Shown here piece after piece: positions 1 to 64,000 of a stretch of DNA of 64,000 nucleotides. Both the position numbers and the translations under genes were made by a program. The notes below the pieces were generated by a model that saw only the letters and a list, made by a program, of their open reading frames with translations, searched no databases and had not been told where the DNA came from. The stretch comes from Lentilactobacillus diolivorans DSM 14421 (GTDB lineage: Bacteria; Bacillota; Bacilli; Lactobacillales; Lactobacillaceae). Numbering within the stretch: position 1 is the first letter of the stretch; every line of letters starts with the position of its first letter. The stretch lies in the NCBI RefSeq assembly GCF_001434255.1, contig NZ_AZEY01000090.1:219792-283791 (forward strand), in the 5' to 3' direction.

Positions 1-189
1 TGTCAGATCATTAAATTGCAGCATATCGTAAGGAGCTATTTTTAATCAAGTGGCCTACATTTTGAGTGTTAAGTATTTCTTTAGCAATTCTAGTTAAAAT
101 ATAAATCCTTTTTAAGTTTCCGCACCGCTCCTTAATGGATATATCAGTTGTGATACAATGTTTGAGTATCCATAAAAGGAGTATTTTTT
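1..189 (+). other. Upstream flank of pbp2A
   Basis: An open frame from the window edge ends at a TAA at 43-45 and may be the last 14 codons of an upstream gene, but this is too little to identify. In related lactobacilli recX often lies here; that is recollection, not something the sequence proves. A TACAAT hexamer at 154-159 is a possible -10 box with only a poor -35. AAAGGAG at about 175-181 is the ribosome binding site of the next gene. Confidence 0.35.
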
Positions 190-2280
190 ATGAACAACAA
201 ATCGAAGAGATCATCCAAGAAATGGGTTGGGCCGATGTTCAGGCGGCTCAATCGTTTTTGTCGAAAGTTTCATTTAGTAAAATGGTTAGCAGTTCTTTTT
301 CTAACAGTCATGTTGGCGATGAGTACTTATCTCGTTTTCCTGGCTAAGACTGCTCATGTGCAGAATCTGGAATCTTCACTTGCCAAAACAACCGAAATAT
401 TTGATGCTAGTAATCATAAGGCTGGCGAATTGTATGCCCAAAAGGGGACTTATGTTCATCTTAATCGGGTCTCAAAAAATATTCCTAAAGCGGTTTTATC
501 AACCGAGGATCGTGATTTCTATCATGAACACGGATTTTCGATCAAAGGAATTGGTCGGGCGGTGTTCTTATTAGTTAAGAATAAGTTACTTCATCGAGAT
601 TATATTAGCGGTGGGGGTAGTACTTTAACGCAGCAACTCGTTAAAAATGCGTATCTTTCTCAAGAACAGACAATGACCCGTAAACTAAAAGAATTATTTT
701 TAGCGATTCAAGTTGAAAATGTTTATTCGAAGAAAGAGATTTTGACAATGTATCTAAACAATGCCTATTTTGGAAACGGCGTTTGGGGGGTTCAAGATGC
801 TTCTCAAAAGTATTTTGGTCAAAACGCAGTTGACCTATCAGTTCCTGATGCGGCTGTATTGGCGGGGATGTTGACGTCACCTAGTGCCTATAATCCAATT
901 GATCATCCCAAGGCGGCGAAATGGCGGCGAAATGTTGTTTTGCAGCTCATGGTGGAAAACAATCAGTTAACGCAAGCTCAGGCCAATTACTATAAGAAAA
1001 CACCGATTGTTGTCAGAGATACTTATGTCCGCAAAGATGGCTATAAGTACCCTTACTATTTTGATGCTGTTATTGATGAGGCAATTAGTAAATACGGTTT
1101 AACTGAATCTGAGATTATGAATCGTGGTTATCGGATTTACACCAACTTGAATCAATCGCAACAACAAGCAATGCAGACCACTTATAATAATGATGCTCTA
1201 TTTCCATCTAATGCGGCTGATGGAACAGAAGTTCAATCTGCTTCAATTGGCGTTTCACCGACAACAGGTGGTGTGACAGCGGTTGTTGGTGGTCGTGGTA
1301 AACATGTTTTCCGTGGCTTTGATCGTGCTTCACAAATCAAACGTCAGCCCGGATCGACAATGAAGCCATTGGCGGTTTATACGCCCGCACTAGAGGCAGG
1401 GTATAAATTTGATTCCGAACTGGTTGACAAGAAAAAATCATATGGGTCTAATCATTACACACCTAAGAATTACAATAATGTCTATCAAGGTAAGGTGCCA
1501 ATGTATCAGGCGGTTGCTCAGAGTATGAATGCACCGGCGGTTTGGCTGCTTAATCAAATCGGCGTTAATCGTGGTTATCAATCGGTAAAGGACTTTAATT
1601 TACCAGTAACCAAGAAAGATAAAAATTTGGCTTTGGCACTGGGCGGTTTGTCTGGTGGCGTTTCACCGCAGCAGATGGCAGGCGCCTACACAGCTTTTGC
1701 AAATGGTGGTAAGATCGTTAAACCGTTTTATATTAGAAAAATCGTGGATTCAACCGGGAAAGTGATTGTTGACAATACAGCAAAGCAACAGGGACGACAG
1801 ATCATGTCCGCATCAGTTGCCAAGCAAATGACCAGTATGATGCTGGGCGTCTTCAATAATGGGACCGGTGTTGATGCCAAGCCATATGGCTATTCGGTTG
1901 CCGGTAAGACTGGAAGTACCGAGGCTGATAATACCGGTTCCTCCGATGCAACAAAAGATAAATGGATTATTGGGTATACTCCTGATTTGGTCGTTGCAAC
2001 CTGGGAAGGCTTTGACAGCACCAGTCAAGCGCATCATTTGGAAAATTTGAGTGGTACCGGGGTCGGTCCATTATTCCGAAATGAAATGCAGACAATGTTG
2101 CCTTACACTAAAAATTCAAGCTTTAACACAAAGGATGCTCAAACAATTGTTCAAGATGAGAATAAGGACAATGGTAATTTGTGGGACACGATTCAAAAGA
2201 AAACGGATGAATACTCTAATAAGTTTGAACAAAAGGCAAAAGATTTTATTAATGATGCCAAGAGCTGGTTCAAACACTAG
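190..2280 (+). CDS. pbp2A: Class A penicillin-binding protein (PBP2A type)
   Basis: Bifunctional peptidoglycan glycosyltransferase and DD-transpeptidase of 696 residues that polymerises lipid II and cross-links stem peptides outside the membrane. A basic cytoplasmic N-terminus is followed by one membrane segment at about residues 36-52. The GT51 domain shows the STEDRDFYHEHG motif with catalytic Glu near 106 and GGSTLTQQ. The transpeptidase domain has STMK with Ser about 389, SMN (SxN motif) and KTGS with Lys about 573. The C-terminal tail is charged and lysine-rich. The ATG follows AAAGGAG at a good distance. It stands apart from the downstream YheA-like gene by about 70 bp and is probably transcribed on its own or with it. 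Family assignment is firm; the PBP2A subtype rests on length and overall sequence. Confidence 0.93.
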   Translation: MNNKSKRSSKKWVGPMFRRLNRFCRKFHLVKWLAVLFLTVMLAMSTYLVFLAKTAHVQNLESSLAKTTEIFDASNHKAGELYAQKGTYVHLNRVSKNIPKAVLSTEDRDFYHEHGFSIKGIGRAVFLLVKNKLLHRDYISGGGSTLTQQLVKNAYLSQEQTMTRKLKELFLAIQVENVYSKKEILTMYLNNAYFGNGVWGVQDASQKYFGQNAVDLSVPDAAVLAGMLTSPSAYNPIDHPKAAKWRRNVVLQLMVENNQLTQAQANYYKKTPIVVRDTYVRKDGYKYPYYFDAVIDEAISKYGLTESEIMNRGYRIYTNLNQSQQQAMQTTYNNDALFPSNAADGTEVQSASIGVSPTTGGVTAVVGGRGKHVFRGFDRASQIKRQPGSTMKPLAVYTPALEAGYKFDSELVDKKKSYGSNHYTPKNYNNVYQGKVPMYQAVAQSMNAPAVWLLNQIGVNRGYQSVKDFNLPVTKKDKNLALALGGLSGGVSPQQMAGAYTAFANGGKIVKPFYIRKIVDSTGKVIVDNTAKQQGRQIMSASVAKQMTSMMLGVFNNGTGVDAKPYGYSVAGKTGSTEADNTGSSDATKDKWIIGYTPDLVVATWEGFDSTSQAHHLENLSGTGVGPLFRNEMQTMLPYTKNSSFNTKDAQTIVQDENKDNGNLWDTIQKKTDEYSNKFEQKAKDFINDAKSWFKH

Positions 2281-2348
2281 ATTCACTTGGAAGTCCCAGT
2301 TGATTTTATGTTAGAATGAATCGAATACAATAAAAAGGTGGATATACA

Positions 2349-2693
2349 ATGGCTGACAAAATTATGGATACTGCAAATCAACTACAGGCGGAGTTAAAGG
2401 CTTCTAGCGAATTTGCAGATCTAAAAGCATCATACGAAAATCTGAAGAGTGATCCTGAAACGTTTAAGCTGTTTAAGGATTTTCAAGAACTTCAGTTAAA
2501 GTTACAACAAATGCAGATGCAGGGACAACAACCATCGGAAGATGAAATTAAAAACGCCCAGGCAATGGCTGGCAAAATGGGTAAGAATGACATTATCGCT
2601 GACTTGATGAAGAAGGAAAAGGGCGTTAATAATTTGTTGAATGATGTTAACAAAGTTGTTACTCAGCCGTTAATGGAATTGTATCGAAACTAG
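2349..2693 (+). CDS. YheA-like UPF0342 family protein
   Basis: Small, strongly helical protein of 114 residues in the YlbF/YmcA/YheA group (DUF964). It has the family pattern of a helical N-terminus, a central segment rich in Gln and Met (LQLKLQQMQMQG) and a C-terminus ending in PLMELYRN, close to the PLEELYG ending I recall for B. subtilis YheA. Family relatives YlbF and YmcA act in an RNase Y-associated complex; whether YheA does is not established, so no molecular function is assigned. The start follows AAAAAGGTGG. A probable terminator lies downstream, so it is not obviously co-transcribed with yhaO. Confidence 0.8.
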   Translation: MADKIMDTANQLQAELKASSEFADLKASYENLKSDPETFKLFKDFQELQLKLQQMQMQGQQPSEDEIKNAQAMAGKMGKNDIIADLMKKEKGVNNLLNDVNKVVTQPLMELYRN

Positions 2694-2796
2694 GATTAAC
2701 GTCCGAGTTATTCGATGTCAGTTAAGCAACAGCTAATTTTTGAGTTTGTTCAATCAAGAGTATCTGATTCAATAATTCAATAGAAATTCTTAAATT

Positions 2797-2838
2797 GGGG
2801 CGGCAACGAACTTTCTAGTTTTGTTCCGGCCTTTTTTA
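2797..2838 (+). terminator. Probable terminator after the YheA-like gene
   Basis: An imperfect GC-rich stem (GGCGGCAACGAAC against GTTTTGTTCCGGCC) with a short loop is followed by six T residues. It separates this gene from yhaO. Confidence 0.6.
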
Positions 2839-2863
2839 CGTACATAGTTAGTAGGAGGTTCTA

Positions 2864-4099
2864 ATGAAATTTATTCATACAGCAGATTTGCATTTAGATA
2901 GTCCGTTCCAAGGGCTACAAAATGACTCACTTCCGGAGCAACTTTGGCAGCAAATTCGGCAATCAACTTTCCAATCGTTTGAAAGAATAGTTGACGAGGC
3001 AATTAACCAGCAAGTAGATTTTGTTCTGTTGGTCGGGGATCTATTTGATCGTAACGAACAAAGTGTCGCTGCTACGGCATTTCTTACTGAGCAGTTAAAC
3101 CGATTAAGGGATCATCAAATTGACGCGTTTATTAGTTTTGGCAATCATGATTACGCAACAATTGATTCTCCTCATTTAGGTTATCCTGACAATACTCATA
3201 TTTTTTCCAATCAAGTCGAAACAAAAAGAATTACTTTGACCGATGGAACGGTTGTGGCAATTAGTGGCTTTAGTTTCCCAAACCAATGGGTAAAGCAACC
3301 GATGATCCAGGATTATCCAGAAGCGGTTGCTAATGCTGATTGGCATATTGGAATGTTGCATGGTAGTTTAGATTCACTGAAATCTTCGGAGGCCAATTAC
3401 GCACCATTCACGCTTCAAGCCTTAAAATCTAAGCGTTATGACTATTGGGCTTTGGGTCATATCCATAAACGTCAATCATTAGATGATCAGGGGGTTATTA
3501 ATTATTCAGGGAACATACAGGGCCGCCAGATTAATGAATCTGGTGAGAAAGGGTATTTGCTGATCCAAAGTAATGGTCATCAATTGAGAACAACATTTGA
3601 ACCAACAGCGCCTATCATATGGCAACGTTTGAAAATGTCTACAAATCAGGTTCTGCTTAATGATTTGACAGGAAAAATTCTAGAATATTTATCAAAGCAG
3701 CATTTTTCTCAATTGCATTTTGTCAGAGTTCAGATTGATGCGAAGCAATCACTTAATCGAGAGGTGATTGCTGCAATTTCTAATGGTGACTTATTGGAAT
3801 TGGTCCAGCAGCAAAATGCAATGAGTTGGCAGCAACTTAATTGTTGGGTAACGTCGATTCAACTATTACCGTCAAAACACATTGTGGCTCACCAATTTGA
3901 TCAAGAACTGTTTGATCAAGCCAAGGGTCAAACTTTGACGATTCCTCAACTAAGTAATTTAGCTAAAGTATTTAACCAATATCCATTTATTAAAGAAGAT
4001 CTGGCAAGTAAGGCAAGTCAGAAGGATATTTTTGACCAAACGACTTTAATCATGGCAGAAAATATTCAAAACGTGAATGAGGATGGTGTTGATCAGTGA
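2864..4099 (+). CDS. yhaO: Metallophosphoesterase, SbcD/Mre11-like exonuclease
   Basis: Calcineurin-like phosphoesterase of 411 residues related to SbcD/Mre11 nucleases. Metal-ligand motifs are visible in order: FIHTADLHLDS at residues 3-13, VGDLFDR near 62-68, FGNHDY near 92-97, a GMLHGS histidine motif near 165 and GHIHKRQ near 199. The C-terminal half is less conserved and probably contacts the partner ATPase. The stop codon overlaps the start of yhaN by 4 bp, so the two are translationally coupled, as expected for an SbcCD/Rad50-Mre11-like pair. The role in DNA repair or end processing is inferred from the family. ATG follows AGGAGG. Confidence 0.88.
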   Translation: MKFIHTADLHLDSPFQGLQNDSLPEQLWQQIRQSTFQSFERIVDEAINQQVDFVLLVGDLFDRNEQSVAATAFLTEQLNRLRDHQIDAFISFGNHDYATIDSPHLGYPDNTHIFSNQVETKRITLTDGTVVAISGFSFPNQWVKQPMIQDYPEAVANADWHIGMLHGSLDSLKSSEANYAPFTLQALKSKRYDYWALGHIHKRQSLDDQGVINYSGNIQGRQINESGEKGYLLIQSNGHQLRTTFEPTAPIIWQRLKMSTNQVLLNDLTGKILEYLSKQHFSQLHFVRVQIDAKQSLNREVIAAISNGDLLELVQQQNAMSWQQLNCWVTSIQLLPSKHIVAHQFDQELFDQAKGQTLTIPQLSNLAKVFNQYPFIKEDLASKASQKDIFDQTTLIMAENIQNVNEDGVDQ

Positions 4100-6666
4100 T
4101 TATTGAAAGATTAGTCATTTATGGATATGGCAAGTGGGTTGATCAATCCATTCAAGTTAAGCAGCCTCTACAGATTGTTTATGGCCCAAATGAGGCTGGG
4201 AAAAGCACACTGGTTGACTTTATTAAATCAATCTTGTTTGGGTTTCAAACAAAGCGCCAAGCGGTTCATGGTCAATATATTCCCAAAAATCACTCAACTT
4301 ATGGGGGTGAAATATGGTTTTCTGAATCAGGGCGTCATTATAAAATTGTTCGAACTCAGGGAACCCATGGCGGTGACATTAAATTTTATGATTTGGAACA
4401 TGGTCGCGAATTAACAGCAGCTGACTTTCAACAATTAATATCTCCAATTGATCGACAGACGTATAATCAACTGTTTTATTTTGGGGATGTTAGCCAAAGC
4501 GAGGTTTATAAACTTGGTGAAATGGATCTACGCCGTCGAATTCAACAGATTGGCGTAGCTGGGGCGAATCAGTGGATAGATCTTCAAAATGAGCTGGAAA
4601 AACAAAGTCAGGAGTTATATGCACCGCGTGGCAGAAAAAAGGCTTTAAATGCGCAATTAAGAGACTACGATAAATTAGTCGGTCAAGTTGAAGATGCTAA
4701 ACATGCATTTCCGAAATATGAACGGATCCAAGCTGAGATTGATCAACTTTCCAAAAAGTTACAGGAACTTCAAGCTAAGCTATTAGCCGGCCAGAAAAAG
4801 GCTCAACAACAACGAGAGTTATTAGCAAGCCTGCCGTTGGCAACTGAATTACAAAAATTATCAAGAGTTTCTCAAAGTGATATTAAAGATGGGTTTCAGG
4901 ATCATGACCGGATCGTCCTTAGTCGATTGACAATTGCTTTGGATAATCATCAAAAAGAGTTAAAGCAAGCGCAAGCCAAGTTAAAACAGTTATCCGATAA
5001 CCAGTTTGAAACGCCGGTTCAGAAATTTTATCAAGCAAATAAACGTCAAATTGATGAATTGATTAATCAACTGGCCACACAAAGGGATCTTGCGACTCGG
5101 ATTGAGTTTTTGACTAATCAGCAACACGAAAACGATACAACGCTGACACGGTTGGTTCATTCTATTTCTTCCAATCCTTTGATACGGGTGCCACGTTTAT
5201 TTGACGATCAAACGTATCATCGGGTAAGCGATTTACTGAGGCAGAGGCAAGGTGCTTCAGGTCAAACAACTCGCCAATCCACACGCCAGCGTGTGCAACG
5301 TTCTGTTAATCGGCCAAACATGCCATTTTTCGTCATTGGTGCGCTTATTTTCGTGGGGTCGCTTGCTATCCACCAAACAATGGCCAGCTGGTTGGGTTAC
5401 TTCATTGGGATTATGGTCCTGGGGTGGGGGTGGCTTCATCCTAAGCGTGAGGTATCAACCATTCAGCAATCATCTCAGTCACCAAAGCATGATTGGACGT
5501 TCGATGAAATTGATCAACAGCTTAACCAAATTCGTTCTAAATTTGACTTATCGGATATTAATGAGGATCGTTGGCTTTCTATTCAACCAACGATTCGCCA
5601 AATTAAAGGAATCCAAGCTGATCAGGCCAAAGTTATGACACAGTTAAATAATGATCAGGGTAAGCTGCAGATGTATTTGGATTCTTGGCAATTTACACAA
5701 GATTGGCTAACGATTTCTGCCGATCAGCCGACCGAACAGCTCAATCAGATTGAACAAGCGGTGTTTCACTGGCGACGGTTGCTTGATGATTATCAGAATG
5801 AAAAGAAAAAAGTAGAAATATATCAAGAAATGATTACTAATTTAACTGATAAAATCAAACAGGTGACACTGAGTAAACAGACGTTTTTCCAACAGCGGGG
5901 TGTCACTAATGATGCCGAATTCAACCAACTTATGGCAGACCAGCAAAAAATTAAGCGGAATCTTACCCGTAAAACCGAAGTTGAGCAGCAGCTTCGTGTC
6001 AGTAAGGTGATGGTACCGGCTGGCATGACCGAGATTGACGTTCATCATCAAATTGACAATTTGAATAACCAAAATAATCGTTACCAACAATTGATTAATG
6101 AAAAAAGTCAGCGTCGAAGTGAATTAAACATTCAATTGAACGACTTAGTTCAGAACGGGCGATATTATGATCTTCGACAAACACTTGCAAATCAACAGAC
6201 CGAGATTATTAACAGCGTTCATCGATATTTAGCTTTGAAGCTAAGTTCGGATTGGATTCAAACGGTTTTAAATATTGCTACCAAGGGTCGATTACCCAAA
6301 ATGCTGGGGTTGGCAAAAAAATATTTTCAGATTCTGACTAATCAACATTATCGGGATATTATCTTTGAGGACAGGATTAGTGTTGTTAGATCTGATGATG
6401 TTCATTTTGTCATTGAAGAGTTATCAAAGGGTACTTTGGAACAACTATATTTATCATTGATTTTTTCAATGGCAGTTGGTTTTAGCAGTCAGTATCCAAT
6501 GCCAATTATCATTGATGATGGATTCGCCAATTTTGATCAGCAGCGGCGGCAGGCTGCTTACGAAATGTTGAAGCAGGTAAGCCAGCAGACACAGGTAATT
6601 TATTTCTCTGCTAATTTGAATTTAGAAGTTGACAAATCACTTGTTTTAAATTTGAATAAATTGTAA
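4096..6666 (+). CDS. yhaN: YhaN-like AAA ATPase with coiled coils and two membrane segments
   Basis: SMC/Rad50-type ATPase of 856 residues. The N-terminus has the Walker A motif GPNEAGKST at about residues 31-39. Long Gln/Lys/Leu-rich coiled coils occupy about 180-390 and 470-720. The C-terminus carries an ABC signature-like segment (ELSKGTLEQLYLSL) and a Walker B (MPIIIDDGF). Two adjacent hydrophobic helices at about 409-450 sit where Rad50/SbcC proteins have the hook, suggesting the coiled-coil apex is membrane-inserted, as in Bacillus YhaN. It starts within the yhaO stop (GTG/ATG overlap region) and lies 12 bp before yhaM, giving a likely yhaO-yhaN-yhaM operon. Probable function is an ATPase partner of the YhaO nuclease at the membrane; substrate unknown. 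Confidence 0.87.
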   Translation: MIIERLVIYGYGKWVDQSIQVKQPLQIVYGPNEAGKSTLVDFIKSILFGFQTKRQAVHGQYIPKNHSTYGGEIWFSESGRHYKIVRTQGTHGGDIKFYDLEHGRELTAADFQQLISPIDRQTYNQLFYFGDVSQSEVYKLGEMDLRRRIQQIGVAGANQWIDLQNELEKQSQELYAPRGRKKALNAQLRDYDKLVGQVEDAKHAFPKYERIQAEIDQLSKKLQELQAKLLAGQKKAQQQRELLASLPLATELQKLSRVSQSDIKDGFQDHDRIVLSRLTIALDNHQKELKQAQAKLKQLSDNQFETPVQKFYQANKRQIDELINQLATQRDLATRIEFLTNQQHENDTTLTRLVHSISSNPLIRVPRLFDDQTYHRVSDLLRQRQGASGQTTRQSTRQRVQRSVNRPNMPFFVIGALIFVGSLAIHQTMASWLGYFIGIMVLGWGWLHPKREVSTIQQSSQSPKHDWTFDEIDQQLNQIRSKFDLSDINEDRWLSIQPTIRQIKGIQADQAKVMTQLNNDQGKLQMYLDSWQFTQDWLTISADQPTEQLNQIEQAVFHWRRLLDDYQNEKKKVEIYQEMITNLTDKIKQVTLSKQTFFQQRGVTNDAEFNQLMADQQKIKRNLTRKTEVEQQLRVSKVMVPAGMTEIDVHHQIDNLNNQNNRYQQLINEKSQRRSELNIQLNDLVQNGRYYDLRQTLANQQTEIINSVHRYLALKLSSDWIQTVLNIATKGRLPKMLGLAKKYFQILTNQHYRDIIFEDRISVVRSDDVHFVIEELSKGTLEQLYLSLIFSMAVGFSSQYPMPIIIDDGFANFDQQRRQAAYEMLKQVSQQTQVIYFSANLNLEVDKSLVLNLNKL

Positions 6667-6678
6667 GGAAGTGTTCTC

Positions 6679-7623
6679 ATGGCAAAACGATTAATGGATT
6701 TGAAACTTGATGAAGATTTTGAATCCTATGTTTTAATTAAAGAAGCAACAAAGCGCGTGGCTAAGAATGGCAAGAAGTTCATCTCACTTGTTTTTCAAGA
6801 TCAATCCGGTCAGATTTCCGGAAAATATTGGGATGCTTCTGATCAAGACATCCAACAGTTTGTAAACGGCCGGGTTGTTTTACTAACCGGTAAACGGGAA
6901 AGTTATATGAACATGCCACAGATGAAAATTGTTTCAATGCGATTAGCCAAAGAAAATGAGCCTCACAATCCGTTACTGTTTGTCAAACGGGCACCACTGA
7001 CTCGACCACAAATGGAGGATTTTATTAACCAGACGATTTTTGAAATTACCAACGCAACGTACAATCGAGTGGTGCGATACTTAATTCAAAAGCATGCTGA
7101 TGCATTCTTTAGTTTCCCAGCCGCGAAAACAAACCATCATGACTTTGCAGGTGGATTAGCCTTTCACACAATTTCGATTCTTCGGTTGGCTCACAGTGTA
7201 GTTGGTCAGTATGAGGGGATTGATGCGCCGCTATTATACTCAGGAGTCATTCTTCATGATCTTGGAAAGACGACTGAATTATCAGGGCCAATTTCAACAG
7301 AATATACACTTGCGGGGAATCTGCTGGGTCATTTAAGTATTATGGATGCAGAAATTGCGGAAGCAGCTGATCACCTTGGGATTGATCAACAAAATCAAGA
7401 TATCATTTTGTTACGGCATATGGTTTTGGCTCATCATGGTTTGTTGGAGTATGGCTCACCCGAACGGCCGAAAATTTTAGAAGCTGAAATTTTGCATCAT
7501 CTGGACGAGCTGGATGCGACAATCATGATGATTCAGGGCGCGTTAAAAAACATCCAACCGGGGGACTTTACCGATCGGATTTTTGGATTAGATAATCGAC
7601 GTTTTTATAAGCCTACTGATTAG
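6679..7623 (+). CDS. yhaM: 3'-5' exoribonuclease YhaM
   Basis: YhaM-family 3'-5' exonuclease of 314 residues. It has an N-terminal OB-fold nucleic acid-binding domain (about 15-95, with GQISGKYWDAS) and a C-terminal HD domain. Metal-binding residues are visible in HHDFAGGLAFHT near 154-165, VILHDLGKT near 191 and the HHG motif near 254. The family degrades RNA and ssDNA with Mn or Co and helps trim transcript 3' ends. It follows yhaN closely behind a GGAAGTG ribosome site and ends just before a strong bidirectional terminator. Confidence 0.92.
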   Translation: MAKRLMDLKLDEDFESYVLIKEATKRVAKNGKKFISLVFQDQSGQISGKYWDASDQDIQQFVNGRVVLLTGKRESYMNMPQMKIVSMRLAKENEPHNPLLFVKRAPLTRPQMEDFINQTIFEITNATYNRVVRYLIQKHADAFFSFPAAKTNHHDFAGGLAFHTISILRLAHSVVGQYEGIDAPLLYSGVILHDLGKTTELSGPISTEYTLAGNLLGHLSIMDAEIAEAADHLGIDQQNQDIILLRHMVLAHHGLLEYGSPERPKILEAEILHHLDELDATIMMIQGALKNIQPGDFTDRIFGLDNRRFYKPTD

Positions 7624-7648
7624 TTATTTACAATAACTCAAGTTAAAC

Positions 7649-7696
7649 AAAAAGCGTTCAGATTGCTAACAAATGTCGGCAACCTGAACGCTTTTT
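7649..7696. terminator. Bidirectional terminator between yhaM and prsA
   Basis: AAAAAGCGTTCAG and CTGAACGCTTTTT form a 13-bp perfect stem, extended inward by ATTGC/GCAA(C). A-run and T-run flank it, so it can stop both the plus-strand yhaO-yhaM operon and the minus-strand prsA transcript. Confidence 0.9.
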
Positions 7697-7733
7697 ACAA
7701 GTTGTAAATTAACTACTTTATAAACTTAATTAA

Positions 7734-8618
7734 TTACTTTTTTGATGAACTTGATGATGATAAGTAATCGGATAGTACATTCTGAAGATCCTTATCTTGA
7801 ATGGTAACTTTACCCTTCTTAAGAACCTTTGAAACAACGGAATGCAATGTATTACTATCGGACATCTTCTTGGAAACAATCTGATCCTTTAAAGTGGATT
7901 CATGGTCTTTGTAAGTTCCCTTGGCAGGATGGTTAACCATTTGGATAACTTGGTAACCATATTGCGTCTTAACAGGGGTCTTAGTGTACTCACCATTCTT
8001 AAGCTTGAAAGCAGCTGTCTTGAAGTTTGTATCAAGTGATGTGTTGGTGTTGTCAAAAGGTGAAATTCGACCACCTTTGTTCTTAGTAGCAGAATCAGTT
8101 GAGTACTTCTTAGCTAAACTTGAGAAGCTCTTACCAGCTTTAAGGTCTTTAATCACTGTTTCAGCTGTTGACTTCTTTGAAACTAAGATTTGGTTAACAG
8201 TAACTTTTGGTTGGTAAGACTTAAATTGATCCTTAAGTTGAGCATCAGTAATCTTGATGTTATCTTTAACAGCTTCTTGAAGTAAAAGATTTGAACGAAT
8301 TGAATCTTTTAATTGAGAAGCGGTCATACCATTTTGCTGAAGAACAGCGTTAAATGATGAACCATATTGTTTCTTATACTTATTGAAATCGCTGTTAACC
8401 TTTGAGTCTTTAACTTTGCTACCGTATTGCTTTTGAAGGACCTTGTTTAAGATCATTGTTTGCAATACTTGTTTACCACTTGAGGTACTCTTCAAGCTGC
8501 TATAATAAGCACTTTCAGTAATTTTTCCGCCATTAGTTGTGGCAACTGATTTACTACCACAAGCTGCAAGCGTGAAACTCATGAGTACACCGGCTAAAAC
8601 GATTAGCCATTTTTTCAT
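7734..8618 (-). CDS. prsA: Foldase lipoprotein PrsA (parvulin-type PPIase)
   Basis: Extracytoplasmic lipoprotein of 294 residues that helps secreted proteins fold after Sec export. The signal peptide ends in the lipobox TLAAC, so the mature protein starts at a lipidated Cys about residue 20. A SurA-like helical N-domain is followed by a parvulin domain (about 137-230) with [17 protein letters not shown] and YGYQVIQM. The tail is Ser/Lys-rich. I chose the ATG at 8618 ([10 protein letters not shown]) rather than the upstream in-frame codon four residues earlier because it gives a standard lipoprotein signal. The gene is alone on the minus strand; an inverted repeat lies in its upstream region. 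Confidence 0.93.
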
Positions 8619-8644
8619 ACAAAAACACATCCATTTCTACAGTA

Positions 8645-8683
8645 TTATTCGTTTGTCAAGCAAACGTTCCAGACAATAATAAC
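8645..8683 (-). promoter_or_regulatory. Inverted repeat upstream of prsA
   Basis: CGTTTG-TCAAG-CAAACG is a perfect 6-bp inverted repeat around 8651-8667, nested between further complementary bases (ATTATT...AATAAT). On the minus strand it contains TTGACA, a good -35 candidate. It could be an operator over the prsA promoter. No named regulator motif is recognised. Confidence 0.4.
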
Positions 8684-8741
8684 ATATTATCTGAATGATA
8701 TATAACCTCTCAGGGAATTTAAACAAATATTCATATTTCCA

Positions 8742-9056
8742 TTAGTGGTTTTGGTTCATTTTGTTGGTCGCTTTATTAATCTCATCGACCCGTGGTTCAA
8801 TTTGAAACATTGCCTCATCAACGTCACGTTGAATTGCGTTGATTGCTTGAGTCATTTCCGGTAATTGTTGTTTAAATTTTTCTAAAGCAGCTTTAAAATC
8901 TCGATATGATTGTCGCCAATCTGAATATGCTTGTCTTTTTTTCAAAAATTCGATTTTAACGCGATTGATGAATTCGGTCGGGGTTTCCTTACGTGCATAT
9001 AGGTGCGCGCCAAATAAAACGGCAGAAGCACCGATTACTTTAATAATTGTTTTCAT
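8742..9056 (-). CDS. Small membrane-anchored coiled-coil protein (YhaH-like by position)
   Basis: Protein of 104 residues with one N-terminal hydrophobic segment (about 5-20) followed by a highly charged, helical region likely to form a coiled coil (about 30-100). It starts 3 bp after hit ends and so is probably translated from the hit transcript. In B. subtilis the YtxH-like protein YhaH lies near hit and prsA; this positional match is from memory. No enzymatic motif is visible and no function is assigned. Confidence 0.7.
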   Translation of the reverse strand: MKTIIKVIGASAVLFGAHLYARKETPTEFINRVKIEFLKKRQAYSDWRQSYRDFKAALEKFKQQLPEMTQAINAIQRDVDEAMFQIEPRVDEINKATNKMNQNH

Positions 9057-9059
9057 TGG

Positions 9060-9488
9060 TTAATCACCCATGTGGTCGACGATTGATTGTTGCACTTTCT
9101 TCAGATCATCAGCAGTGTACTTGTTTGAATTATCTTTGAAGATCATTGCAAAATCATCATGAGTTGTGTAACGTGGCACTAGGTGAAAATGAGAATGAAA
9201 AACTGATTGATAAGCAATTTGACCGTTGTTGTTGACAATATTCATTCCTTTAATGTCAGGGTTAGACGCTTTGATTGCCCGAGCAACTTTAGGAATTCGA
9301 GCAAATACTTCACTTGCCAGTTCTTCGTCATATTCAAAAATATTGGCGATGTGCTTTTTGGGAATTAGCAGCGTATGACCAGGCGTTCCTTGAGAAATAT
9401 CAAGAAATGCCTTAACAACATCATCTTCGTAGACGGTGTAACTCGGAATCTCACCGCGAACAATTTTACAAAAAATACAATCTTTCAA
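9060..9488 (-). CDS. hit: HIT family nucleotide-binding protein
   Basis: Histidine-triad hydrolase or transferase of 142 residues. The N-terminus has CIFCKIVRGEIP (a CxxC pair at residues 3 and 6), and the active-site triad is HSHFHLVPRY near the C-terminus. HIT proteins of this type cleave AMP-linked phosphoramidates, but the natural substrate is unknown. I place the start at the TTG at 9488, because AGAAAGAAGG precedes it and an upstream in-frame ATG lies within the promoter (TATAAT at 9528-9523). It is divergent from ecsA, sharing a short promoter region. Confidence 0.93.
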   Translation of the reverse strand: MKDCIFCKIVRGEIPSYTVYEDDVVKAFLDISQGTPGHTLLIPKKHIANIFEYDEELASEVFARIPKVARAIKASNPDIKGMNIVNNNGQIAYQSVFHSHFHLVPRYTTHDDFAMIFKDNSNKYTADDLKKVQQSIVDHMGD

Positions 9489-9522
9489 AATAACGACCTT
9501 CTTTCTGTTAATACTATGTAAC

Positions 9523-9577
9523 ATTATAACATGACTTACGTAGCGCAATCACAAACACTAATTTTCTATGTTATAAT
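9523..9577. promoter_or_regulatory. Divergent promoter region between hit and ecsA
   Basis: A minus-strand TATAAT occupies 9528-9523 for hit and a plus-strand TATAAT occupies 9572-9577 for ecsA. The -35 boxes of both are poor matches, so only the -10 elements are well supported. Confidence 0.6.
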
Positions 9578-9617
9578 TTGTTCTGTGTATTTTTAAAGAA
9601 CAATATGGAGGAAAAAG

Positions 9618-10355
9618 ATGACTTTAGAAGTTTCCAACCTAGTTGGTGGCTATTCGCAAGTTCCTGTTCTTAATGATGTTAGTTTTGATGTTAAAAATGG
9701 CGAGCTTGTTGGCTTAATTGGCCTGAATGGTGCTGGTAAGTCAACCACAATCAATCATATTATCGGTTTGTTAACCCCGTTTAAGGGGACCATTAAGATT
9801 AATGGGACAACACTGAATGAAGATGTTAAAGCATATAAACAACAGATTGCTTATATCCCAGAAGCACCAATTGTTTATAAAGAATTGACGTTAAAAGAAC
9901 ATTTGGAAATGACGATGCTGGCTTACAACTTGAATCAAGAAGATGCGTGGGCTCGAGCTCATCGGTTGCTCAAGAAATTTCGTTTAGACAATAAGCTTGA
10001 TTGGTTTCCAGATAATTTTTCAAAAGGGATGCGGCAAAAAGTGATGATTGTCTGCGCTTTTTTGACTAATGCAAAATTATTCATTATTGATGAACCCTTT
10101 CTAGGGCTAGATCCCTTGGCAGTTAATGATTTATTGAACTTAATTTCAGATCGAAAAAAGCAAGGGGCCAGTATTTTAATGTCGACACATGTTTTGGATA
10201 CTGCACAACGTTATTGTGACCGGTTTGTTCTGCTACATAATGGTAAAGTTCGAACCGAGGGAACGCTTGAACAATTAAGAACCCTTTTCCCCAATGCCGG
10301 CGATTCCTTAAATGATATTTATCTTTCACTAGCAAGGGAAGGCGAATCTGAATGA
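9618..10355 (+). CDS. ecsA: ABC transporter ATP-binding protein EcsA
   Basis: ABC ATPase of 245 residues. Walker A is GLNGAGKST at about 35-43, the signature is FSKGMRQK near 134-141, Walker B is LFIIDEPFLGLDP near 154-166, and the H-loop is STHVLD near 187. It overlaps ecsB by 4 bp. EcsAB in Bacillus influences secretion, regulated proteolysis by RasP and competence; the exported substrate in lactobacilli is unknown. The conserved placement next to hit supports the assignment. Confidence 0.92.
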   Translation: MTLEVSNLVGGYSQVPVLNDVSFDVKNGELVGLIGLNGAGKSTTINHIIGLLTPFKGTIKINGTTLNEDVKAYKQQIAYIPEAPIVYKELTLKEHLEMTMLAYNLNQEDAWARAHRLLKKFRLDNKLDWFPDNFSKGMRQKVMIVCAFLTNAKLFIIDEPFLGLDPLAVNDLLNLISDRKKQGASILMSTHVLDTAQRYCDRFVLLHNGKVRTEGTLEQLRTLFPNAGDSLNDIYLSLAREGESE

Positions 10356-11581
10356 AACAACTTTTCAAAAAGCGGCTGGCCAATCATTTGACTGAGATGA
10401 TGAAATATCTTCGATTAGTCTTCAATGATTATTTCGTCCTTGCACTGGTCTTTTTGATTGGTGGTCTCGGATACTATTATTCAAATGCGTTGAAGCAATT
10501 GCATTCCGGAATTTGGTGGGCGCCACTGCTCACCATTGGTGTTTTACTAATTGGGATCCAACTTGGCCGGTTTGCAACGTTAGTGCAGGATCCGGATTAC
10601 GTCTTTTTGCTCCCGCAGGAATCAGAGATGGTTTATTACTTGCGTTCCGCTTATCGGTATAGCCTTGTTCTAGCCTGCGTCACTCAGGTGATTATTTGGA
10701 TTGTTTTGATGCCGTTCGTTCAGGTGACACTTTTGGCGACAACTTCAGATTTGTTTTATCTTCTAGCAAGTATCTTGTTGCTGAAGGCCATTTGGCTTAA
10801 CGCCGATTTTGCTAGAAAGTATCGTGTAAAAAGCAGATGGGTTGCCAATAGATTCCTGTTCAGATTTTTATTACCACTAGCAATATTCACAATTTCATTT
10901 TACTTCGAATATTGGGTGGGTTCATTGCTAACATTTCTGATTATTCTTTTTAGCACTGTGAATAGTTGGCGTTGGGGAATTCGGCCATTGGATTGGCGAA
11001 CAATGATTGATGACGAGAACAACCGAATGCATACTGTTTATCAATTCTTTAATTTATTTACCGATGTGCCATCGTTGAATGGTTCTGTTAGGCGGCGCCG
11101 TTATTTGGATTGGCTGTTACGGCGGATTAGGCTAATCCCTGAAAATACGTATCTGTATTTATACGCTCATGGCATTTTACGGGATCACGAAATGGGTGGA
11201 CTATATTTCCGACTAACCGTTATTGGCACGCTTTTTTTGGTGTTTATTAAAGGCGAAATGTTGCCAATTGCTTTGTGCTTAATCTTCCTGTATCTGATTG
11301 GGTTTCAAATGATTCCATTTTATTTTCATTTTGACGACAACGCATTTGTTCATATTTATCCAGTGACGAATGATCATCAAATGAAAAATTTTCAGCGGGT
11401 GCTACTAATCATGTTATGTGCTGTGGCAACTATTTTTGCCATTGCCGTTATTGCGATTAACTATACAAATGTGGTGACGATTATTGGTGTTATCGTTGGT
11501 GAACTGCTTGAGGTTTTGGCGTTTATTTATTTGTATGTCCCACGACGAATTCAACGTGGGCAGCGAAGTCGAAATATATAG
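10352..11581 (+). CDS. ecsB: ABC transporter permease EcsB
   Basis: Polytopic membrane protein of 409 residues with roughly nine or ten hydrophobic segments grouped near the N-terminus (about 27-150), middle (170-200) and C-terminus (290-400). A large cytoplasmic stretch around 205-285 is rich in Arg (RRRRYLDWLLRRIR). It is coupled to ecsA by an ATGA overlap and forms its membrane partner. No ecsC follows. Confidence 0.9.
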   Translation: MKQLFKKRLANHLTEMMKYLRLVFNDYFVLALVFLIGGLGYYYSNALKQLHSGIWWAPLLTIGVLLIGIQLGRFATLVQDPDYVFLLPQESEMVYYLRSAYRYSLVLACVTQVIIWIVLMPFVQVTLLATTSDLFYLLASILLLKAIWLNADFARKYRVKSRWVANRFLFRFLLPLAIFTISFYFEYWVGSLLTFLIILFSTVNSWRWGIRPLDWRTMIDDENNRMHTVYQFFNLFTDVPSLNGSVRRRRYLDWLLRRIRLIPENTYLYLYAHGILRDHEMGGLYFRLTVIGTLFLVFIKGEMLPIALCLIFLYLIGFQMIPFYFHFDDNAFVHIYPVTNDHQMKNFQRVLLIMLCAVATIFAIAVIAINYTNVVTIIGVIVGELLEVLAFIYLYVPRRIQRGQRSRNI

Positions 11582-11742
11582 TACTCGGAATCATGCACGC
11601 TGGTAAATTTAAGGATGGCCAATAATTAAAGATGTTTTTATTCTAACGATGAAGGCGGCAGATCGGCTGGTTTGATTAGCCTGAATGACTAGCATTTATC
11701 TTTGTTTTTGAGTCAGATTCGAGAATTCGTGTAATTAAAAAG
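11582..11742 (+). other. Intergenic spacer before repeat copy A
   Basis: No convincing reading frame is present. A TTGAGT at 11708-11713 followed 17 bp later by GTAATT is a very weak promoter candidate for the repeat that follows. Confidence 0.3.
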
Positions 11743-11933
11743 AGAGTGGACGAAAGGCGGTTAACTTCCCGAGTGTAATCGAATTATCCAACTATTCCGG
11801 GTGGAATAGCTGGATAGTTCGGTTATGCGGCAGGAAGTTGCCTTTTGGCGCACGTTTCCACTCAGTAACAATCGTGATTACAAAAAATGGGACTGGACAA
11901 AATTACTTTTGCCTCAGTCTCCACTTTTTCCAA
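11743..11933 (+). repeat. Dispersed structured repeat, copy A
   Basis: A roughly 190-bp element found again at 58.54 kb in the same orientation with an exact 46,800-bp offset over the first arm. It holds a hairpin spanning 11744-11863 (arms start GAGTGGA and end TCCACTC; apex CTATTCC-GGGT-GGAATAG) and a second hairpin at 11890-11922 (GGGACTG...CAGTCTCC with ACAAAA/TTTTG). Several stem positions are G-T, which pair as G-U only if the plus strand is transcribed. No reading frame, transposase or target-site duplication is seen. It lies between ecsB and trmB. Confidence 0.8.
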
Positions 11934-11974
11934 GTTGTGTTATTTACTTAAAAGATTAAGGTAGGAGATTATTA

Positions 11975-12616
11975 ATGCGCATAAGAAAAAAGCCTTGGGC
12001 GGCTAAATATATTCAAGATCATGCTGATTATATTGTGACTAATCCTCAAAATTGGACTGGCAGGTGGCAGGAACGATTTACCAAAACACAATCATTGGAT
12101 GTTGAGATTGGTGCCGGAAAGGGCCAATTTATTATTCAAATGGCTAAGCAGCATCCTGAAATAAATTACATTGGGGTTGAACTTCAAGAGTCAGTGATTG
12201 CCACGGCACTTAGGCGGTTTATGACTGATCCACTGCCAAACTTACAATTCGTTCTGACAGATGGTGCCGATTTGGACGAGTTTTTTCATCCAAATGAAAT
12301 CGAAAAAATATTTCTTAATTTTTCCGATCCCTGGCCCAAAAAACGGCATGCCAAACGTCGTCTAACATCGCCGAGATTTTTGAAGACTTATCAGACAGTT
12401 TTGGCTCATGACGGTCAGATTGAATTTAAAACAGATAACCGTGGTTTATTTGAATATTCTTTAGTGACAATGAATAATTTTCCCATGCATTTTGATGAGG
12501 TATCATTAGATTTACATGAATCTCCAGAAAATGAAACCAATATTGAAACTGAATATGAGGAAAAGTTTAGTCCAAATGGCCCAATTTACAAACTTGTTGT
12601 TCACTTTAATTCATAA
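11975..12616 (+). CDS. trmB: tRNA (guanine-N7-)-methyltransferase
   Basis: SAM-dependent enzyme of 213 residues that makes m7G46 in tRNA. The SAM-binding motif VEIGAGKGQFI is at about 42-52, YIGVELQESV near 65-74 and the TrmB signature FLNFSDPWPKKRHAKRRL at about 112-129. The C-terminus has the family motif ETEYEEKF near 191-198. The start follows GTAGGAG. Its last 16 bp overlap the end of the convergent small gene on the minus strand. Confidence 0.96.
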   Translation: MRIRKKPWAAKYIQDHADYIVTNPQNWTGRWQERFTKTQSLDVEIGAGKGQFIIQMAKQHPEINYIGVELQESVIATALRRFMTDPLPNLQFVLTDGADLDEFFHPNEIEKIFLNFSDPWPKKRHAKRRLTSPRFLKTYQTVLAHDGQIEFKTDNRGLFEYSLVTMNNFPMHFDEVSLDLHESPENETNIETEYEEKFSPNGPIYKLVVHFNS

Positions 12617-12930
12617 ATGCGGGTTTTTAATACTTTTCCCGTGGTAGGGTTTGCCCAAAATTCGTGAACTTCAACTTGACCGCTTTTCTTTTGATAGTTG
12701 AAGCCAAAATGAAATTCTGTTGACGTTGATTGTGTTGGGGATAAGGACCAATTTCCTAAATAAGTTGTCCCTGGTGTTGACACCAAATTCTGATTACCAT
12801 GCATGATTTGTTGTAAAAGCCTTTTATTAGCTCGACTTTTTTGGTAATCTTTATTCAGACTGAACGCGGCACAGGCACCAATGGTTGCGCCAGCCAATGA
12901 TAAACTATAAAGAATTGTTTGTTTTTTCAA
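12601..12930 (-). CDS. Small PepSY-like membrane protein
   Basis: Protein of 109 residues with an N-terminal hydrophobic segment (about 7-24) that serves as a membrane anchor or signal, followed by an extracytoplasmic domain. The C-terminus VEVHEFWANPTTGKVLKTRIY resembles the strand-turn of PepSY-like domains, in which a TG(K/E)V turn is common. It starts with TTG after AAGGGG and converges on trmB with a 16-bp overlap. In Bacillus a small PepSY-type gene (ytzB) lies in this neighbourhood; this is weak support. Function unknown. Confidence 0.65.
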   Translation of the reverse strand: MKKQTILYSLSLAGATIGACAAFSLNKDYQKSRANKRLLQQIMHGNQNLVSTPGTTYLGNWSLSPTQSTSTEFHFGFNYQKKSGQVEVHEFWANPTTGKVLKTRIYELK

Positions 12931-13071
12931 AATTTACCCCTTTTTCGAATCAAATTAACTATACTTTAATATAGAAAGGGATATTGAGCAAATCATGCTG
13001 ATAATTACCCAAAATGCGATATAATTTACTTACTAAATAAAAGTAAAAGCCATTGAAAGGATGATTCATTA

Positions 13072-13395
13072 ATGAAAGATTTACAAAAAACCGACTTGAA
13101 AACAATGACCAATGATATTTCTGATGGTAAGTATATGCTGTTCTTTACCGCAGACTGGTGCCCAGATTGCCGATTTATCAAGCCAGCGATGCCACAGATT
13201 GAAAATGAATATTCAGATTATACATTTTTAAAAGTGGATCGGGATGAAAATATTGACCTGGCTGGCGAGATGAATATCATGGGGATTCCCAGTTTTGTTG
13301 CCTATGATCATGGTAAAGAAATTGGTCGATTTTCTAACCCTGACCGAAAAACAAAACAAGAAGTTGAAAAGTTCATTGACTCTTTGAAAAAATAA
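13072..13395 (+). CDS. Thioredoxin-like protein (YtpP-like)
   Basis: Thioredoxin-fold protein of 107 residues. The active site is DWCPDCRF with the CxxC at about 30-33, differing from the WCGPC of classical thioredoxin, and a cis-Pro motif MGIPSF lies near 75-80. It is likely a cytosolic disulfide reductase; the partner is not known. It precedes ytpR-sftA-murC, matching the Bacillus ytp gene order. TATAAT at 13020-13025 is a candidate -10 box, and AAAGGATG precedes the start. Confidence 0.88.
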   Translation: MKDLQKTDLKTMTNDISDGKYMLFFTADWCPDCRFIKPAMPQIENEYSDYTFLKVDRDENIDLAGEMNIMGIPSFVAYDHGKEIGRFSNPDRKTKQEVEKFIDSLKK

Positions 13396-13419
13396 TAAAT
13401 GAGACGGAAGGATAGCGTA

Positions 13420-14058
13420 ATGTTAATAGCAAGTTATAACCCTCGAAGCACTGGCGATACAATGGTGGTCATTTTAAATCAAGATATTGGTGACCAACAA
13501 GTTGAAATTCATGATGAGGTTGCTCGAATTTATGATGAGGACAGCCAGACCACTTTGGGGTACAACTTTTTAAAAGCGAGTGAAATTCTTCCTGAAATTG
13601 TTAATGTGAATGGTCGGGTTTCATTAACACCTGATCAAATCAAAAAAATAAATCAATATCTTAAAGATCACCGATTCCCTGGGGATATTCAGTTTGATGA
13701 CGATCCTAAGTTTGTAGTCGGCTATGTTCAAAGCGTTGTTGATCATCCACATTCAAATCATTTGCAAATTACCAAAACTGACGTTGGCAATGGACAGATT
13801 CTCCAAATCGTCAGTGGGTCTCCGAACATGAAAGCTGACATTAAAGTTGTTGTTGCAAAGGTTGGTGCTATGATGCCTGACGGTCAAATTATTTGGCGAG
13901 GCGAATTGCGTGGGGTACAAAGTGACGGAATGATTTGCTCAGGTCGGGAACTTGAATTACCAAATGCACCGCAAGTTCCGGGTGCGCTAATTTTGCCTGA
14001 TAGTTATCAAATTGGTGAATCATTTGAATTTGATAAGGCAAAACATTTATTTGATTAA
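13420..14058 (+). CDS. ytpR: YtpR family tRNA-binding protein
   Basis: Protein of 212 residues with a DUF4479 N-terminal region and a C-terminal EMAP/Csaa-type tRNA-binding OB domain (about 95-200), homologous to the N-terminal part of PheT. Recognisable motifs are HPHSNHLQITKTDVG, IVSGSPNM and LRGVQSDGMICSGREL; the same pattern appears in pheT at 44.6 kb. I place the start at 13420 because GGAAGG lies 8 bp before it; an in-frame ATG at 13399 has no ribosome site. It sits between the thioredoxin-like gene and sftA. The exact role is unknown. Confidence 0.9.
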   Translation: MLIASYNPRSTGDTMVVILNQDIGDQQVEIHDEVARIYDEDSQTTLGYNFLKASEILPEIVNVNGRVSLTPDQIKKINQYLKDHRFPGDIQFDDDPKFVVGYVQSVVDHPHSNHLQITKTDVGNGQILQIVSGSPNMKADIKVVVAKVGAMMPDGQIIWRGELRGVQSDGMICSGRELELPNAPQVPGALILPDSYQIGESFEFDKAKHLFD

Positions 14059-14081
14059 TAATATTGGGTGGCAGGTAGAAC

Positions 14082-16352
14082 ATGAAAAATTATGATGGAC
14101 CAGCTTTTTTTCGACGGCGCAAATTTATTGAATCGCGGTCGGAAAAGCACAAAAAAACTGAACAAAATAATCAACGTGTTCAATCCATAAATGTCCCGGA
14201 AAAACACGTTAAGCCGGTTTTGAGACGATCACGTTCCGTTGGTGATCGTCAAACACCGGCTTTTCTTGAGGAAATCAAAAACTTTGTTCCCAAAAAACGA
14301 CCTCAAGTTGATAAACGAAAAAAACAAATTATGACAAATTATTTGACGAGTCAGCAGCATCGGCGTGATCATTTATACGATCGACTGACGAACAAGTTAC
14401 GAATTAAAACTGCTGATCTTATTGTTTTAGCTGATAGATCGGGGGATGACAGGGACTTTCATCCTCAAACAGCTCAAAATCTTCCCACTCAGTCAAAGAG
14501 CCAAACGTCAACGACTGACTCTGACGTTTCAAAAGAGATGGTAATGACTGAGCAAATAGCTAAACCAGTTGATAATGAATCAGTTGCTCAGCCAGTGAAG
14601 ACTCAATCTTTTGAAAATCATTCTGGGGAGTCAGACCGTAAACAGCCGTTTACTTCTCGTTTGAATCACCATGGGCTTGGACAATCCTTTAAAACGATTG
14701 TGAACGAGGAGAGCGCTGGCCGAAAAGATCTGAGCTTATTTAGTGATTCGAAGCTAAACCCAAATCAGTCTACTGTGACTCGCAAATTAGATCCTAATAA
14801 CAATCGAGTAAACAACAAACCCACTTCAAAGCAAAAGCCGTCTTCGGGTGAGCTGCTGAAGTCACAGGATAATCATTCTCAAAGTAATAAGACCAATGCT
14901 GTTGGTAGTTCTGATAATAGTCAAGCTGATGATCGTAGTTATCAGTTTCCACCGCTATCATTACTTAAAAAACCTGATTTCCATGACGATACTTCGTTGG
15001 ATGACTGGATTGAACATCAAATCGATGTTTTAGATCGAACGTTTTCTGCGTTTAAAGTTAATGCCCAGGTCGTCGATTGGACAAATGGGCCAACGGTGAC
15101 ACAATTTCAAGTAAAACTTGCACTTGGCGTTAAGGTTAGTCGGATCACTAATTTAAATGATGATCTCAAATTGGCTTTGGCTGCTAAAGATATTCGGATT
15201 GAAGCCCCAATTCCAGGAAAAACCACCGTTGGTATTGAGATTCCAAATCCACATCCGCGACCGGTGGTTCTTTCGGAAATTATTTCAACTGACAAATTCA
15301 AAGAGAATCATTCACCGTTAACGACAGCTGTTGGCGTTGATCTTTCAGGGACACCACAAGCGACAGATATTCGAAAAATGCCTCATGGATTAATTGCGGG
15401 TGCTACCGGGTCTGGTAAGAGTGTGTTTATTAATAGTTTATTAGTATCGCTACTTTACAAAGCAACGCCTGCCGACTTAAAATTATTATTAATCGATCCT
15501 AAGGCAGTCGAACTGGCACCTTATGATGGCATTCCACATTTACTTTCACCAGTTATTTCTGATCCTAAAGGTGCCGCAGCGGCATTGCATTGGTTAACAG
15601 AGGAAATGGATCAGCGTTATGAGAAGCTATCAGCCGCCCGTGTTAAAAACATCGAACAATTCAATCAGGAAGCAATTAAGACTAAACAATACGGTTTAAA
15701 GATGCCATATATTCTCGTTATTATTGATGAGTTGGCGGATTTGATGATGGCTGCTTCTAGTGAAGTGGAGGATTATATTGTTCGAATCACCCAAAAAGCT
15801 CGGGCGGCGGGAATTCATTTGATTGTCGCAACACAACGGCCAAGTGTTGACATTGTAACCGGGACAATCAAAAACAATATTCCAAGTCGGATTGCCTTTA
15901 TGGTCTCCAGTCAAGTCGATTCGAGAACTATTTTGGATTCCGCTGGTGCCGAGCGTCTGCTCGGCAGAGGGGATATGCTGTATCTAGGCAATGGTGCTAA
16001 TCAACCTAAACGATTGCAGGGGGCTTTTGTCACCAATAATGAGCTTGAAGGCGTGATCGATTTTGTTCGTCAGCAAGGCACACCGCATTACTTGTTTACT
16101 CCTGAGTCATTGAAAAAGGCCGAGGTAAACAATCAGTCCCAGGATCGATTGATGCCCCAGATATTAAAATATATTGCAAATGAAGATACAATTTCAACAT
16201 CTAAGCTTCAACGTGTATTTTCAATCGGGTATAATAGAGCTGCAAACATAATTGACAGCTTGCAAAAGCGGCAGCTGGTTTCGGAACAAAACGGATCAAA
16301 ACCAAGGCAAGTTTATTACAACCCTGATAAGGAGCAAGATTCGGAAGAATAA
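14082..16352 (+). CDS. sftA: FtsK/SpoIIIE-family DNA translocase, soluble SftA type
   Basis: Protein of 756 residues. There is no membrane segment: the first ~290 residues are hydrophilic, basic and low-complexity (Ser/Gln/Asn/Lys-rich). The motor follows, with Walker A GATGSGKS (Lys about 446), Walker B YILVIIDELADLM near 546-558, and the FtsK motif ATQRPSVDIVTG near 585. The C-terminus has the winged-helix gamma domain (about 690-745), which in the family reads oriented DNA sequences. Lack of transmembrane helices and position between ytpR and murC match SftA (YtpS) of Bacillus, which clears DNA from the division septum. Confidence 0.92.
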   Translation: MKNYDGPAFFRRRKFIESRSEKHKKTEQNNQRVQSINVPEKHVKPVLRRSRSVGDRQTPAFLEEIKNFVPKKRPQVDKRKKQIMTNYLTSQQHRRDHLYDRLTNKLRIKTADLIVLADRSGDDRDFHPQTAQNLPTQSKSQTSTTDSDVSKEMVMTEQIAKPVDNESVAQPVKTQSFENHSGESDRKQPFTSRLNHHGLGQSFKTIVNEESAGRKDLSLFSDSKLNPNQSTVTRKLDPNNNRVNNKPTSKQKPSSGELLKSQDNHSQSNKTNAVGSSDNSQADDRSYQFPPLSLLKKPDFHDDTSLDDWIEHQIDVLDRTFSAFKVNAQVVDWTNGPTVTQFQVKLALGVKVSRITNLNDDLKLALAAKDIRIEAPIPGKTTVGIEIPNPHPRPVVLSEIISTDKFKENHSPLTTAVGVDLSGTPQATDIRKMPHGLIAGATGSGKSVFINSLLVSLLYKATPADLKLLLIDPKAVELAPYDGIPHLLSPVISDPKGAAAALHWLTEEMDQRYEKLSAARVKNIEQFNQEAIKTKQYGLKMPYILVIIDELADLMMAASSEVEDYIVRITQKARAAGIHLIVATQRPSVDIVTGTIKNNIPSRIAFMVSSQVDSRTILDSAGAERLLGRGDMLYLGNGANQPKRLQGAFVTNNELEGVIDFVRQQGTPHYLFTPESLKKAEVNNQSQDRLMPQILKYIANEDTISTSKLQRVFSIGYNRAANIIDSLQKRQLVSEQNGSKPRQVYYNPDKEQDSEE

Positions 16353-16403
16353 TTAGCTGACAGCAATTAACAAAATTAATAAGACGGGACAGGTAGGATG
16401 AAT

Positions 16404-17735
16404 ATGAATTCAGACACGATATATCACTTTGTAGGAATAAAAGGAACTGGCATGAGTGCAATGGCATTGATCTTGCACGATCGTGGCGAAAAGGTTCAAG
16501 GTTCAGACATCGAGCAGTATACATTTACGCAGCGCGGCCTGGAACAAGCCGGAATCAAGATCTTGCCATTTGATGCTGATAATATCCATGAAGGTTTAAC
16601 AGTTATTGCAGGAAATTCGTTTACGGATGATCATCCAGAAATAAAAAAAGCCAGAGAAATGGGCTTAACGGTTTATCGTTATCATGAATTTCTTGGCAAA
16701 ATGATTAAGGGAAAGACAAGCATTGGTGTTTCTGGCGCCCATGGTAAAACAAGCACAACGGGGTTACTTTCACATGTCCTTTCGGGAATTGCACCAACTG
16801 ATTATCTAATTGGAGATGGCTCAGGTAAAGGGGTTCCCAACGCTCGGTTCTTCGTGTATGAAGCTGACGAGTATCGCCGTCATTTCTTGGCAACGAGACC
16901 TGACTATGCCATTATGACGAATATTGATTTTGATCATCCTGATTATTATAAGAGTATTGATGATGTTCAAACAGCTTTTCAGACATTTGCCGATCAAACC
17001 CAAAAAGGGATTTTCGCTTGGGGGGATGACAAGCGCCTGCGTCAATTAAAAGCCAAAGTGCCAATCTATTATTATGGACTTAATGATACCGATGATTTTC
17101 AAGCGGTTGATGTTAAACGGACAACCAGTGGCTCGAGTTTTCATGTCGTGTATCAAGGCAAAGACCTTGGTGAATTCTCAGTACCATTATTTGGTGAACA
17201 CAATATCTTTAATTCATTGGCAGTTGTTGCGGTTTCGTATTTTGAAGACGTTAATTTGGATGAAATCCGAAAAGAGTTAAAAACATTCCAAGGCGTTAAG
17301 CGTCGTTTTTCAGAACGTAAAATTGATAACATGACAATCATTGATGATTACGCGCATCATCCAACTGAAATTAAGGCAACAATTGATGCCGCCCGGCAAG
17401 AATATCCCAATAAAAAGATTGCCGTGGTTTTCCAACCACATACATTTAGCCGGACAATTGCGTTAATGGACGATTTTGCTAAGAGCTTAAACTTGGCTGA
17501 TGAAGTCTTTTTGACTCAGATTTATAGTTCTCCTAGAGAAAGTTCAGGAAATGTTTCTAGCGCTGATCTCGCAAAGAAAATTACCAAGGGCGGCCGAATT
17601 CTGTCAGCTGATAATATGTCACCATTGTTGGATTACGACAATGACGTGATTATTTTTATGGGCGCTGGCGACATTCAAAAGTATGAAAAGACCTATGAGG
17701 ATTTATTGAGTCATTTAAGTCGAAAAGTTAATTAA
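16404..17735 (+). CDS. murC: UDP-N-acetylmuramate-L-alanine ligase
   Basis: Cytoplasmic Mur ligase of 443 residues that adds L-Ala to UDP-MurNAc. The Rossmann start [15 protein letters not shown], the ATP motif [13 protein letters not shown] (about 105-117), [10 protein letters not shown], and [10 protein letters not shown] (about 311-320) are all present. I prefer the ATG at 16404 over 16398, since AGGTAGG lies directly against the earlier ATG. It follows sftA by about 50 bp and is followed by a stem-loop terminator. Confidence 0.95.
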
Positions 17736-17746
17736 GATATCTTAGG

Positions 17747-17789
17747 AAAGCCATTAGTTAAGTGAATTTGCTTGATTAATGACTTTTAT
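17747..17789 (+). terminator. Terminator after murC
   Basis: CATTAGTTAAG pairs with CTTGATTAATG across an 8-nt loop and the stem ends in a short T-rich run. The -35 element of the next gene lies inside the downstream arm. Confidence 0.65.
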
Positions 17790-17800
17790 TTAGTTAAAAT
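17772..17800 (+). promoter_or_regulatory. Promoter of the BI-1 family gene
   Basis: TTGATT at 17772-17777 and TAAAAT at 17795-17800 with a 17-bp spacer, 34 bp before the start codon. Confidence 0.6.
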
Positions 17801-17833
17801 TGTTTAACAAGAAATAAAAAGGGAGCGGATTCA

Positions 17834-18529
17834 ATGGATAATTATCCTAATGAAGAACGACGAGTTGCTAATAACGCTGCTGGTCTGAATGCTTTTCTTA
17901 CTAGAATGTATAGTTGGATGAGCTTGGCTGTTTTAATATCCGCAGCAACTGCATTTTTAATTAGTGGTTCTGGAATTGCGATCACAAGAGGAATGATGTG
18001 GGGATCAATGATTCTCTGGTTTGTCATTCCGTTTGTCGTATCGTTTCAAGCACTGAAAAGACCAACTCTGGCTTTTGGGGCGTTAATGCTATATGCAATT
18101 TTGAGTGGCTTTGTCTTCTCAATTATTGCTAAGGCGTACACGGGAGCCTCGATTGCCTCAGCCTTTGTTTCAGCGTCAGCGATCTTTATTACGATGACCG
18201 TTTTTGGATTAGTCACTCGAAAGAATCTGGATAAGGTTGGTCGTCAAGCAGTTGCCGCATTAATTGCGTTAATCGTTGCGATGATCATCAATTGGTTCTT
18301 ACGAAGCCCATTAATTTCCTTCGTCTTTTCAATCATTGCCGTTCTTATCTTTACGGTGTTGACTGCTTATGATACCCAAAAGATGAAGCAAATGTATAAT
18401 CAATATGCGGGAAGTAATCAAATTTCGATGACCGGTTTGGCTGTGTTTGGTGCATTGCAGTTATACCTTGATTTTGTTAACTTGTTCTTACAGTTATTAC
18501 AAATCTTTGGTAGTGGTGACAACCGTTAA
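17834..18529 (+). CDS. Bax inhibitor-1 (UPF0005) family membrane protein
   Basis: Polytopic protein of 231 residues with seven hydrophobic segments at about 30-50, 57-75, 82-103, 110-130, 140-157, 163-183 and 204-225. The family signature TAYDTQKMKQMY follows segment six. Bacterial BI-1 proteins (YetJ type) are pH-sensitive calcium leak channels in vitro; the role in lactobacilli is unknown. It is monocistronic, flanked by its own promoter and a T-rich terminator. Confidence 0.88.
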   Translation: MDNYPNEERRVANNAAGLNAFLTRMYSWMSLAVLISAATAFLISGSGIAITRGMMWGSMILWFVIPFVVSFQALKRPTLAFGALMLYAILSGFVFSIIAKAYTGASIASAFVSASAIFITMTVFGLVTRKNLDKVGRQAVAALIALIVAMIINWFLRSPLISFVFSIIAVLIFTVLTAYDTQKMKQMYNQYAGSNQISMTGLAVFGALQLYLDFVNLFLQLLQIFGSGDNR

Positions 18530-18548
18530 AATTCAATCGTTAATTTAT

Positions 18549-18591
18549 GAAGAGACTCAGACAAAAGTAATTTTGTTTTAGTCTCTTTTTT
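18549..18591 (+). terminator. Terminator after BI-1 gene, related to the dispersed repeat
   Basis: AGAGACT pairs with AGTCTCT, with ACAAAA/TTTTGT in the inner stem, then six T. The stem is close to the second hairpin of the dispersed repeat at 11.9 and 58.7 kb. Confidence 0.9.
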
Positions 18592-18756
18592 GAGGATTAA
18601 GTGATATTTATTAGAATGAATGAATTTATCAAGGCTACAAAAAGTGAACCGATATCATTAAGATGACGAATTTGAGCTGCTTATTCACTCTCTTTCCAAT
18701 TTACGGGTTGCTCGTGGTAAAATTAAATTCAGAGAATTATTTTAAAGGAGAATTTA

Positions 18757-21414
18757 ATGACAAAAAAATTATTATTAATTGATGGCAATAGTGTTGCCTT
18801 CAAAGCATTTTACGCGTTATATAATTCCTTGGATCGATTTACTAATTCATCCGGATTACACACCAGTGCAATCTATGGGTTTAATCGGATGTTGGAAAAA
18901 GTATTAGAAGCTGAGCAGCCAACTGATGTTTTGGTTGCCTTCGATGCTGGCAAAACAACCTTTCGAACAAAAATGTATTCTGATTATAAGGGCGGTCGGG
19001 CAAAAACACCAAGCGAGCTTTCTGAACAATTTCCGTTTATTCGAGAATTGGTAAAAGCAAGGGGCATCACCAGTTATGAGTTACCTGACTATGAAGCCGA
19101 CGATATTATTGGGACATTGGCTAAACAGGCTGAGGATGCAGGTGATTATCAGGTGGTGATTGTGACCGGTGATCGTGATCTAACTCAATTAACCTCTGAT
19201 AAAACAACTGTTCAAGTTTCCAAAAAAGGCGTTACCGAACTGGAGTCTTATACGCCAACACACATTAAAGAAAAGCTTGGGATTACACCTGCTCAAATTA
19301 TTGACATGAAGGGACTTCAAGGAGACAATTCCGACAATTATCCCGGTGTTGAAAAAGTTGGTGAAAAAACTGCCCTCAAATTAGTTCAAAAGTACGGGTC
19401 AATTGATCAATTATATAAAAATATTGATGATGTATCCGGTAAGAAACTAAAAGAGCATTTAATTAACGATCAGGATAAAGCGGAACGTGCACGAACACTT
19501 GCAACAATTAAGCGTGATGCACCGGTGACTGTTTCACTTAAGGATTTGAATTATAATGGCGACGATCTTGAAAAATTGACAGACTTTTATGAGCGAATGG
19601 GATTTAAGTCGTTTTTAGCCAAATTAGCCGTAGATGATGATTCGCCTCATGAAGATGACTATACGGCGATTAAATATCAGATTCTCACGAAGAAAAATAT
19701 GCCATCTTTACATCAATTTTCTGATGAAGTTTCTTTTTATTTAGAAATGTCTGAAGAAAATTACCACACGTCACCAATTATCGGTTTTGCGATTGGTCAG
19801 GGTGATCATTGGTTTGCAACTAATGATGTTGCATTATTGAAATCAACCGTCATTAATCAAATTCTAGGTGGTTCGGCGGTTAAGAAAAATGTTTTTGATG
19901 CTAAACGTACTTACGTTGGCCTTTATCGTGAAGGGATTCAGTTAGTAAATGTTGATTTTGATATGTTGTTAGTTTCCTATTTGCTAAATACAACTAATAA
20001 TAGCAATGATGTTGGGACAGTTGCCAGGCTTCACGGCTTTCAGAATATCAAGACTGACGAGGAAGTCTTTGGTAAGGGTGCCAAACGGAAAATTGATGTC
20101 AATACGCCAGAATTTATGAGTCACATGGTTCATAAAGCTAAAGCGATCGATCAATTGCATGATACAATGTTTGATCAACTGGAAAAGCATAACCAGTCAA
20201 AATTGTATTGGGATATTGAAATTAAAATTGCAATTGTTTTAGCTAAAATGGAAATTGCGGGAATCAAGGTTAACCCGACCCGATTGGAAGAAATGGGCAG
20301 CAAGATGACCGAACGACTTAGTGAAATTGAACAAACCATTTTTCAAGAAGCTGGTGAAGAGTTTAATATCGGTTCACCCAAACAATTAGGGCAGATTCTA
20401 TTTGAAAAAATGCGGCTGCCAGTCATCAAAAAGACTAAGACGGGTTATTCAACGGCTGTTGGGGTGCTTGAAAAATTAGCACCTGAAGCGCCGATTGTTC
20501 AACATGTTTTGGACTATCGTCAAATTTCAAAATTGCTATCAACCTATATTGATGGGTTACTTAAAGTGATTCATAAAGATGATTCCAAAGTCCACACACG
20601 ATATTTACAAACGTTAACACAGACTGGGCGTTTATCATCTGTTGACCCTAATTTACAGAACATACCAATCCGAACTGAGGAAGGCCGGATGATTAGGCAG
20701 GCATTTGTGCCATCACATCCCGGCTGGCAAATTTTTTCATCTGATTATTCACAAATTGAATTGCGGGTATTGGCCTCGATTACCGGTGACAAAAATATGC
20801 AGGAAGCCTTTAAAGAAGGCGAAGATATTCATGCAACGACGGCAAGAAGAATTTTTGGGCTCTCTTCCAACGAAGAAGTAACCCCTAACTTGAGGCGTCA
20901 GGCCAAAGCGGTAAACTTTGGAATTGTTTATGGAATTAGTGATTTTGGGCTGGCTCAAAATACTGGAATTACCCGGAAGCAGGCTCATCAGTTTATTCAA
21001 CGATATTTTGAGGAATATCCGGGAGTTAAAAAATATACTGAAGATATTGTTGAGTTTGCAAAGAACCACGGCTTTGTTGAAACAATTGCTCATAGACGTC
21101 GTTATTTACCGGACATTAATTCAAAGAACTTTAATTTACGTTCGTTTGCACAGCGAACAGCGATGAATACGCCAATTCAGGGAAGTGCCGCCGACATTAT
21201 TAAGATTGCAATGATCAACATGGACAAAGCTTTAAAAGATATGAAGACGACCATGTTGCTTCAAGTTCACGATGAATTAATTTTTGAAGTACCGGATGAT
21301 GAATTAGAAACTGTGAAAGAGTTAATCCCCAAAGTCATGGATGACGCAATTACTTTAAATGTCCCGTTAAAAGTTGATCGCCACTGGGGAAAGACATGGT
21401 ATGATGCCAAATAA
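18757..21414 (+). CDS. polA: DNA polymerase I
   Basis: Family A polymerase of 885 residues for Okazaki-fragment processing and repair. The N-terminal 5'-3' exonuclease domain (about 1-290) has LLIDGNSVAFKAFYAL, YEADDIIGTLA, GDRDLTQL and QGDNSDNYPGV. The polymerase domain shows motif A (SDYSQIELRVLA), motif B (RRQAKAVNFGIVYG) and motif C (LQVHDELIFE). The central 3'-5' exonuclease-like domain (about 300-470) lacks the Asp-x-Glu metal ligands, reading SFYLEMSEEN at the equivalent place, so proofreading is probably absent, as in Bacillus-type PolA. A TAAAAT lies upstream as a possible -10. Confidence 0.96.
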   Translation: MTKKLLLIDGNSVAFKAFYALYNSLDRFTNSSGLHTSAIYGFNRMLEKVLEAEQPTDVLVAFDAGKTTFRTKMYSDYKGGRAKTPSELSEQFPFIRELVKARGITSYELPDYEADDIIGTLAKQAEDAGDYQVVIVTGDRDLTQLTSDKTTVQVSKKGVTELESYTPTHIKEKLGITPAQIIDMKGLQGDNSDNYPGVEKVGEKTALKLVQKYGSIDQLYKNIDDVSGKKLKEHLINDQDKAERARTLATIKRDAPVTVSLKDLNYNGDDLEKLTDFYERMGFKSFLAKLAVDDDSPHEDDYTAIKYQILTKKNMPSLHQFSDEVSFYLEMSEENYHTSPIIGFAIGQGDHWFATNDVALLKSTVINQILGGSAVKKNVFDAKRTYVGLYREGIQLVNVDFDMLLVSYLLNTTNNSNDVGTVARLHGFQNIKTDEEVFGKGAKRKIDVNTPEFMSHMVHKAKAIDQLHDTMFDQLEKHNQSKLYWDIEIKIAIVLAKMEIAGIKVNPTRLEEMGSKMTERLSEIEQTIFQEAGEEFNIGSPKQLGQILFEKMRLPVIKKTKTGYSTAVGVLEKLAPEAPIVQHVLDYRQISKLLSTYIDGLLKVIHKDDSKVHTRYLQTLTQTGRLSSVDPNLQNIPIRTEEGRMIRQAFVPSHPGWQIFSSDYSQIELRVLASITGDKNMQEAFKEGEDIHATTARRIFGLSSNEEVTPNLRRQAKAVNFGIVYGISDFGLAQNTGITRKQAHQFIQRYFEEYPGVKKYTEDIVEFAKNHGFVETIAHRRRYLPDINSKNFNLRSFAQRTAMNTPIQGSAADIIKIAMINMDKALKDMKTTMLLQVHDELIFEVPDDELETVKELIPKVMDDAITLNVPLKVDRHWGKTWYDAK

Positions 21415-21679
21415 TTGATTAAAAAGGTGACAGACAAAAGATAGTTGATTCTGGGAATCTGATTATAATATCATAACCGGTTTGAGACTAGCTGATCAGT
21501 TTAATCAATTGTTTGCCGCCTATTTCAATTTATTGTTAATTAGATGTTAAAGAATTGAAGCTGAGACAATATTTAAATTTGTTTTAACTTTAATTAATCG
21601 CATGATCTACTTTTCCTGAATCATAAAATAAACCAGGCGCGGTTATCTAACCGCACCAATGTTACATGGAGAGATAAAA
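21415..21679 (+). promoter_or_regulatory. polA-mutM intergenic leader with hairpin
   Basis: No gene is seen. A perfect 7-bp stem GCGGTTA-TC-TAACCGC lies at 21639-21654, 25 bp before the mutM start, with no T-run after it, so it is more likely a 5' UTR structure than a terminator. A TATAAT lies near 21465. Confidence 0.45.
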
Positions 21680-22522
21680 ATGCCAGAATTACCAGAAGTA
21701 GAGACAGTTCGGCGTGGGTTAACGGATTTAGTAGCCGGATGTCGGATAAAATCAGTTGAAGTTCGCTATCAAAAAATGATTAATTTGTCAGCCGATGATT
21801 TTAATAAAGCCTTGGTAGGCCGAACAATTGACAAAATTGACCGCCGTGGAAAATATTTGCTGATTAGAATCAGTGGTGGTTTGACAATTGTTTCTCATTT
21901 GAGAATGGAAGGAAAATATGATGTTGAACCTGAGGGGACACCCGTTGGAAAACACACTCATGTGATATTTCATTTAATGGATGGTCGTCAGCTGCGTTAC
22001 AATGATACGCGTAAGTTTGGTCGAATGAATTTAGTGGATACTGGTAACGAAATGACTGTCGCCGGCTTAAAAACCATTGGGCCAGAGCCGACTGAGAGTG
22101 ACTTGAAGTTGGACTACATGGTCAAAATTTTTGGAAAAAGTCGAAAAGTGATTAAACCTTTTTTATTGGATCAAAGTAACATTGCAGGGCTGGGGAATAT
22201 CTATGCTGATGAAGTTTTGTGGATGAGCAAAATTCATCCGGAGCAACCCGCTAATACGTTATCATTAGATGAAATTAAGATACTCAGAAAAAATATTATT
22301 AACGAAATTCAGAAGGCAATTGCCGGTCATGGCACGACTGTTCATTCATACTCTAATGCATATGGTGAAGCTGGAAGCTTTCAGAATCAGTTAAGTGTAT
22401 ACGGTCGAGAAGGCCAGCCCTGCTTACGGTGTGGAACACCAATCGTTAAAATTAAGTTAGCTCAGCGTGGCACTCATTTTTGCCCAGCTTGTCAAATTGT
22501 TCATGGTGATAAAGATGACTAA
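21680..22522 (+). CDS. mutM: Formamidopyrimidine-DNA glycosylase
   Basis: Bifunctional DNA glycosylase/AP lyase of 280 residues that removes oxidised purines. The mature N-terminus must be PELPEVETVRRGL, with Pro2 as nucleophile and Glu3 catalytic, so the start is the ATG at 21680 after TGGAGAG, not the earlier in-frame ATG at 21659. SGHGTT-like motif (AGHGTTVHSYSNAYG) and the C-terminal zinc finger CLRCG...CPACQ are present. It overlaps coaE by 8 bp. Confidence 0.97.
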   Translation: MPELPEVETVRRGLTDLVAGCRIKSVEVRYQKMINLSADDFNKALVGRTIDKIDRRGKYLLIRISGGLTIVSHLRMEGKYDVEPEGTPVGKHTHVIFHLMDGRQLRYNDTRKFGRMNLVDTGNEMTVAGLKTIGPEPTESDLKLDYMVKIFGKSRKVIKPFLLDQSNIAGLGNIYADEVLWMSKIHPEQPANTLSLDEIKILRKNIINEIQKAIAGHGTTVHSYSNAYGEAGSFQNQLSVYGREGQPCLRCGTPIVKIKLAQRGTHFCPACQIVHGDKDD

Positions 22523-23105
22523 AATTATTGGCTTGACCGGGGGGATTGCCACCGGAAAATCAGTTATCAGCAACTATTTAAAGCAAAAGAACATTCCTAT
22601 TATTGACGCAGACCAAATCACTCATCAGGTTGAGAAGCGTGGGCAAAGCGGTTTTGATGCAATTGTGAGTCATTTTGGGGGTCAAATTCTTGATGAAACC
22701 GGTGAAATTGATCGTCAGCGTCTTGCCCGGATTGTATTTTCGGATTCAAAATCATTAAAACAATTAGTTAGAATCATTGATCCGCACATTCGCAGTGCTA
22801 TATTTCAACAAGTTTCAATGCATTTACAAGCGCAGTTGGTGGTCATTGATGCACCAACATTATTCGAAAATGGTTATATCCATCTTGTTGATGAAGTGGT
22901 TGTTGTATACTGTGATTCAGTAACGCAATTGCATCGTTTAATGAAACGCAATAGACTAAGTATTAGTGAGGCAAATGCTCGGATTAAAAACCAGTGGCCA
23001 CTTCAAATTAAATGTAACTTAGCAAATACGATTATGTATAATTCTGGAACAATTAAAGAAACTCTGATTCAAGTTGATCAGTGGTTAGCAAACGAAATAG
23101 ATTAG
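22515..23105 (+). CDS. coaE: Dephospho-CoA kinase
   Basis: P-loop kinase of 196 residues that carries out the last step of coenzyme A synthesis. The P-loop [11 protein letters not shown] is at about 6-16, DADQITHQV near 33, and [11 protein letters not shown] near 110-120. I chose the ATG at 22515 so that the P-loop is near the N-terminus; the longer in-frame extension runs inside mutM. The overlap with mutM implies translational coupling; the mutM-coaE pair is common in Firmicutes. Confidence 0.95.
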
Positions 23106-23119
23106 GTGAGGTGAAAGCC

Positions 23120-23611
23120 ATGCAATGCCCTCATTGTGGATACAATGGCTCAAAAGTTGTGGATAGTCGGCCAACGGATGACGGTCGAGTTATTCGACGC
23201 CGTAGGGAATGTGAACGCTGCGGGTTTCGATTTACGACTTTTGAAAGAGTGGAGGTAACACCTTTACTTGTAATTAAGAAGAATGGTAATCGGGAAGAAT
23301 TTAACCGCGAGAAGCTTCTCAGGGGAATTGTTCGTTCTGCAGAGAAGCGACCAGTTTCCATGAATGCAATTACGGATTTGGTCGATCATGTTGAGAATCG
23401 GTTAAGATCTTTGGGTGAAAATGAAGTGACTAGTCAACAAATTGGCGAATATGTCATGGAAGATTTAGCTAATCTCGATGAAATTGCGTATATCCGATTT
23501 GCAAGTGTGTATCGGCAATTTAAGGATATGTCAGTCTTTTACAAAGAATTAAAAGAAATTATGGAAAAGGATAGGAAGAAGAATTCTGAACACGGTCAGG
23601 GGGAAAAATAA
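23120..23611 (+). CDS. nrdR: Ribonucleotide reductase repressor NrdR
   Basis: Zinc-ribbon/ATP-cone regulator of 163 residues. The zinc ribbon is MQCPHCG...CERCGFRF within residues 1-36, and the ATP cone spans about 46-136 ([16 protein letters not shown]). NrdR represses nrd operons when dATP is bound. The start is the ATG at 23120 after GGTGAGGTG, as the family always begins MxCP. Its stop overlaps dnaB by one base (TAATG). Confidence 0.97.
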
Positions 23612-24996
23612 TGGCTCAACCTATGCAAAAATTAACTCCTGATACTAAGTTTTTGATGATAAATACGAGTATAAATACGGAATTGGACCATAATATCCTC
23701 ACCAACTTGTACTTACCAATTATCGGTGAACAAGCACTTGTTCTTTATGAGTTATTATGGTCGTTAAGTTTGGATGATAATAACCGACTCAAGCTGCATA
23801 AGCATTACGAGCTACAGAGTATGTTAAATATGGGAACAAGTGAAATAAGTGACAGTCGTAAAAGGCTTGAAGCTGTTAATCTGCTAGCTAGTCTAGTTTC
23901 AAAAAAGGCGCCTGAATCGTTAGTATATGCGTTACAGAAACCATTATCTGCTACAGAATTTTTAAAAACTGATATTTTGTCAATTTTGTTACTTGGCAAA
24001 GTTGGTGATGACACCTACCAACAGATCGTCTCAAGGCTTGTGATTCCACACCCTGATCTAGGTGAGGTTACAAATGTGTCGGCTAGTTTATTAGATGTTT
24101 TTCAGATTCCAAAAAATTTAATTAAAAATATTCCTGGTACAGTTAATGATGCCAAAAGAGCCGTTAATCAAAATAGTCAGTCAGTTAAAATGAGTCAACT
24201 TGAGCCGAATCGGTCAAGTTTTGATTTTGAACTGTTGTTGGAAATGCTTGACAATTCGTATGTTGACTTAATTAGTGTCAAAGCTGCCAGAAATTTAATT
24301 TTATCAGAACATCTATTATATGGTATTGATGAGATTGAAATGTCAAAACTCATTCAGCGGGCGACTAACTTGAGTACGGATCAGCTAAATGAAAAACAGC
24401 TGAAGTTTCTGATTGCTAATGATTTTAAGCAAGCGTCAATTAAACCACAACCAGTAAACAAACCAGTTGCTTCTGAGTCAGCTTTGTCGGCAGACAACCA
24501 ACGCGTCAATCAAAAAACGCAACAGTTGATCAAAATTTGTCAAACGACTGCCCCAATGGTTTTTTTAGAGCAAATTAAAAAGCAGAAAGACGGTATTGTT
24601 ACCGAGGGCGAACAACGGGTTCTTCGTGATCTTATTAATTATCGAAAGTTTTCAAACGAGGTCATCAACATGATGGTTTATACAATTTTGGTGACTGAGA
24701 AACAATCAACTTTAATTAAAGCTCTTACTGTTACAATTGCCGATAATTGGGCTCAACATCACGTCGTAGATGCTGCGAGTGCAATTGCTTATCTTCAAAA
24801 GCGCGGCGATGATAAGAAAAAGATGGCTGGCAAACGTTATAATAATTCTCGACGTATTAATGTTAAGGAAACCTTACCGGATTGGGCAAAAGAACAACCA
24901 CAAAAAAAATCAAGCCAGCCGGCTCAAACCAAGATATCTCAAGCTGAAAAGAAGGCAATCCAAGAGAAATTGGCGAAATTCAGAAAGCAAAAGTAG
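23611..24996 (+). CDS. dnaB: Replication initiation protein DnaB (helicase loader)
   Basis: Firmicute DnaB protein of 461 residues, not the DnaB helicase of Gram-negatives. It joins DnaD and DnaI to load the replicative helicase at oriC. Two DnaB/DnaD-type domains are separated by a linker; the second (about 305-390) holds the YRKFSNEVINMMVYTIL motif typical of the DnaD domain. The tail is very basic and Gln/Lys-rich. It is translationally coupled to nrdR and precedes dnaI, the standard order. Confidence 0.92.
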   Translation: MAQPMQKLTPDTKFLMINTSINTELDHNILTNLYLPIIGEQALVLYELLWSLSLDDNNRLKLHKHYELQSMLNMGTSEISDSRKRLEAVNLLASLVSKKAPESLVYALQKPLSATEFLKTDILSILLLGKVGDDTYQQIVSRLVIPHPDLGEVTNVSASLLDVFQIPKNLIKNIPGTVNDAKRAVNQNSQSVKMSQLEPNRSSFDFELLLEMLDNSYVDLISVKAARNLILSEHLLYGIDEIEMSKLIQRATNLSTDQLNEKQLKFLIANDFKQASIKPQPVNKPVASESALSADNQRVNQKTQQLIKICQTTAPMVFLEQIKKQKDGIVTEGEQRVLRDLINYRKFSNEVINMMVYTILVTEKQSTLIKALTVTIADNWAQHHVVDAASAIAYLQKRGDDKKKMAGKRYNNSRRINVKETLPDWAKEQPQKKSSQPAQTKISQAEKKAIQEKLAKFRKQK

Positions 24997-25006
24997 GTGA
25001 TAAGTT

Positions 25007-25957
25007 GTGGAAAGCGTTAGTGATTATATTAAGCAGTTAATGAAAGGGCAAAACTTCAAAGGAAACAACTTTAATGAAGGATTCAAAATGATTATTGGCG
25101 AGATAAAAAAAGATCCAGAAATTAAGCGTTTTCTTAAAGAACACCAAAGTGATTTGGCGGACAATGCCGTTGAACGTTCAGCTGCAAAGCTTTATGAATA
25201 TGTTAACGTTAAGCATCAGGTTGCCGAAAACAAGCGGTCATTCGCCCCTGGCTACTTACCTCAATTGGTTGTAAACGATCACTTGATCGATGTTTCTTAT
25301 GCAGCTTCGCCAAGGGTGATTGCAAAGCAAAAAGCTGAAGCGCTATCAAGACGGGTGACCACGATTTCAATGCCCAAAGATATTAGGGATGCAACGATTG
25401 ATCAAGTTGATACACCTGATGACAATCCGTCTAGATTAAATATCGTGAACTTGGCACTTGATTTTATGAATAACCTCGCAGCACATAAACAGGAATTCTT
25501 TCCAGGACTATACATTTATGGTCCATTTGGAGTAGGAAAAACATTTTTGATTGGTGCAATTGCTAATGAATTAGCCAAGCGTGATATTCAAACGACACTG
25601 GTTCATTTCCCAAGTTTAGCGGTTGAAATGAAATCAGCAATTAATACCAATTCAGTGAATGATAAAATTGATGTCATCAAAAAGTCACCAGTATTAATGA
25701 TCGATGATATCGGTGCTGATGCCATGTCTTCATGGATCAGAGATGAAGTCTTGGGGGTTATCCTTGAGTATCGGATGCAGCAACAATTACCAACGTTTTT
25801 TACGTCTAATTTTTCAATGGCACAGCTTGAGCAGGAACATTTACGGATCAATAATCGTGGTGATGATGAGCCTCTAAAAGCCAAGCGAATCATGGAAAGG
25901 GTTCGATTCCTTTCACGCGAAGTTGAAATGACTGGCGAAAACCGTCGCCCCAAATGA
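25007..25957 (+). CDS. dnaI: Primosomal protein DnaI
   Basis: AAA+ helicase loader of 316 residues. The N-terminal domain (about 1-120) binds the helicase, and the ATPase domain carries Walker A IYGPFGVGKTFL (about 167-178) and Walker B VLMIDDIGADAM (about 227-238). The start is GTG after AGTAGGTGAT. The nrdR-dnaB-dnaI order is conserved in Bacilli. Confidence 0.94.
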   Translation: MESVSDYIKQLMKGQNFKGNNFNEGFKMIIGEIKKDPEIKRFLKEHQSDLADNAVERSAAKLYEYVNVKHQVAENKRSFAPGYLPQLVVNDHLIDVSYAASPRVIAKQKAEALSRRVTTISMPKDIRDATIDQVDTPDDNPSRLNIVNLALDFMNNLAAHKQEFFPGLYIYGPFGVGKTFLIGAIANELAKRDIQTTLVHFPSLAVEMKSAINTNSVNDKIDVIKKSPVLMIDDIGADAMSSWIRDEVLGVILEYRMQQQLPTFFTSNFSMAQLEQEHLRINNRGDDEPLKAKRIMERVRFLSREVEMTGENRRPK

Positions 25958-25976
25958 ATCCTTTTTGTAATTTTAA

Positions 25977-26005
25977 TTGACATTATAAAAAAGGCATTCT
26001 ATACT
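25977..26005 (+). promoter_or_regulatory. Promoter of the thrS T-box transcript
   Basis: TTGACA at 25977-25982 and TATACT at 26000-26005 with a 17-bp spacer, just upstream of the T-box Stem I. Confidence 0.85.
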
Positions 26006-26013
26006 TATAGCCA

Positions 26014-26262
26014 ATGAAACAAAGAGACATGATAATTATTTCTCATCACAGGGAGAATGGCTCTAGCCTGGAAGGCCGTTTGTTTAGAAAGTAATTATTA
26101 CCACTCTTTGAAGATGGATTGCGGAAATGCTATCCCGGTCGGGTACCGTTAATAACCACTTGAGAGCTTTTTGCGAACCATTGTGTTCACAGAAATCCAA
26201 ATTGGGTGGAACCGCGCTAATTGCGTCCCTGGTGTACTTTGTACATCAGGGACTTTTTTGTG
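26014..26262 (+). promoter_or_regulatory. Threonine T-box leader of thrS
   Basis: Stem I is closed by CAAAGAG (about 26020) and CTCTTTG (26104-26110). The specifier is ACC at 26100-26102, a threonine codon followed by A. The conserved T-box sequence GGGTGGAACCGCG lies at 26204-26216, and the terminator with GTCCCTGGTGTAC and GTACATCAGGGAC plus a T-run ends near 26260. Uncharged tRNA-Thr should promote antitermination. Confidence 0.95.
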
Positions 26263-26292
26263 GTTCTAAAAATAAAAAAGGAGCTAATAGCT

Positions 26293-28236
26293 ATGTCACA
26301 ACTTTCATTTGAATTTCCAGATAACAGTGTTAAACAATTTGATGATGGGATCACTGCTGAAGATATTGCCAAATCAATTTCAATTAGTTTAGGTAAAAAG
26401 GCCGTTGCTGGTAAGGTAGATGGCAAACTTGTCAACAATCAGGAGCCATTACATAAGGGTGGTAAGATTGAAATTATCACTGGTGACAGTCAAGATGGAT
26501 TGAGTGTTTTACGGGAAACAGCTGCTCAAATATTAAAAATGGCCATCGCTAACGATTTTAAAAATATTCAATTTGGCGAGAGTGAAGCTGATGAGGATGG
26601 TTTCTTCGTTGATACTGATAAACCCGAGACTCAAATTAGTGTTGATCAATTGTCAGATCTAAGCAAATCTATGGAAAAAATCATTAAACAGGATTTGCCA
26701 ATTAAAGTGGTTGAGCTCAGCCAAGCCGACGCACTAAAATTAGTCGATGGTGATGCTTATCAGGCTGAATTAATTAAAGAAAACACCATTGACGGAAAAG
26801 TTAAATTTTATGAAATTGGCGATTTCAAGTCAATTGCTGAAGGTGCTGTCCTGGCTTCAACTGGTAAAGTAAAAATCTTTAAATTGCTTTCTGTCGCCGG
26901 TGCCTATTGGCAGGGAAAATCGTCTAATCCAATGCTTCAGCGGATTTATGCGACTGCTTTTAATAAACAAAAAGAACTTGATGCCGACTTAGCAAAACGT
27001 AAAGAAGCTCACGAACGTGACCATCGAGTTATTGGTAATGAACTTGATCTATTCTTCGTTGATCCCAAAGTTGGTGCCGGTCTTCCATACTGGATGCCAA
27101 ATGGTGCCACGATTAGAAGAACAATCGAACGTTACATCGTTGATAAGGAAGTTGCCCATGGTTACCAACACGTTTACACACCAGTCTTAGCTAACCTCGA
27201 TTTATATAAGCAATCAGGCCACTGGGCTCATTATCGCGAAGATATGTTCCCACCAATGGACATGGGTGATGGTGAAATGCTTGAATTACGTCCAATGAAT
27301 TGCCCGAGCCATATTCAAATTTACAATCATCATATTCGTTCATATCGTGAGTTGCCTTTAAGAATTGCTGAACTTGGTATGATGCACCGTTACGAAAAAT
27401 CAGGTGCATTGAGTGGTCTTCAACGAGTTCGTGAAATGACTTTGAATGATGGTCATACATTTGTTGCTCTTGATCAGATTCAAGAAGAGTTCCAACGCAT
27501 TTTGAAGTTGATGGTTGAAGTTTATAATGACTTCGATATTAAAGATTATAAATTCCGACTTAGTTATCGTGATCCGGAGAATACTGAGAAATACTTTGAT
27601 GACGATGAAATGTGGAACAAGGCACAAAAAATGTTGAAAGGTGCAATGGATGAACTTGGTTTGGACTACGTTGAAGCTGAAGGTGAAGCTGCTTTCTACG
27701 GTCCAAAGCTTGATGTTCAAACTAAAACGGCACTTGGAAATGAAGAAACGTTATCAACAATTCAATTAGACTTTATGCTGCCAGAACGATTTGACCTTCA
27801 CTATGTTGGTGAAGATGGGAAGCAACATCGTCCAGTGATGATTCACAGAGGACTTGTTTCGACAATGGAACGATTTGTTGCTTACTTAACTGAGATTTAT
27901 AAGGGTGCTTTCCCAACATGGTTGGCACCACATCAAGTTAAAATTATCCCAGTTAGCCAAGACAAGCATGGTGATTACGCTAACAAAATTAACGATCAAC
28001 TTCGTCAATTGAAGATTCGTTCATCTGTCGATACCCGTGCAGAAAAGATGGGATATCTCATTAGAGATGCACAAACCCATAAGATTCCGTACACATTAGT
28101 CGTTGGTGATGAAGAAGTTAATGGTAATAGTGTTTCTGTTCGTCGATATGGTGAAAAGAATACTGAATCCGAATCACTTGACGGTTTCGTTAATGAGATT
28201 CAAAAGGATATTGCTTCATATTCAAGAAACGAATAA
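26293..28236 (+). CDS. thrS: Threonine-tRNA ligase
   Basis: Class II aminoacyl-tRNA synthetase of 647 residues. The N-terminal TGS domain (1-60) is followed by the editing domain, and the catalytic core shows [14 protein letters not shown], class II motif 2 ([28 protein letters not shown]) and motif 3 ([16 protein letters not shown]). The anticodon-binding domain occupies about 545-640. I place the start at the ATG at 26293 after AAAAAGGAG; the longer in-frame extension begins inside the T-box terminator. Expression is controlled by the T-box. Confidence 0.98.
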
Positions 28237-28316
28237 TAAATTGACTAACTTATCACTTATCGCAAATGATTTGATTATGAATTTGGGGGCACCTTATTAG
28301 TTTTGATGGCTTAATA

Positions 28317-28345
28317 TTGACACCCTATCTAATTCATGCTAAGAT
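28317..28345 (+). promoter_or_regulatory. Promoter of the infC-rpmI-rplT operon
   Basis: TTGACA at 28317-28322, 17-bp spacer, TAAGAT at 28340-28345. Confidence 0.85.
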
Positions 28346-28351
28346 ATAAAA

Positions 28352-28484
28352 GTTGTTAAATGAAAGCAGAAGCAACCCGCTTCTCGCCTTAGTGAACTGA
28401 TTCGCTGGGCACGATATCGAGTAAGAGCTTAATTGTTTAAGTTCTTTAATTGAGGCGGGCACAATTCTGTGCCTGTCTTTTTTC
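28352..28484 (+). promoter_or_regulatory. Leader with attenuator upstream of infC (L20-type autoregulation)
   Basis: About 130 nt of untranslated RNA ending in the terminator hairpin GGCGGGCACA-ATTCT-GTGCCTGTC with T6 (28454-28483). An alternative complement, CCCGCTTCTCGCC, occurs early in the leader and could form an antiterminator. Position and layout match the ribosomal protein L20 leader of Firmicutes, in which excess L20 causes termination. Confidence 0.8.
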
Positions 28485-28516
28485 TGCTTTTTTAAAATAT
28501 TTGGAGGTGGAGTACC

Positions 28517-29038
28517 ATAGCAAAAGATATGATGGTTAATAGTGGAATCCGCGCACGTGAAGTCCGTTTGATTGGTGCTAATGGTGATCAGCTTGGTGTT
28601 AAATCTAAAAGTGAAGCACTTCGTTTAGCTGAAGATGCTGACTTGGATCTTGTCCTTGTTGCTCCTAAAGCTAAACCACCAGTTGCAAAGATTCTTGATT
28701 ATGGGAAGTATCGTTTCGAACTACAAAAGAAGGAACGTGAATCTCGTAAGAAACAAAAAGTCATCAGTGTCAAAGAAGTTCGATTAAGCCCAACAATTGA
28801 TGTTAATGATTTTAACACTAAATTGAAAAATGCTAAGAAATTCTTGGCTAAGGGTGAAAAGGTTCGAGTTTCAATTCGATTTAAGGGTCGGGCCATTACT
28901 CATAAAGAGATTGGTCGTAAAGTTCTTGAACGAATGGCCGACGAAACAGCTGACGTTGCAACCGTAACGCAACGTCCAAAGATGGACGGAAGAAGTATGT
29001 TCTTAATGCTTTCGCCTAATGAATCAGATAAAAAATAA
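28517..29038 (+). CDS. infC: Translation initiation factor IF-3
   Basis: IF-3 of 173 residues: N-domain [15 protein letters not shown] (about 6-20), linker rich in Lys/Arg/Glu, and C-domain with [20 protein letters not shown] propose the start as the ATA at 28517, because GGAGGTGG ends 6 bp before it. The ATG at 28529 lies 21 bp from that ribosome site. Start codons of infC are rare codons (AUU, AUA, AUC) in many bacteria, which lets IF-3 control its own translation. The resulting N-terminus is IAKDMMVN, matching lactobacillus IF-3 proteins as I recall them. Confidence 0.94.
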
Positions 29039-29073
29039 TTAGTCGTTAAAATACTTGAGGAGGATCATTACTA

Positions 29074-29268
29074 ATGCCTAAACAAAAAACAAACCGTGCA
29101 GCAGCCAAGCGTTTCCGTAAAACTGCTAATGGTGGAATCAAGAGCGCTCATGCATATACTAGTCACCGTTTTCACGGTAAGACAAAGAAGCAACGCCGTC
29201 AACTTCGTGGTACACATATGATGGATCACACTAACCTTAAAACTTACAAGAAGTTATTATCTAAGTAA
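29074..29268 (+). CDS. rpmI: 50S ribosomal protein L35
   Basis: Basic 64-residue protein starting [17 protein letters not shown] and with [16 protein letters not shown] near its end, the typical L35 pattern. A strong GAGGAGG precedes the ATG. It lies between infC and rplT in the conserved operon. Confidence 0.98.
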
Positions 29269-29335
29269 TCTAGTTCTAGGTAATGACATTTCGAATCGTC
29301 ATTAATCATGTTTTTATATATAGGAGGAATTTAAA

Positions 29336-29692
29336 ATGCCACGAGTAAAAGGTGGAACAGTTACACATGCACGTCGTAAGCGTGTCTTAAAATTAGCTAA
29401 GGGTTATCGCGGTGGTAAATCACGTTTATTTAAGACTGCCAAAGACCAAGTAATGAAGTCACAGGTTTATGCTTTCCGTGACCGTCGTGCCAACAAAGGC
29501 AATTTCCGTAAGCTATGGATTGCCCGAATTAATGCTGCTGCGCGTTTGAACGACCTTAGTTACAGCCAATTCATGCATGGGTTGAAACTTGCTAATATCG
29601 ACATGAACCGTAAAATGTTAGCTGATTTAGCTGTTAGTGATGCAGATGCTTTTAAGTCGCTCACCGATGAAGCAAAAAAGGCTCTTAAGTAA
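29336..29692 (+). CDS. rplT: 50S ribosomal protein L20
   Basis: Protein of 118 residues with the L20 start [23 protein letters not shown], the long basic helix, and the globular domain ([20 protein letters not shown]). L20 binds 23S rRNA early in assembly and, in Firmicutes, its own leader, which closes the control loop with the infC leader at 28.35 kb. Its stop is followed by a terminator. Confidence 0.98.
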
Positions 29693-29710
29693 TTTTGATG
29701 TGCTAAAATG

Positions 29711-29743
29711 ACTTTCACCGATCCTTTTGGTGGAAGTTTTTTT
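29711..29743 (+). terminator. Terminator after rplT
   Basis: ACTTTCACC pairs with GGTGGAAGT around a 9-nt loop, followed by a run of T. Confidence 0.9.
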
Positions 29744-29775
29744 AAATAAAATAACTATTTGTTAAGGAGCGACAT

Positions 29776-30291
29776 ATGTTGTCACGATTTAAACCAACGT
29801 GGATGATTGAGAATATTTTCAGTATTTCTCCGCAATTCTTGTTGGATAATAATATCAACTGTGTTCTAACCGATTTAGACAATACTTTGGTTCCGTGGAA
29901 TTCCAAACAAGGCTCAGCTGAGTTGCGTGATTGGTTACTGGATATCAAAAAATACGGTATCAAAGTGATTGTTGTTTCAAATAATAGTCATCGAAGAATT
30001 AAAGAGGCGGTTAAAGACTATGAACTGCCATTTGTTCCCCGGGCAATGAAACCTTTGACCATTGGGATCCGTCATGCAATCAAAGAATTTCATTTAACTA
30101 AAAAAAATACGGTGATGGTGGGCGACCAACTATTAACCGATGTTGTTTCGGCCAATAGTTGTCGTGTTAGAAGTATTTTGGTGAAACCACTTGTTAGAAA
30201 TGATGCTTGGAACACAACCATCAACCGTTATTTTGAAAGAATTATTTGGAACAAATTAATTAAAAAATATCCCAATTTACACTGGAAATAG
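29776..30291 (+). CDS. yqeG: HAD IIIA family phosphatase YqeG
   Basis: HAD-superfamily phosphatase of 171 residues. Motif I is LTDLDNTLVPW (nucleophile Asp about 34), motif II VVSNN near 75, and motif III/IV MVGDQLLTDVVSAN near 116-128. The substrate is unproven; relatives include phosphatidylglycerophosphatase GEP4. It starts the conserved yqeG-yqeH-yhbY-nadD-yqeK-rsfS-yqeM cluster, and its stop is 9 bp before yqeH. Confidence 0.9.
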   Translation: MLSRFKPTWMIENIFSISPQFLLDNNINCVLTDLDNTLVPWNSKQGSAELRDWLLDIKKYGIKVIVVSNNSHRRIKEAVKDYELPFVPRAMKPLTIGIRHAIKEFHLTKKNTVMVGDQLLTDVVSANSCRVRSILVKPLVRNDAWNTTINRYFERIIWNKLIKKYPNLHWK

Positions 30292-30300
30292 GAGGCCTTT

Positions 30301-31437
30301 ATGGCAAGTAATGAAGTGGTTGTTGATGGTGAAGTTGTTCATTGTATTGGCTGCGGCGCAGCGGTTCAGACAATTGATAAGAATATGATTGGATACACCC
30401 CAGAATCGGCTTTGAAAAAAGGTCTTGAAAATGGGGAAGTTTATTGTCAACGTTGTTTCAGATTGCGTCATTATAATGAAATTGCCCCGGTTAGTTTATC
30501 TGATGATGATTTTCTAAAGTTACTAACAAAAATTGCAAGCACTGATTCATTGATTGTTTATGTGGTTGATATTTTTGATGTGAATGGGAGTATGATCCCA
30601 GGACTGCATCGGTTTGTTGGTGATAATCCCGTATTGCTAGTGGGAAATAAATTAGATGTTTTGCCAGCGTCTTTAAAGAAGAACAAAGTAAAGGATTGGT
30701 TACGGCAACGAGCTAATGCGGCTGGAATTAGACCAATTGATGTTGAACTCATTTCCGCTAAAACAAATTTTGATATTGATCGATTGCTTGACCAGATTGA
30801 AAAATATCGAAAGGGCAAAGATGTCTATGTTGTTGGTGTCACAAACGTTGGTAAGTCAACTTTGATTAACTCAATTGTTCGCCAATCGACAGGAATCAAG
30901 GAATTGATTACAACGTCTCGTTTCCCTGGGACAACGCTTGATCGAATCGATATCCCACTTGATGATGGTAAGCTATTGGTCGATACACCGGGAATCATTC
31001 AACCTGAGCAAATGGCACATCACTTGGTTGGTAAGGAATTAAAATTGGTGACACCTCAGAAGACAATTAAGCCTAAAGTTTATCAATTAAATCCAGAACA
31101 AACTTTATTCTTTGGCGGCGTTGCGCGATTTGATTACAATTCTGGTGATAAAAAGCATGGGTTTACGGTCTATGCTGAAAATAATCTCTACATTCATCGA
31201 ACTAAATTAGTAAACGCCGATGCATTTTATGCCAGTCACGTGGGGAATTTATTAACGCCACCGAGTGAAGAGAATAAAACTAATTTTCCACCACTTGAGA
31301 TGCATGAATTTAAAACGACTCGTAAAAGCGATGTCGTTATCGAGGGCCTTGGCTGGGTAACTGTTCCGGCAGATGTAGTTGTCTCTGGATGGGCGCCAAA
31401 GGGTGTTTCGGTATTGATTCGGCCAGCAATGATATAA
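30301..31437 (+). CDS. yqeH: Ribosome biogenesis GTPase YqeH
   Basis: Circularly permuted GTPase of 378 residues needed for 30S assembly. An N-terminal zinc finger has CIGCG and CQRCF. The G motifs occur in permuted order: NKLD (G4) near 117-120, SAK (G5) near 153, GVTNVGKST (G1) near 179-187, then the TTSRFPGTT (G2) and DTPG (G3) motifs. The C-terminal domain probably binds RNA. AGGAGG precedes the ATG. Confidence 0.94.
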   Translation: MASNEVVVDGEVVHCIGCGAAVQTIDKNMIGYTPESALKKGLENGEVYCQRCFRLRHYNEIAPVSLSDDDFLKLLTKIASTDSLIVYVVDIFDVNGSMIPGLHRFVGDNPVLLVGNKLDVLPASLKKNKVKDWLRQRANAAGIRPIDVELISAKTNFDIDRLLDQIEKYRKGKDVYVVGVTNVGKSTLINSIVRQSTGIKELITTSRFPGTTLDRIDIPLDDGKLLVDTPGIIQPEQMAHHLVGKELKLVTPQKTIKPKVYQLNPEQTLFFGGVARFDYNSGDKKHGFTVYAENNLYIHRTKLVNADAFYASHVGNLLTPPSEENKTNFPPLEMHEFKTTRKSDVVIEGLGWVTVPADVVVSGWAPKGVSVLIRPAMI

Positions 31438-31454
31438 AATCAGAAGAGGAATTT

Positions 31455-31766
31455 ATGAAATTAACTGGAAAACAAAAACGTTTTTTACGTGCGCAAGCAA
31501 ACCAAATGCGACCAATTTTTGAAGTTGGCAAAAATGGTCTGTCACCGATTTGGCTAGAGGAAATTGATAGAGCTCTGGAACGACGTGAACTCATTAAAAT
31601 CAATGTATTACAGAATGCGTCAGTTACAACTAGTGAAATTCAGGACTATATTGAAGCTAAAAATGATATTAACGTTGTTCAGACAATTGGTAAGACGTTA
31701 GTCTTGTTTAAACCTTCCAGCCAAGCTGATCATCGGGATTTATCTAAAAAGGTACTATCAATTTAG
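31455..31766 (+). CDS. yhbY: YhbY-type RNA-binding protein (CRM domain)
   Basis: Single CRS1-YhbY domain of 103 residues beginning LTGKQKRFLRAQANQMRPIFEVGKNGLS, typical of bacterial YhbY associated with pre-50S particles. The GxxG-like loop is seen in GKNG near residue 30. I use the ATG at 31455 after AGAGGAA; the earlier in-frame ATG lies within yqeH. It is 17 bp from yqeH. Confidence 0.93.
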   Translation: MKLTGKQKRFLRAQANQMRPIFEVGKNGLSPIWLEEIDRALERRELIKINVLQNASVTTSEIQDYIEAKNDINVVQTIGKTLVLFKPSSQADHRDLSKKVLSI

Positions 31767-31777
31767 GAGTATGAAAA

Positions 31778-32410
31778 ATGTCGAACGTTATTGGTAATGT
31801 CCAAACATTATCTCAAACCAAAAGGATTATCCAAAATCCTAAGAAACGGATTGGAATTCTAGGAGGCACGTTCAATCCCGTTCATAGCGGTCATTTAATT
31901 GTTGCCGAACAGGTTCGCGACCAATTAGGACTGGATCAGGTGTGTTTCATGCCAGATGCAAATCCACCACACGTTGATCGCAAATTTGCGATTGATGGCA
32001 AAGATCGTGTGGCAATGATTAATGGTGCGATATGTGATAACCCTAAATTTGCGATTGAGATGGCAGAAATTATTCGCGGTGGTATTAGCTACTCTTACGA
32101 AACGATGAAAGAACTTACACAACAGCATCCCGAGAATAAATATTACTTTATTATTGGTGGTGACATGGTAAGCTACCTGCCAAAATGGCACCGAATTGAT
32201 GATCTGGTCAATTTAGTTTCTTTCGTTGGGGTCAAACGGGATGGGTATACGCCTGCATCTAAGTATCCAATTCTTTGGGTAGATGTTCCTTATATTGATA
32301 TTTCATCTTCATTAATTCGATCAAAAATTCGTCAGCATCAATCAATAAAATATCTTGTGCCGGCGTCAGTTGAGAAATATATAAAGGAGAAGCAATTGTA
32401 TGAAGAATAG
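31778..32410 (+). CDS. nadD: Nicotinate-nucleotide adenylyltransferase
   Basis: Nucleotidyltransferase of 210 residues converting nicotinate mononucleotide to NaAD for NAD synthesis. The motif GILGGTFNPVHSGHL lies at about 25-39, and the ISSSLIR signature near 175-182. The first ~23 residues form an N-terminal extension not seen in short NadD proteins; the start has AGGAG at 10 bp. The gene overlaps yqeK by 11 bp. Confidence 0.95.
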   Translation: MSNVIGNVQTLSQTKRIIQNPKKRIGILGGTFNPVHSGHLIVAEQVRDQLGLDQVCFMPDANPPHVDRKFAIDGKDRVAMINGAICDNPKFAIEMAEIIRGGISYSYETMKELTQQHPENKYYFIIGGDMVSYLPKWHRIDDLVNLVSFVGVKRDGYTPASKYPILWVDVPYIDISSSLIRSKIRQHQSIKYLVPASVEKYIKEKQLYEE

Positions 32411-33005
32411 TCAGTTAACGTATCAAAATACACCATTTACTCGTGATCAGCTCGTTGCCAAATTAAAGAAATCTTTAACTGATAGCCGTTTTCAGCATTG
32501 TTTACGAGTTGAGCAAACTGCAATTGATTTAGCTGAAAAAAATCACGTTGACATTCAACGTGCTGCAATCGGTGGACTTGTTCATGATTACGCAAAGCAG
32601 CGTTCGGATAGTGACTTTATTGAAGCGATAAAAGCCTATCATTTGGATCGAGAATTGTTAAATTATGGTAACGCAATTTGGCATGGTGTTGTTGGCTGGC
32701 TATTTGTAAAAAATGAACTGCATATTAATGACATTGAGATTTTAAATGCAGTTCGTTACCATACGGTTGGGCATGAATTTATGACGCCCATTGAACAGAT
32801 TGTTTACATGGCAGATTATATTGAACCGGCTAGAGATTTTCCCGGTGTTGATGAGGCCCGTAAAGTGACGTTTGATAGTTTGCAGGATGGGGTCGCTTAT
32901 CAAACCCAACAAACGTTAAGCTACTTAGTTGCTCATAATAAACCTGTCTTCCCACAAACAATTGTCACATATAATAGTTGGGTACCAAATTCAGGATTGA
33001 AATAA
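32400..33005 (+). CDS. yqeK: HD-domain phosphohydrolase YqeK (Ap4A hydrolase type)
   Basis: HD hydrolase of 201 residues. Metal motifs include FQHCLRVEQT (His about 31), GLVHDYAK (about 60-67), WHGVVG and YHTVGH (about 120). YqeK proteins hydrolyse symmetric diadenosine tetraphosphate to two ADP; activity of this one is inferred. It overlaps nadD, an arrangement common in Firmicutes. Confidence 0.92.
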   Translation: MKNSQLTYQNTPFTRDQLVAKLKKSLTDSRFQHCLRVEQTAIDLAEKNHVDIQRAAIGGLVHDYAKQRSDSDFIEAIKAYHLDRELLNYGNAIWHGVVGWLFVKNELHINDIEILNAVRYHTVGHEFMTPIEQIVYMADYIEPARDFPGVDEARKVTFDSLQDGVAYQTQQTLSYLVAHNKPVFPQTIVTYNSWVPNSGLK

Positions 33006-33021
33006 GGAGAGACTTAAATAA

Positions 33022-33378
33022 ATGGATAGTAAAGAAATTTCAGAAATTGTTGTTCGGGCCGCTGATGGCAAAAGAGCAGAGGATATTGTTGTTTTAGATA
33101 TGCAAAAGGTAAGCTTAATGGCAGATTACTTCGTGATTGCAGATGCAAATTCAAACCGACAAGTAAAGGCCATTGCTGATGAAGTTATTGATCAAGTTCA
33201 AGCGAGCGATATCCACGTTTATAGTGTTTCTGGTAAAGATAGTGCCAAATGGATTTTAATTGATTTGGGGGATGTGATTGTTCATATCTTTCAAAAGGAC
33301 GTTCGTGCATTCTATAATCTTGAAAAACTATGGTCAGATGCACCAATGGTCAATATTGAATCATGGGTTGAGGCATGA
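33022..33378 (+). CDS. rsfS: Ribosome silencing factor RsfS
   Basis: RsfS/Iojap protein of 118 residues which binds L14 and blocks subunit joining in starvation. Motifs include YFVIADANSNRQVKAIADEV and WILIDLGDVIVHIF. AAGGAG precedes the start. It ends 4 bp inside yqeM. Confidence 0.95.
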   Translation: MDSKEISEIVVRAADGKRAEDIVVLDMQKVSLMADYFVIADANSNRQVKAIADEVIDQVQASDIHVYSVSGKDSAKWILIDLGDVIVHIFQKDVRAFYNLEKLWSDAPMVNIESWVEA

Positions 33379-34118
33379 TTTATCAAGAGTTTGCTCACTT
33401 TTATGATGAACTTTTTGATGAAAAATTATATGATCGTTGGCTCAATTATACTGTCAAACGAATTCGTTCAAATTGGCACGTGCTTGATTTAGCATGTGGA
33501 ACTGGTAGATTGGCAATCAGGCTTGCTCACCGAGGGTATGATATTGATGGGGCTGATCTCTCTGAAGATATGCTGACGATGGCTGAACAGCGAGCACGTA
33601 CAGAACATGTCAATGTTCCATTTATTCAAGCTGATATGCGGAATCTAGAGGGGTTGCCACGTTATGATGCAATTAGTTGTTATGATGACTCGTTGTGCTA
33701 TTTAATTGAACAATCAGACCTTGGACGTGCTTTTCAATCGATTAATGATCATTTGATTCCAACGGGAGTATTTTTATTTGATGTTATTACGCCATATCAA
33801 ACTGACACGGTATATCCTGGTTTTATGTACAATTATCAGGACGAAGGATCGGCATTTATGTGGACCAGCTATGAAGGGGAGTTTGCTGCTCATTCTGTAG
33901 AACATGAACTAGCTTTCTTTCTTTATAATGCTGATAAAGATGCTTATGATGCGTATAGCGAACTTCATCAGGAACGAACATACGATGTTGAAACGTATAA
34001 ACAAATGCTTGCCAATGCGGGCTTTTCAAGAATTTTGGTTACGACGGATTTTGGTGACCGCCCTTTCAGTAATCATGTAAAGCGGTGGATGTTTGAATGT
34101 CATAAGGAGATCGGTTAA
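33375..34118 (+). CDS. yqeM: Class I SAM-dependent methyltransferase (YqeM-like)
   Basis: Methyltransferase of 247 residues with the SAM motif VLDLACGTGRLAIRL at about 36-50 and DGADLSEDML near 60. The substrate is not known. It overlaps rsfS by 4 bp and precedes tmcAL by 4 bp, so it is in the same transcript. Confidence 0.88.
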   Translation: MIYQEFAHFYDELFDEKLYDRWLNYTVKRIRSNWHVLDLACGTGRLAIRLAHRGYDIDGADLSEDMLTMAEQRARTEHVNVPFIQADMRNLEGLPRYDAISCYDDSLCYLIEQSDLGRAFQSINDHLIPTGVFLFDVITPYQTDTVYPGFMYNYQDEGSAFMWTSYEGEFAAHSVEHELAFFLYNADKDAYDAYSELHQERTYDVETYKQMLANAGFSRILVTTDFGDRPFSNHVKRWMFECHKEIG

Positions 34119-34122
34119 ATTA

Positions 34123-35262
34123 ATGCTTTCAGCTGTTGGAATTGTTTCTGAATATAATCCATTTCATAATGGACATCTTTATCAATTGCAACGGGCAAAG
34201 CAGATAACCGGCGCTGATATTGTCGTTGCTGTGATGAGTGGTAATTGGCTACAACGTGGTGAACCAGCTATTTATGACAAGTGGGAGCGAACAAGAGCGG
34301 CAATTAATAATGGTGTTGATATTGTTATTGAATTACCGTTTTTTTCAGCTGTTCAGCCGTCTCATATTTTTTCGACTGGTGCGGTACGTTTAATTACAGC
34401 CATGAATTGCCGCTGGTTAGCGTTTGGGGCAGAAAATCCCAATATAGATTATCTTAAATTAATTAAAAATCAGCCGGAACGCGATGCCAGTTTCAGACAA
34501 TTTGATCGACCGTATGCTTCAATTTTCCAGGACTATTTAAAGAAGAAAACGGGTATTCAATTAAACCAACCCAATGATATTCTGGCATTTGGGTATTCAA
34601 ACGCCAATTTTAATCTTGGTTCACCATTAAACTTGGTTCCAATTCAGCGGATCGGTAGTGATCATAATCAGGACAAATTATCGCCATCGGGGTTAATTGC
34701 CAGTGCCTCTGCAATTCGCAACGCAATTCACAGCGATCTCGTTTCTGAAGTCAATAAGTTTGTGCCACGTTCAACTTTTTCCATGATTCAAGGGCAACGT
34801 CCCATTACTTGGAATGACTTTTGGCCATTGCTTCGATTTGAATTAGTGGAAGCACCCATTTCTCAATTGCATCAGATTTACCAAATGACAGAAGGAATTG
34901 AATATCGGTTAAAACGTTGTGCGATTAAAGCTGATACCTTCAAAACATTTTTACACCTTGTCAAAACTAAACGATACACTTATACTCGAATCCAACGGCT
35001 ATGTACGTATGTGCTGTTACATGCAACTGAAGCGCAGATGTTAAATCAGCCCAATTATTTACGACTGTTGGGTTTTAGTAAGAACGGGCAGGTATATTTA
35101 AATCAGATTAAAAACAAACTTAAGTTGCCATTGATTACAAAGGTAAATGAAGAGGTTGTCAAAAATTGGTTGCAGATGGACTTTGGAGCAGGAATGCTCT
35201 TTCAAATGATTAATAATAAGTCCCAAGATTATTATCGGCATCCGCTAATCATTGGAAATTGA
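34123..35262 (+). CDS. tmcAL: tRNA(Met) cytidine acetate ligase TmcAL
   Basis: Nucleotidyltransferase-fold protein (YlbM/DUF795) of 379 residues. GIVSEYNPFHNGHLYQL occurs at about 5-21, with SGNWLQRGEPAIYDKWERT near 47-65. The family adenylates acetate and makes ac4C34 on elongator tRNA-Met. The ATG at 34123 follows AAGGAGATC at a slightly long 13-bp distance; an earlier in-frame ATG lies in yqeM. It ends the seven-gene cluster. Confidence 0.93.
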   Translation: MLSAVGIVSEYNPFHNGHLYQLQRAKQITGADIVVAVMSGNWLQRGEPAIYDKWERTRAAINNGVDIVIELPFFSAVQPSHIFSTGAVRLITAMNCRWLAFGAENPNIDYLKLIKNQPERDASFRQFDRPYASIFQDYLKKKTGIQLNQPNDILAFGYSNANFNLGSPLNLVPIQRIGSDHNQDKLSPSGLIASASAIRNAIHSDLVSEVNKFVPRSTFSMIQGQRPITWNDFWPLLRFELVEAPISQLHQIYQMTEGIEYRLKRCAIKADTFKTFLHLVKTKRYTYTRIQRLCTYVLLHATEAQMLNQPNYLRLLGFSKNGQVYLNQIKNKLKLPLITKVNEEVVKNWLQMDFGAGMLFQMINNKSQDYYRHPLIIGN

Positions 35263-35287
35263 ACAAGTTCCTATCAAGGAAAACACC

Positions 35288-35316
35288 TTGACAAGCCTTT
35301 TTGTTGCCGGTATAAT
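35288..35316 (+). promoter_or_regulatory. Consensus promoter of yceD-rpmF
   Basis: TTGACA at 35288-35293 and TATAAT at 35311-35316 with 17-bp spacing, a perfect match to a vegetative promoter, fitting a highly expressed ribosomal protein transcript. Confidence 0.95.
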
Positions 35317-35343
35317 AAGTTTTGTTGCATTGGAGGAATTACA

Positions 35344-35898
35344 TTGAAATGGTACTTTAAAGATTTACAGAAGTACTCTGGTACTGATCCATTTACGTTC
35401 AATGAAACTCTCAATATTAAAGAAGAATTGTTAGATCGATATGCTGATGAAGTTATCGATGCTTCGAGCTTTAGTATCGATGGTACTGCTTTTGCCGATC
35501 GTGGTGATGTCGTAATTGATACTCACATTGTTGGTGAACTAGTGGTACCATCTTCAAGATCATTAAAGCCGGTTCATTTACCACTTGATTTTACCGTTGA
35601 GGAATTTTATGTTCCTTCAAAGATTGCTGAATCAAGGTATAGTAAAGACGACGTTGTTTTTGTTCTCGATGAGGAAGATGAGGTTGATATTCAATCAGCT
35701 GTCATTGATAACGTAATTTTGCATATTCCTATGCACATTTTAACGCCTGAAGAGGCCACTGGCGATCACATGCCAAGTGGTGATGATTGGAAGGTTCTTT
35801 CATTAGATGACTATCAAAATCAGAAGGCGGAACTTAAAACTGTTGATCCACGTCTGGAAAAATTGAAGAACTTCTTTAAAGATGATCATTCAAAATAA
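35344..35898 (+). CDS. yceD: YceD family (DUF177) protein
   Basis: Acidic protein of 184 residues (DUF177) with a DNVILHIPMHIL motif near 128-138 and a C-terminal DPRLEKLKNFF that is well conserved in the family. YceD proteins are nearly always next to rpmF and are linked to 23S rRNA maturation, mechanism unknown. The start is TTG after TTGGAGG. Confidence 0.9.
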   Translation: MKWYFKDLQKYSGTDPFTFNETLNIKEELLDRYADEVIDASSFSIDGTAFADRGDVVIDTHIVGELVVPSSRSLKPVHLPLDFTVEEFYVPSKIAESRYSKDDVVFVLDEEDEVDIQSAVIDNVILHIPMHILTPEEATGDHMPSGDDWKVLSLDDYQNQKAELKTVDPRLEKLKNFFKDDHSK

Positions 35899-35952
35899 CC
35901 GGACTTTAAAATTTCACTAGTGGATATTTTATTCAACGAGGAGGGAAAGAAA

Positions 35953-36126
35953 ATGGCTACACCAGCACGTAGAACATCAAAGGCGCGTAAACGTATGCGC
36001 CGCGGTCACATTAAGTTAACGACTCCTAACTTGAGTCTTGACCCAAAGACCGGTGAATATACCATGCCACATCACGTTTCACCATCTGGCTTTTATAAAG
36101 GTCGTAAAGTTTTAAAGAATAAGTAA
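35953..36126 (+). CDS. rpmF: 50S ribosomal protein L32
   Basis: Protein of 57 residues starting [19 protein letters not shown]. No CxxC pairs are present, so it is the zinc-free L32 form. The start is the ATG at 35953 with GAGGAGGG upstream; the longer in-frame extension lies across the ribosome site. It follows yceD by 54 bp. Confidence 0.98.
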
Positions 36127-36137
36127 GACCTAATTTA

Positions 36138-36177
36138 AAACAACTTAGAACGCCATGGATTCTAGGTTGTTTTTTTG
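36138..36177 (+). terminator. Terminator after rpmF
   Basis: ACAACTTAGAA pairs with TTCTAGGTTGT, followed by seven T. Confidence 0.9.
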
Positions 36178-36330
36178 TTGTCTAAAGGTAGTTAATTTTT
36201 TTCTGAAACAATAGGTATTATAAAAGTTTGTCAGCAACAAAGCAAAATTGAATGAAATTAGTTAATGGATAATTATTACGTTTTTATATGTAAAACTTTT
36301 ACAGTTTTAGTAAAATGTGTTTTGCTGCAC

Positions 36331-36365
36331 AAAAAAACAGCTTGGCATGAAATGCCAAACTGTTT
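36331..36365 (-). terminator. Terminator of the alcohol dehydrogenase gene
   Basis: On the minus strand AAACAGTTTGGCAT and ATGCCAAGCTGTTT form a stem with a 3-nt loop and a T-run follows. It lies 25 bp past the stop codon of adh. Confidence 0.9.
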
Positions 36366-36389
36366 AATCATTAAGAAGGTTAAGCCAAA

Positions 36390-37406
36390 TTACTTAGTAA
36401 AATCGACAACCATTCGACCAACAATCTTGTTGGCTTTCATTTCATCGATAATGTCGTTAACTTCATCTAAGCGACGAGTCTTAACGATTGGTGTGACCTT
36501 ACCCTCAGAACCAAATTGGAAGGTTTCTGCCAAGTCTTGACGAGTACCAACCAATGAACCGGCAACTTGAATACCATCCAAAACAGTCTTATCAATGTTA
36601 AGTGCCATATCACCCTTAGGAAGAGCAACGGCTACCAAGCGACCATCCGGACGTAATGCATTAACGGAGGTTGTGAAAGCTTCAGTTGTAACGGCGGTAA
36701 TTTGAGCGTTATGAACACCGCCGACTTTCTTTTGAATTTGTTCGGCAACATCAGGATCATGACGATTAATCGTAATATCGGCACCATTTTCTTTGGCAGC
36801 ATTTAATTTATCCGGATTACCATCAACGGCAACGACATGTGCGCCAAAAACGTTGTGGGCGAATTGGACAGCAAGGTTACCAAGACCACCCGCACCAACA
36901 ACTTCAACCCATTGACCTGGTCGAGTTTGGCCAACTTTGAGTGCTTTATACATGGTGACACCGGCACAAGTTAATGATGTTGCTTGAACCGGATCAAGGC
37001 CGTCAGGAACTTTAACAGCGTAGTCAGCTGGAACAATAACCTGTTCGGCCATTGCACCATCAACTGAGAATCCTGAGTTTTGGACATTCCGGCAAAGTGT
37101 TTCACGACCAGTGGTACAATACTCACAGTGGCCGCATCCTCTATAAAACCAAGCAATTGAAACCCGATCACCAATCTTCAAATTATCAACATCATCGGCA
37201 ACTTGAATGACGCGACCGACACCTTCGTGACCAATGATTCTTCCTGGCACTTTTCCAAAGTCACCAGCGGCAACGTGTAAATCTGTGTGACATAAACCAC
37301 AATATTCAACCTTAACCAATGCTTCACCTTCATGGATTGGGCGAAGTGTGACATCTTTAATGTCTACATATCCATCTACAGGATCTCGTACAACTGCTGC
37401 TTTCAT
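36390..37406 (-). CDS. Zinc-dependent alcohol dehydrogenase (AdhA/AdhP type)
   Basis: MDR-family dehydrogenase of 338 residues. Catalytic zinc ligands lie in CGLCHTDLH (Cys about 36) and GHEGVGRV; the structural zinc lobe has four Cys in [15 protein letters not shown] (about 91-105). The NAD site has [13 protein letters not shown] (about 171-183) with an acidic residue at the end of the second strand (VAVDGN), favouring NAD over NADP. Probable role is acetaldehyde or other aldehyde reduction to alcohol and NADH reoxidation. The gene stands alone between two terminated transcripts and has a good promoter with an overlapping inverted repeat. Confidence 0.93.
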
Positions 37407-37448
37407 TTAAAATCATCCTTTTTTGTAATATTTTTTCAACACAGGTTC

Positions 37449-37483
37449 ATTATAAATGGAGGTTTCACTTTATTCAAGTGAAA
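37449..37483 (-). promoter_or_regulatory. adh promoter and operator-like palindrome
   Basis: On the minus strand TTGAAT (37477-37472), 17 bp and TATAAT (37454-37449) form a good promoter. A perfect inverted repeat TTTCACTT-TATTC-AAGTGAAA covers 37463-37483, overlapping the -35 box. It does not match the Rex consensus exactly. Confidence 0.75.
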
Positions 37484-37653
37484 AAATACACAATTAGCAT
37501 AAAAATGAAAAATATTTCCAAACCTTAAGATTGCTTCGATTTATTAAAGTAAAACACTATAATTCTCATAATTATGGTAAAATGAGAGTTATGTTAAAAT
37601 ATTTCAATGCATATAATAAACAAATTAAGATACTTTAGGAGAGCTGATTATTT

Positions 37654-38340
37654 ATGAGTCGAATTTTGATTATTGAAGACGAAAAGAATTTGGCGCGCTT
37701 CGTCGAACTTGAATTAAAACACGAAGGATACGAAACCCAAGTTGAATTAAATGGACGTACGGGTTTACAAGCAGCAATAGATGATAATTTTGATGTTATC
37801 CTGTTAGATTTAATGCTGCCGGAGTTGAACGGAATGGAAGTTGCTCGCAGATTGCGGGAAAAGAAGAACACACCAATTATTATGATGACCGCCAGAGATT
37901 CAGTGATTGATCGTGTTTCTGGCTTTGATCATGGTGCTGATGATTATATTGTTAAGCCATTTGCAATTGAGGAATTATTGGCTCGAATTCGGGCATTACT
38001 TCGCCGAATTCAAATTGAGAATGATCAACAAAAGAGCAATAAAAAATCGGTTACATTTAAAGATTTAACGATTGAAAAGGAAAGTCGCATCGTTCGCCGA
38101 GGCGATGAAGTGATTAATTTAACGAAACGCGAATATGAGCTTTTATTGACATTAATGGAAAATGTTGACGTTGTTCTTGCAAGAGATGTTCTACTTACTA
38201 AAGTTTGGGGATACGACTCAGAAGTTGAGACTAATGTAGTTGACGTCTATATTAGATATTTACGAAATAAAATTGACCGACCAGGTGAAAATAGTTATAT
38301 CCAAACGGTTCGAGGCACCGGGTACGTGATGAGGTCATGA
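37654..38340 (+). CDS. OmpR-family response regulator (CovR/ArlR-like)
   Basis: Two-domain regulator of 228 residues. The receiver has acidic IEDEKN, phosphoacceptor Asp52 in LLDLMLPE, TAR motif and VKPF. The winged-helix DNA-binding domain ends VETNVVDVYIRYLRNKID...IQTVRGTGYVMRS. Overall it is very close to streptococcal CovR and staphylococcal ArlR. The stop overlaps the kinase start by 4 bp. A TATAAT near 37554 and an imperfect inverted repeat TCTCAT...ATGAGA lie upstream. Confidence 0.93.
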   Translation: MSRILIIEDEKNLARFVELELKHEGYETQVELNGRTGLQAAIDDNFDVILLDLMLPELNGMEVARRLREKKNTPIIMMTARDSVIDRVSGFDHGADDYIVKPFAIEELLARIRALLRRIQIENDQQKSNKKSVTFKDLTIEKESRIVRRGDEVINLTKREYELLLTLMENVDVVLARDVLLTKVWGYDSEVETNVVDVYIRYLRNKIDRPGENSYIQTVRGTGYVMRS

Positions 38341-39938
38341 CTGATTCCAATAGCAAAGGTAACAAACGAAAAATCTCGCTGAAGTGGAAGTGGGCTTTTT
38401 TTACATCCATTGGTGTTTTGGCGATCGTTGTTGTTTTTTCGGTTTTAATTTTTAACAGGTTTACAAATGTTTTACTTGAGCAAGAGCGTATGCATATCAG
38501 TAACACACTAACAACCGTTTCCTCAAGATTAACGAACTACGCTTCCCCTCTGGGACGTAAAGATGTTAATCGCTATCTGCGCCCGCGAATCTCCGGCGAC
38601 GATGGTCAAGTTTTGGATAGTTCACAAGATAATGATGACAATATCTATTCGGATTCGCTCATTGTTAATTTTTCACGTGATAATATCTTAGTGAATGTAT
38701 ACGGGGTTAATGGAAAGCAACTTTTTGAGTCTCGAAAAGATGCAGTTGATTTTCATTCTTCTGATAAACGAAAGATTGCCATGACAAAATTAAACGGAAA
38801 AAAGGTCATGGTTGGTACTGAGCCGTTATTGTCGAAAAAGAATGGCTCACTTTTAGGGTATGCACAGGTAACAGACAAGCTTAGCAGTTATCATGCTACT
38901 GCGCGAAAGTTGTTAGCCATTTTGGCGATTCTGGTATTGATTTCCGTTTTAATTGCCATGATTTTTGCCTACATTTTAGTTGCCGAGTTGTTAAGGCCAA
39001 TTAATGAGATTCAGAACACAATTAATAAAGTTAAAAGCGATCCAGATGCAGACGTTCGAGTACCAGAATTAAATACTCATGATGAATTATCAGATTTGGC
39101 TGATTTACTAAATAGCATGTTGGATCAAACACAGCGATATATTGATCAACAACAGCAGTTCGTCGAGGATGTTTCTCATGAATTACGAACGCCAGTGGCA
39201 GTTATTCAAGGCCATATCGAAATGCTTCTTCGTTGGGGAAAGGACGATCCTGAAGTCCTTAAGGAATCTCTGAATGCCTCTTTGCAGGAGACAAAGCGAA
39301 TGAAGAGTTTAGTTTCGGAAATGCTTGATCTGTCAAGAGCTGAGCAGATCGAGTTGAATTACGGAGAAGAAATTACGAATGTTAATGAAGTTGTGGGTCA
39401 AGTGTACAATGATTTCAAAATGATTCATCCAGATTTTACGTTTACTTTGGATGATGATACTCATGACGGGGTTTATGTTAAAATTTATCGGAATCATTTG
39501 GAGCAAGTATTGGTTATTCTACTTGATAATGCCATTAAATATTCTGAAAAACGTAAAGAGGTCCACTTATCCTTGTCAACGGCAATGGCGACTGTTAATA
39601 TTGCGGTTCAGGATTTTGGTGAAGGGATTTCTCAGGAAGACATTGATAAAGTTTTTAATCGGTTTTATCGAGTTGATAAAGCACGAAGTCGGGATAAGGG
39701 CGGTAATGGATTAGGATTGTCAATTGCCCACAGATTAATTGAAGCTTATCATGGTAACATCACAATTGAAAGTTCGCTGGGTTACGGATCAATTTTCCAA
39801 ATTAATTTACCGATCATGCAGAATATGCCTGAGGAAGATGATAATGCTGAAAATCCAATTCCTGGAATAAAAACTGTTAAACACTCAAGTGATCGTGATT
39901 CAAAAAAAGATTTAAATCATGATAATGAGGATGATTAA
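38337..39938 (+). CDS. Sensor histidine kinase (CovS/ArlS-like)
   Basis: Membrane histidine kinase of 533 residues with a TM segment at about 20-42, an extracellular sensor of about 150 residues, and a second TM at about 197-220. A HAMP domain is next, then the H-box VSHELRTPVAVIQGH with His281, the N-box VLLDNAIKYS, G1 DFGEGI, an F-box and G2 GGNGLGLSIA. The tail after about 495 is acidic and basic low-complexity. It is coupled to the regulator and ends before a strong bidirectional terminator. The signal is unknown. Confidence 0.93.
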   Translation: MTDSNSKGNKRKISLKWKWAFFTSIGVLAIVVVFSVLIFNRFTNVLLEQERMHISNTLTTVSSRLTNYASPLGRKDVNRYLRPRISGDDGQVLDSSQDNDDNIYSDSLIVNFSRDNILVNVYGVNGKQLFESRKDAVDFHSSDKRKIAMTKLNGKKVMVGTEPLLSKKNGSLLGYAQVTDKLSSYHATARKLLAILAILVLISVLIAMIFAYILVAELLRPINEIQNTINKVKSDPDADVRVPELNTHDELSDLADLLNSMLDQTQRYIDQQQQFVEDVSHELRTPVAVIQGHIEMLLRWGKDDPEVLKESLNASLQETKRMKSLVSEMLDLSRAEQIELNYGEEITNVNEVVGQVYNDFKMIHPDFTFTLDDDTHDGVYVKIYRNHLEQVLVILLDNAIKYSEKRKEVHLSLSTAMATVNIAVQDFGEGISQEDIDKVFNRFYRVDKARSRDKGGNGLGLSIAHRLIEAYHGNITIESSLGYGSIFQINLPIMQNMPEEDDNAENPIPGIKTVKHSSDRDSKKDLNHDNEDD

Positions 39939-40018
39939 GACTATTTTTAGCGAAAATTCGACGTTTTTGATTCGGTTAGATTATTACTAATGGGCTTGCA
40001 AAGAATAAATGAAATTAA

Positions 40019-40065
40019 GAAAAAATAACCTGAGCTTCCCATATTGGGAGGTTCAGGTTATTTTT
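40019..40065. terminator. Bidirectional terminator between kinase and yidC
   Basis: AAAAATAACCTGAGCTTCCC and GGGAGGTTCAGGTTATTTTT form a nearly perfect 20-bp stem with a 5-nt loop, usable by both converging transcripts. Confidence 0.95.
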
Positions 40066-40118
40066 GGTGCAGAATTTAAATTAACACTGGCTAATCTAGC
40101 TGCTATAACTAGTGATGC

Positions 40119-41147
40119 TTATTTTCGATGTTGTTTGCCGGCATTTCGATTGCGATTTGTCGGTTTGGGCTCAGGTGTTTCGCTACTTGTGGTTGTGGTA
40201 TTTTCGGAATGAGATCGATTTTGTGGACCTGCATTTCGTTGCTTACCAGCATTTCGTTGGCGGTTTCGGTGATGAATTGTTGTCCCCGAAGTCTCATGGC
40301 TGCCCTGATTTTCAGCAACGGTTGATTTAGGTAACAAATCTTCGACTGAGACTGGCTTTTTGCCATCCATTTCCTTTGCAATGTTCTTTCGAATTCTTGG
40401 TCGGTACATGTTAATGATAACGGTTTGAACACAGGCAAACAGACCACCGATAAAGAAGTAAATTCCTAAACCGGCTGGAGCCGAAAGAGTGAACACCAGG
40501 ATCATGACAGGACTCATTAACATCATCGCGCCCATTTGTTTCTTCTGAGCTTTAGGAGTTCCGAGTAACGTTAAGTAACCCTGAAGTAGATAAGATAGAA
40601 ATGATAGCAAAGCTAAAATCCAACTTGACTGTCCCAAGCGAATGCCCATAAACACCGTATGGGATAATTCTGGAGAATAGCGAATGGCTGCGTAAAGAGC
40701 AGCAAATACCGGCATTTGGATTAACAACGGTAAACAGCCAATTCCGCCTGTCATTGAGATTCCGTTTTGCTGATAAAGTTTCATCATGGCTTGACTAACA
40801 GCTGCTTTTTCTTCTTGAGTTTGAGCTTCACGCTGTCGTTTTTGGATCTCACGCATTTGTGGTCGAACCATCTGCATTTTTTCTTGTTGAATTGTTGACG
40901 CCTTCATTTGGCGAACCATGATTGGCAACAACAAAATTCTGACAAGAACAGTTAGCACGATAATTGCCCATCCATAGCTCCCTACAAATTGTGCGATCAT
41001 TTCCATAACTGATTGAGCGGGTCGAGCTAGATAATCATACACAAATCCGTATGGTTTGCCAGATTTGGTCGTCCGAACACAACCACTTAGGAATAATGCA
41101 ATCGTTGATAATATTCCAAGGGTCGTAAAATGCTTAATTTTTTTCAT
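40119..41147 (-). CDS. yidC: Membrane protein insertase YidC/OxaA (lipoprotein)
   Basis: YidC-family insertase of 342 residues. A lipobox (LFLSGC) makes the N-terminus a lipidated, exported end. Five hydrophobic segments lie at about 57-80, 130-150, 175-200, 215-235 and 240-255. The C-terminal ~80 residues are very basic and repetitive: the unit RNAGKQ or RNAGPQ appears three times. Such tails bind ribosomes in Firmicute YidC2-type proteins. The start is ATG at 41147; a longer in-frame extension has no ribosome site. It may be cotranscribed with acylphosphatase. Confidence 0.93.
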   Translation of the reverse strand: MKKIKHFTTLGILSTIALFLSGCVRTTKSGKPYGFVYDYLARPAQSVMEMIAQFVGSYGWAIIVLTVLVRILLLPIMVRQMKASTIQQEKMQMVRPQMREIQKRQREAQTQEEKAAVSQAMMKLYQQNGISMTGGIGCLPLLIQMPVFAALYAAIRYSPELSHTVFMGIRLGQSSWILALLSFLSYLLQGYLTLLGTPKAQKKQMGAMMLMSPVMILVFTLSAPAGLGIYFFIGGLFACVQTVIINMYRPRIRKNIAKEMDGKKPVSVEDLLPKSTVAENQGSHETSGTTIHHRNRQRNAGKQRNAGPQNRSHSENTTTTSSETPEPKPTNRNRNAGKQHRK

Positions 41148-41215
41148 TGATAAGACCTTTCTTAATTTAGATGTAAACAAGAGTAATATTACTCGATTAT
41201 CCACTAGTTTTCAAT

Positions 41216-41500
41216 TTAATATTTTACATTAAAGCCCTTTTGCTCATAATTGGATATATAATTAATTGTGACGTCATAAATCCGGGCGAACGGCGTTGGT
41301 GAACTTTTAATTTTGTTAATAAATGAATCTAGTTTATCTTCCTGACCACTGGCAACAATTTCGACTGTACCGTCTAAGTTGTTTTTTACCCAACCAGATA
41401 TGTTATAGTGTTTTGCCACTTGAATCGTTGAGTAGCGAAACCCAACTCCCTGGACGTGTCCAGAAATGATTATTTTAACTGACTTAATTGTCTTGTTCAT
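41216..41500 (-). CDS. acyP: Acylphosphatase
   Basis: Small enzyme of 94 residues that hydrolyses acyl phosphates. The signature SGHVQGVGFRYS has the catalytic Arg, and the Asn motif appears as GWVKNNLDGTVEIVASG. I prefer the ATG at 41500, with AGGTGG 9 bp upstream, over the GTG at 41512. It is followed by yidC on the same strand. Confidence 0.93.
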   Translation of the reverse strand: MNKTIKSVKIIISGHVQGVGFRYSTIQVAKHYNISGWVKNNLDGTVEIVASGQEDKLDSFINKIKSSPTPFARIYDVTINYISNYEQKGFNVKY

Positions 41501-41541
41501 GATATTAACCACCTAAAATTAGTTTGATAAAGGAGAACGAT

Positions 41542-42306
41542 ATGCAAAAAATTACTTCAAATCAAAATTCACGTGTTAAAGAATGGACCAAAATGCAGTC
41601 AAAAAAGGGACGGGTCAAATCTGGCCAATATGTCATTGAAGGCTGGCACATTGTTGACGAAGCAATTAAACATCATAAACAGCTCCAAGCCCTGATGGTT
41701 ACTGATGAGACGTACTTGGAAAACCTACCGGTCGACTCCGCTACAGAAGTCTATGTGATTACACCTGAAATTGCCAAACATATTGCCGCAACTGAAACAC
41801 CACAGGGCGTTTTTGCCGTTCTCGCAACTGAAGATTATCATGAAACGATTCCCGACGATCTGGACGGTTCATGGTTGTTATTAGATAGTATTCAAGATCC
41901 AGGTAATATTGGCACGATGGTTCGAACAGCGGATGCAGCCGGAATGAATGGTGTCGTTTTTGGAAAAGGATCCGCTGATATCTATAATCCCAAAGTTGTT
42001 CGTTCAATGCAAGGTAGCCAATTTCACATGCGGCTTTTTGCCGGAGACTTGATTGATTGGATGACCGCATTTAAAAAGAACGGGGTGCCAACATACGGAA
42101 CCGAACTCAATGATCAGGCAATTTCTTACTATGATGTCCAACCAACGAAGAAGTTTGGCCTGGTAATGGGGAATGAAGGAAATGGTGTCGATCCTGAAAT
42201 CCTTAGTTGGACAAGTCAAAATTTGTATATTCCGATGAATGGTGAAGCCGAATCGTTAAATGTTGCGGTGGCCACTGGTATTTTAATTTTTCATTTTTGT
42301 AAATAA
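41542..42306 (+). CDS. TrmH/SpoU-family RNA 2'-O-methyltransferase
   Basis: SPOUT methyltransferase of 254 residues. An N-terminal substrate-binding domain (1-95) is followed by the knot domain with LDSIQDPGNIGTMVRTADA (about 115-133), VMGNEGNGVD (about 209) and PMNGEAESLNVAVATGIL (about 232-249). Probable target is 23S rRNA. AAAGGAG precedes the ATG. It diverges from acyP. Confidence 0.92.
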   Translation: MQKITSNQNSRVKEWTKMQSKKGRVKSGQYVIEGWHIVDEAIKHHKQLQALMVTDETYLENLPVDSATEVYVITPEIAKHIAATETPQGVFAVLATEDYHETIPDDLDGSWLLLDSIQDPGNIGTMVRTADAAGMNGVVFGKGSADIYNPKVVRSMQGSQFHMRLFAGDLIDWMTAFKKNGVPTYGTELNDQAISYYDVQPTKKFGLVMGNEGNGVDPEILSWTSQNLYIPMNGEAESLNVAVATGILIFHFCK

Positions 42307-42377
42307 TGTTCGTTTTCATTGCTATTTACAAGTATTCCTAGTATCATATCAGTTAATAAAGGGTAAAGGGGTATTAC

Positions 42378-42875
42378 ATGCAAAAGGATGAATGGAAAAA
42401 TGATTCTGAATATTGTGATATAGTTGCCGATTTGTTAGCAAATAAGACTGTGAAAAAAATGGCCAATTATAAACAACACCATCACTCAACCAGGCTTGAG
42501 CATTCTCTAGCGGTTTCCTTTGATAGTTATAAAATTGCGAAGCGACGGAAATTGGACTACCGTGCGGTTGCCCGTGCCGGCTTACTTCATGATTTGTTTT
42601 TCTATGATTGGCGGACAACTAAGTTTGATTTGGGTTCTCATGCGTTTATTCATCCACGAGTTGCCCTTAGAAATGCTGAAAAGATAACTGAGCTTTCTCC
42701 AATTGAAAAAGACATTATCTTGAAGCATATGTGGGGATTAACTCTTGCCCGACCGAAGTACGAAGAAAGTGTTATCGTATCGTTGGTTGACGATTATGAA
42801 GCAGTTCATGAGTTTCTAAGCCCGTTACGAACTAAAATTAAGAGTCGTTTACAACGTATTGAAACCAGTAAATAA
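42378..42875 (+). CDS. HD-domain hydrolase
   Basis: HD-superfamily protein of 165 residues. Metal ligands occur in the HHHSTRLEHSLAVS motif (about 34-47), GLLHDLFFYDW (about 72-82) and HMWGLTLARP. Substrate unknown; similar proteins are annotated as phosphohydrolases. It precedes the HxlR-type regulator by 28 bp and the two are probably cotranscribed. Confidence 0.85.
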   Translation: MQKDEWKNDSEYCDIVADLLANKTVKKMANYKQHHHSTRLEHSLAVSFDSYKIAKRRKLDYRAVARAGLLHDLFFYDWRTTKFDLGSHAFIHPRVALRNAEKITELSPIEKDIILKHMWGLTLARPKYEESVIVSLVDDYEAVHEFLSPLRTKIKSRLQRIETSK

Positions 42876-42903
42876 ATATCGTTCAATTTAAGGAGGGGAA
42901 ACT

Positions 42904-43254
42904 ATGCGAGAAAGTATTGGTTTACGAAATCCAATCAACTATTTTCTTTGTCCAAGGTTTGAAAAGACGTTCTCATTTTTGGGAAAGAAATGGAATGGTT
43001 TAATTATTGATGTTTTATTGCAAGAAGGTGCCTTGCGTTTTCGTGAAGTTGCACGTCAGATTCCTAAGTGTAGTGATCGCGTTCTTGTAGAACGATTGCG
43101 GGAGCTTGAGGAGGACGGGGTTGTTGTCCGAAAGGAATTCCCTGAATCATCATTAATCGAGTATTCATTAACTGAACAAGGAAAAGAATTAGCACCAATT
43201 ATGGATGCAATTCATTCATGGTCTGAAAAATGGTATCCAAGCGACGAAAGTTAG
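42904..43254 (+). CDS. HxlR-type winged-helix regulator
   Basis: Small HTH protein of 116 residues. It has the HxlR pattern: CPRFEKTFSFLGKKWNGLII at about 16-35, followed by LRFREVARQIPKCSDRVLVERLRELEEDGVV and SLTEQGKEL. Such proteins often respond to aldehydes, thiol stress or drugs. A Cys near residue 17 is in the conserved position for redox-sensing members; Cys 58 is a second one. Its target is unknown. Its 3' end is part of a terminator stem. Confidence 0.88.
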   Translation: MRESIGLRNPINYFLCPRFEKTFSFLGKKWNGLIIDVLLQEGALRFREVARQIPKCSDRVLVERLRELEEDGVVVRKEFPESSLIEYSLTEQGKELAPIMDAIHSWSEKWYPSDES

Positions 43255-43269
43255 CTTGACCATTTTTTT
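43226..43269 (+). terminator. Terminator overlapping the hxlR-type gene
   Basis: AAAAATGG and CAAGC in the final codons pair with GCTTG and CCATTTTT, followed by T7. The downstream arm also contains the -35 element of pheS. Confidence 0.7.
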
Positions 43270-43284
43270 GTTTTAGATTATCAT
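43256..43284 (+). promoter_or_regulatory. Promoter of the pheST T-box transcript
   Basis: TTGACC at 43256-43261, 17-bp spacer and TATCAT at 43279-43284, immediately before the T-box. Confidence 0.75.
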
Positions 43285-43299
43285 TCATTAAGTAAATGC

Positions 43300-43526
43300 G
43301 TTTGAGAAAAAAGTAGTAGATAATTAACTTGGTCAGCGAATCTGTGGTTGGTGTGAACAGAGAAGGTCAATTATTCGAATTCATTTTTCGAGCTGAAATT
43401 GGGAGTTATTTATAACGAAAAATTTTCCGGTAATCACCGTTAACGATTCTAAGTGTGTCATTTCTTAAGATGGCAAATTAGGGTGGTACCGCGTTGCTTC
43501 GTCCCTTTGTGGGCGAGGCTTTTTTT
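43300..43526 (+). promoter_or_regulatory. Phenylalanine T-box leader of pheST
   Basis: The T-box motif GGGTGGTACCGCG lies at 43481-43493. The specifier is most likely TTC (Phe) at 43380-43382, followed by A and the closing stem. The terminator has GCTTCGTCCC against GGGCGAGGC with a T-run, ending at about 43526. Antitermination by uncharged tRNA-Phe is expected. Confidence 0.93.
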
Positions 43527-43554
43527 GTGGCTAAAAATAAATTGGAGGGATACT

Positions 43555-44604
43555 ATGTCATTACGTGATCAACTCACTGAAATTAAGGAAAAAGGATTAA
43601 CTGATATTAAACAAGTCAGTGATTTAAAAAAGCTCAACGAAATTCGGGTTCATTTATTAGGGAAAAAAGGACCAATTACGGCCGCGCTTAGAGGGATTAA
43701 AGATTTGAAACCTGAAGAACGGCCTGAAGTTGGTAGTTATGCAAATAAGATTCGTGATGCAATTGCTCAGGCAGTTACACAACACCGAGATCAACTGGAA
43801 CAGGCACAGTTAGATGCTCAGTTGGCAGAAGAAAAGATTGATGTTACATTACCTGGAAAACCGGTTTCACAAGGCCAACCACACGTGATTCAGCAAATCA
43901 TTGATGAATTTGTCGATTTGTTTTTAGGGATGGGCTATGAAGTTTTACAAGGTCCAGAAGTTGAAGAGGATAAGTATAACTTTGAACGGATGAATTTGCC
44001 TAAAAACCACCCAGCGCGTGATATGCAAGATACCTTTTACATTAGCAAAGAAATTTTAATGAGATCGCAAACATCACCCATGCAAGCCCGAGCCTTAGAA
44101 AAGCATGATTTTTCAAAGGGGCCTTTAAAAATGATTTCACCAGGAATTGTTTATCGGCGTGATACTGATGATCCAACTCATTCACATCAATTTCATCAGG
44201 TTGAAGGGTTGGTCATTGATGAGCATATTACAATGGCCGATTTAAAGGGCACTCTGATCACAATGGCCCAAAAAATTTTTGGCAATAAATTCGATATTCG
44301 TCTCAGACCGAGTTATTTTCCATTTACTGAGCCTTCTGTTGAAGTCGATGTGACATGCTTTAACTGTATGGGAAAGGGTTGCGATGTTTGCAAACATACC
44401 GGTTGGATTGAAGTACTGGGCGCCGGAATGGTTCACCCAAATGTTTTGAATATGGCTGGAGTTGATTCAAAGGTATACGGCGGCTTTGCTTTTGGTGTCG
44501 GTCCTGATCGATTTGCAATGCTTAAATATGGGGTCGATGATATTCGTGATTTTTATCTCGATGATGTTCGTTTCCTAAATCAATTCAACAAGAGAGGTAA
44601 TTAA
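43555..44604 (+). CDS. pheS: Phenylalanine-tRNA ligase alpha subunit
   Basis: Class II synthetase alpha subunit of 349 residues. The N-terminal coiled coil (about 1-90) binds tRNA. Motif 1 lies near [18 protein letters not shown], motif 2 near [24 protein letters not shown], and motif 3 [18 protein letters not shown] near 305-322. The start is the ATG at 43555 after TTGGAGG; a longer in-frame reading begins inside the T-box. Confidence 0.98.
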
Positions 44605-44608
44605 AGTA

Positions 44609-47020
44609 ATGAAAGTATCTTATAAATGGCTGAAACAATATTTAGATCTTAATATGCCAGCAAAAGATCTGGGTGAAAAGATTGAGCGGACAGCGGTTGA
44701 AGTTGACTCAGTTGACGTTGCTCAAACTGGGTTGAAGAAACTTGTCATTGGTCATATTTTGTCCATGAAAGATCATCCTGAATCAGATCACTTACACATT
44801 TGTGAAGTTGATGTTGGTGAAGATCAGCCATTACAAATTGTGTGTGGGGCACCCAATGTAGCAGCTGATCAAAAGGTTATTGTTGCCTTGCCCGGCTCTA
44901 GAATTGGTGGCAATGTTAAAATTAAGCGTTCTAAAATGCGTGGCGTTGAATCTGAGGGAATGATTTGTGCACTTGATGAAATTGGGTTTAGCAAAGATGT
45001 CGTTCCAAAGGAGTGGGCAGACGGCATTTATGTTTTTGACGACAGTGTTCCAGTTGGCGAACCTGTTTATCATTATTTAGGAATGGATGATCCGATTATT
45101 GATTTGGACGTCACTCCTAATCGTGGTGACATGTTAAGCATTTTAGGGACCGTTCATGAATTGGCTGCTATTTATGATCAACATGCCGATATCAAAACAC
45201 CAGTTGCTAATGAGGACTCACAAATTGATGTGAATCAAGAAATTTCAGCAACCGCTGATTCGAGTTTGGCTAAAACATATAAATTGAGAGTTATCAAGGG
45301 TGTGAAGGTTGCACCAAGTCCATCGTGGTTGCAAATTACCTTATGGAATGCTGGTGTTCGGCCGATTAATAACGTTGTTGATGTGACAAATTATATTTTA
45401 TTAAAATACGGTCAACCACTTCATTCATTTGACCAAGATAAAATTGATGGTAATATTCAGGTTCGTTTGGCTCAACAAGGTGAAAAAATTACGACGCTTG
45501 ATGAGGAAGATCATGAACTATCAACCAATGATATTGTTATTGCGGATAATGATCATCCAATTGCAATTGCAGGTGTTATGGGTGGATTTAATACTCAAAT
45601 TGATGACCAGACGACTAGTGTGGTCTTAGAATCAGCTATTTTTGACTCGATTAGAATTCGTAAGACTGCGCAGCGCCATGTTTTGCACTCTGAAGCCTCA
45701 CAACGATTTGAACGTGGCATTAACCCGGACACAGTTGAGGCAGCTATTGACGAGGCTGCTAATATGATCCAAACCTTAGCTGGCGGTAAGATCGCAACCG
45801 GAATTGTCACGGCAGCTGACTATCATCCAGAGTTGCCCACAATTTTTATGACCGCTGAACGAACAAACCATGTTTTGGGGACTAAATTAACCCTGGCTGA
45901 AATTAAGAAAATTTTTGATCGGCTGGGATTTACGAGTGAGGATCATGAAGATGGCTTGAATGTTACAATTCCTGCTCGACGATGGGATATCCACATCGAT
46001 GCTGATTTATTTGAAGAAGTGGCGCGAATTTATGGCTATGATAAGCTACCTGCAACCTTGCCAACTGGTCGACAAACGATTGGTGTTTTGACTCAGCCTC
46101 AGAAGGTTCAACGGGCATCTCGGCAAATACTCGAAGGTTTGGGGCTAACCCAGGCTATTTCATATTCATTAACAACAGAATCCAAAGCCAAAATGTTCTT
46201 GATGCGTCAAAGTGAGGTGACAAAACTACTTTCACCAATGACACAAGACCATGCCGTTTTGCGGATGAACTTATTAAGCGGCTTGCTTGACGATGTTGCT
46301 TATAATCATGCCCACAAGGTCAATGATGTGGCATTATACGAATCCGGACGTGTCTTTTATAAGGACAATATTGACCAAGTTCGCCCAGAAGAGGTTGAAC
46401 ATATCGCTGGAGTTATTACTGGTAATTTTGACAATCCAGCTTGGAATAATCATATTAACCCAGTTGATTTTTACCAGATGAAAGGCATTGTCAACCAATT
46501 TCTCATTAACCTTGGCATTAATGGTGATATTGAATATACAGCTACTGATCAATATTCTGATATGCATCCTGGAAGAACTGCGAATATTTCGATTCATGGT
46601 CATTACGTCGGTTTTGTTGGTCAAGTGCATCCGAAAGTAACCAAGCAATTTAAAATTAAAGAAACTTACGCGTTTGAATTAAATCTTCAGGAATTGATTG
46701 ATTTGCCGAAAAATGATGACCAATATCAACCAATTTCAAAGTATCCATCAATTAAACGTGATATTTCGATTGTTGTTGATCGCCAAATTACCAATGATCA
46801 AATTCTGGCAGTTATGAAGAAACGTGGCGGAGCCTACCTTAGCGATATTCAACTTTTTGATGTTTATGATGGTAAAAATGTGCCGGATGGTAAAAAATCA
46901 ATGGCTTATTCGCTGACATATGTAAATCCTCGAGACACCTTAAAGGATGAAGTTGTCACTACGGCATTTGAAAAGATTAAAAAACGGTTAACAGATGACT
47001 TAAAGGCGGAAATTAGGTAG
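44609..47020 (+). CDS. pheT: Phenylalanine-tRNA ligase beta subunit
   Basis: Beta subunit of 803 residues. The N-terminal EMAP-like tRNA-binding domain (about 40-150, KDHPESDHLHICEVDVG) is the one shared with ytpR. B3/B4 editing, B5, the inactive catalytic-like core and the C-terminal ferredoxin anticodon domain (about 710-803, SKYPSIKRDISIVVD) follow. It is 4 bp from pheS and in the same transcript. Confidence 0.98.
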   Translation: MKVSYKWLKQYLDLNMPAKDLGEKIERTAVEVDSVDVAQTGLKKLVIGHILSMKDHPESDHLHICEVDVGEDQPLQIVCGAPNVAADQKVIVALPGSRIGGNVKIKRSKMRGVESEGMICALDEIGFSKDVVPKEWADGIYVFDDSVPVGEPVYHYLGMDDPIIDLDVTPNRGDMLSILGTVHELAAIYDQHADIKTPVANEDSQIDVNQEISATADSSLAKTYKLRVIKGVKVAPSPSWLQITLWNAGVRPINNVVDVTNYILLKYGQPLHSFDQDKIDGNIQVRLAQQGEKITTLDEEDHELSTNDIVIADNDHPIAIAGVMGGFNTQIDDQTTSVVLESAIFDSIRIRKTAQRHVLHSEASQRFERGINPDTVEAAIDEAANMIQTLAGGKIATGIVTAADYHPELPTIFMTAERTNHVLGTKLTLAEIKKIFDRLGFTSEDHEDGLNVTIPARRWDIHIDADLFEEVARIYGYDKLPATLPTGRQTIGVLTQPQKVQRASRQILEGLGLTQAISYSLTTESKAKMFLMRQSEVTKLLSPMTQDHAVLRMNLLSGLLDDVAYNHAHKVNDVALYESGRVFYKDNIDQVRPEEVEHIAGVITGNFDNPAWNNHINPVDFYQMKGIVNQFLINLGINGDIEYTATDQYSDMHPGRTANISIHGHYVGFVGQVHPKVTKQFKIKETYAFELNLQELIDLPKNDDQYQPISKYPSIKRDISIVVDRQITNDQILAVMKKRGGAYLSDIQLFDVYDGKNVPDGKKSMAYSLTYVNPRDTLKDEVVTTAFEKIKKRLTDDLKAEIR

Positions 47021-47063
47021 TTTCAAACATATAATTGAGTGTAGCAGATAGGAGGAGCTATCG

Positions 47064-48185
47064 ATGAGTAACAACTCAAATGAACGAACCCCCAAACCCA
47101 ACCGAAGTCTAGGGCATCGGATCATTATTTCCGTCATAACCATTTTAGCAATTTTAATTGTGGCAACCGGACTACTTGGATACCGGTATTTTCAAGAGGC
47201 TTTAAAACCAATGAATCCACAAAATACGCAGGTTAGTCAGGTTCATATTCCGCTAGGAGCATCTAATAAACAGATTGGATCCATTCTTCAGAATAAAAAG
47301 ATAGTGAAGAGTGGGATGGTTTTTGACTATTACGTTAAGTCAAATAATATGAGCAACTTCCGGGCTGGTTACTATCAGTTAAAACCATCAATGAGTTTGA
47401 AAAAGATCGCCCAACAATTACAAAAGGGTGGGACCGATCAGCCGATTCAAAGTACCAAGGGAAAGGTTTTAGTTCGTGAAGGCGCCAATGTTGATCAAAT
47501 TGCTTCTCAAGTAGCCTTAACGACTGATTTTGATCAAAATGATTTTTTAACCTTAATGAAGGATCAAACTTTCATTAAGAGTTTGGCCAGTGATTATCCA
47601 CAACTGCTTAATTCAGCAATGAAGGCAAAGCAGGTGCGTTATCGATTGGAAGGATATCTATATCCTGCTACTTATGAAGTCAAGAAAAACACATCATTAA
47701 AGGCATTAGTTATTCAAATGGTTGCCAAAACAAATCAGGTCTTGTCACCGTACTATCGACAAATTAAGAAAACCCATATGACGATGCAAGAGTTCATGAC
47801 GTTGGCCTCCTTGATTGAAAGAGAGGGCGTTAACCAAACTGACCGTCGAAAAATGGCGGGCGTATTGATTAATCGAATTAATATTAATATGCCGCTTCAG
47901 TCGGACGTGGCCGTATTATATGCTATTCATCGAAATAACAAAACATTAACGACTAAAGATTTACAAAATGATTCACCATACAATCTGTATAAGTATGCTG
48001 GCTTTGGTCCGGGACCGTTTGATAGTCCAAGCGTTAGTTCAATTGAGGCTGTTTTGCATCCATTAGACCGCAAGAAAAATTATCTGTATTTTGTTGCAAA
48101 TACAAAAACTAAAAAAGTGTATTACTCAAAAACGTACGAAGAGCATCAACAACAAATTGCTAAACATGCATCAAGTAATAATTAA
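47064..48185 (+). CDS. mltG: Endolytic murein transglycosylase MltG
   Basis: YceG-family protein of 373 residues that cuts nascent glycan strands and sets their length. One N-terminal TM (about 21-42), then a LysM-like subdomain, then the catalytic domain with ASLIEREG, Glu at about 253, and [30 protein letters not shown] precedes the start. It precedes udk, an arrangement common in lactobacilli. Confidence 0.94.
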
Positions 48186-48205
48186 CTAGAGAGGTTTCAA
48201 CCTTA

Positions 48206-48880
48206 ATGACAACGCAAAAGAAACGACCAGTTGTGATTGGTGTCACTGGTGGCTCGGGTAGTGGCAAAACAACTGTTAGCCGCAAAATATTTGATCAACT
48301 TTCGAATTATTCGATTATGATTTTACAAATGGATTCTTATTATAACGATCAAGCAAATATGTCCATGGATGAACGAGCAAGGGTCAATTATGATCATCCA
48401 ATGGCATTTGATTATGATTTGTTGATTACCCAATTAAAGCAGTTGCTTGATTATCAACCGATTGAAAAACCGGTTTATGATTATAATCTGTTGACACGAA
48501 GTCACAAAACGACTCGCCAGGATCCACGTGAGGTAATTATCCTTGAAGGGATATTACTTCTTGATGATAAACGTTTACGTGATTTGATGGATATTAAAGT
48601 ATTCGTTGATACGGATGATGATATTCGGCTAATTAGACGAATTGAGCGTGATATGGGTGAACGAGGCAGATCATTGGATAGTATCATTAAACAGTATCTA
48701 ACAACTGTTAAGCCAATGTATCATCAATTTGTTGAACCAACAAAACGTTACGCAGATATCATTGTTCCAGAGGGTGGCGAGAATCAAGTTGCAATTGACC
48801 TCTTGACAACGAAGGTCCGTTCGATTTTAATAAAACGTGGCAACAAACAAATTAAGAATAATTTTGATTCATCGATTTAA
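48206..48880 (+). CDS. udk: Uridine kinase
   Basis: P-loop kinase of 224 residues for uridine and cytidine salvage. Walker A is [12 protein letters not shown] at about 12-23, then [20 protein letters not shown] and the lid [13 protein letters not shown]. It follows mltG by 20 bp. Confidence 0.96.
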
Positions 48881-48910
48881 AATCATTCAGAATAAAGGGG
48901 AACGTATTAA

Positions 48911-49387
48911 ATGGCTAAAGATGAAACATATCCAATGACTGCAGAGGGCCGCGATAAGCTTAAGAATGAACTTGAAGATCTTAAAGTTAATCAGCGTCCT
49001 AAAGTAGTTAAACGTATTAAGATTGCACGGAGTTATGGCGATTTATCGGAAAATTCAGAGTATGAATCTGCCAAGGATGAACAAAGTATGTTAGAAAGTC
49101 GTATTACAACGATTGAACACATGTTGCAATACGCTGAAATTATTGATTCTAACGCAAGTGATAAAGATGAAGTGACGGTCGGCAAACGGGTTACATTCCA
49201 AGAACTACCTGATGAAGAACCTGAAACGTATCAAATTGTTGGAGCTGCCGAAGCTGATCCAATGTCTGGTAAGATTTCAAATGATTCACCAATTGCTAAA
49301 GGACTATTGGGTCACCGTTTAAATGATCAGGTAACCATTCAAATTCCTGCTGGGGATATGAAGGTTAAGATTACCAAAGTTGAATAG
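48911..49387 (+). CDS. greA: Transcription elongation factor GreA
   Basis: GreA of 158 residues. The N-terminal antiparallel coiled coil holds the acidic tip [16 protein letters not shown] (about 38-54), and the C-terminal FKBP-like domain shows [25 protein letters not shown]. It rescues backtracked RNA polymerase. It ends in a strong terminator. Confidence 0.97.
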
Positions 49388-49440
49388 TTTGAATGAACTG
49401 ATGAATTTGCTTATAACAAAGTTCTAAACAGATTCATTTA

Positions 49441-49482
49441 AAGGGCTAAGGTAAACATGAAGTTTACTTTGGCCCTTTTTTG
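49441..49482 (+). terminator. Terminator after greA
   Basis: AAGGGCTAAGGTAAAC pairs with GTTTACTTTGGCCCTT across a 5-nt loop, followed by T6. Confidence 0.95.
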
Positions 49483-49713
49483 TTTTGACCGGATCATGAT
49501 TTTTATACGTGGGGAGTGACAGATGCTTGAATAATTGATTCTATGGGCGGTTGATCTCGAGCGCGGTTACCGAATAAATACGCTTATTAGCTGAATAGCA
49601 GCCCTTTATCTGAAAGATTGGATTGTGATTGTTTGTGAAATATGAGAACGATGATATAATTGTTGTAAGCGAATTCAGAAGACGCAGAAAAACAATTTGG
49701 GAGAGTGCGGAAA
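49483..49713 (+). promoter_or_regulatory. Intergenic region with HesB-like gene promoter
   Basis: TTGTGA at 49633-49638 and TATAAT at 49655-49660, spacing 16 bp, drive the next gene. No gene or clear structure is seen in the rest of the spacer. Confidence 0.7.
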
Positions 49714-50025
49714 ATGAAAATTGAAGTAACTGATTCTGCAAGCAAATGGTTTCAAAATGAAATGGGACTGGCCGAAGGTAATGGTGTTCGTTTCTATGGA
49801 AAAGTTTATGGAAAAACACCGGTTCATGATGGCTTTTCGCTCGCATTAACCCGAGATGACCATCCAGAGGAAGTTTATACTGAAACTAAAAAGGATGGCA
49901 TTACTTATTTTGTTGACGCCGGTGATGAGTGGTTCTTTAAGGGATACGATTTAACTGTTGATTTTGATTCCAAAAAGGATCCAGACAATGTTGTTTATAC
50001 GTACACTGAAAATGGTGAACTGTAA
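49714..50025 (+). CDS. HesB/IscA-like family protein (YneR type)
   Basis: Small protein of 103 residues starting MKIEVTDSASKWFQNEMGL and with SLALTRDDHPEEVYTETKKDGITYFVDAGDEWFF. This is the HesB-like beta-fold, but there are no cysteines, so it cannot bind an iron-sulfur cluster by the usual CxnCGC pattern. Function unknown. I use the ATG at 49714 with GGGAGAG 8 bp before it. Confidence 0.83.
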   Translation: MKIEVTDSASKWFQNEMGLAEGNGVRFYGKVYGKTPVHDGFSLALTRDDHPEEVYTETKKDGITYFVDAGDEWFFKGYDLTVDFDSKKDPDNVVYTYTENGEL

Positions 50026-50071
50026 AAACTATGTTTTGCGATGTATGGTTAAAACGTTAATATCAGTAAGC

Positions 50072-50121
50072 AAAAAGAGGATTCAGACCACTTTTAATTT
50101 TGGTCGAAGAATCCTCTTTTT
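50072..50121. terminator. Bidirectional terminator between HesB-like gene and yfhO
   Basis: AAAAAGAGGATTC and GAATCCTCTTTTT form the outer stem with GACCA/TGGTC inside. Serves both convergent genes. Confidence 0.92.
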
Positions 50122-50144
50122 ATCTGCAAGTAGCATTTAAAAAT

Positions 50145-52781
50145 TTAGTCGTACTTTTTGCGCTTTTTTAAGTAATAATCCGTCCCGATCCAGATGCAAG
50201 TCATTCCAGTAATTAAGATACCAGGAAATAACCCAACTGGCCAATAGGTGAATTTAACTTGATGGTGTCCCTTGCTGATTGGAATATATAGGAACATTTT
50301 GGCCCATTGTCTAGGTGTTACAGTATGATTATCAACTGTTACGTGCCACCCTTTTGAATATGGGATGGTCGTTGTAAGCGACTGATTATTTGCTTTGACA
50401 TTAATCGTGCCATTTAATGTGTGGTTATTCCATTTTTTAATTGAAAAAGGTTGTTTCTTAAGTGAATGAGTCATTTTACTGAATTTTGCTTGGTTGAACT
50501 GATAAATGTTAACATCTTGCAACCAAACATTATCTGCAGTAGTCATAAATTCAACGTTGACGGTTCGATCATGATCTGTCGCGTTAGCAATATTTGCAAC
50601 AACCATTTTCTTTGACGGCCGGAACTGAACCAGATTTTGACCATCAACCAAAATAGTAAGTTGTTTATCAGAAATATCAGGACCAAGTGTCATGTAGTAT
50701 GATGTATGTTTTTTTATTGGAACTTTAATTGTGAAATATGATTGCGCCATCATTTTCTTTTTCCGAATGACAGAGTTATTTAGCTTCATGATGGGGTAAA
50801 CGTTATGATATTTAATATCACTATAATTAGCAATTTGAAACAGATTGCCAATATTTGGAGATAATTGACGAGCCAACTTATTTTGGTAAGCAATAGGATT
50901 ATTAGGAACGCGACTATTCTTTAGTCCTTTACTAGGCGTTACAAAGCCGATTGGCAATGCATAAGGATTTTTATATGTTGAAATCAATTTATTTTGTGAG
51001 GTTAACTGATAATTTCCTAAATCCGGTTTAGTTGTTAGAGCGTTCAAAAATTGTGTTAATTTTACTTTCCCAGGGTTGGTTGTTTGAATTGGTCGCTGAT
51101 TAAGAAAATACTTCATCGACAATAGTGAGTCGGTAAACAGAGTGCCGTTAGAATAGAAAACGTAGGCATCGCCATTAGGTTGGCCAATATCACCCATAAA
51201 ATTTGAGGTATCGGATTCAAGCGTTGAAGAAAAAATGGAACCGCCGTTAAAGTTACCGGTTAATGCATCATTTTTAGTTCGAGAAAAAGTCGTTCCCATT
51301 CGATAGAAACTTCTATCTGTTTCCTTGATATTGCCAACAGTTTTTCTAACGATACTGGCAAAGTTTGTGTAATCCGAATTATTGAGGTAGGAAATATTGT
51401 TAAACGAGTTGATAAAGTTAAGACTCATTTCGCCCGTCATTAGAAAGAAGATAGCGAGTGCCAGAATGAGGTTCTCGTGATACAATCCTAAGAATGTAAT
51501 TATGCCGGCACTTAAAATTAAGTAAACCCATCCCCAAAGATAATTTGACTGATTCAAGTATTCAAATTGCTTCATAAATACGCCGAGGTATGTCATTGCC
51601 AACATAACTACAACCATACTGACAGCATAACCTTTCCAGTGGATGCCGTTTTTTATGATATCCATCAAAGCATTAAAAGCAGTGTAAATCATCCAAAACG
51701 AAAAGATAAACGAGAAGCGATATGGGTACCATACTGGTAGTTGCATGCCATGCCAAAACAAATCGAGAGGTTGAAAACACATCGAGAGGATAAAAAAGGT
51801 TGTTAGTGCAAGGTTTGCAATTTTAAAATTTCGCTTAGCTTGTGAGCCAAAGAAGTAATAACAAAACAGAATAACAACTAAGCTGGCAACGAATACATTG
51901 GCAGTTCCATTTGGCAGCTGTTTAAAATCAAATGCCCCGTTTACAAATTTTCCTAAAATTTGTAAAGGATTGTATTCAAACCTGATACGAAATTCATTTT
52001 TAGAATACTGTGTTTTACTGCTTAACAACGAAATGAATGTTGGAATTAATATCCAGGCTGATAACCCGCCACTAATGATCGAACCCTTCAGCCATTGAAG
52101 AATTCGGCGGCGAGAGGTTTGATTACTTTTTGGGAATGCTTTAGCGAACCCAAAGATTAACATGTATGCTGTTAGAAAAATAGCGATCATCCAGCCCATG
52201 TAGTAATTAATAATTAACATGGCTGTTAAGCTGATTATGTATAGCTTAATCGAACCACCCTTTAAGATGCGCAGGAGTCCTAAGAAAATAATTGGCAGCA
52301 GAATGGCTGCATCAATCCAAAGTGTATTGAGTTGATTGGCGACCATCCAGCCCATTAAAGCATATGTAGTGGCAAATCCAATAACCGGCCAGTTTGTCAT
52401 TGCTTTTTCTTTAATGATAAAATAGCCGAAGCTCAATCCTGACAAGCCATATTTAAGAATTGTGATAATAGCAATGACACTGGGAAGTTTTTCGACAGGG
52501 AACAACAGTATGATTAGGTTTAGTGGACTCATAAGGTAATAGCTCCAGGTCCCAAACATATCACCACCCAGTCCCTTTGCAAACGAGTAAAGGATGCCAC
52601 TTGGATCATGGAGCAGCGTATCGTGATAATGAGCGAAAAAGTCTACGTATTGTTGACCCATATCGACAGTTAAAACTGAAGAGGATCCAAAAGGAGCAAA
52701 GTGCCTAAAAATAAAATAACTGGCACTAATTATGATTGGGACTAAAAAGCACATGATTAATGTTGTTCGTCTTGATTTCAT
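50145..52781 (-). CDS. YfhO family polytopic membrane protein (GT-C-like glycosyltransferase)
   Basis: Large protein of 878 residues. About a dozen hydrophobic segments fill residues 8-460, followed by an extracytoplasmic domain (about 470-840) and a final TM segment at about 845-862. An N-terminal loop with DMGQQYVDFFAHYHD resembles the acidic catalytic loop of GT-C enzymes. Bacillus and Listeria relatives glycosylate lipoteichoic acid or other surface polymers; the acceptor here is unknown. It is a single gene between a bidirectional terminator and a divergent PBP gene. Confidence 0.88.
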   Translation of the reverse strand: MKSRRTTLIMCFLVPIIISASYFIFRHFAPFGSSSVLTVDMGQQYVDFFAHYHDTLLHDPSGILYSFAKGLGGDMFGTWSYYLMSPLNLIILLFPVEKLPSVIAIITILKYGLSGLSFGYFIIKEKAMTNWPVIGFATTYALMGWMVANQLNTLWIDAAILLPIIFLGLLRILKGGSIKLYIISLTAMLIINYYMGWMIAIFLTAYMLIFGFAKAFPKSNQTSRRRILQWLKGSIISGGLSAWILIPTFISLLSSKTQYSKNEFRIRFEYNPLQILGKFVNGAFDFKQLPNGTANVFVASLVVILFCYYFFGSQAKRNFKIANLALTTFFILSMCFQPLDLFWHGMQLPVWYPYRFSFIFSFWMIYTAFNALMDIIKNGIHWKGYAVSMVVVMLAMTYLGVFMKQFEYLNQSNYLWGWVYLILSAGIITFLGLYHENLILALAIFFLMTGEMSLNFINSFNNISYLNNSDYTNFASIVRKTVGNIKETDRSFYRMGTTFSRTKNDALTGNFNGGSIFSSTLESDTSNFMGDIGQPNGDAYVFYSNGTLFTDSLLSMKYFLNQRPIQTTNPGKVKLTQFLNALTTKPDLGNYQLTSQNKLISTYKNPYALPIGFVTPSKGLKNSRVPNNPIAYQNKLARQLSPNIGNLFQIANYSDIKYHNVYPIMKLNNSVIRKKKMMAQSYFTIKVPIKKHTSYYMTLGPDISDKQLTILVDGQNLVQFRPSKKMVVANIANATDHDRTVNVEFMTTADNVWLQDVNIYQFNQAKFSKMTHSLKKQPFSIKKWNNHTLNGTINVKANNQSLTTTIPYSKGWHVTVDNHTVTPRQWAKMFLYIPISKGHHQVKFTYWPVGLFPGILITGMTCIWIGTDYYLKKRKKYD

Positions 52782-52914
52782 ATTTTAATCGTCCTTTTCA
52801 TCAAAAATAAATGTCAACATCTAGAATATCATAATAAGTTAAAGATTGACCAACGGTTCTAGTTTTTGCTCGAAAAATTTGATAGAATTAAATCCATGGC
52901 AAGGAGTAATTACT

Positions 52915-54972
52915 TTGAAAATTTTTAAGAAACGAAATCGAAATAAAAAGGTAAAGAAGAGCAAAGCAGCTTCATTACCTTTTAGAATCAACATTATTTT
53001 TATTGTGGTTGGTATTTTATTTATTGCATTACTGACACAATTGGCATATCTACAAGTTATGTATGGATCCAAATTTAAAGCCGAGGTTAATCGTTCAGAT
53101 ACGTCGGTCGTAAGCGGCAATGTTCAGCGTGGCATGATTTATGATTCTGAAGGAAAGGTATTGGTTGGTAATTCTGCACACCAAGCAATTGTGTATACAA
53201 AGGGTGTTAACGAGTTAACAACTGATATTTACAAGACAGCAACTAAACTTGCTCAGTATGTTAAAGTTCCAACCAGCAGTTTAACCAAACGCCAACTAGC
53301 GGATTATTACCTATCAGAGCCAGACCGACTAACAAATATTGAGGGCAAACTTTCTGGTTTGAGTGGCTATAGTGCTGATGCAAAGTACAACAAAGCATTG
53401 GCATACGTTGAAAAGATGCCATCAGTTACGTTTAGCAAATCAATGAAAAATGCCGCAACAATTTTTGCCAAGATGAGTGGTGCTTATCAATTATCAACGG
53501 TTAACATTAAAGATGATCACGTTTCTCAAAGAGAAGTTGCCGAGGTTGGTGAGCATCTTTCAGAAATGTCTGGCGTTAATGTTGGTACAAGTTGGAGCCG
53601 TAACTATCCTAGTGGAACAGCCATTCAGGGAATTACCGGTACCGTATCCAACGAAAAAACCGGATTACCAAGTGATCGGGTTAATGAGTTGCTGGCACAG
53701 GGTTATTCACGAAACGATAGTGTTGGTCAAAGTTATTTAGAGCGACAATACGAGCCGGTTTTACGTGGTACTAAATCACAAACTCAAGTCGTACTAAATA
53801 GTGATAATGAAATTAAGAAAGAAATTAAAAAATACGGTGGGCAAAAGGGAGATAACCTGCAGCTAACCATTAACGGTCGTTTTCAAAAGAAGCTTCAATC
53901 ATTGGTTCATTCTGCGGAACAAGGTGCCGGCGGCAATTCGACGGGAACCTATGCGGTTGTGATGGACCCAGACAACGGTGCAATCATTGGAATGGCCGGA
54001 GTTAACCGAAACCCATCAACTTCCAAGATTACCGATAACATTTTAGGGACAATCAATAGTTCGATTGTTATGGGGTCTGTTGTTAAAGGAGCGATGGTAT
54101 CCGGTGCTTTGATGGATGGTGTGATTACACCGACTAACAGCACATTGACTGATCAACCGATTACCACCGGTGGGGTTAAAAAGTCATCGTGGTTCAACCA
54201 CGGTGGAAGTGCCAATATTGCTGTCGACGCAAGTACGGCTTTAGAGGTTTCATCCAACTCGTACATGATGCAATTAGCTATGAAGGAAGGACACTTTCAC
54301 TACGTTGAGGGTGGTGCCTTGACCATGAAACCGACGGTCTTTAACACAATGCGGGGCTACTTTAACCAGTTTGGACTGGGTGTTGATACAGGAATTGATA
54401 TTCCTGGTGAATCAACCGGGTTGAAGGGGGCTAGTGGATCCTCTCATATTGGAAGTGCTTTGGATTTAGCATTTGGTAACTATGATGCTTATACGACAAT
54501 GCAGGTTGCTCAGTATATGTCAACCATTGCTAACGGCGGTTATCGAATTCAACCACACGTCGTTCAAGCAATCCGTGGTACAAGCAAAGATGGTGAACTC
54601 GGCAAAATTAAAGCAACGGTCATGCCACATGTTCTAAATCAAATTAATATGACTTCGTCTCAAAAAGCGGTGGTTAAACGTGGGCTGTATGATGTGGTTC
54701 ACGGGACTAACACATATAAGACTGGTGGGATGTTGGACAGTATCAAACCAGAGATTTCCGCTAAAACCGGTACTGCCCAAACCTTTTATAAGGGAAATGA
54801 AACGGTTACGTTAAGTTTAGCCTCATACGCACCATCAACTCATCCACAAGTTGTCGTTGCTTTGGCAATGCCTAATTTGGGCGTTAATGCCGAGAGCAAT
54901 AACATGGCGCTTGCAAAGCAAATTTATGCTGCTTATTGGAAATATGTTCAGTCAACGTCAACTGTTAAGTAA
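52915..54972 (+). CDS. Class B penicillin-binding protein (PBP2B type)
   Basis: Monofunctional transpeptidase of 685 residues with a basic N-terminus, one TM segment at about 24-45, a PBP dimerisation domain (about 60-300) and a transpeptidase domain with SVVK (Ser about 388), SSN (about 443) and KTGT (Lys about 617). The gene is next to rpmG and the fthC-rhomboid-yqgQ-glcK series, matching the PBP2B-like (pbpA/pbp2b) locus of lactobacilli. The start is TTG at 52915 after AAGGAG; a longer in-frame reading lacks a ribosome site. Likely role is septal or side-wall peptidoglycan cross-linking with a SEDS partner, which is not in this window. Confidence 0.92.
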   Translation: MKIFKKRNRNKKVKKSKAASLPFRINIIFIVVGILFIALLTQLAYLQVMYGSKFKAEVNRSDTSVVSGNVQRGMIYDSEGKVLVGNSAHQAIVYTKGVNELTTDIYKTATKLAQYVKVPTSSLTKRQLADYYLSEPDRLTNIEGKLSGLSGYSADAKYNKALAYVEKMPSVTFSKSMKNAATIFAKMSGAYQLSTVNIKDDHVSQREVAEVGEHLSEMSGVNVGTSWSRNYPSGTAIQGITGTVSNEKTGLPSDRVNELLAQGYSRNDSVGQSYLERQYEPVLRGTKSQTQVVLNSDNEIKKEIKKYGGQKGDNLQLTINGRFQKKLQSLVHSAEQGAGGNSTGTYAVVMDPDNGAIIGMAGVNRNPSTSKITDNILGTINSSIVMGSVVKGAMVSGALMDGVITPTNSTLTDQPITTGGVKKSSWFNHGGSANIAVDASTALEVSSNSYMMQLAMKEGHFHYVEGGALTMKPTVFNTMRGYFNQFGLGVDTGIDIPGESTGLKGASGSSHIGSALDLAFGNYDAYTTMQVAQYMSTIANGGYRIQPHVVQAIRGTSKDGELGKIKATVMPHVLNQINMTSSQKAVVKRGLYDVVHGTNTYKTGGMLDSIKPEISAKTGTAQTFYKGNETVTLSLASYAPSTHPQVVVALAMPNLGVNAESNNMALAKQIYAAYWKYVQSTSTVK

Positions 54973-54990
54973 AAATACTTAACATTTATT
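54963..54990 (+). terminator. Possible weak terminator at the end of the PBP gene
   Basis: TGTTAAG-TAAAAATA-CTTAACA overlaps the stop codon and is followed by a short T-rich stretch. The stem is AT-rich, so it may be leaky. A second inverted repeat, ATTACGC...GCGTAAT, covers 54993-55017. Confidence 0.45.
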
Positions 54991-55094
54991 GAATTACGCC
55001 TAGTAATTTTGCGTAATTGATGATAAAATACTTTAAGTTGAGGCTATTAAGATAGCTACATTTTTAATTAAAGAAAGTTTGGAGGTAGTATTCC

Positions 55095-55244
55095 ATGCGA
55101 GTACACATTACAATGGAATGTACTGAATGCCACGAACGTACTTACTTATCTAGCAAAAACCGTCGTAACAATCCCGACCGTTTGGAGCTTAACAAGTATT
55201 GCCCACGTCAACGTAAAGTGACATTACATCGTGAAACCAAATAA
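55095..55244 (+). CDS. rpmG: 50S ribosomal protein L33
   Basis: Protein of 49 residues, [20 protein letters not shown]... ending KVTLHRETK, preceded by GGAGG. One zinc-type pair CTEC (residues 9 and 12) is intact, but the second pair reads CPRQ (Cys36, then Gln39), so only three of four ligands remain and zinc binding is doubtful. It is followed by a terminator. TAAAAT near 55024 may be its -10 box. Confidence 0.97.
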
Positions 55245-55276
55245 GGCTTGGGGAATTTAACCCAAACCTTTTTTAT
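55245..55276 (+). terminator. Terminator after rpmG
   Basis: AGG-TTGGG and CCCAA-CCT pair around a short AT-rich loop, with T6 following. Confidence 0.85.
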
Positions 55277-55487
55277 TTATCATGAAGCCGTCTCTTTGAC
55301 CATCATGGCGACAGTCTCTGAGTTTTTCTGTAACGTCATATGGCACAAATGGCCTTTTCACGGGCTTATAAGTTTCGTCATTTAAATTGAGGTAAACTGA
55401 ATTATCCTTGGTTGGATAGATCGTTAGGACACGCTTTTCAACGGCGTTTAAAACGAATGGTCTGGCTTCCAGCCGATGGATAAATAA
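55257..55487 (-). other. Orphan minus-strand reading frame between rpmG and fthC
   Basis: A frame of 76 codons plus stop is open on the minus strand from 55487 to 55257. It contains no ATG, GTG or TTG near its 5' end and no ribosome site; CTG at 55472 is the first even remotely possible start. The encoded peptide has a protein-like composition (for example FVLNAVEKRVLTIYPTKDN and FVPYDVTEKLRD). It may be a gene remnant that lost its start, or chance. No homolog is recognised. Confidence 0.3.
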
Positions 55488-55514
55488 CTAATTAGCTAGC
55501 TGGTGGTGATAGTG

Positions 55515-56057
55515 TTGGAAACAAAAAAACAACTTCGAACTGCACAACTGAAAAGAATTCATCATTTTTTACGGCGTGATGATGCCGATCAATTACTTGA
55601 AAGCCTTTACCAGCGGTTATTTGTCGATCCAGACTTTTTGAATAGTCAAATGATCGGGATTACGTTAAGCATGGCTGATGAGCTCGATACTCAACCGATT
55701 ATTAACCGGGCACTTCAAAGTGAAAAACAAGTTGTTATCCCAAGAACGTTGCCAAAACGGCAAATGGAATTTGTTTTATACAATGGCCATTCAAAGCTTG
55801 AAACCACGAAATTTGGGACAACCGAACCAGTCGGTGGTCAAGTAGTTTCAAAAAATGAGATTGATGTTTTAATTGTTCCGGGATTGGCATTTTCAAAAAA
55901 TCATTATCGTGTTGGTTATGGTGGTGGATTTTATGACCGGTTCTTGAAGGGATTTAATGGGACAAGTATCGCAGTTGCAATGCCGCCACAGCTTTTTGAA
56001 GCGCCATCTTGGACGCCTGAAGACTTCGACGTGTTAATTGATAAAATTATTTATTAG
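55515..56057 (+). CDS. fthC: 5-formyltetrahydrofolate cyclo-ligase
   Basis: Enzyme of about 180 residues converting 5-formyl-THF to 5,10-methenyl-THF with ATP. Visible are ETKKQLR at the start, VVIPRTLPKRQMEF near 75, the PG(L)AFSKNHYRVGYGGGFYDRFL signature (about 123-146) and the C-terminal DVLIDKIIY. Several GTG/TTG codons precede it; I chose the TTG at 55515 because GGTGGTGAT lies just before it. GTG at 55512 or 55503 are alternatives. Confidence 0.92.
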   Translation: METKKQLRTAQLKRIHHFLRRDDADQLLESLYQRLFVDPDFLNSQMIGITLSMADELDTQPIINRALQSEKQVVIPRTLPKRQMEFVLYNGHSKLETTKFGTTEPVGGQVVSKNEIDVLIVPGLAFSKNHYRVGYGGGFYDRFLKGFNGTSIAVAMPPQLFEAPSWTPEDFDVLIDKIIY

Positions 56058-56078
56058 TAGATTTGTTTGGAGGAAACT

Positions 56079-56741
56079 ATGAGCAGATTAAGAGGCAAAC
56101 CATATATCACGTATGGCTTGTTGGCAATAATGGTGATCGTTTTCATCATAATGTCTTTGATGGGCGGTACTGAAAACGGCGTCACTTTGTTCAACTTTGG
56201 TGCAAAATATAATCCCGCAATTCGTGCTGGTGATTATTGGCGGCTGATTACACCGGTATTCATCCACATTGGGTTCACTCACATTTTGATGAATGGGATC
56301 ACATTGTATTTTATTGGTCAGTACGTTGAGCAGATTTTTGGTCATGTTCGGTACCTCATTATTTTCCTGGTTTCCGGTGTTATGGGAAACCTCGCAAGTT
56401 TTGCGTTTAGTTCGAATTTATCAGCGGGCGCAAGTACGGCAATTTTTGGATTGTTTGGTGCTTTCATGATGCTGGGAGAGAGCTTTTCGAATAATCCAGC
56501 GATTGTCTCAATGGCCAAAACATTCTTACTATTCATTGTGTTAAATATTGGAACGGATATTTTCGTTCAAGGTATTGATATTGCCGGTCATATTGGTGGT
56601 CTAGTTGGTGGCTTTTTAATTGCCTATCTCGTTGGTGTTTCTTTTGCAAAGGTGAGTCCGGTTAAGCGAGTTATTGCTACAATTATGCTGGTGGTTATCG
56701 CCGTCGTTCTCTTTTCGTTGGGAATGCAAGGTAATTTTTAA
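56079..56741 (+). CDS. Rhomboid family intramembrane serine protease
   Basis: Polytopic protease of 220 residues. The catalytic Ser lies in SAGASTAIFGLFGA (about 119-132), and the catalytic His in IAGHIGGLVGGFLIAY (about 170). Hydrophobic segments number six or seven. The HIGFTHILMNGITLYFIGQYVE stretch is the conserved L1-TM2 region. The start is ATG at 56079 after TTGGAGG. Substrate unknown. It follows fthC by 21 bp. Confidence 0.93.
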   Translation: MSRLRGKPYITYGLLAIMVIVFIIMSLMGGTENGVTLFNFGAKYNPAIRAGDYWRLITPVFIHIGFTHILMNGITLYFIGQYVEQIFGHVRYLIIFLVSGVMGNLASFAFSSNLSAGASTAIFGLFGAFMMLGESFSNNPAIVSMAKTFLLFIVLNIGTDIFVQGIDIAGHIGGLVGGFLIAYLVGVSFAKVSPVKRVIATIMLVVIAVVLFSLGMQGNF

Positions 56742-56785
56742 ATATTTTTCAAAGTCCTAAGAAATTTAACTGAGGATGTGAGATA

Positions 56786-57031
56786 ATGAAAACGCTGTAT
56801 GATGTGCAACAGTTATTAAAACAGTTCGATATTTATGTCTACGTTGGCAAGCGACTTTGGGACATTGAGGTCATGGCGTTAGAATTGGATCATCTGCATA
56901 AAGCTAAATTGATCACAAATGACCAGTTTATTCATGCAAAGCTAATTTTGACCCATGAACATCGAATTGAAGAAAAACATGAAAGCAGGGGGAATTATCG
57001 TGGTAAAGCAGAAACGACTAATCGGAATTGA
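56786..57031 (+). CDS. yqgQ: YqgQ family protein
   Basis: Small protein of 81 residues (DUF910) beginning MKTLYDVQQLLKQFDIYVYVGKRLWDIEVM, the family pattern. Function unknown. The last 32 bp overlap glcK, so the two are coupled; this pairing is standard in Bacilli. Confidence 0.9.
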   Translation: MKTLYDVQQLLKQFDIYVYVGKRLWDIEVMALELDHLHKAKLITNDQFIHAKLILTHEHRIEEKHESRGNYRGKAETTNRN

Positions 57032-57992
57032 TCTTGGTGGCACAACAACTAAATTTGCCTTCATTGACAAAGATGGTAATATTTTAACCAAATGGCATAT
57101 TAAAACTGATATTAGTGATCATGGTAGTCATATTGTGCCAAATATGATTAAGTCAATTTCAGATCAAATGCGAAAAGAGGACTACAATTCACAAGACTTC
57201 TATGGAATTGGCATGGGAACTCCTGGAGCTGTTGATCGTGACAAAGGAACGGTTATTGGCGCCTTCAATCTTGGCTGGGACACACTTCAACCAGTTGGCG
57301 CAACATTATCTGAAAACCTTAATTTGCCTACGATGATTGATAATGATGCGAACTGTGCAGCAATGGGTGAATATTGGAAGGGTGCTGGTGACAAAGCCGA
57401 CGATGTTGTCTTCGTTACTTTAGGTACCGGCGTTGGTGGCGGTGTTGTGACAAACGGCCACCTAGTCCACGGAATTAATGGTGGTGCCGGTGAGATTGGC
57501 CATATTACTGTCCACCGCAACGGATTTTTATGTACCTGTGGTAAACGGGGATGCTTAGAGCAATACGCATCAGCAACCGGTGTTGTGAAAGTTGCCAAAG
57601 AAATTGCTAAGAAATTTACTGGTAAGTCACGAATCAAAGAATTAATTGCCGGGGATGAGGAGTTAACCTCAAAGATGGTGTTCTTCTTGGCAGATAACGG
57701 TGATATTCTAGCTAATCAAATTGTTGATCGGGTCTGCTCATATTTAGGTCTAGCGTTATCGCATGTTGGTAATACTTTAAATCCGGAAAACATTATTATT
57801 GGTGGCGGTGTTTCCAATGCCGGGAATACGTTGCTCCAACCAACTACTCGTTATTTCCAAGAGAATGCCTTTCCGTCAGTTCGAGATTCAACCAGATTGA
57901 AATTAGCACAGTTAGGAAATGATGCAGGTGTAATTGGTGCCGCTTCATTAGCCCTTCAGTTTCGAAATAATCAGCCATTGAATGTAAAATAA
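57000..57992 (+). CDS. glcK: Glucokinase, ROK family
   Basis: ROK-family kinase of 330 residues phosphorylating glucose. LIGIDLGGTTTKFAF is the ATP site (about 6-20), DNDANCAAMGEYWKGAG contains the catalytic Asp, VTLGTGVGGG follows, and the ROK zinc motif is GHITVHRNG...CTCGKRGCLEQYAS (about 160-186). The start is GTG at 57000 after AGGGGG; an earlier ATG is inside yqgQ. Confidence 0.95.
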   Translation: MVKQKRLIGIDLGGTTTKFAFIDKDGNILTKWHIKTDISDHGSHIVPNMIKSISDQMRKEDYNSQDFYGIGMGTPGAVDRDKGTVIGAFNLGWDTLQPVGATLSENLNLPTMIDNDANCAAMGEYWKGAGDKADDVVFVTLGTGVGGGVVTNGHLVHGINGGAGEIGHITVHRNGFLCTCGKRGCLEQYASATGVVKVAKEIAKKFTGKSRIKELIAGDEELTSKMVFFLADNGDILANQIVDRVCSYLGLALSHVGNTLNPENIIIGGGVSNAGNTLLQPTTRYFQENAFPSVRDSTRLKLAQLGNDAGVIGAASLALQFRNNQPLNVK

Positions 57993-58009
57993 AAGAGGGA
58001 TATTAATTA

Positions 58010-58411
58010 ATGAATAATGCCAATACTTGGATGACAATTATTTTAATCATTATGATCCTTGCTTGGGTAGGTTACACGGTTGTCCAGAATATGCGCGTAA
58101 AAAAGGTCGCTACATATTTGACGAACGATAAATTTCAGAGTGGTATGAGAAAAGCCCAAGTAATTGATTTGCGAGAACAAAAGTCTTTTAAAGACGGCCA
58201 TATTCTTGGTGCTCGCAATTTGCCATATTCAACAATTAGAAACTTTTATCATCAAATTCGTCCTGATTTGCCAGTGTATTTATATGACCAAGGCAAAACG
58301 ATTAGTAAAAGAGCAGCCCTTTATCTAAGCAAAAAAGGTTATCATGAGCTGTATATCTTAAAAACTGGTTATCAAAATTGGAATGGTAAAGAAAAAAAGA
58401 GTCATAATTGA
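58010..58411 (+). CDS. Membrane-anchored rhodanese-like protein without catalytic Cys
   Basis: Protein of 133 residues with an N-terminal TM segment (about 7-26) and a rhodanese-fold domain (about 35-128), with VIDLREQKSFKDGHILGARNLPYS. The active-site loop reads YLYDQGKTISKRA, with Asp93 where sulfurtransferases have Cys, and there is no Cys at all in the protein. It is therefore unlikely to be a sulfurtransferase. It follows glcK by 17 bp and ends at a strong terminator. Confidence 0.88.
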   Translation: MNNANTWMTIILIIMILAWVGYTVVQNMRVKKVATYLTNDKFQSGMRKAQVIDLREQKSFKDGHILGARNLPYSTIRNFYHQIRPDLPVYLYDQGKTISKRAALYLSKKGYHELYILKTGYQNWNGKEKKSHN

Positions 58412-58412
58412 T

Positions 58413-58464
58413 AAAATAGGGCTGACCGCAAAGGGATCTGATTTTGCGGCCGGTCCTATTTTTT
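58413..58464 (+). terminator. Terminator after the rhodanese-like gene
   Basis: AATAGG-GACCGCAAA pairs with TTTTGCGG-CGGTCCTATT, followed by T6. Confidence 0.93.
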
Positions 58465-58542
58465 AATAAAAATTGTCATTATTGATAAGTTGTCGCTTTT
58501 TTGACAATTAATTGAAGTTTGCTAATTATTAGAATAAAAACA

Positions 58543-58727
58543 GAATGAGACAAAAGTCGGTTAACTTTCAGAGTGCAATTAGATTATTCAAATATGCTCC
58601 GGGTAAAATAGTGGGATGATTCGGTTGCACGGCAGAAAGTTGCCTTTGGCGCACGTCTTCACTCGGTAATAATTGTGATGACACAAAACGAGGCTGAACA
58701 AAATTACTTTTGTCTCAGCCCCTACCG
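58543..58727 (+). repeat. Dispersed structured repeat, copy B
   Basis: Second copy of the element at 11.74 kb, clearly diverged but alignable over its whole length. Hairpin arms include AACTTTC/GAAAGTT and GTGCAATT/GGTTGCAC; the apex is CTCCGGGTAAAAT. The second hairpin is GGCTGAACAAAA...TTTTGTCTCAGCC. It lies between the rhodanese-like terminator and the minus-strand small gene. Confidence 0.8.
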
Positions 58728-58825
58728 CTTAGTCAATTAGTCGACTCTTGTACTTAGTCCAATTGGATACCGGTCTAGGTTCGTTGACTAGTCCCAACTG
58801 TCCTTAGGTTACTTGTGTTAATTCA
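58728..58825. other. Spacer rich in TAGTC motifs
   Basis: No gene seen. CTTAGTCAATT at 58728 and CTTAGTCCAATT at 58753 are short direct repeats, and TTGACTAGTC contains a GACTAGTC palindrome. The region may include the end of the minus-strand transcript. Confidence 0.35.
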
Positions 58826-59002
58826 TTAACCGTTGTGAGCGGCTCGGCTTTTTCGCAGTGCCCGTTTACGGTTATCTTCAAATTTCTGTTCTTGATCCTC
58901 AATTGGATCAACAACGGACTTCTTAAAAGTAAATAATGCGCCAAGCCCTGCGGCAACTGTTCCTAAAACGCCGACAACTAAACCACTGGTAAAATGTTTC
59001 AT
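58826..59002 (-). CDS. Small membrane protein, YtxH-like
   Basis: Protein of 58 residues with one hydrophobic segment (about 5-27, SGLVVGVLGTVAAGLGALFTF) followed by a charged, basic tail (NRKRALRKSRAAHNG). The start at 59002 has GGAGG 9 bp upstream on the minus strand; a seven-codon longer reading has none. Function unknown. It resembles small YtxH-type proteins only in layout. Confidence 0.65.
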   Translation of the reverse strand: MKHFTSGLVVGVLGTVAAGLGALFTFKKSVVDPIEDQEQKFEDNRKRALRKSRAAHNG

Positions 59003-59104
59003 AATTAAATACCTCCAATGCAACTTTTATACTTTCATTATGCGTTATTTACGCGAAGATATCTAGTTTATTGATTAAAATTTCACAATTATGAGGAGAA
59101 CAAA

Positions 59105-59845
59105 ATGGAAATTGATACAAAAATTATTGCCCACCGGGGTAGTCGGGGGACACGCCCGGAAAATACACTTGTTTCATTTCAGGCAGCCATCGATGACGGT
59201 TGCGAAGGGATTGAAACAGATGTTCATTTTTCAAAAGATCAACAATTCATCATTATGCACGACGAGACTGTTGATCGGACGACCAATGGTACTGGCTTGG
59301 TAAAAGATAAAACGCTGGCTGAAATCAAACAACTAGATGCCGGCTATCGATTTAGTGAAGAATTCAAAGGAACAAGAGTCCCAACTTTGCAAGAAGTAGT
59401 TGCGCTATTGCTAAAAAATAATTTTACAGGAATTTTTAATCTTGAATTGAAAACAAATAAAATTCATTATCCAGGAATTGAAAGGGCGATTTATGAATAT
59501 TTTTCATCAATTCATTATTCATTCCAACTCATTTATTCCAGTTTTAATGGTAAATCGCTGGAGATTTTAAATCATATTGATCCTAAAGCTGTTGAGGCCC
59601 GAATTTTTACAACAGCTGCAAAACAAGCCAAAACCCTCAAACGCAGCAAAGTGATTGAGGACTTTCATCCAGATATTAAGTGGCTAAAACGACATCCTTT
59701 TTTTGCCCCGGCTCGCCACTTGAGGCCATGGTTAGTTAATGCAACTGAGGATATGCAGTACTGTTTTGAAAAAAACATGGCCGGAATTATTACGGACTAT
59801 CCCGGTAGAGCGGTTCAATTAAGAGCAGAGATGCGAGGTGAATAA
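59105..59845 (+). CDS. Glycerophosphodiester phosphodiesterase
   Basis: GDPD-family enzyme of 246 residues. The family motif IIAHRGSRGTRPENTLVSFQ (about 7-26), GIETDVHFSKD (about 36-46) with metal-binding Glu/Asp, and MHDETVDRTTNG (about 55-66) are all visible. It lacks a signal peptide, so it acts inside the cell on glycerophosphodiesters. It ends 2 bp before miaA. Confidence 0.94.
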   Translation: MEIDTKIIAHRGSRGTRPENTLVSFQAAIDDGCEGIETDVHFSKDQQFIIMHDETVDRTTNGTGLVKDKTLAEIKQLDAGYRFSEEFKGTRVPTLQEVVALLLKNNFTGIFNLELKTNKIHYPGIERAIYEYFSSIHYSFQLIYSSFNGKSLEILNHIDPKAVEARIFTTAAKQAKTLKRSKVIEDFHPDIKWLKRHPFFAPARHLRPWLVNATEDMQYCFEKNMAGIITDYPGRAVQLRAEMRGE

Positions 59846-59847
59846 AT

Positions 59848-60774
59848 TTGAAGAAAGTATTAGCGATCGTTGGACCAACTGCGGTCGGCAAAACCGACAT
59901 GTCAATTAAACTGGCAAAGCAATTTAACGGCGAAGTTATTTCTGGAGATTCAATGCAGGTGTATCGAAAACTTGATATTGGAACGGCCAAAATAACCGAA
60001 TCAGAAAAGCAGGGAGTTGTGCACCATTTGATTGATATTCGCAATATTGATGAGCGTTATTCGGTAGCTGACTTTGTGTCCGATGCGACTGAGCTAATTA
60101 ATCAAATTTCCAAAGCTGGTCGTTTACCGATTATTGTCGGTGGGACTGGGTTTTATCTTCAGGCACTTTTGGATGGTTTGGAACTTGGCGGGGATCATTA
60201 CACTGATGATCACATCAGGAAGGAACTATTTAAGCGGGCGGCAGACCAAGGAAATAATGAATTGCATCGCCAACTTGCAGCCGTTGATCCGGTTTCTGCG
60301 GCCGCAATTCCCGCCAATAATGTTCGGCGAGTCATCCGGGCATTAGAAGTTTACATAAAGACCGGCCGTAAATTTTCCGACCAGACTAATCATTCCCAAC
60401 CAGATTTTGATTCATTCATCGTAGGGTTAACAACTGATCGCCAAAAATTATATGATCGAATTAATCAACGAGTCGATCTGATGGTAAAGGCAGGTATCCT
60501 AGATGAAGCACGATATCTGTATGATCATGGTGCCACCGGGCTTCAAGCGGGAAAGGGCATTGGTTATCATGAATTCTATGATTATTTTAACGGATGGATT
60601 TCTTTAGACGAAGCGGTGGCATTAGTTAAACAGGATTCAAGGCATTACGCCAAACGGCAGTTGACTTGGTTCCGTAATAAAACGCATCCTAATTGGTATA
60701 ACATTATTGAACACCATGCCGATGTTACCCGCTTAATAAGTGACGTCTCCAAATGGCTTTCTGAAGGTGTTTAG
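59848..60774 (+). CDS. miaA: tRNA dimethylallyltransferase
   Basis: MiaA of 308 residues making i6A37 in tRNAs that read UNN codons. The P-loop GPTAVGKT is at about 9-16, then SGDSMQVYRKLDIGTAK (about 35-51), VGGTGFYLQALLDG (about 96-109) and the RQLTWFRN motif near 270-277. The start is TTG after GAGGTG. It overlaps nothing but lies 2 bp after the phosphodiesterase gene. Confidence 0.96.
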   Translation: MKKVLAIVGPTAVGKTDMSIKLAKQFNGEVISGDSMQVYRKLDIGTAKITESEKQGVVHHLIDIRNIDERYSVADFVSDATELINQISKAGRLPIIVGGTGFYLQALLDGLELGGDHYTDDHIRKELFKRAADQGNNELHRQLAAVDPVSAAAIPANNVRRVIRALEVYIKTGRKFSDQTNHSQPDFDSFIVGLTTDRQKLYDRINQRVDLMVKAGILDEARYLYDHGATGLQAGKGIGYHEFYDYFNGWISLDEAVALVKQDSRHYAKRQLTWFRNKTHPNWYNIIEHHADVTRLISDVSKWLSEGV

Positions 60775-60782
60775 AAAATCAA

Positions 60783-60799
60783 TGTCATAAAATATAACA
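60783..60799 (+). promoter_or_regulatory. GlnR box upstream of glnR-glnA
   Basis: TGTCA-TAAAATA-TAACA matches the GlnR/TnrA consensus TGTNAN7TNACA at every fixed base. A TTGACA at 60807-60812 and TATTAT at 60829-60834 (16-bp spacer) form the promoter just downstream, so bound GlnR would interfere with the -35 region. Confidence 0.9.
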
Positions 60800-60859
60800 T
60801 TAGCTATTGACATTGCCCTTGGTAATGGTATTATAGTTACAAGATTTAGGAGGTGAACA

Positions 60860-61261
60860 ATGCGAGAGAAGGAACTACGGCGTTCAATGTCAGTTCTGCC
60901 GATTGGAACCGTAATGAAGCTGACTGACTTAACTGCACGGCAAATCAGATATTATGAGCAGCAGGATTTAATCAAACCCGTTCGTAATGAAGGAAATCGA
61001 AGAATGTATTCATTAAATGATATCGATCGGCTTCTGGAAATTAAAGACTACTTGGATGACGGCCTCAATATTTCAGGGATCAAAGAGGTCTATAAAAAGC
61101 AATCTCAGTTGGAAGACGAGCGAAAGAAGAATCTTAAAAAGGGTCTGACTGATAGTGATGTCAGAAGAATTCTTCAGGATGAATTCCTTAATATCGGTGG
61201 GCTGAAGCCACCTTCTTCGACGTTTGATAATCCGAATAATTTCAATAAATTTAATCACTGA
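60860..61261 (+). CDS. glnR: Transcriptional regulator GlnR
   Basis: MerR-family repressor of 133 residues. The HTH reads MKLTDLTARQIRYYEQQDLIKPVRNEGNRRMYSLNDIDRLLEIK (about 19-62), followed by a short dimerisation helix and a C-terminal tail that in the family senses feedback-inhibited glutamine synthetase. It is 14 bp from glnA. AGGAGGTG precedes the start. Confidence 0.95.
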   Translation: MREKELRRSMSVLPIGTVMKLTDLTARQIRYYEQQDLIKPVRNEGNRRMYSLNDIDRLLEIKDYLDDGLNISGIKEVYKKQSQLEDERKKNLKKGLTDSDVRRILQDEFLNIGGLKPPSSTFDNPNNFNKFNH

Positions 61262-61275
61262 TAGGAGCGTTATAA

Positions 61276-62619
61276 ATGGCGACAAAGCATGATTATACAA
61301 AAGACGATATTCGCAGCATGGTAAAGGACGAGGACGTAAAATTTTTACGTCTGATGTTCACTGATTTATTTGGGACAATTAAGAACGTTGAAGTTCCAAT
61401 TGGTCAATTAGACAAATTACTTGATAATAAATTGATGTTTGATGGTTCTTCAATTGAAGGATTTGTCCGAATTGAAGAAAGTGATATGTACTTACACCCA
61501 GATTTGTCAACTTGGATGATTTTCCCTTGGAGTACTGATCGTGGCAAGATTGCCCGGGTTATTTGTGAAGTTTACACCCCAAGTGGTGAGCCTTATGCTG
61601 CAGATCCTCGAAATAACCTTATCCGAGTACTTGGTGATATGCGTAAAGCTGGTTTTACTGCTTTTAATATCGGTCCTGAACCAGAATTTTTCTTGTTTAA
61701 GATGGGTGAAAACGGCGAACCAACTTTGCACTTAAATGATAAGGGGAGTTACTTCGACATGGCACCAATGGATCTTGGCGAAAATTGTCGTCGTGAAATC
61801 GTCCTAACACTTGAAGAAATGGGATTTGATGTCGAAGCAGCTCATCATGAGGTTGCCCCTGGTCAACACGAAATTGATTTCAAATATGCAGATGCACTAG
61901 CTGCTGCTGATAATATCCAGACTTTCAAGTTAGTTGTTAAAACTGTTGCTCGTAAATATGGTCTTTACGCTACCTTTATGCCAAAGCCATTGAGTGGTAT
62001 TAACGGGTCAGGAATGCACATTAATATGTCACTATTTACTGATGCTGGTAATACATTTTATGATAAGAATGGTGAACTTGAAATTTCCCAAGAAGCTTAT
62101 TACTTCTTAGGCGGATTATTGAAACATGCCCGTTCGTTCACAGCCGTATGTAATCCAATCGTTAACTCGTATAAACGCTTAGTACCTGGCTACGAAGCTC
62201 CTGTTTATGTTGCTTGGTCAGGGTCAAACCGGTCACCATTAATTCGAATTCCAAGTGCCCGTGGTAATTCAACTCGATTGGAACTTCGAAGTGTTGATCC
62301 CACTGCCAATCCATATTTGGCAATTGCTGCTGTTTTGGAGGCCGGCCTTGATGGTTTGAAGAATAAGATTCAACCTGAACACAGTGTTGACCGAAATATT
62401 TATCGAATGAACGAAGAGGAATTAGCAAAGAGTCATATTCAAAATCTCCCAGATACCCTTCATAATGCTTTGAAAGATTTGGAAGCAGATGATGTAATGA
62501 GAAATGCCCTCGGCGAGCATTTGTTTAACAGTTTCATTGAGGCTAAGAACCTTGAATATGATTCATATCGAACTCAAGTTTCTGGCTGGGAACGTGATCA
62601 ATACCTCGAAAAATACTAA
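61276..62619 (+). CDS. glnA: Glutamine synthetase type I
   Basis: GS-I of 447 residues, the Firmicute alpha type, with no adenylylation Tyr motif. [17 protein letters not shown] (about 55-71), the ATP-binding region [10 protein letters not shown] (about 238-247), [22 protein letters not shown] (about 299-320) and metal-binding Glu in the EPEFFLF and [13 protein letters not shown] motifs are visible. It makes glutamine from glutamate and ammonium and signals to GlnR. It forms an operon with glnR. Confidence 0.98.
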
Positions 62620-62789
62620 TATTTAATTTGTTATTAGGTAATCAGGTACTGGCTTTGCTAAAGAATGGTTGATTTAGTAATGAGTGAGAAATCGCAAATA
62701 TTAGAATTAATAAAAATCATTCTTTACAAATGATGTTTTGGCGGTTAACTACCGTTCATAACAGCAACTATATACGTTATAGCAATTTG

Positions 62790-62806
62790 TGTTACATGTT
62801 ATAACT
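62790..62806 (+). promoter_or_regulatory. GlnR-like box downstream of glnA
   Basis: TGTTA-CATGTTA-TAACT matches TGTNAN7TNACA except for the last base. It lies just before the long hairpin and about 220 bp before the peptide-binding gene. Confidence 0.45.
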
Positions 62807-62812
62807 GTAATG

Positions 62813-62866
62813 AGCCCGCACAAGTACACTTACCAAATTGGTTAGTGTACTTGTGCGGGCTTTTTG
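62813..62866 (+). terminator. Long GC-rich terminator after glnA
   Basis: AGCCCGCACAAGTACACT and AGTGTACTTGTGCGGGCT form an 18-bp perfect stem, extended by ACC/GGT after one T-T mismatch, and followed by a T-run. Confidence 0.92.
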
Positions 62867-63021
62867 TATCAAAAAAGTATCTAATTCAAATTTAATTAAA
62901 TGATATTTTAACTTGAATTTGATTAGTTTTAAGTGAAAATCCGTATTAATCAAAGTTCAGAAACAGGCATCGGGTATAAATTTTGGTTGCTGGGTTAGGA
63001 ATATTAGGAGTGAGTTAAAAT
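62867..63021 (+). promoter_or_regulatory. Region upstream of the peptide-binding gene
   Basis: An inverted repeat AATTCAAATTTAAT / ATTTTAACTTGAATT spans about 62883-62920 with an 8-nt centre. A GGAGTGAG ribosome site lies at about 63007. No clear promoter was identified. Confidence 0.4.
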
Positions 63022-64000
63022 ATGGAAAAAAAGCATTTACGTAAGCTAATGTGGGTAGCTTCTCTCGGATTAATCTTGGCAGGCTGTTCGTCACAGCAAA
63101 GTGGGTCTGGAAAATTAGCAGATAAACAGGAATTTACCACAGCAACTGATTCTGAATTGTCAACTGTTGATCTTTCAAAAACAACATCTCTGCAAACCTT
63201 TGAAATTTTGACCAATGTTGACGAGGGACTTTATCGATTAGGAAAAAATAGTCACGCAGATAATGCATTAGCTACAAAAACGGTTGTTTCAAAACACGGA
63301 TTACAATATACGTTCAATCTTCGTAAGGGAACCAAATGGAGTAATGGTGATTTAGTAACAGCTAAGGATTTTGTCTATTCGTGGCAACGAACGGTTAATC
63401 CTAAGACTGCCTCACAATATGGCTATTTATTTTCAGGGATTAAAAATGCCGACGCCATTCAGGATCATAAGAAATCGTATCGAAGCCTTGGAATCAGGGC
63501 AGTTGGTAAATATAAGTTAGTTGTAAATCTCGAAAAACCAATTCCGTACTTTAAAGTTTTGATGGGCTTTCCCGTGTTCTTCCCACAAAATCAGAAAGTG
63601 GTTGAAAAGTATGGAACTAATTATGGAACTAAGGGTAACCGGATGGTATATAACGGACCATATCGGTTAACAAATTGGAATGGAACTGGAATGACTTGGA
63701 CTCTGGCCAAAAATAAAACATATTGGGATGAAAAACATGTCAAACTTGATAAGCTTAATTACCAAGTAACGAAGAATCCATCGACTGGTTACAACCAATT
63801 TAAGATGGGAAAGCTCCAGTATGTCGGCTTGACTGGAATTTTAGCGAAAAACTTGAAAAATAATAAAGATTTAGTTTCGCGAAAATCATCTGGTTCCTAT
63901 TATTTAGCGTTAAATCAAAAGAAGCGGATATTTAAGAACTTGAAGATCAGAAAAGCAATTTCTATGGCAATTGATCGTGATCAATTGACGAATAAAATTC
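63022..64000 (+). CDS. oppA: Oligopeptide ABC transporter substrate-binding lipoprotein (5' part)
   Basis: Partial gene cut by the window end; 326 codons are present. A signal peptide ends in the lipobox LAGC (Cys about 19). The SBP family 5 pattern follows: GLYRLGKNSHADNALATK, YTFNLRKGTKWSNGDLVTAKDFVYSWQRTVNPKTAS, NGPYRLTNW and KIRKAISMAIDRDQL. It captures extracellular peptides for Opp uptake. Position after glnRA and a GlnR-like box suggests nitrogen control, which is inference. Confidence 0.92.
   Translation, partial: MEKKHLRKLMWVASLGLILAGCSSQQSGSGKLADKQEFTTATDSELSTVDLSKTTSLQTFEILTNVDEGLYRLGKNSHADNALATKTVVSKHGLQYTFNLRKGTKWSNGDLVTAKDFVYSWQRTVNPKTASQYGYLFSGIKNADAIQDHKKSYRSLGIRAVGKYKLVVNLEKPIPYFKVLMGFPVFFPQNQKVVEKYGTNYGTKGNRMVYNGPYRLTNWNGTGMTWTLAKNKTYWDEKHVKLDKLNYQVTKNPSTGYNQFKMGKLQYVGLTGILAKNLKNNKDLVSRKSSGSYYLALNQKKRIFKNLKIRKAISMAIDRDQLTNKI

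Follow-up and report, generated by a model that had tools for sequence, protein, structure and literature searches.

An EFAR-like, probably hairpin-replacing repeat family in Lentilactobacillus diolivorans and its relatives, with ends resembling those of IS1182

Described repeats and insertion sequences of similar build

The enterococcal EFAR repeats are about 170 bp in size and reportedly delete the stem-loops that they target, keeping remnants of the stem. Efa-1 is an adjacent pair of stem-loops, 163 bp in size, according to the accessible part of PMC2267715, and EFAR is counted among the enterococcal MITEs in that of PMC3733652; we infer that the two names stand for the same thing. The element described here is non-coding mobile DNA some 180 bases long, with dozens of copies across the genome of L. 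diolivorans DSM 14421 (a 3.26 Mb draft), and it resembles EFAR/Efa-1 in its size and in its two adjacent stem-loops, which those repeats hold within about 165-170 bp. It also resembles EFAR in its insertion into stem-loops with stem remnants left behind, as seen at five empty sites of copies from a relative and in the complementarity of the flanks in its own genome. The likeness is one of description, and the element differs in its order-wide spread, its mainly one-strand covariation and its IS1182-like ends.

IS1272 and TnSha1 are reported to enter hairpins with partial deletion of the target and no duplication, several of their targets being confirmed terminators (accessible parts of PMC4923244 and PMC5678879). 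Hairpin-replacing insertion without target duplication is shared by the element, as are ends like those of the IS1182 family, which are of the GNGNCTGGG type in this bacterial family. Those two are about 1.9 kb long and carry a transposase, whereas the element is non-coding and has an interior of its own. The REP/BIME sequences associated with RAYT are, like it, palindromic extragenic repeats in high copy, but the element is larger, has another target mode and lives in a genome where no RAYT-sized Y1 transposase was found. RUP goes with IS630. RUP, BOX and SPRITE of Streptococcus pneumoniae are small dispersed intergenic repeats, a description that fits the element as well, and neither EFAR nor IS1182 came up in a text search of the accessible part of the MITE review concerned (PMC10969869). 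A search of the literature, largely that openly accessible, brought up no account of the family in lactobacilli, of its one-strand covariation or of its order-wide spread.

We hypothesize, with a probability of about three in four, that the element is a MITE of the EFAR kind, mobilised in trans through stem-loop-replacing transposition of the IS1182/IS1272 type. If true, this would bring together the repeats of enterococci, a repeat family that reaches many dozens of copies per genome in lactobacilli, and the stem-loop-replacing mechanism of IS1182/IS1272, and the mover of EFAR-like repeats would become a testable question.

Copies A and B and the spread of the family

The window, i.e., the whole 64,000-nucleotide stretch of DNA that was analysed, holds two copies, A and B, both reported in a preliminary description and both confirmed. 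They are composed as follows.

11742-11922, + strand: copy A of the mobile element, refined limits, between an ecsB-like gene (10352-11581) and a trmB-like gene (11975-12616)
11742-11757, + strand: 5' terminal inverted repeat of copy A, IS1182-like, one base missing (37-copy alignment)
11742-11853, + strand: hairpin 1 of copy A, made up of an outer stem, a 5' bulge of 4 bases, a middle stem, a small internal loop and a long inner stem (fold and covariation)
11854-11888, + strand: conserved tail of copy A, from hairpin 1 to hairpin 2 (alignments)
11889-11921, + strand: hairpin 2 of copy A, terminator-like, including the 3' terminal inverted repeat at 11906-11921 (fold and alignment)
11925-11929, + strand: T run 3' of hairpin 2 of copy A, a probable remnant of the replaced terminator (flank test and empty sites of other copies)
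58541-58722, + strand: copy B of the mobile element (sequence)
58707-58722, + strand: 3' terminal inverted repeat of copy B, within its hairpin 2 (sequence and alignment)

Copy B lies downstream of a reading frame that we take to be rhodanese-like, and the names ecsB-like and trmB-like are likewise assigned by our own recognition. The covariance model R1, built from 37 copies of this genome, matches copy A at 11743-11929 (188 bits) and copy B at 58542-58730 (184 bits). Weak R1 matches lie on both strands at 18512-18693 (E 0.0016 and 0.0034), perhaps a decayed copy. At about 181 bases the element has room for at most 60 codons, and no listed frame of at least 80 aa overlaps either copy. A known Rfam RNA was rejected, as the Rfam search of the element gave no family at the gathering cut-off and three chance-level matches only. 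The ordinary Rfam matches of the window are a T-box leader (43292-43509) and an L20 leader (28358-28490).

BLASTN recovers 46 matched pieces from the genome, 40 of which are main copies, and R1 gives 108 matches, the highest number scorable, some of which may be the second strand of one palindromic copy, with at least 69 distinct places among the matches listed; two other genomes, G004 and G015, have 87 and 69 matches. The covariance-model search of genome and relatives that had been proposed as a check thus returned a dispersed family, present in 16 of 24 genomes of the genus and in 71 of 201 genomes and 18 of 40 genera of the bacterial family, the own genome counted in each. A second model, R2, covers hairpin 1 and the tail and was built from 48 copies of 36 genomes; at 1e-5 and with stricter filters it matches 67 of 295 genomes of the order, own genome included, in seven families (f1, f2, f3, f5, f7, f8 and f9). 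Fifteen of these order-wide loci (L193 in f1 and 14 from f2, f3, f5 and f8) were viewed by eye and have an identical architecture, L197 excepted, whose best fold is without the outer stem.

The family also occurs on plasmids. An Enterococcus faecalis plasmid carries a member (L359) matched by R2 with 50.9 bits, and one order-mate copy matches 66 plasmid records, 55 of them from Enterococcus; a second matches a single record, from Aerococcus tenax, and a third matches none of the plasmid records. The enterococcal form matches one Escherichia, one Pseudomonas and one Klebsiella record. On plasmids of Loigolactobacillus backii (L098, L099) the element stands beside bioY, with differing upstream genes.

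Target hairpins and the ends of the element

The relatives G003 and G017 are close, with 95-96% identity around one shared site, and G003 was searched with the flanks of 13 G017 copies out of 14 loci prepared, complete for 12 of them and nearly so for the last. Five of the 13 sites are empty in G003 and hold a terminator-like hairpin there, cleanly at L153, L154, L151 and L159 and with diverged flanks at L152; simple shuffles folded as well in 3, 0, 0, 0 and 0 of 300 cases, respectively. Compared by eye, the filled sites have the element in place of the loop and of most of the stem, whose foot is retained. The same copy is found in both genomes at two sites (L131, L145), an older or hybrid element is present in G003 at L071 and L143, and the denominator of 13 also takes in L125, L133, L137 and L147. 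These empty sites belong to G017 copies, not to copies A or B. In L. diolivorans itself, the flanks of 35 of 37 copies (L022 and L034, whose ends were not recognised, are omitted) are complementary to each other above the level of shuffled partners, with 36 of 5000 shuffles as high, and direct repeats or a target duplication gave no signal in these flanks (564 of 2000 shuffles). A stand-alone hairpin 2 was found neither in the window nor at loci L001-L044 by the patterns used, one of which missed even copies A and B.

A different hairpin repeat (flank query 277-331) has over 20 matches in G003 and lies outside the element family as modelled. In the own genome, L011, L024 and L037 share the same IS110-family-like end of about 50 bases, located 2-5 bases before the 5' end of the element, accompanied in L024 by a transposase frame (PF02371, PF01548); L039 has only about the last 12 bases of this end in common with them. 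An IS110 element may target these hairpins.

The transposase model of IS1182 (NF033551) matches 69 of 201 genomes, 23 of them above the cut-off, and among the genomes matched are the element-bearing G013, G144, G026 and G017, the last with an internal stop, besides others; the own genome has no IS1182 transposase match to NF033551 and none to PF13751. When inverted repeats were sought around 26 IS1182 genes without reference to any motif, usable GNGNCTGGG-type ends were found on both sides of five of them (L211, L214, L220, L225, L235), and the end profile of the main test was made from these five loci only. On this profile the 5' ends of 70 and the 3' ends of 67 among 86 copies score at a level reached by no more than 1% of equal-sized background blocks, while 3 and 12 copies, respectively, fail at 5%, the latter including several without hairpin 2. 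In the own genome, 30 of 35 5' ends and 34 of 35 3' ends score at the 1% level or better, with L011 and L037, which are near contig ends, left out. An earlier profile had relied on ends located by a motif that we wrote ourselves, so that some of the further IS1182 ends may be chance; its values (35/40 and 36/40) are superseded by the motif-blind test. The 5' end of copy A scores weakly on this motif-based profile (0.3, equalled by about 0.2% of background windows), and its 3' end reaches 12.5, with no background window as good.

Element and IS1182 occur together when any IS1182 match is counted (37 of 69 genomes with a match vs 34 of 132 without, p 0.0002, over 201 genomes with samples taken as identical and kinship uncontrolled), whereas matches above the cut-off give no association (10 of 23 vs 61 of 178, p 0.49, kinship likewise uncontrolled). 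Like a MITE of IS1182, the element has IS-like terminal inverted repeats and no coding capacity; two further marks of such a MITE, a partner transposase in the same genome and an IS-derived interior, are lacking. As the full hairpin 1 is absent from 30 IS1182 loci, three of which have weak or partial matches, the interior is no plain internal deletion of the IS. The preliminary description had offered a non-autonomous mobile element as one option, and the copy number, the spread, the empty sites and the IS1182-like ends support it.

The link to IS1182 is drawn from the likeness of the ends and from the target mode, and movement in trans is therefore put forward as probable. Most likely, an IS1182-family transposase acting in trans inserts the element within the stem of terminator hairpins, and copies A and B would have inserted in the same mode. 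Upon insertion the loop and most of the stem would be lost and the stem foot would remain, and hairpin 2 together with the retained T run could serve again as a terminator. We propose that, because the terminator would be restored in this way, insertion harms little; the low-harm build-up of the family would then be explained by a terminator removed and a terminator-like hairpin put back. Hairpin 1 may serve for recognition or for protection, either as single-stranded DNA or as RNA.

Probable selection on the fold and competing explanations

Copy A folds on the + strand at -77.6 kcal/mol, compared with -48.1 +/- 4.5 for shuffles (z -6.6, 0/200), and since its - strand folds about as well (z -8.6), no preference for either strand is evident from this copy by itself; copy B has the long hairpin on the + strand only. 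The three double changes between the copies that were reported at the outset are exact in the letters: T11776-A11825 against C58576-G58627, C11768-G11834 against T58568-A58636 and, in hairpin 2, A11892-T11918 against G58693-C58719. Double changes affect 12 of 45 pairs in alignment A1, which comprises 37 own-genome copies, with the truncated or short forms L016, L038 and L039 left out. Alignment A4 holds 48 of 56 loci from 36 genomes, four rows being own copies; L024 (own), L058, L061, L064, L066, L068, L074 and L084 are left out as second copies, as a weak one or as simply unentered. RNAalifold predicts 39 pairs in A4, 36 of which have at least one double change with pairing kept; 93.9% of the cells are paired, against 37-42% for slid partners, and the covariation score of 0.662 compares with 0.218 for shuffled data (0/500 as high), values that favour the tested structure in that it was derived from the alignment on which it is scored. 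A4 leans towards the R1 structure because R1 picked the rows. Two further alignments, A2 and A3, had taken in antisense matches and do not enter the counts.

The + strand is the more stable in 47 of 48 A4 copies, by 9.4 kcal/mol on average, and in 13 of 14 copies from other families. At the 39 pairs of A4, G-T cells number 123 and A-C cells 26, and at the 31 pairs found in the folds of both strands 55 and 18; in A1 the pairs of the + strand fold give 300 vs 31, and the bias is weak (28 vs 21) at the 25 pairs common to both strands. Hairpin 2 has no + strand preference (+ more stable in 10 of 37). In hairpin 1, the 4-base bulge varies in its letters and keeps its length ungapped in 48 of 48 A4 copies, and the internal loop is asymmetric. 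The earlier interpretation is thus partly supported: a covarying fold is confirmed, and the one-strand fold stands as a mainly + strand one for the family and falls for copy A taken alone, both of whose strands fold about equally. In our reading, the lineage that spreads has long been selected for hairpin 1, whose fold is largely strand-specific and fits RNA and single-stranded DNA alike. The reason for this conserved, mainly one-strand fold is the interesting part, and the family, with its strong covariation, is a natural test set for transposition machinery that reads a folded single strand.

The level at which selection acts was approached with 99 copies of four genomes (one own copy left out), where numbers are small and kinship is uncontrolled. 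Changes at pairs that are private to a copy comprise 26 G-T, 19 A-C and 20 others, without a G-T bias (p 0.37), whereas shared changes comprise 18 G-T, 4 A-C and 3 others and are biased (p 0.004), the excess coming chiefly from the own genome (14 vs 3). Resident copies therefore seem able to decay, and it is in the spreading lineage that the + strand fold is retained. A bolder version of our reading, rather unlikely in our judgement, makes the element a transposon satellite, whose folded strand, be it RNA or top-strand DNA, would be kept order-wide because machinery of the IS1182 type, or a host factor, reads it when a hairpin is replaced in transposition; it would be a SINE analogue on an IS, choosing terminators as safe havens by their structure.

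The mainly one-stranded fold, the bulge of constant length and the asymmetric internal loop would also suit a spread through a single-stranded DNA or RNA intermediate of another enzyme (IS200/IS605-like, REP-type or reverse transcriptase), the strand-specific fold being its substrate. We regard this as improbable, since IS1182-like ends and a hairpin-replacing target suit a DDE element and the constant flank typical of IS200 is not seen by eye. Y1 transposase matches in the own genome number only three, with open frames of 151-153 aa, and an IS200/REP partner was rejected on the grounds that these genes are IS200-sized only.

We give a comparably small chance to the double changes having arisen, without selection, from template switching that corrects quasi-palindromes. 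Such correction seems to operate in some copies: a loop or bulge has been made into perfect pairs in 4 of the 56 own copies, by a rough count of patterns that leaves 9 unclassified, and likewise in L367 and L129, and 17 double changes are private among the 99 copies of the four genomes. Template switching makes no difference between the strands and should remove both bulge and loop, but the bulge has the same length in all 48 distant copies and G-T exceeds A-C. It may produce a part of the double changes, adding to selection without replacing it.

Strong covariation, a G-T excess on one strand and a position behind genes are also what a structured regulatory RNA acting for the adjoining host gene would show, and both a directed small RNA gene and a 3' UTR element of ecsB had been suggested for copy A. 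By mechanical gene calls, 92 copies lie between convergent genes (43), in ++ (20), -- (17) or divergent (3) contexts or beside one neighbour that is unknown (9), compared with a baseline for gaps of at least 60 bases in the window of 18 ++, 4 convergent, 1 -- and 5 divergent; IS1182 belongs to a group of ten IS families that are found in excess between convergent genes (accessible part of PMC9208149). The near equality of sense and antisense contexts at gene ends speaks against a directed small RNA gene. Around the trmB loci of the genus, searched with R1 over about 1.5 kb upstream each, the element occurs in 1 of 24 genomes, and copies are absent from the 23 other members apart from two weak inner-hairpin matches in one of them (L115, E 0.009 and 0.02); the gap before trmB was read out for 22 of the 23, the loci being anchored on trmB and the upstream gene taken as ecsB. 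Copy A is therefore a lineage-specific gain at trmB, and the 3' UTR proposal is not supported. With private changes free of G-T bias and more of the 13 G017 sites empty in G003 than occupied by the same copy, a regulatory RNA is a very unlikely explanation. For annotation, this is a warning that covariation alone does not justify labelling copies of this kind as small RNAs or as elements of a 3' UTR.

Copying between hairpins by recombination or gene conversion, with no transposase, is likewise very unlikely, as the target hairpins are unrelated and the ends are defined and IS1182-like; it has on its side the terminator of a serS-like leader (L055/L072), where an older element kept its 3' half and had its 5' half exchanged for a new, complete hairpin 1; L055 was compared directly, outside the 13-site search.

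Short forms without the inner stem are found at L038, L039, L361, L362 and L363, the first four with their junction at a GGTTA repeat, and could have come from recurrent slippage or from an amplified derivative. As such forms stand at several sites, the inner stem may be dispensable for movement.
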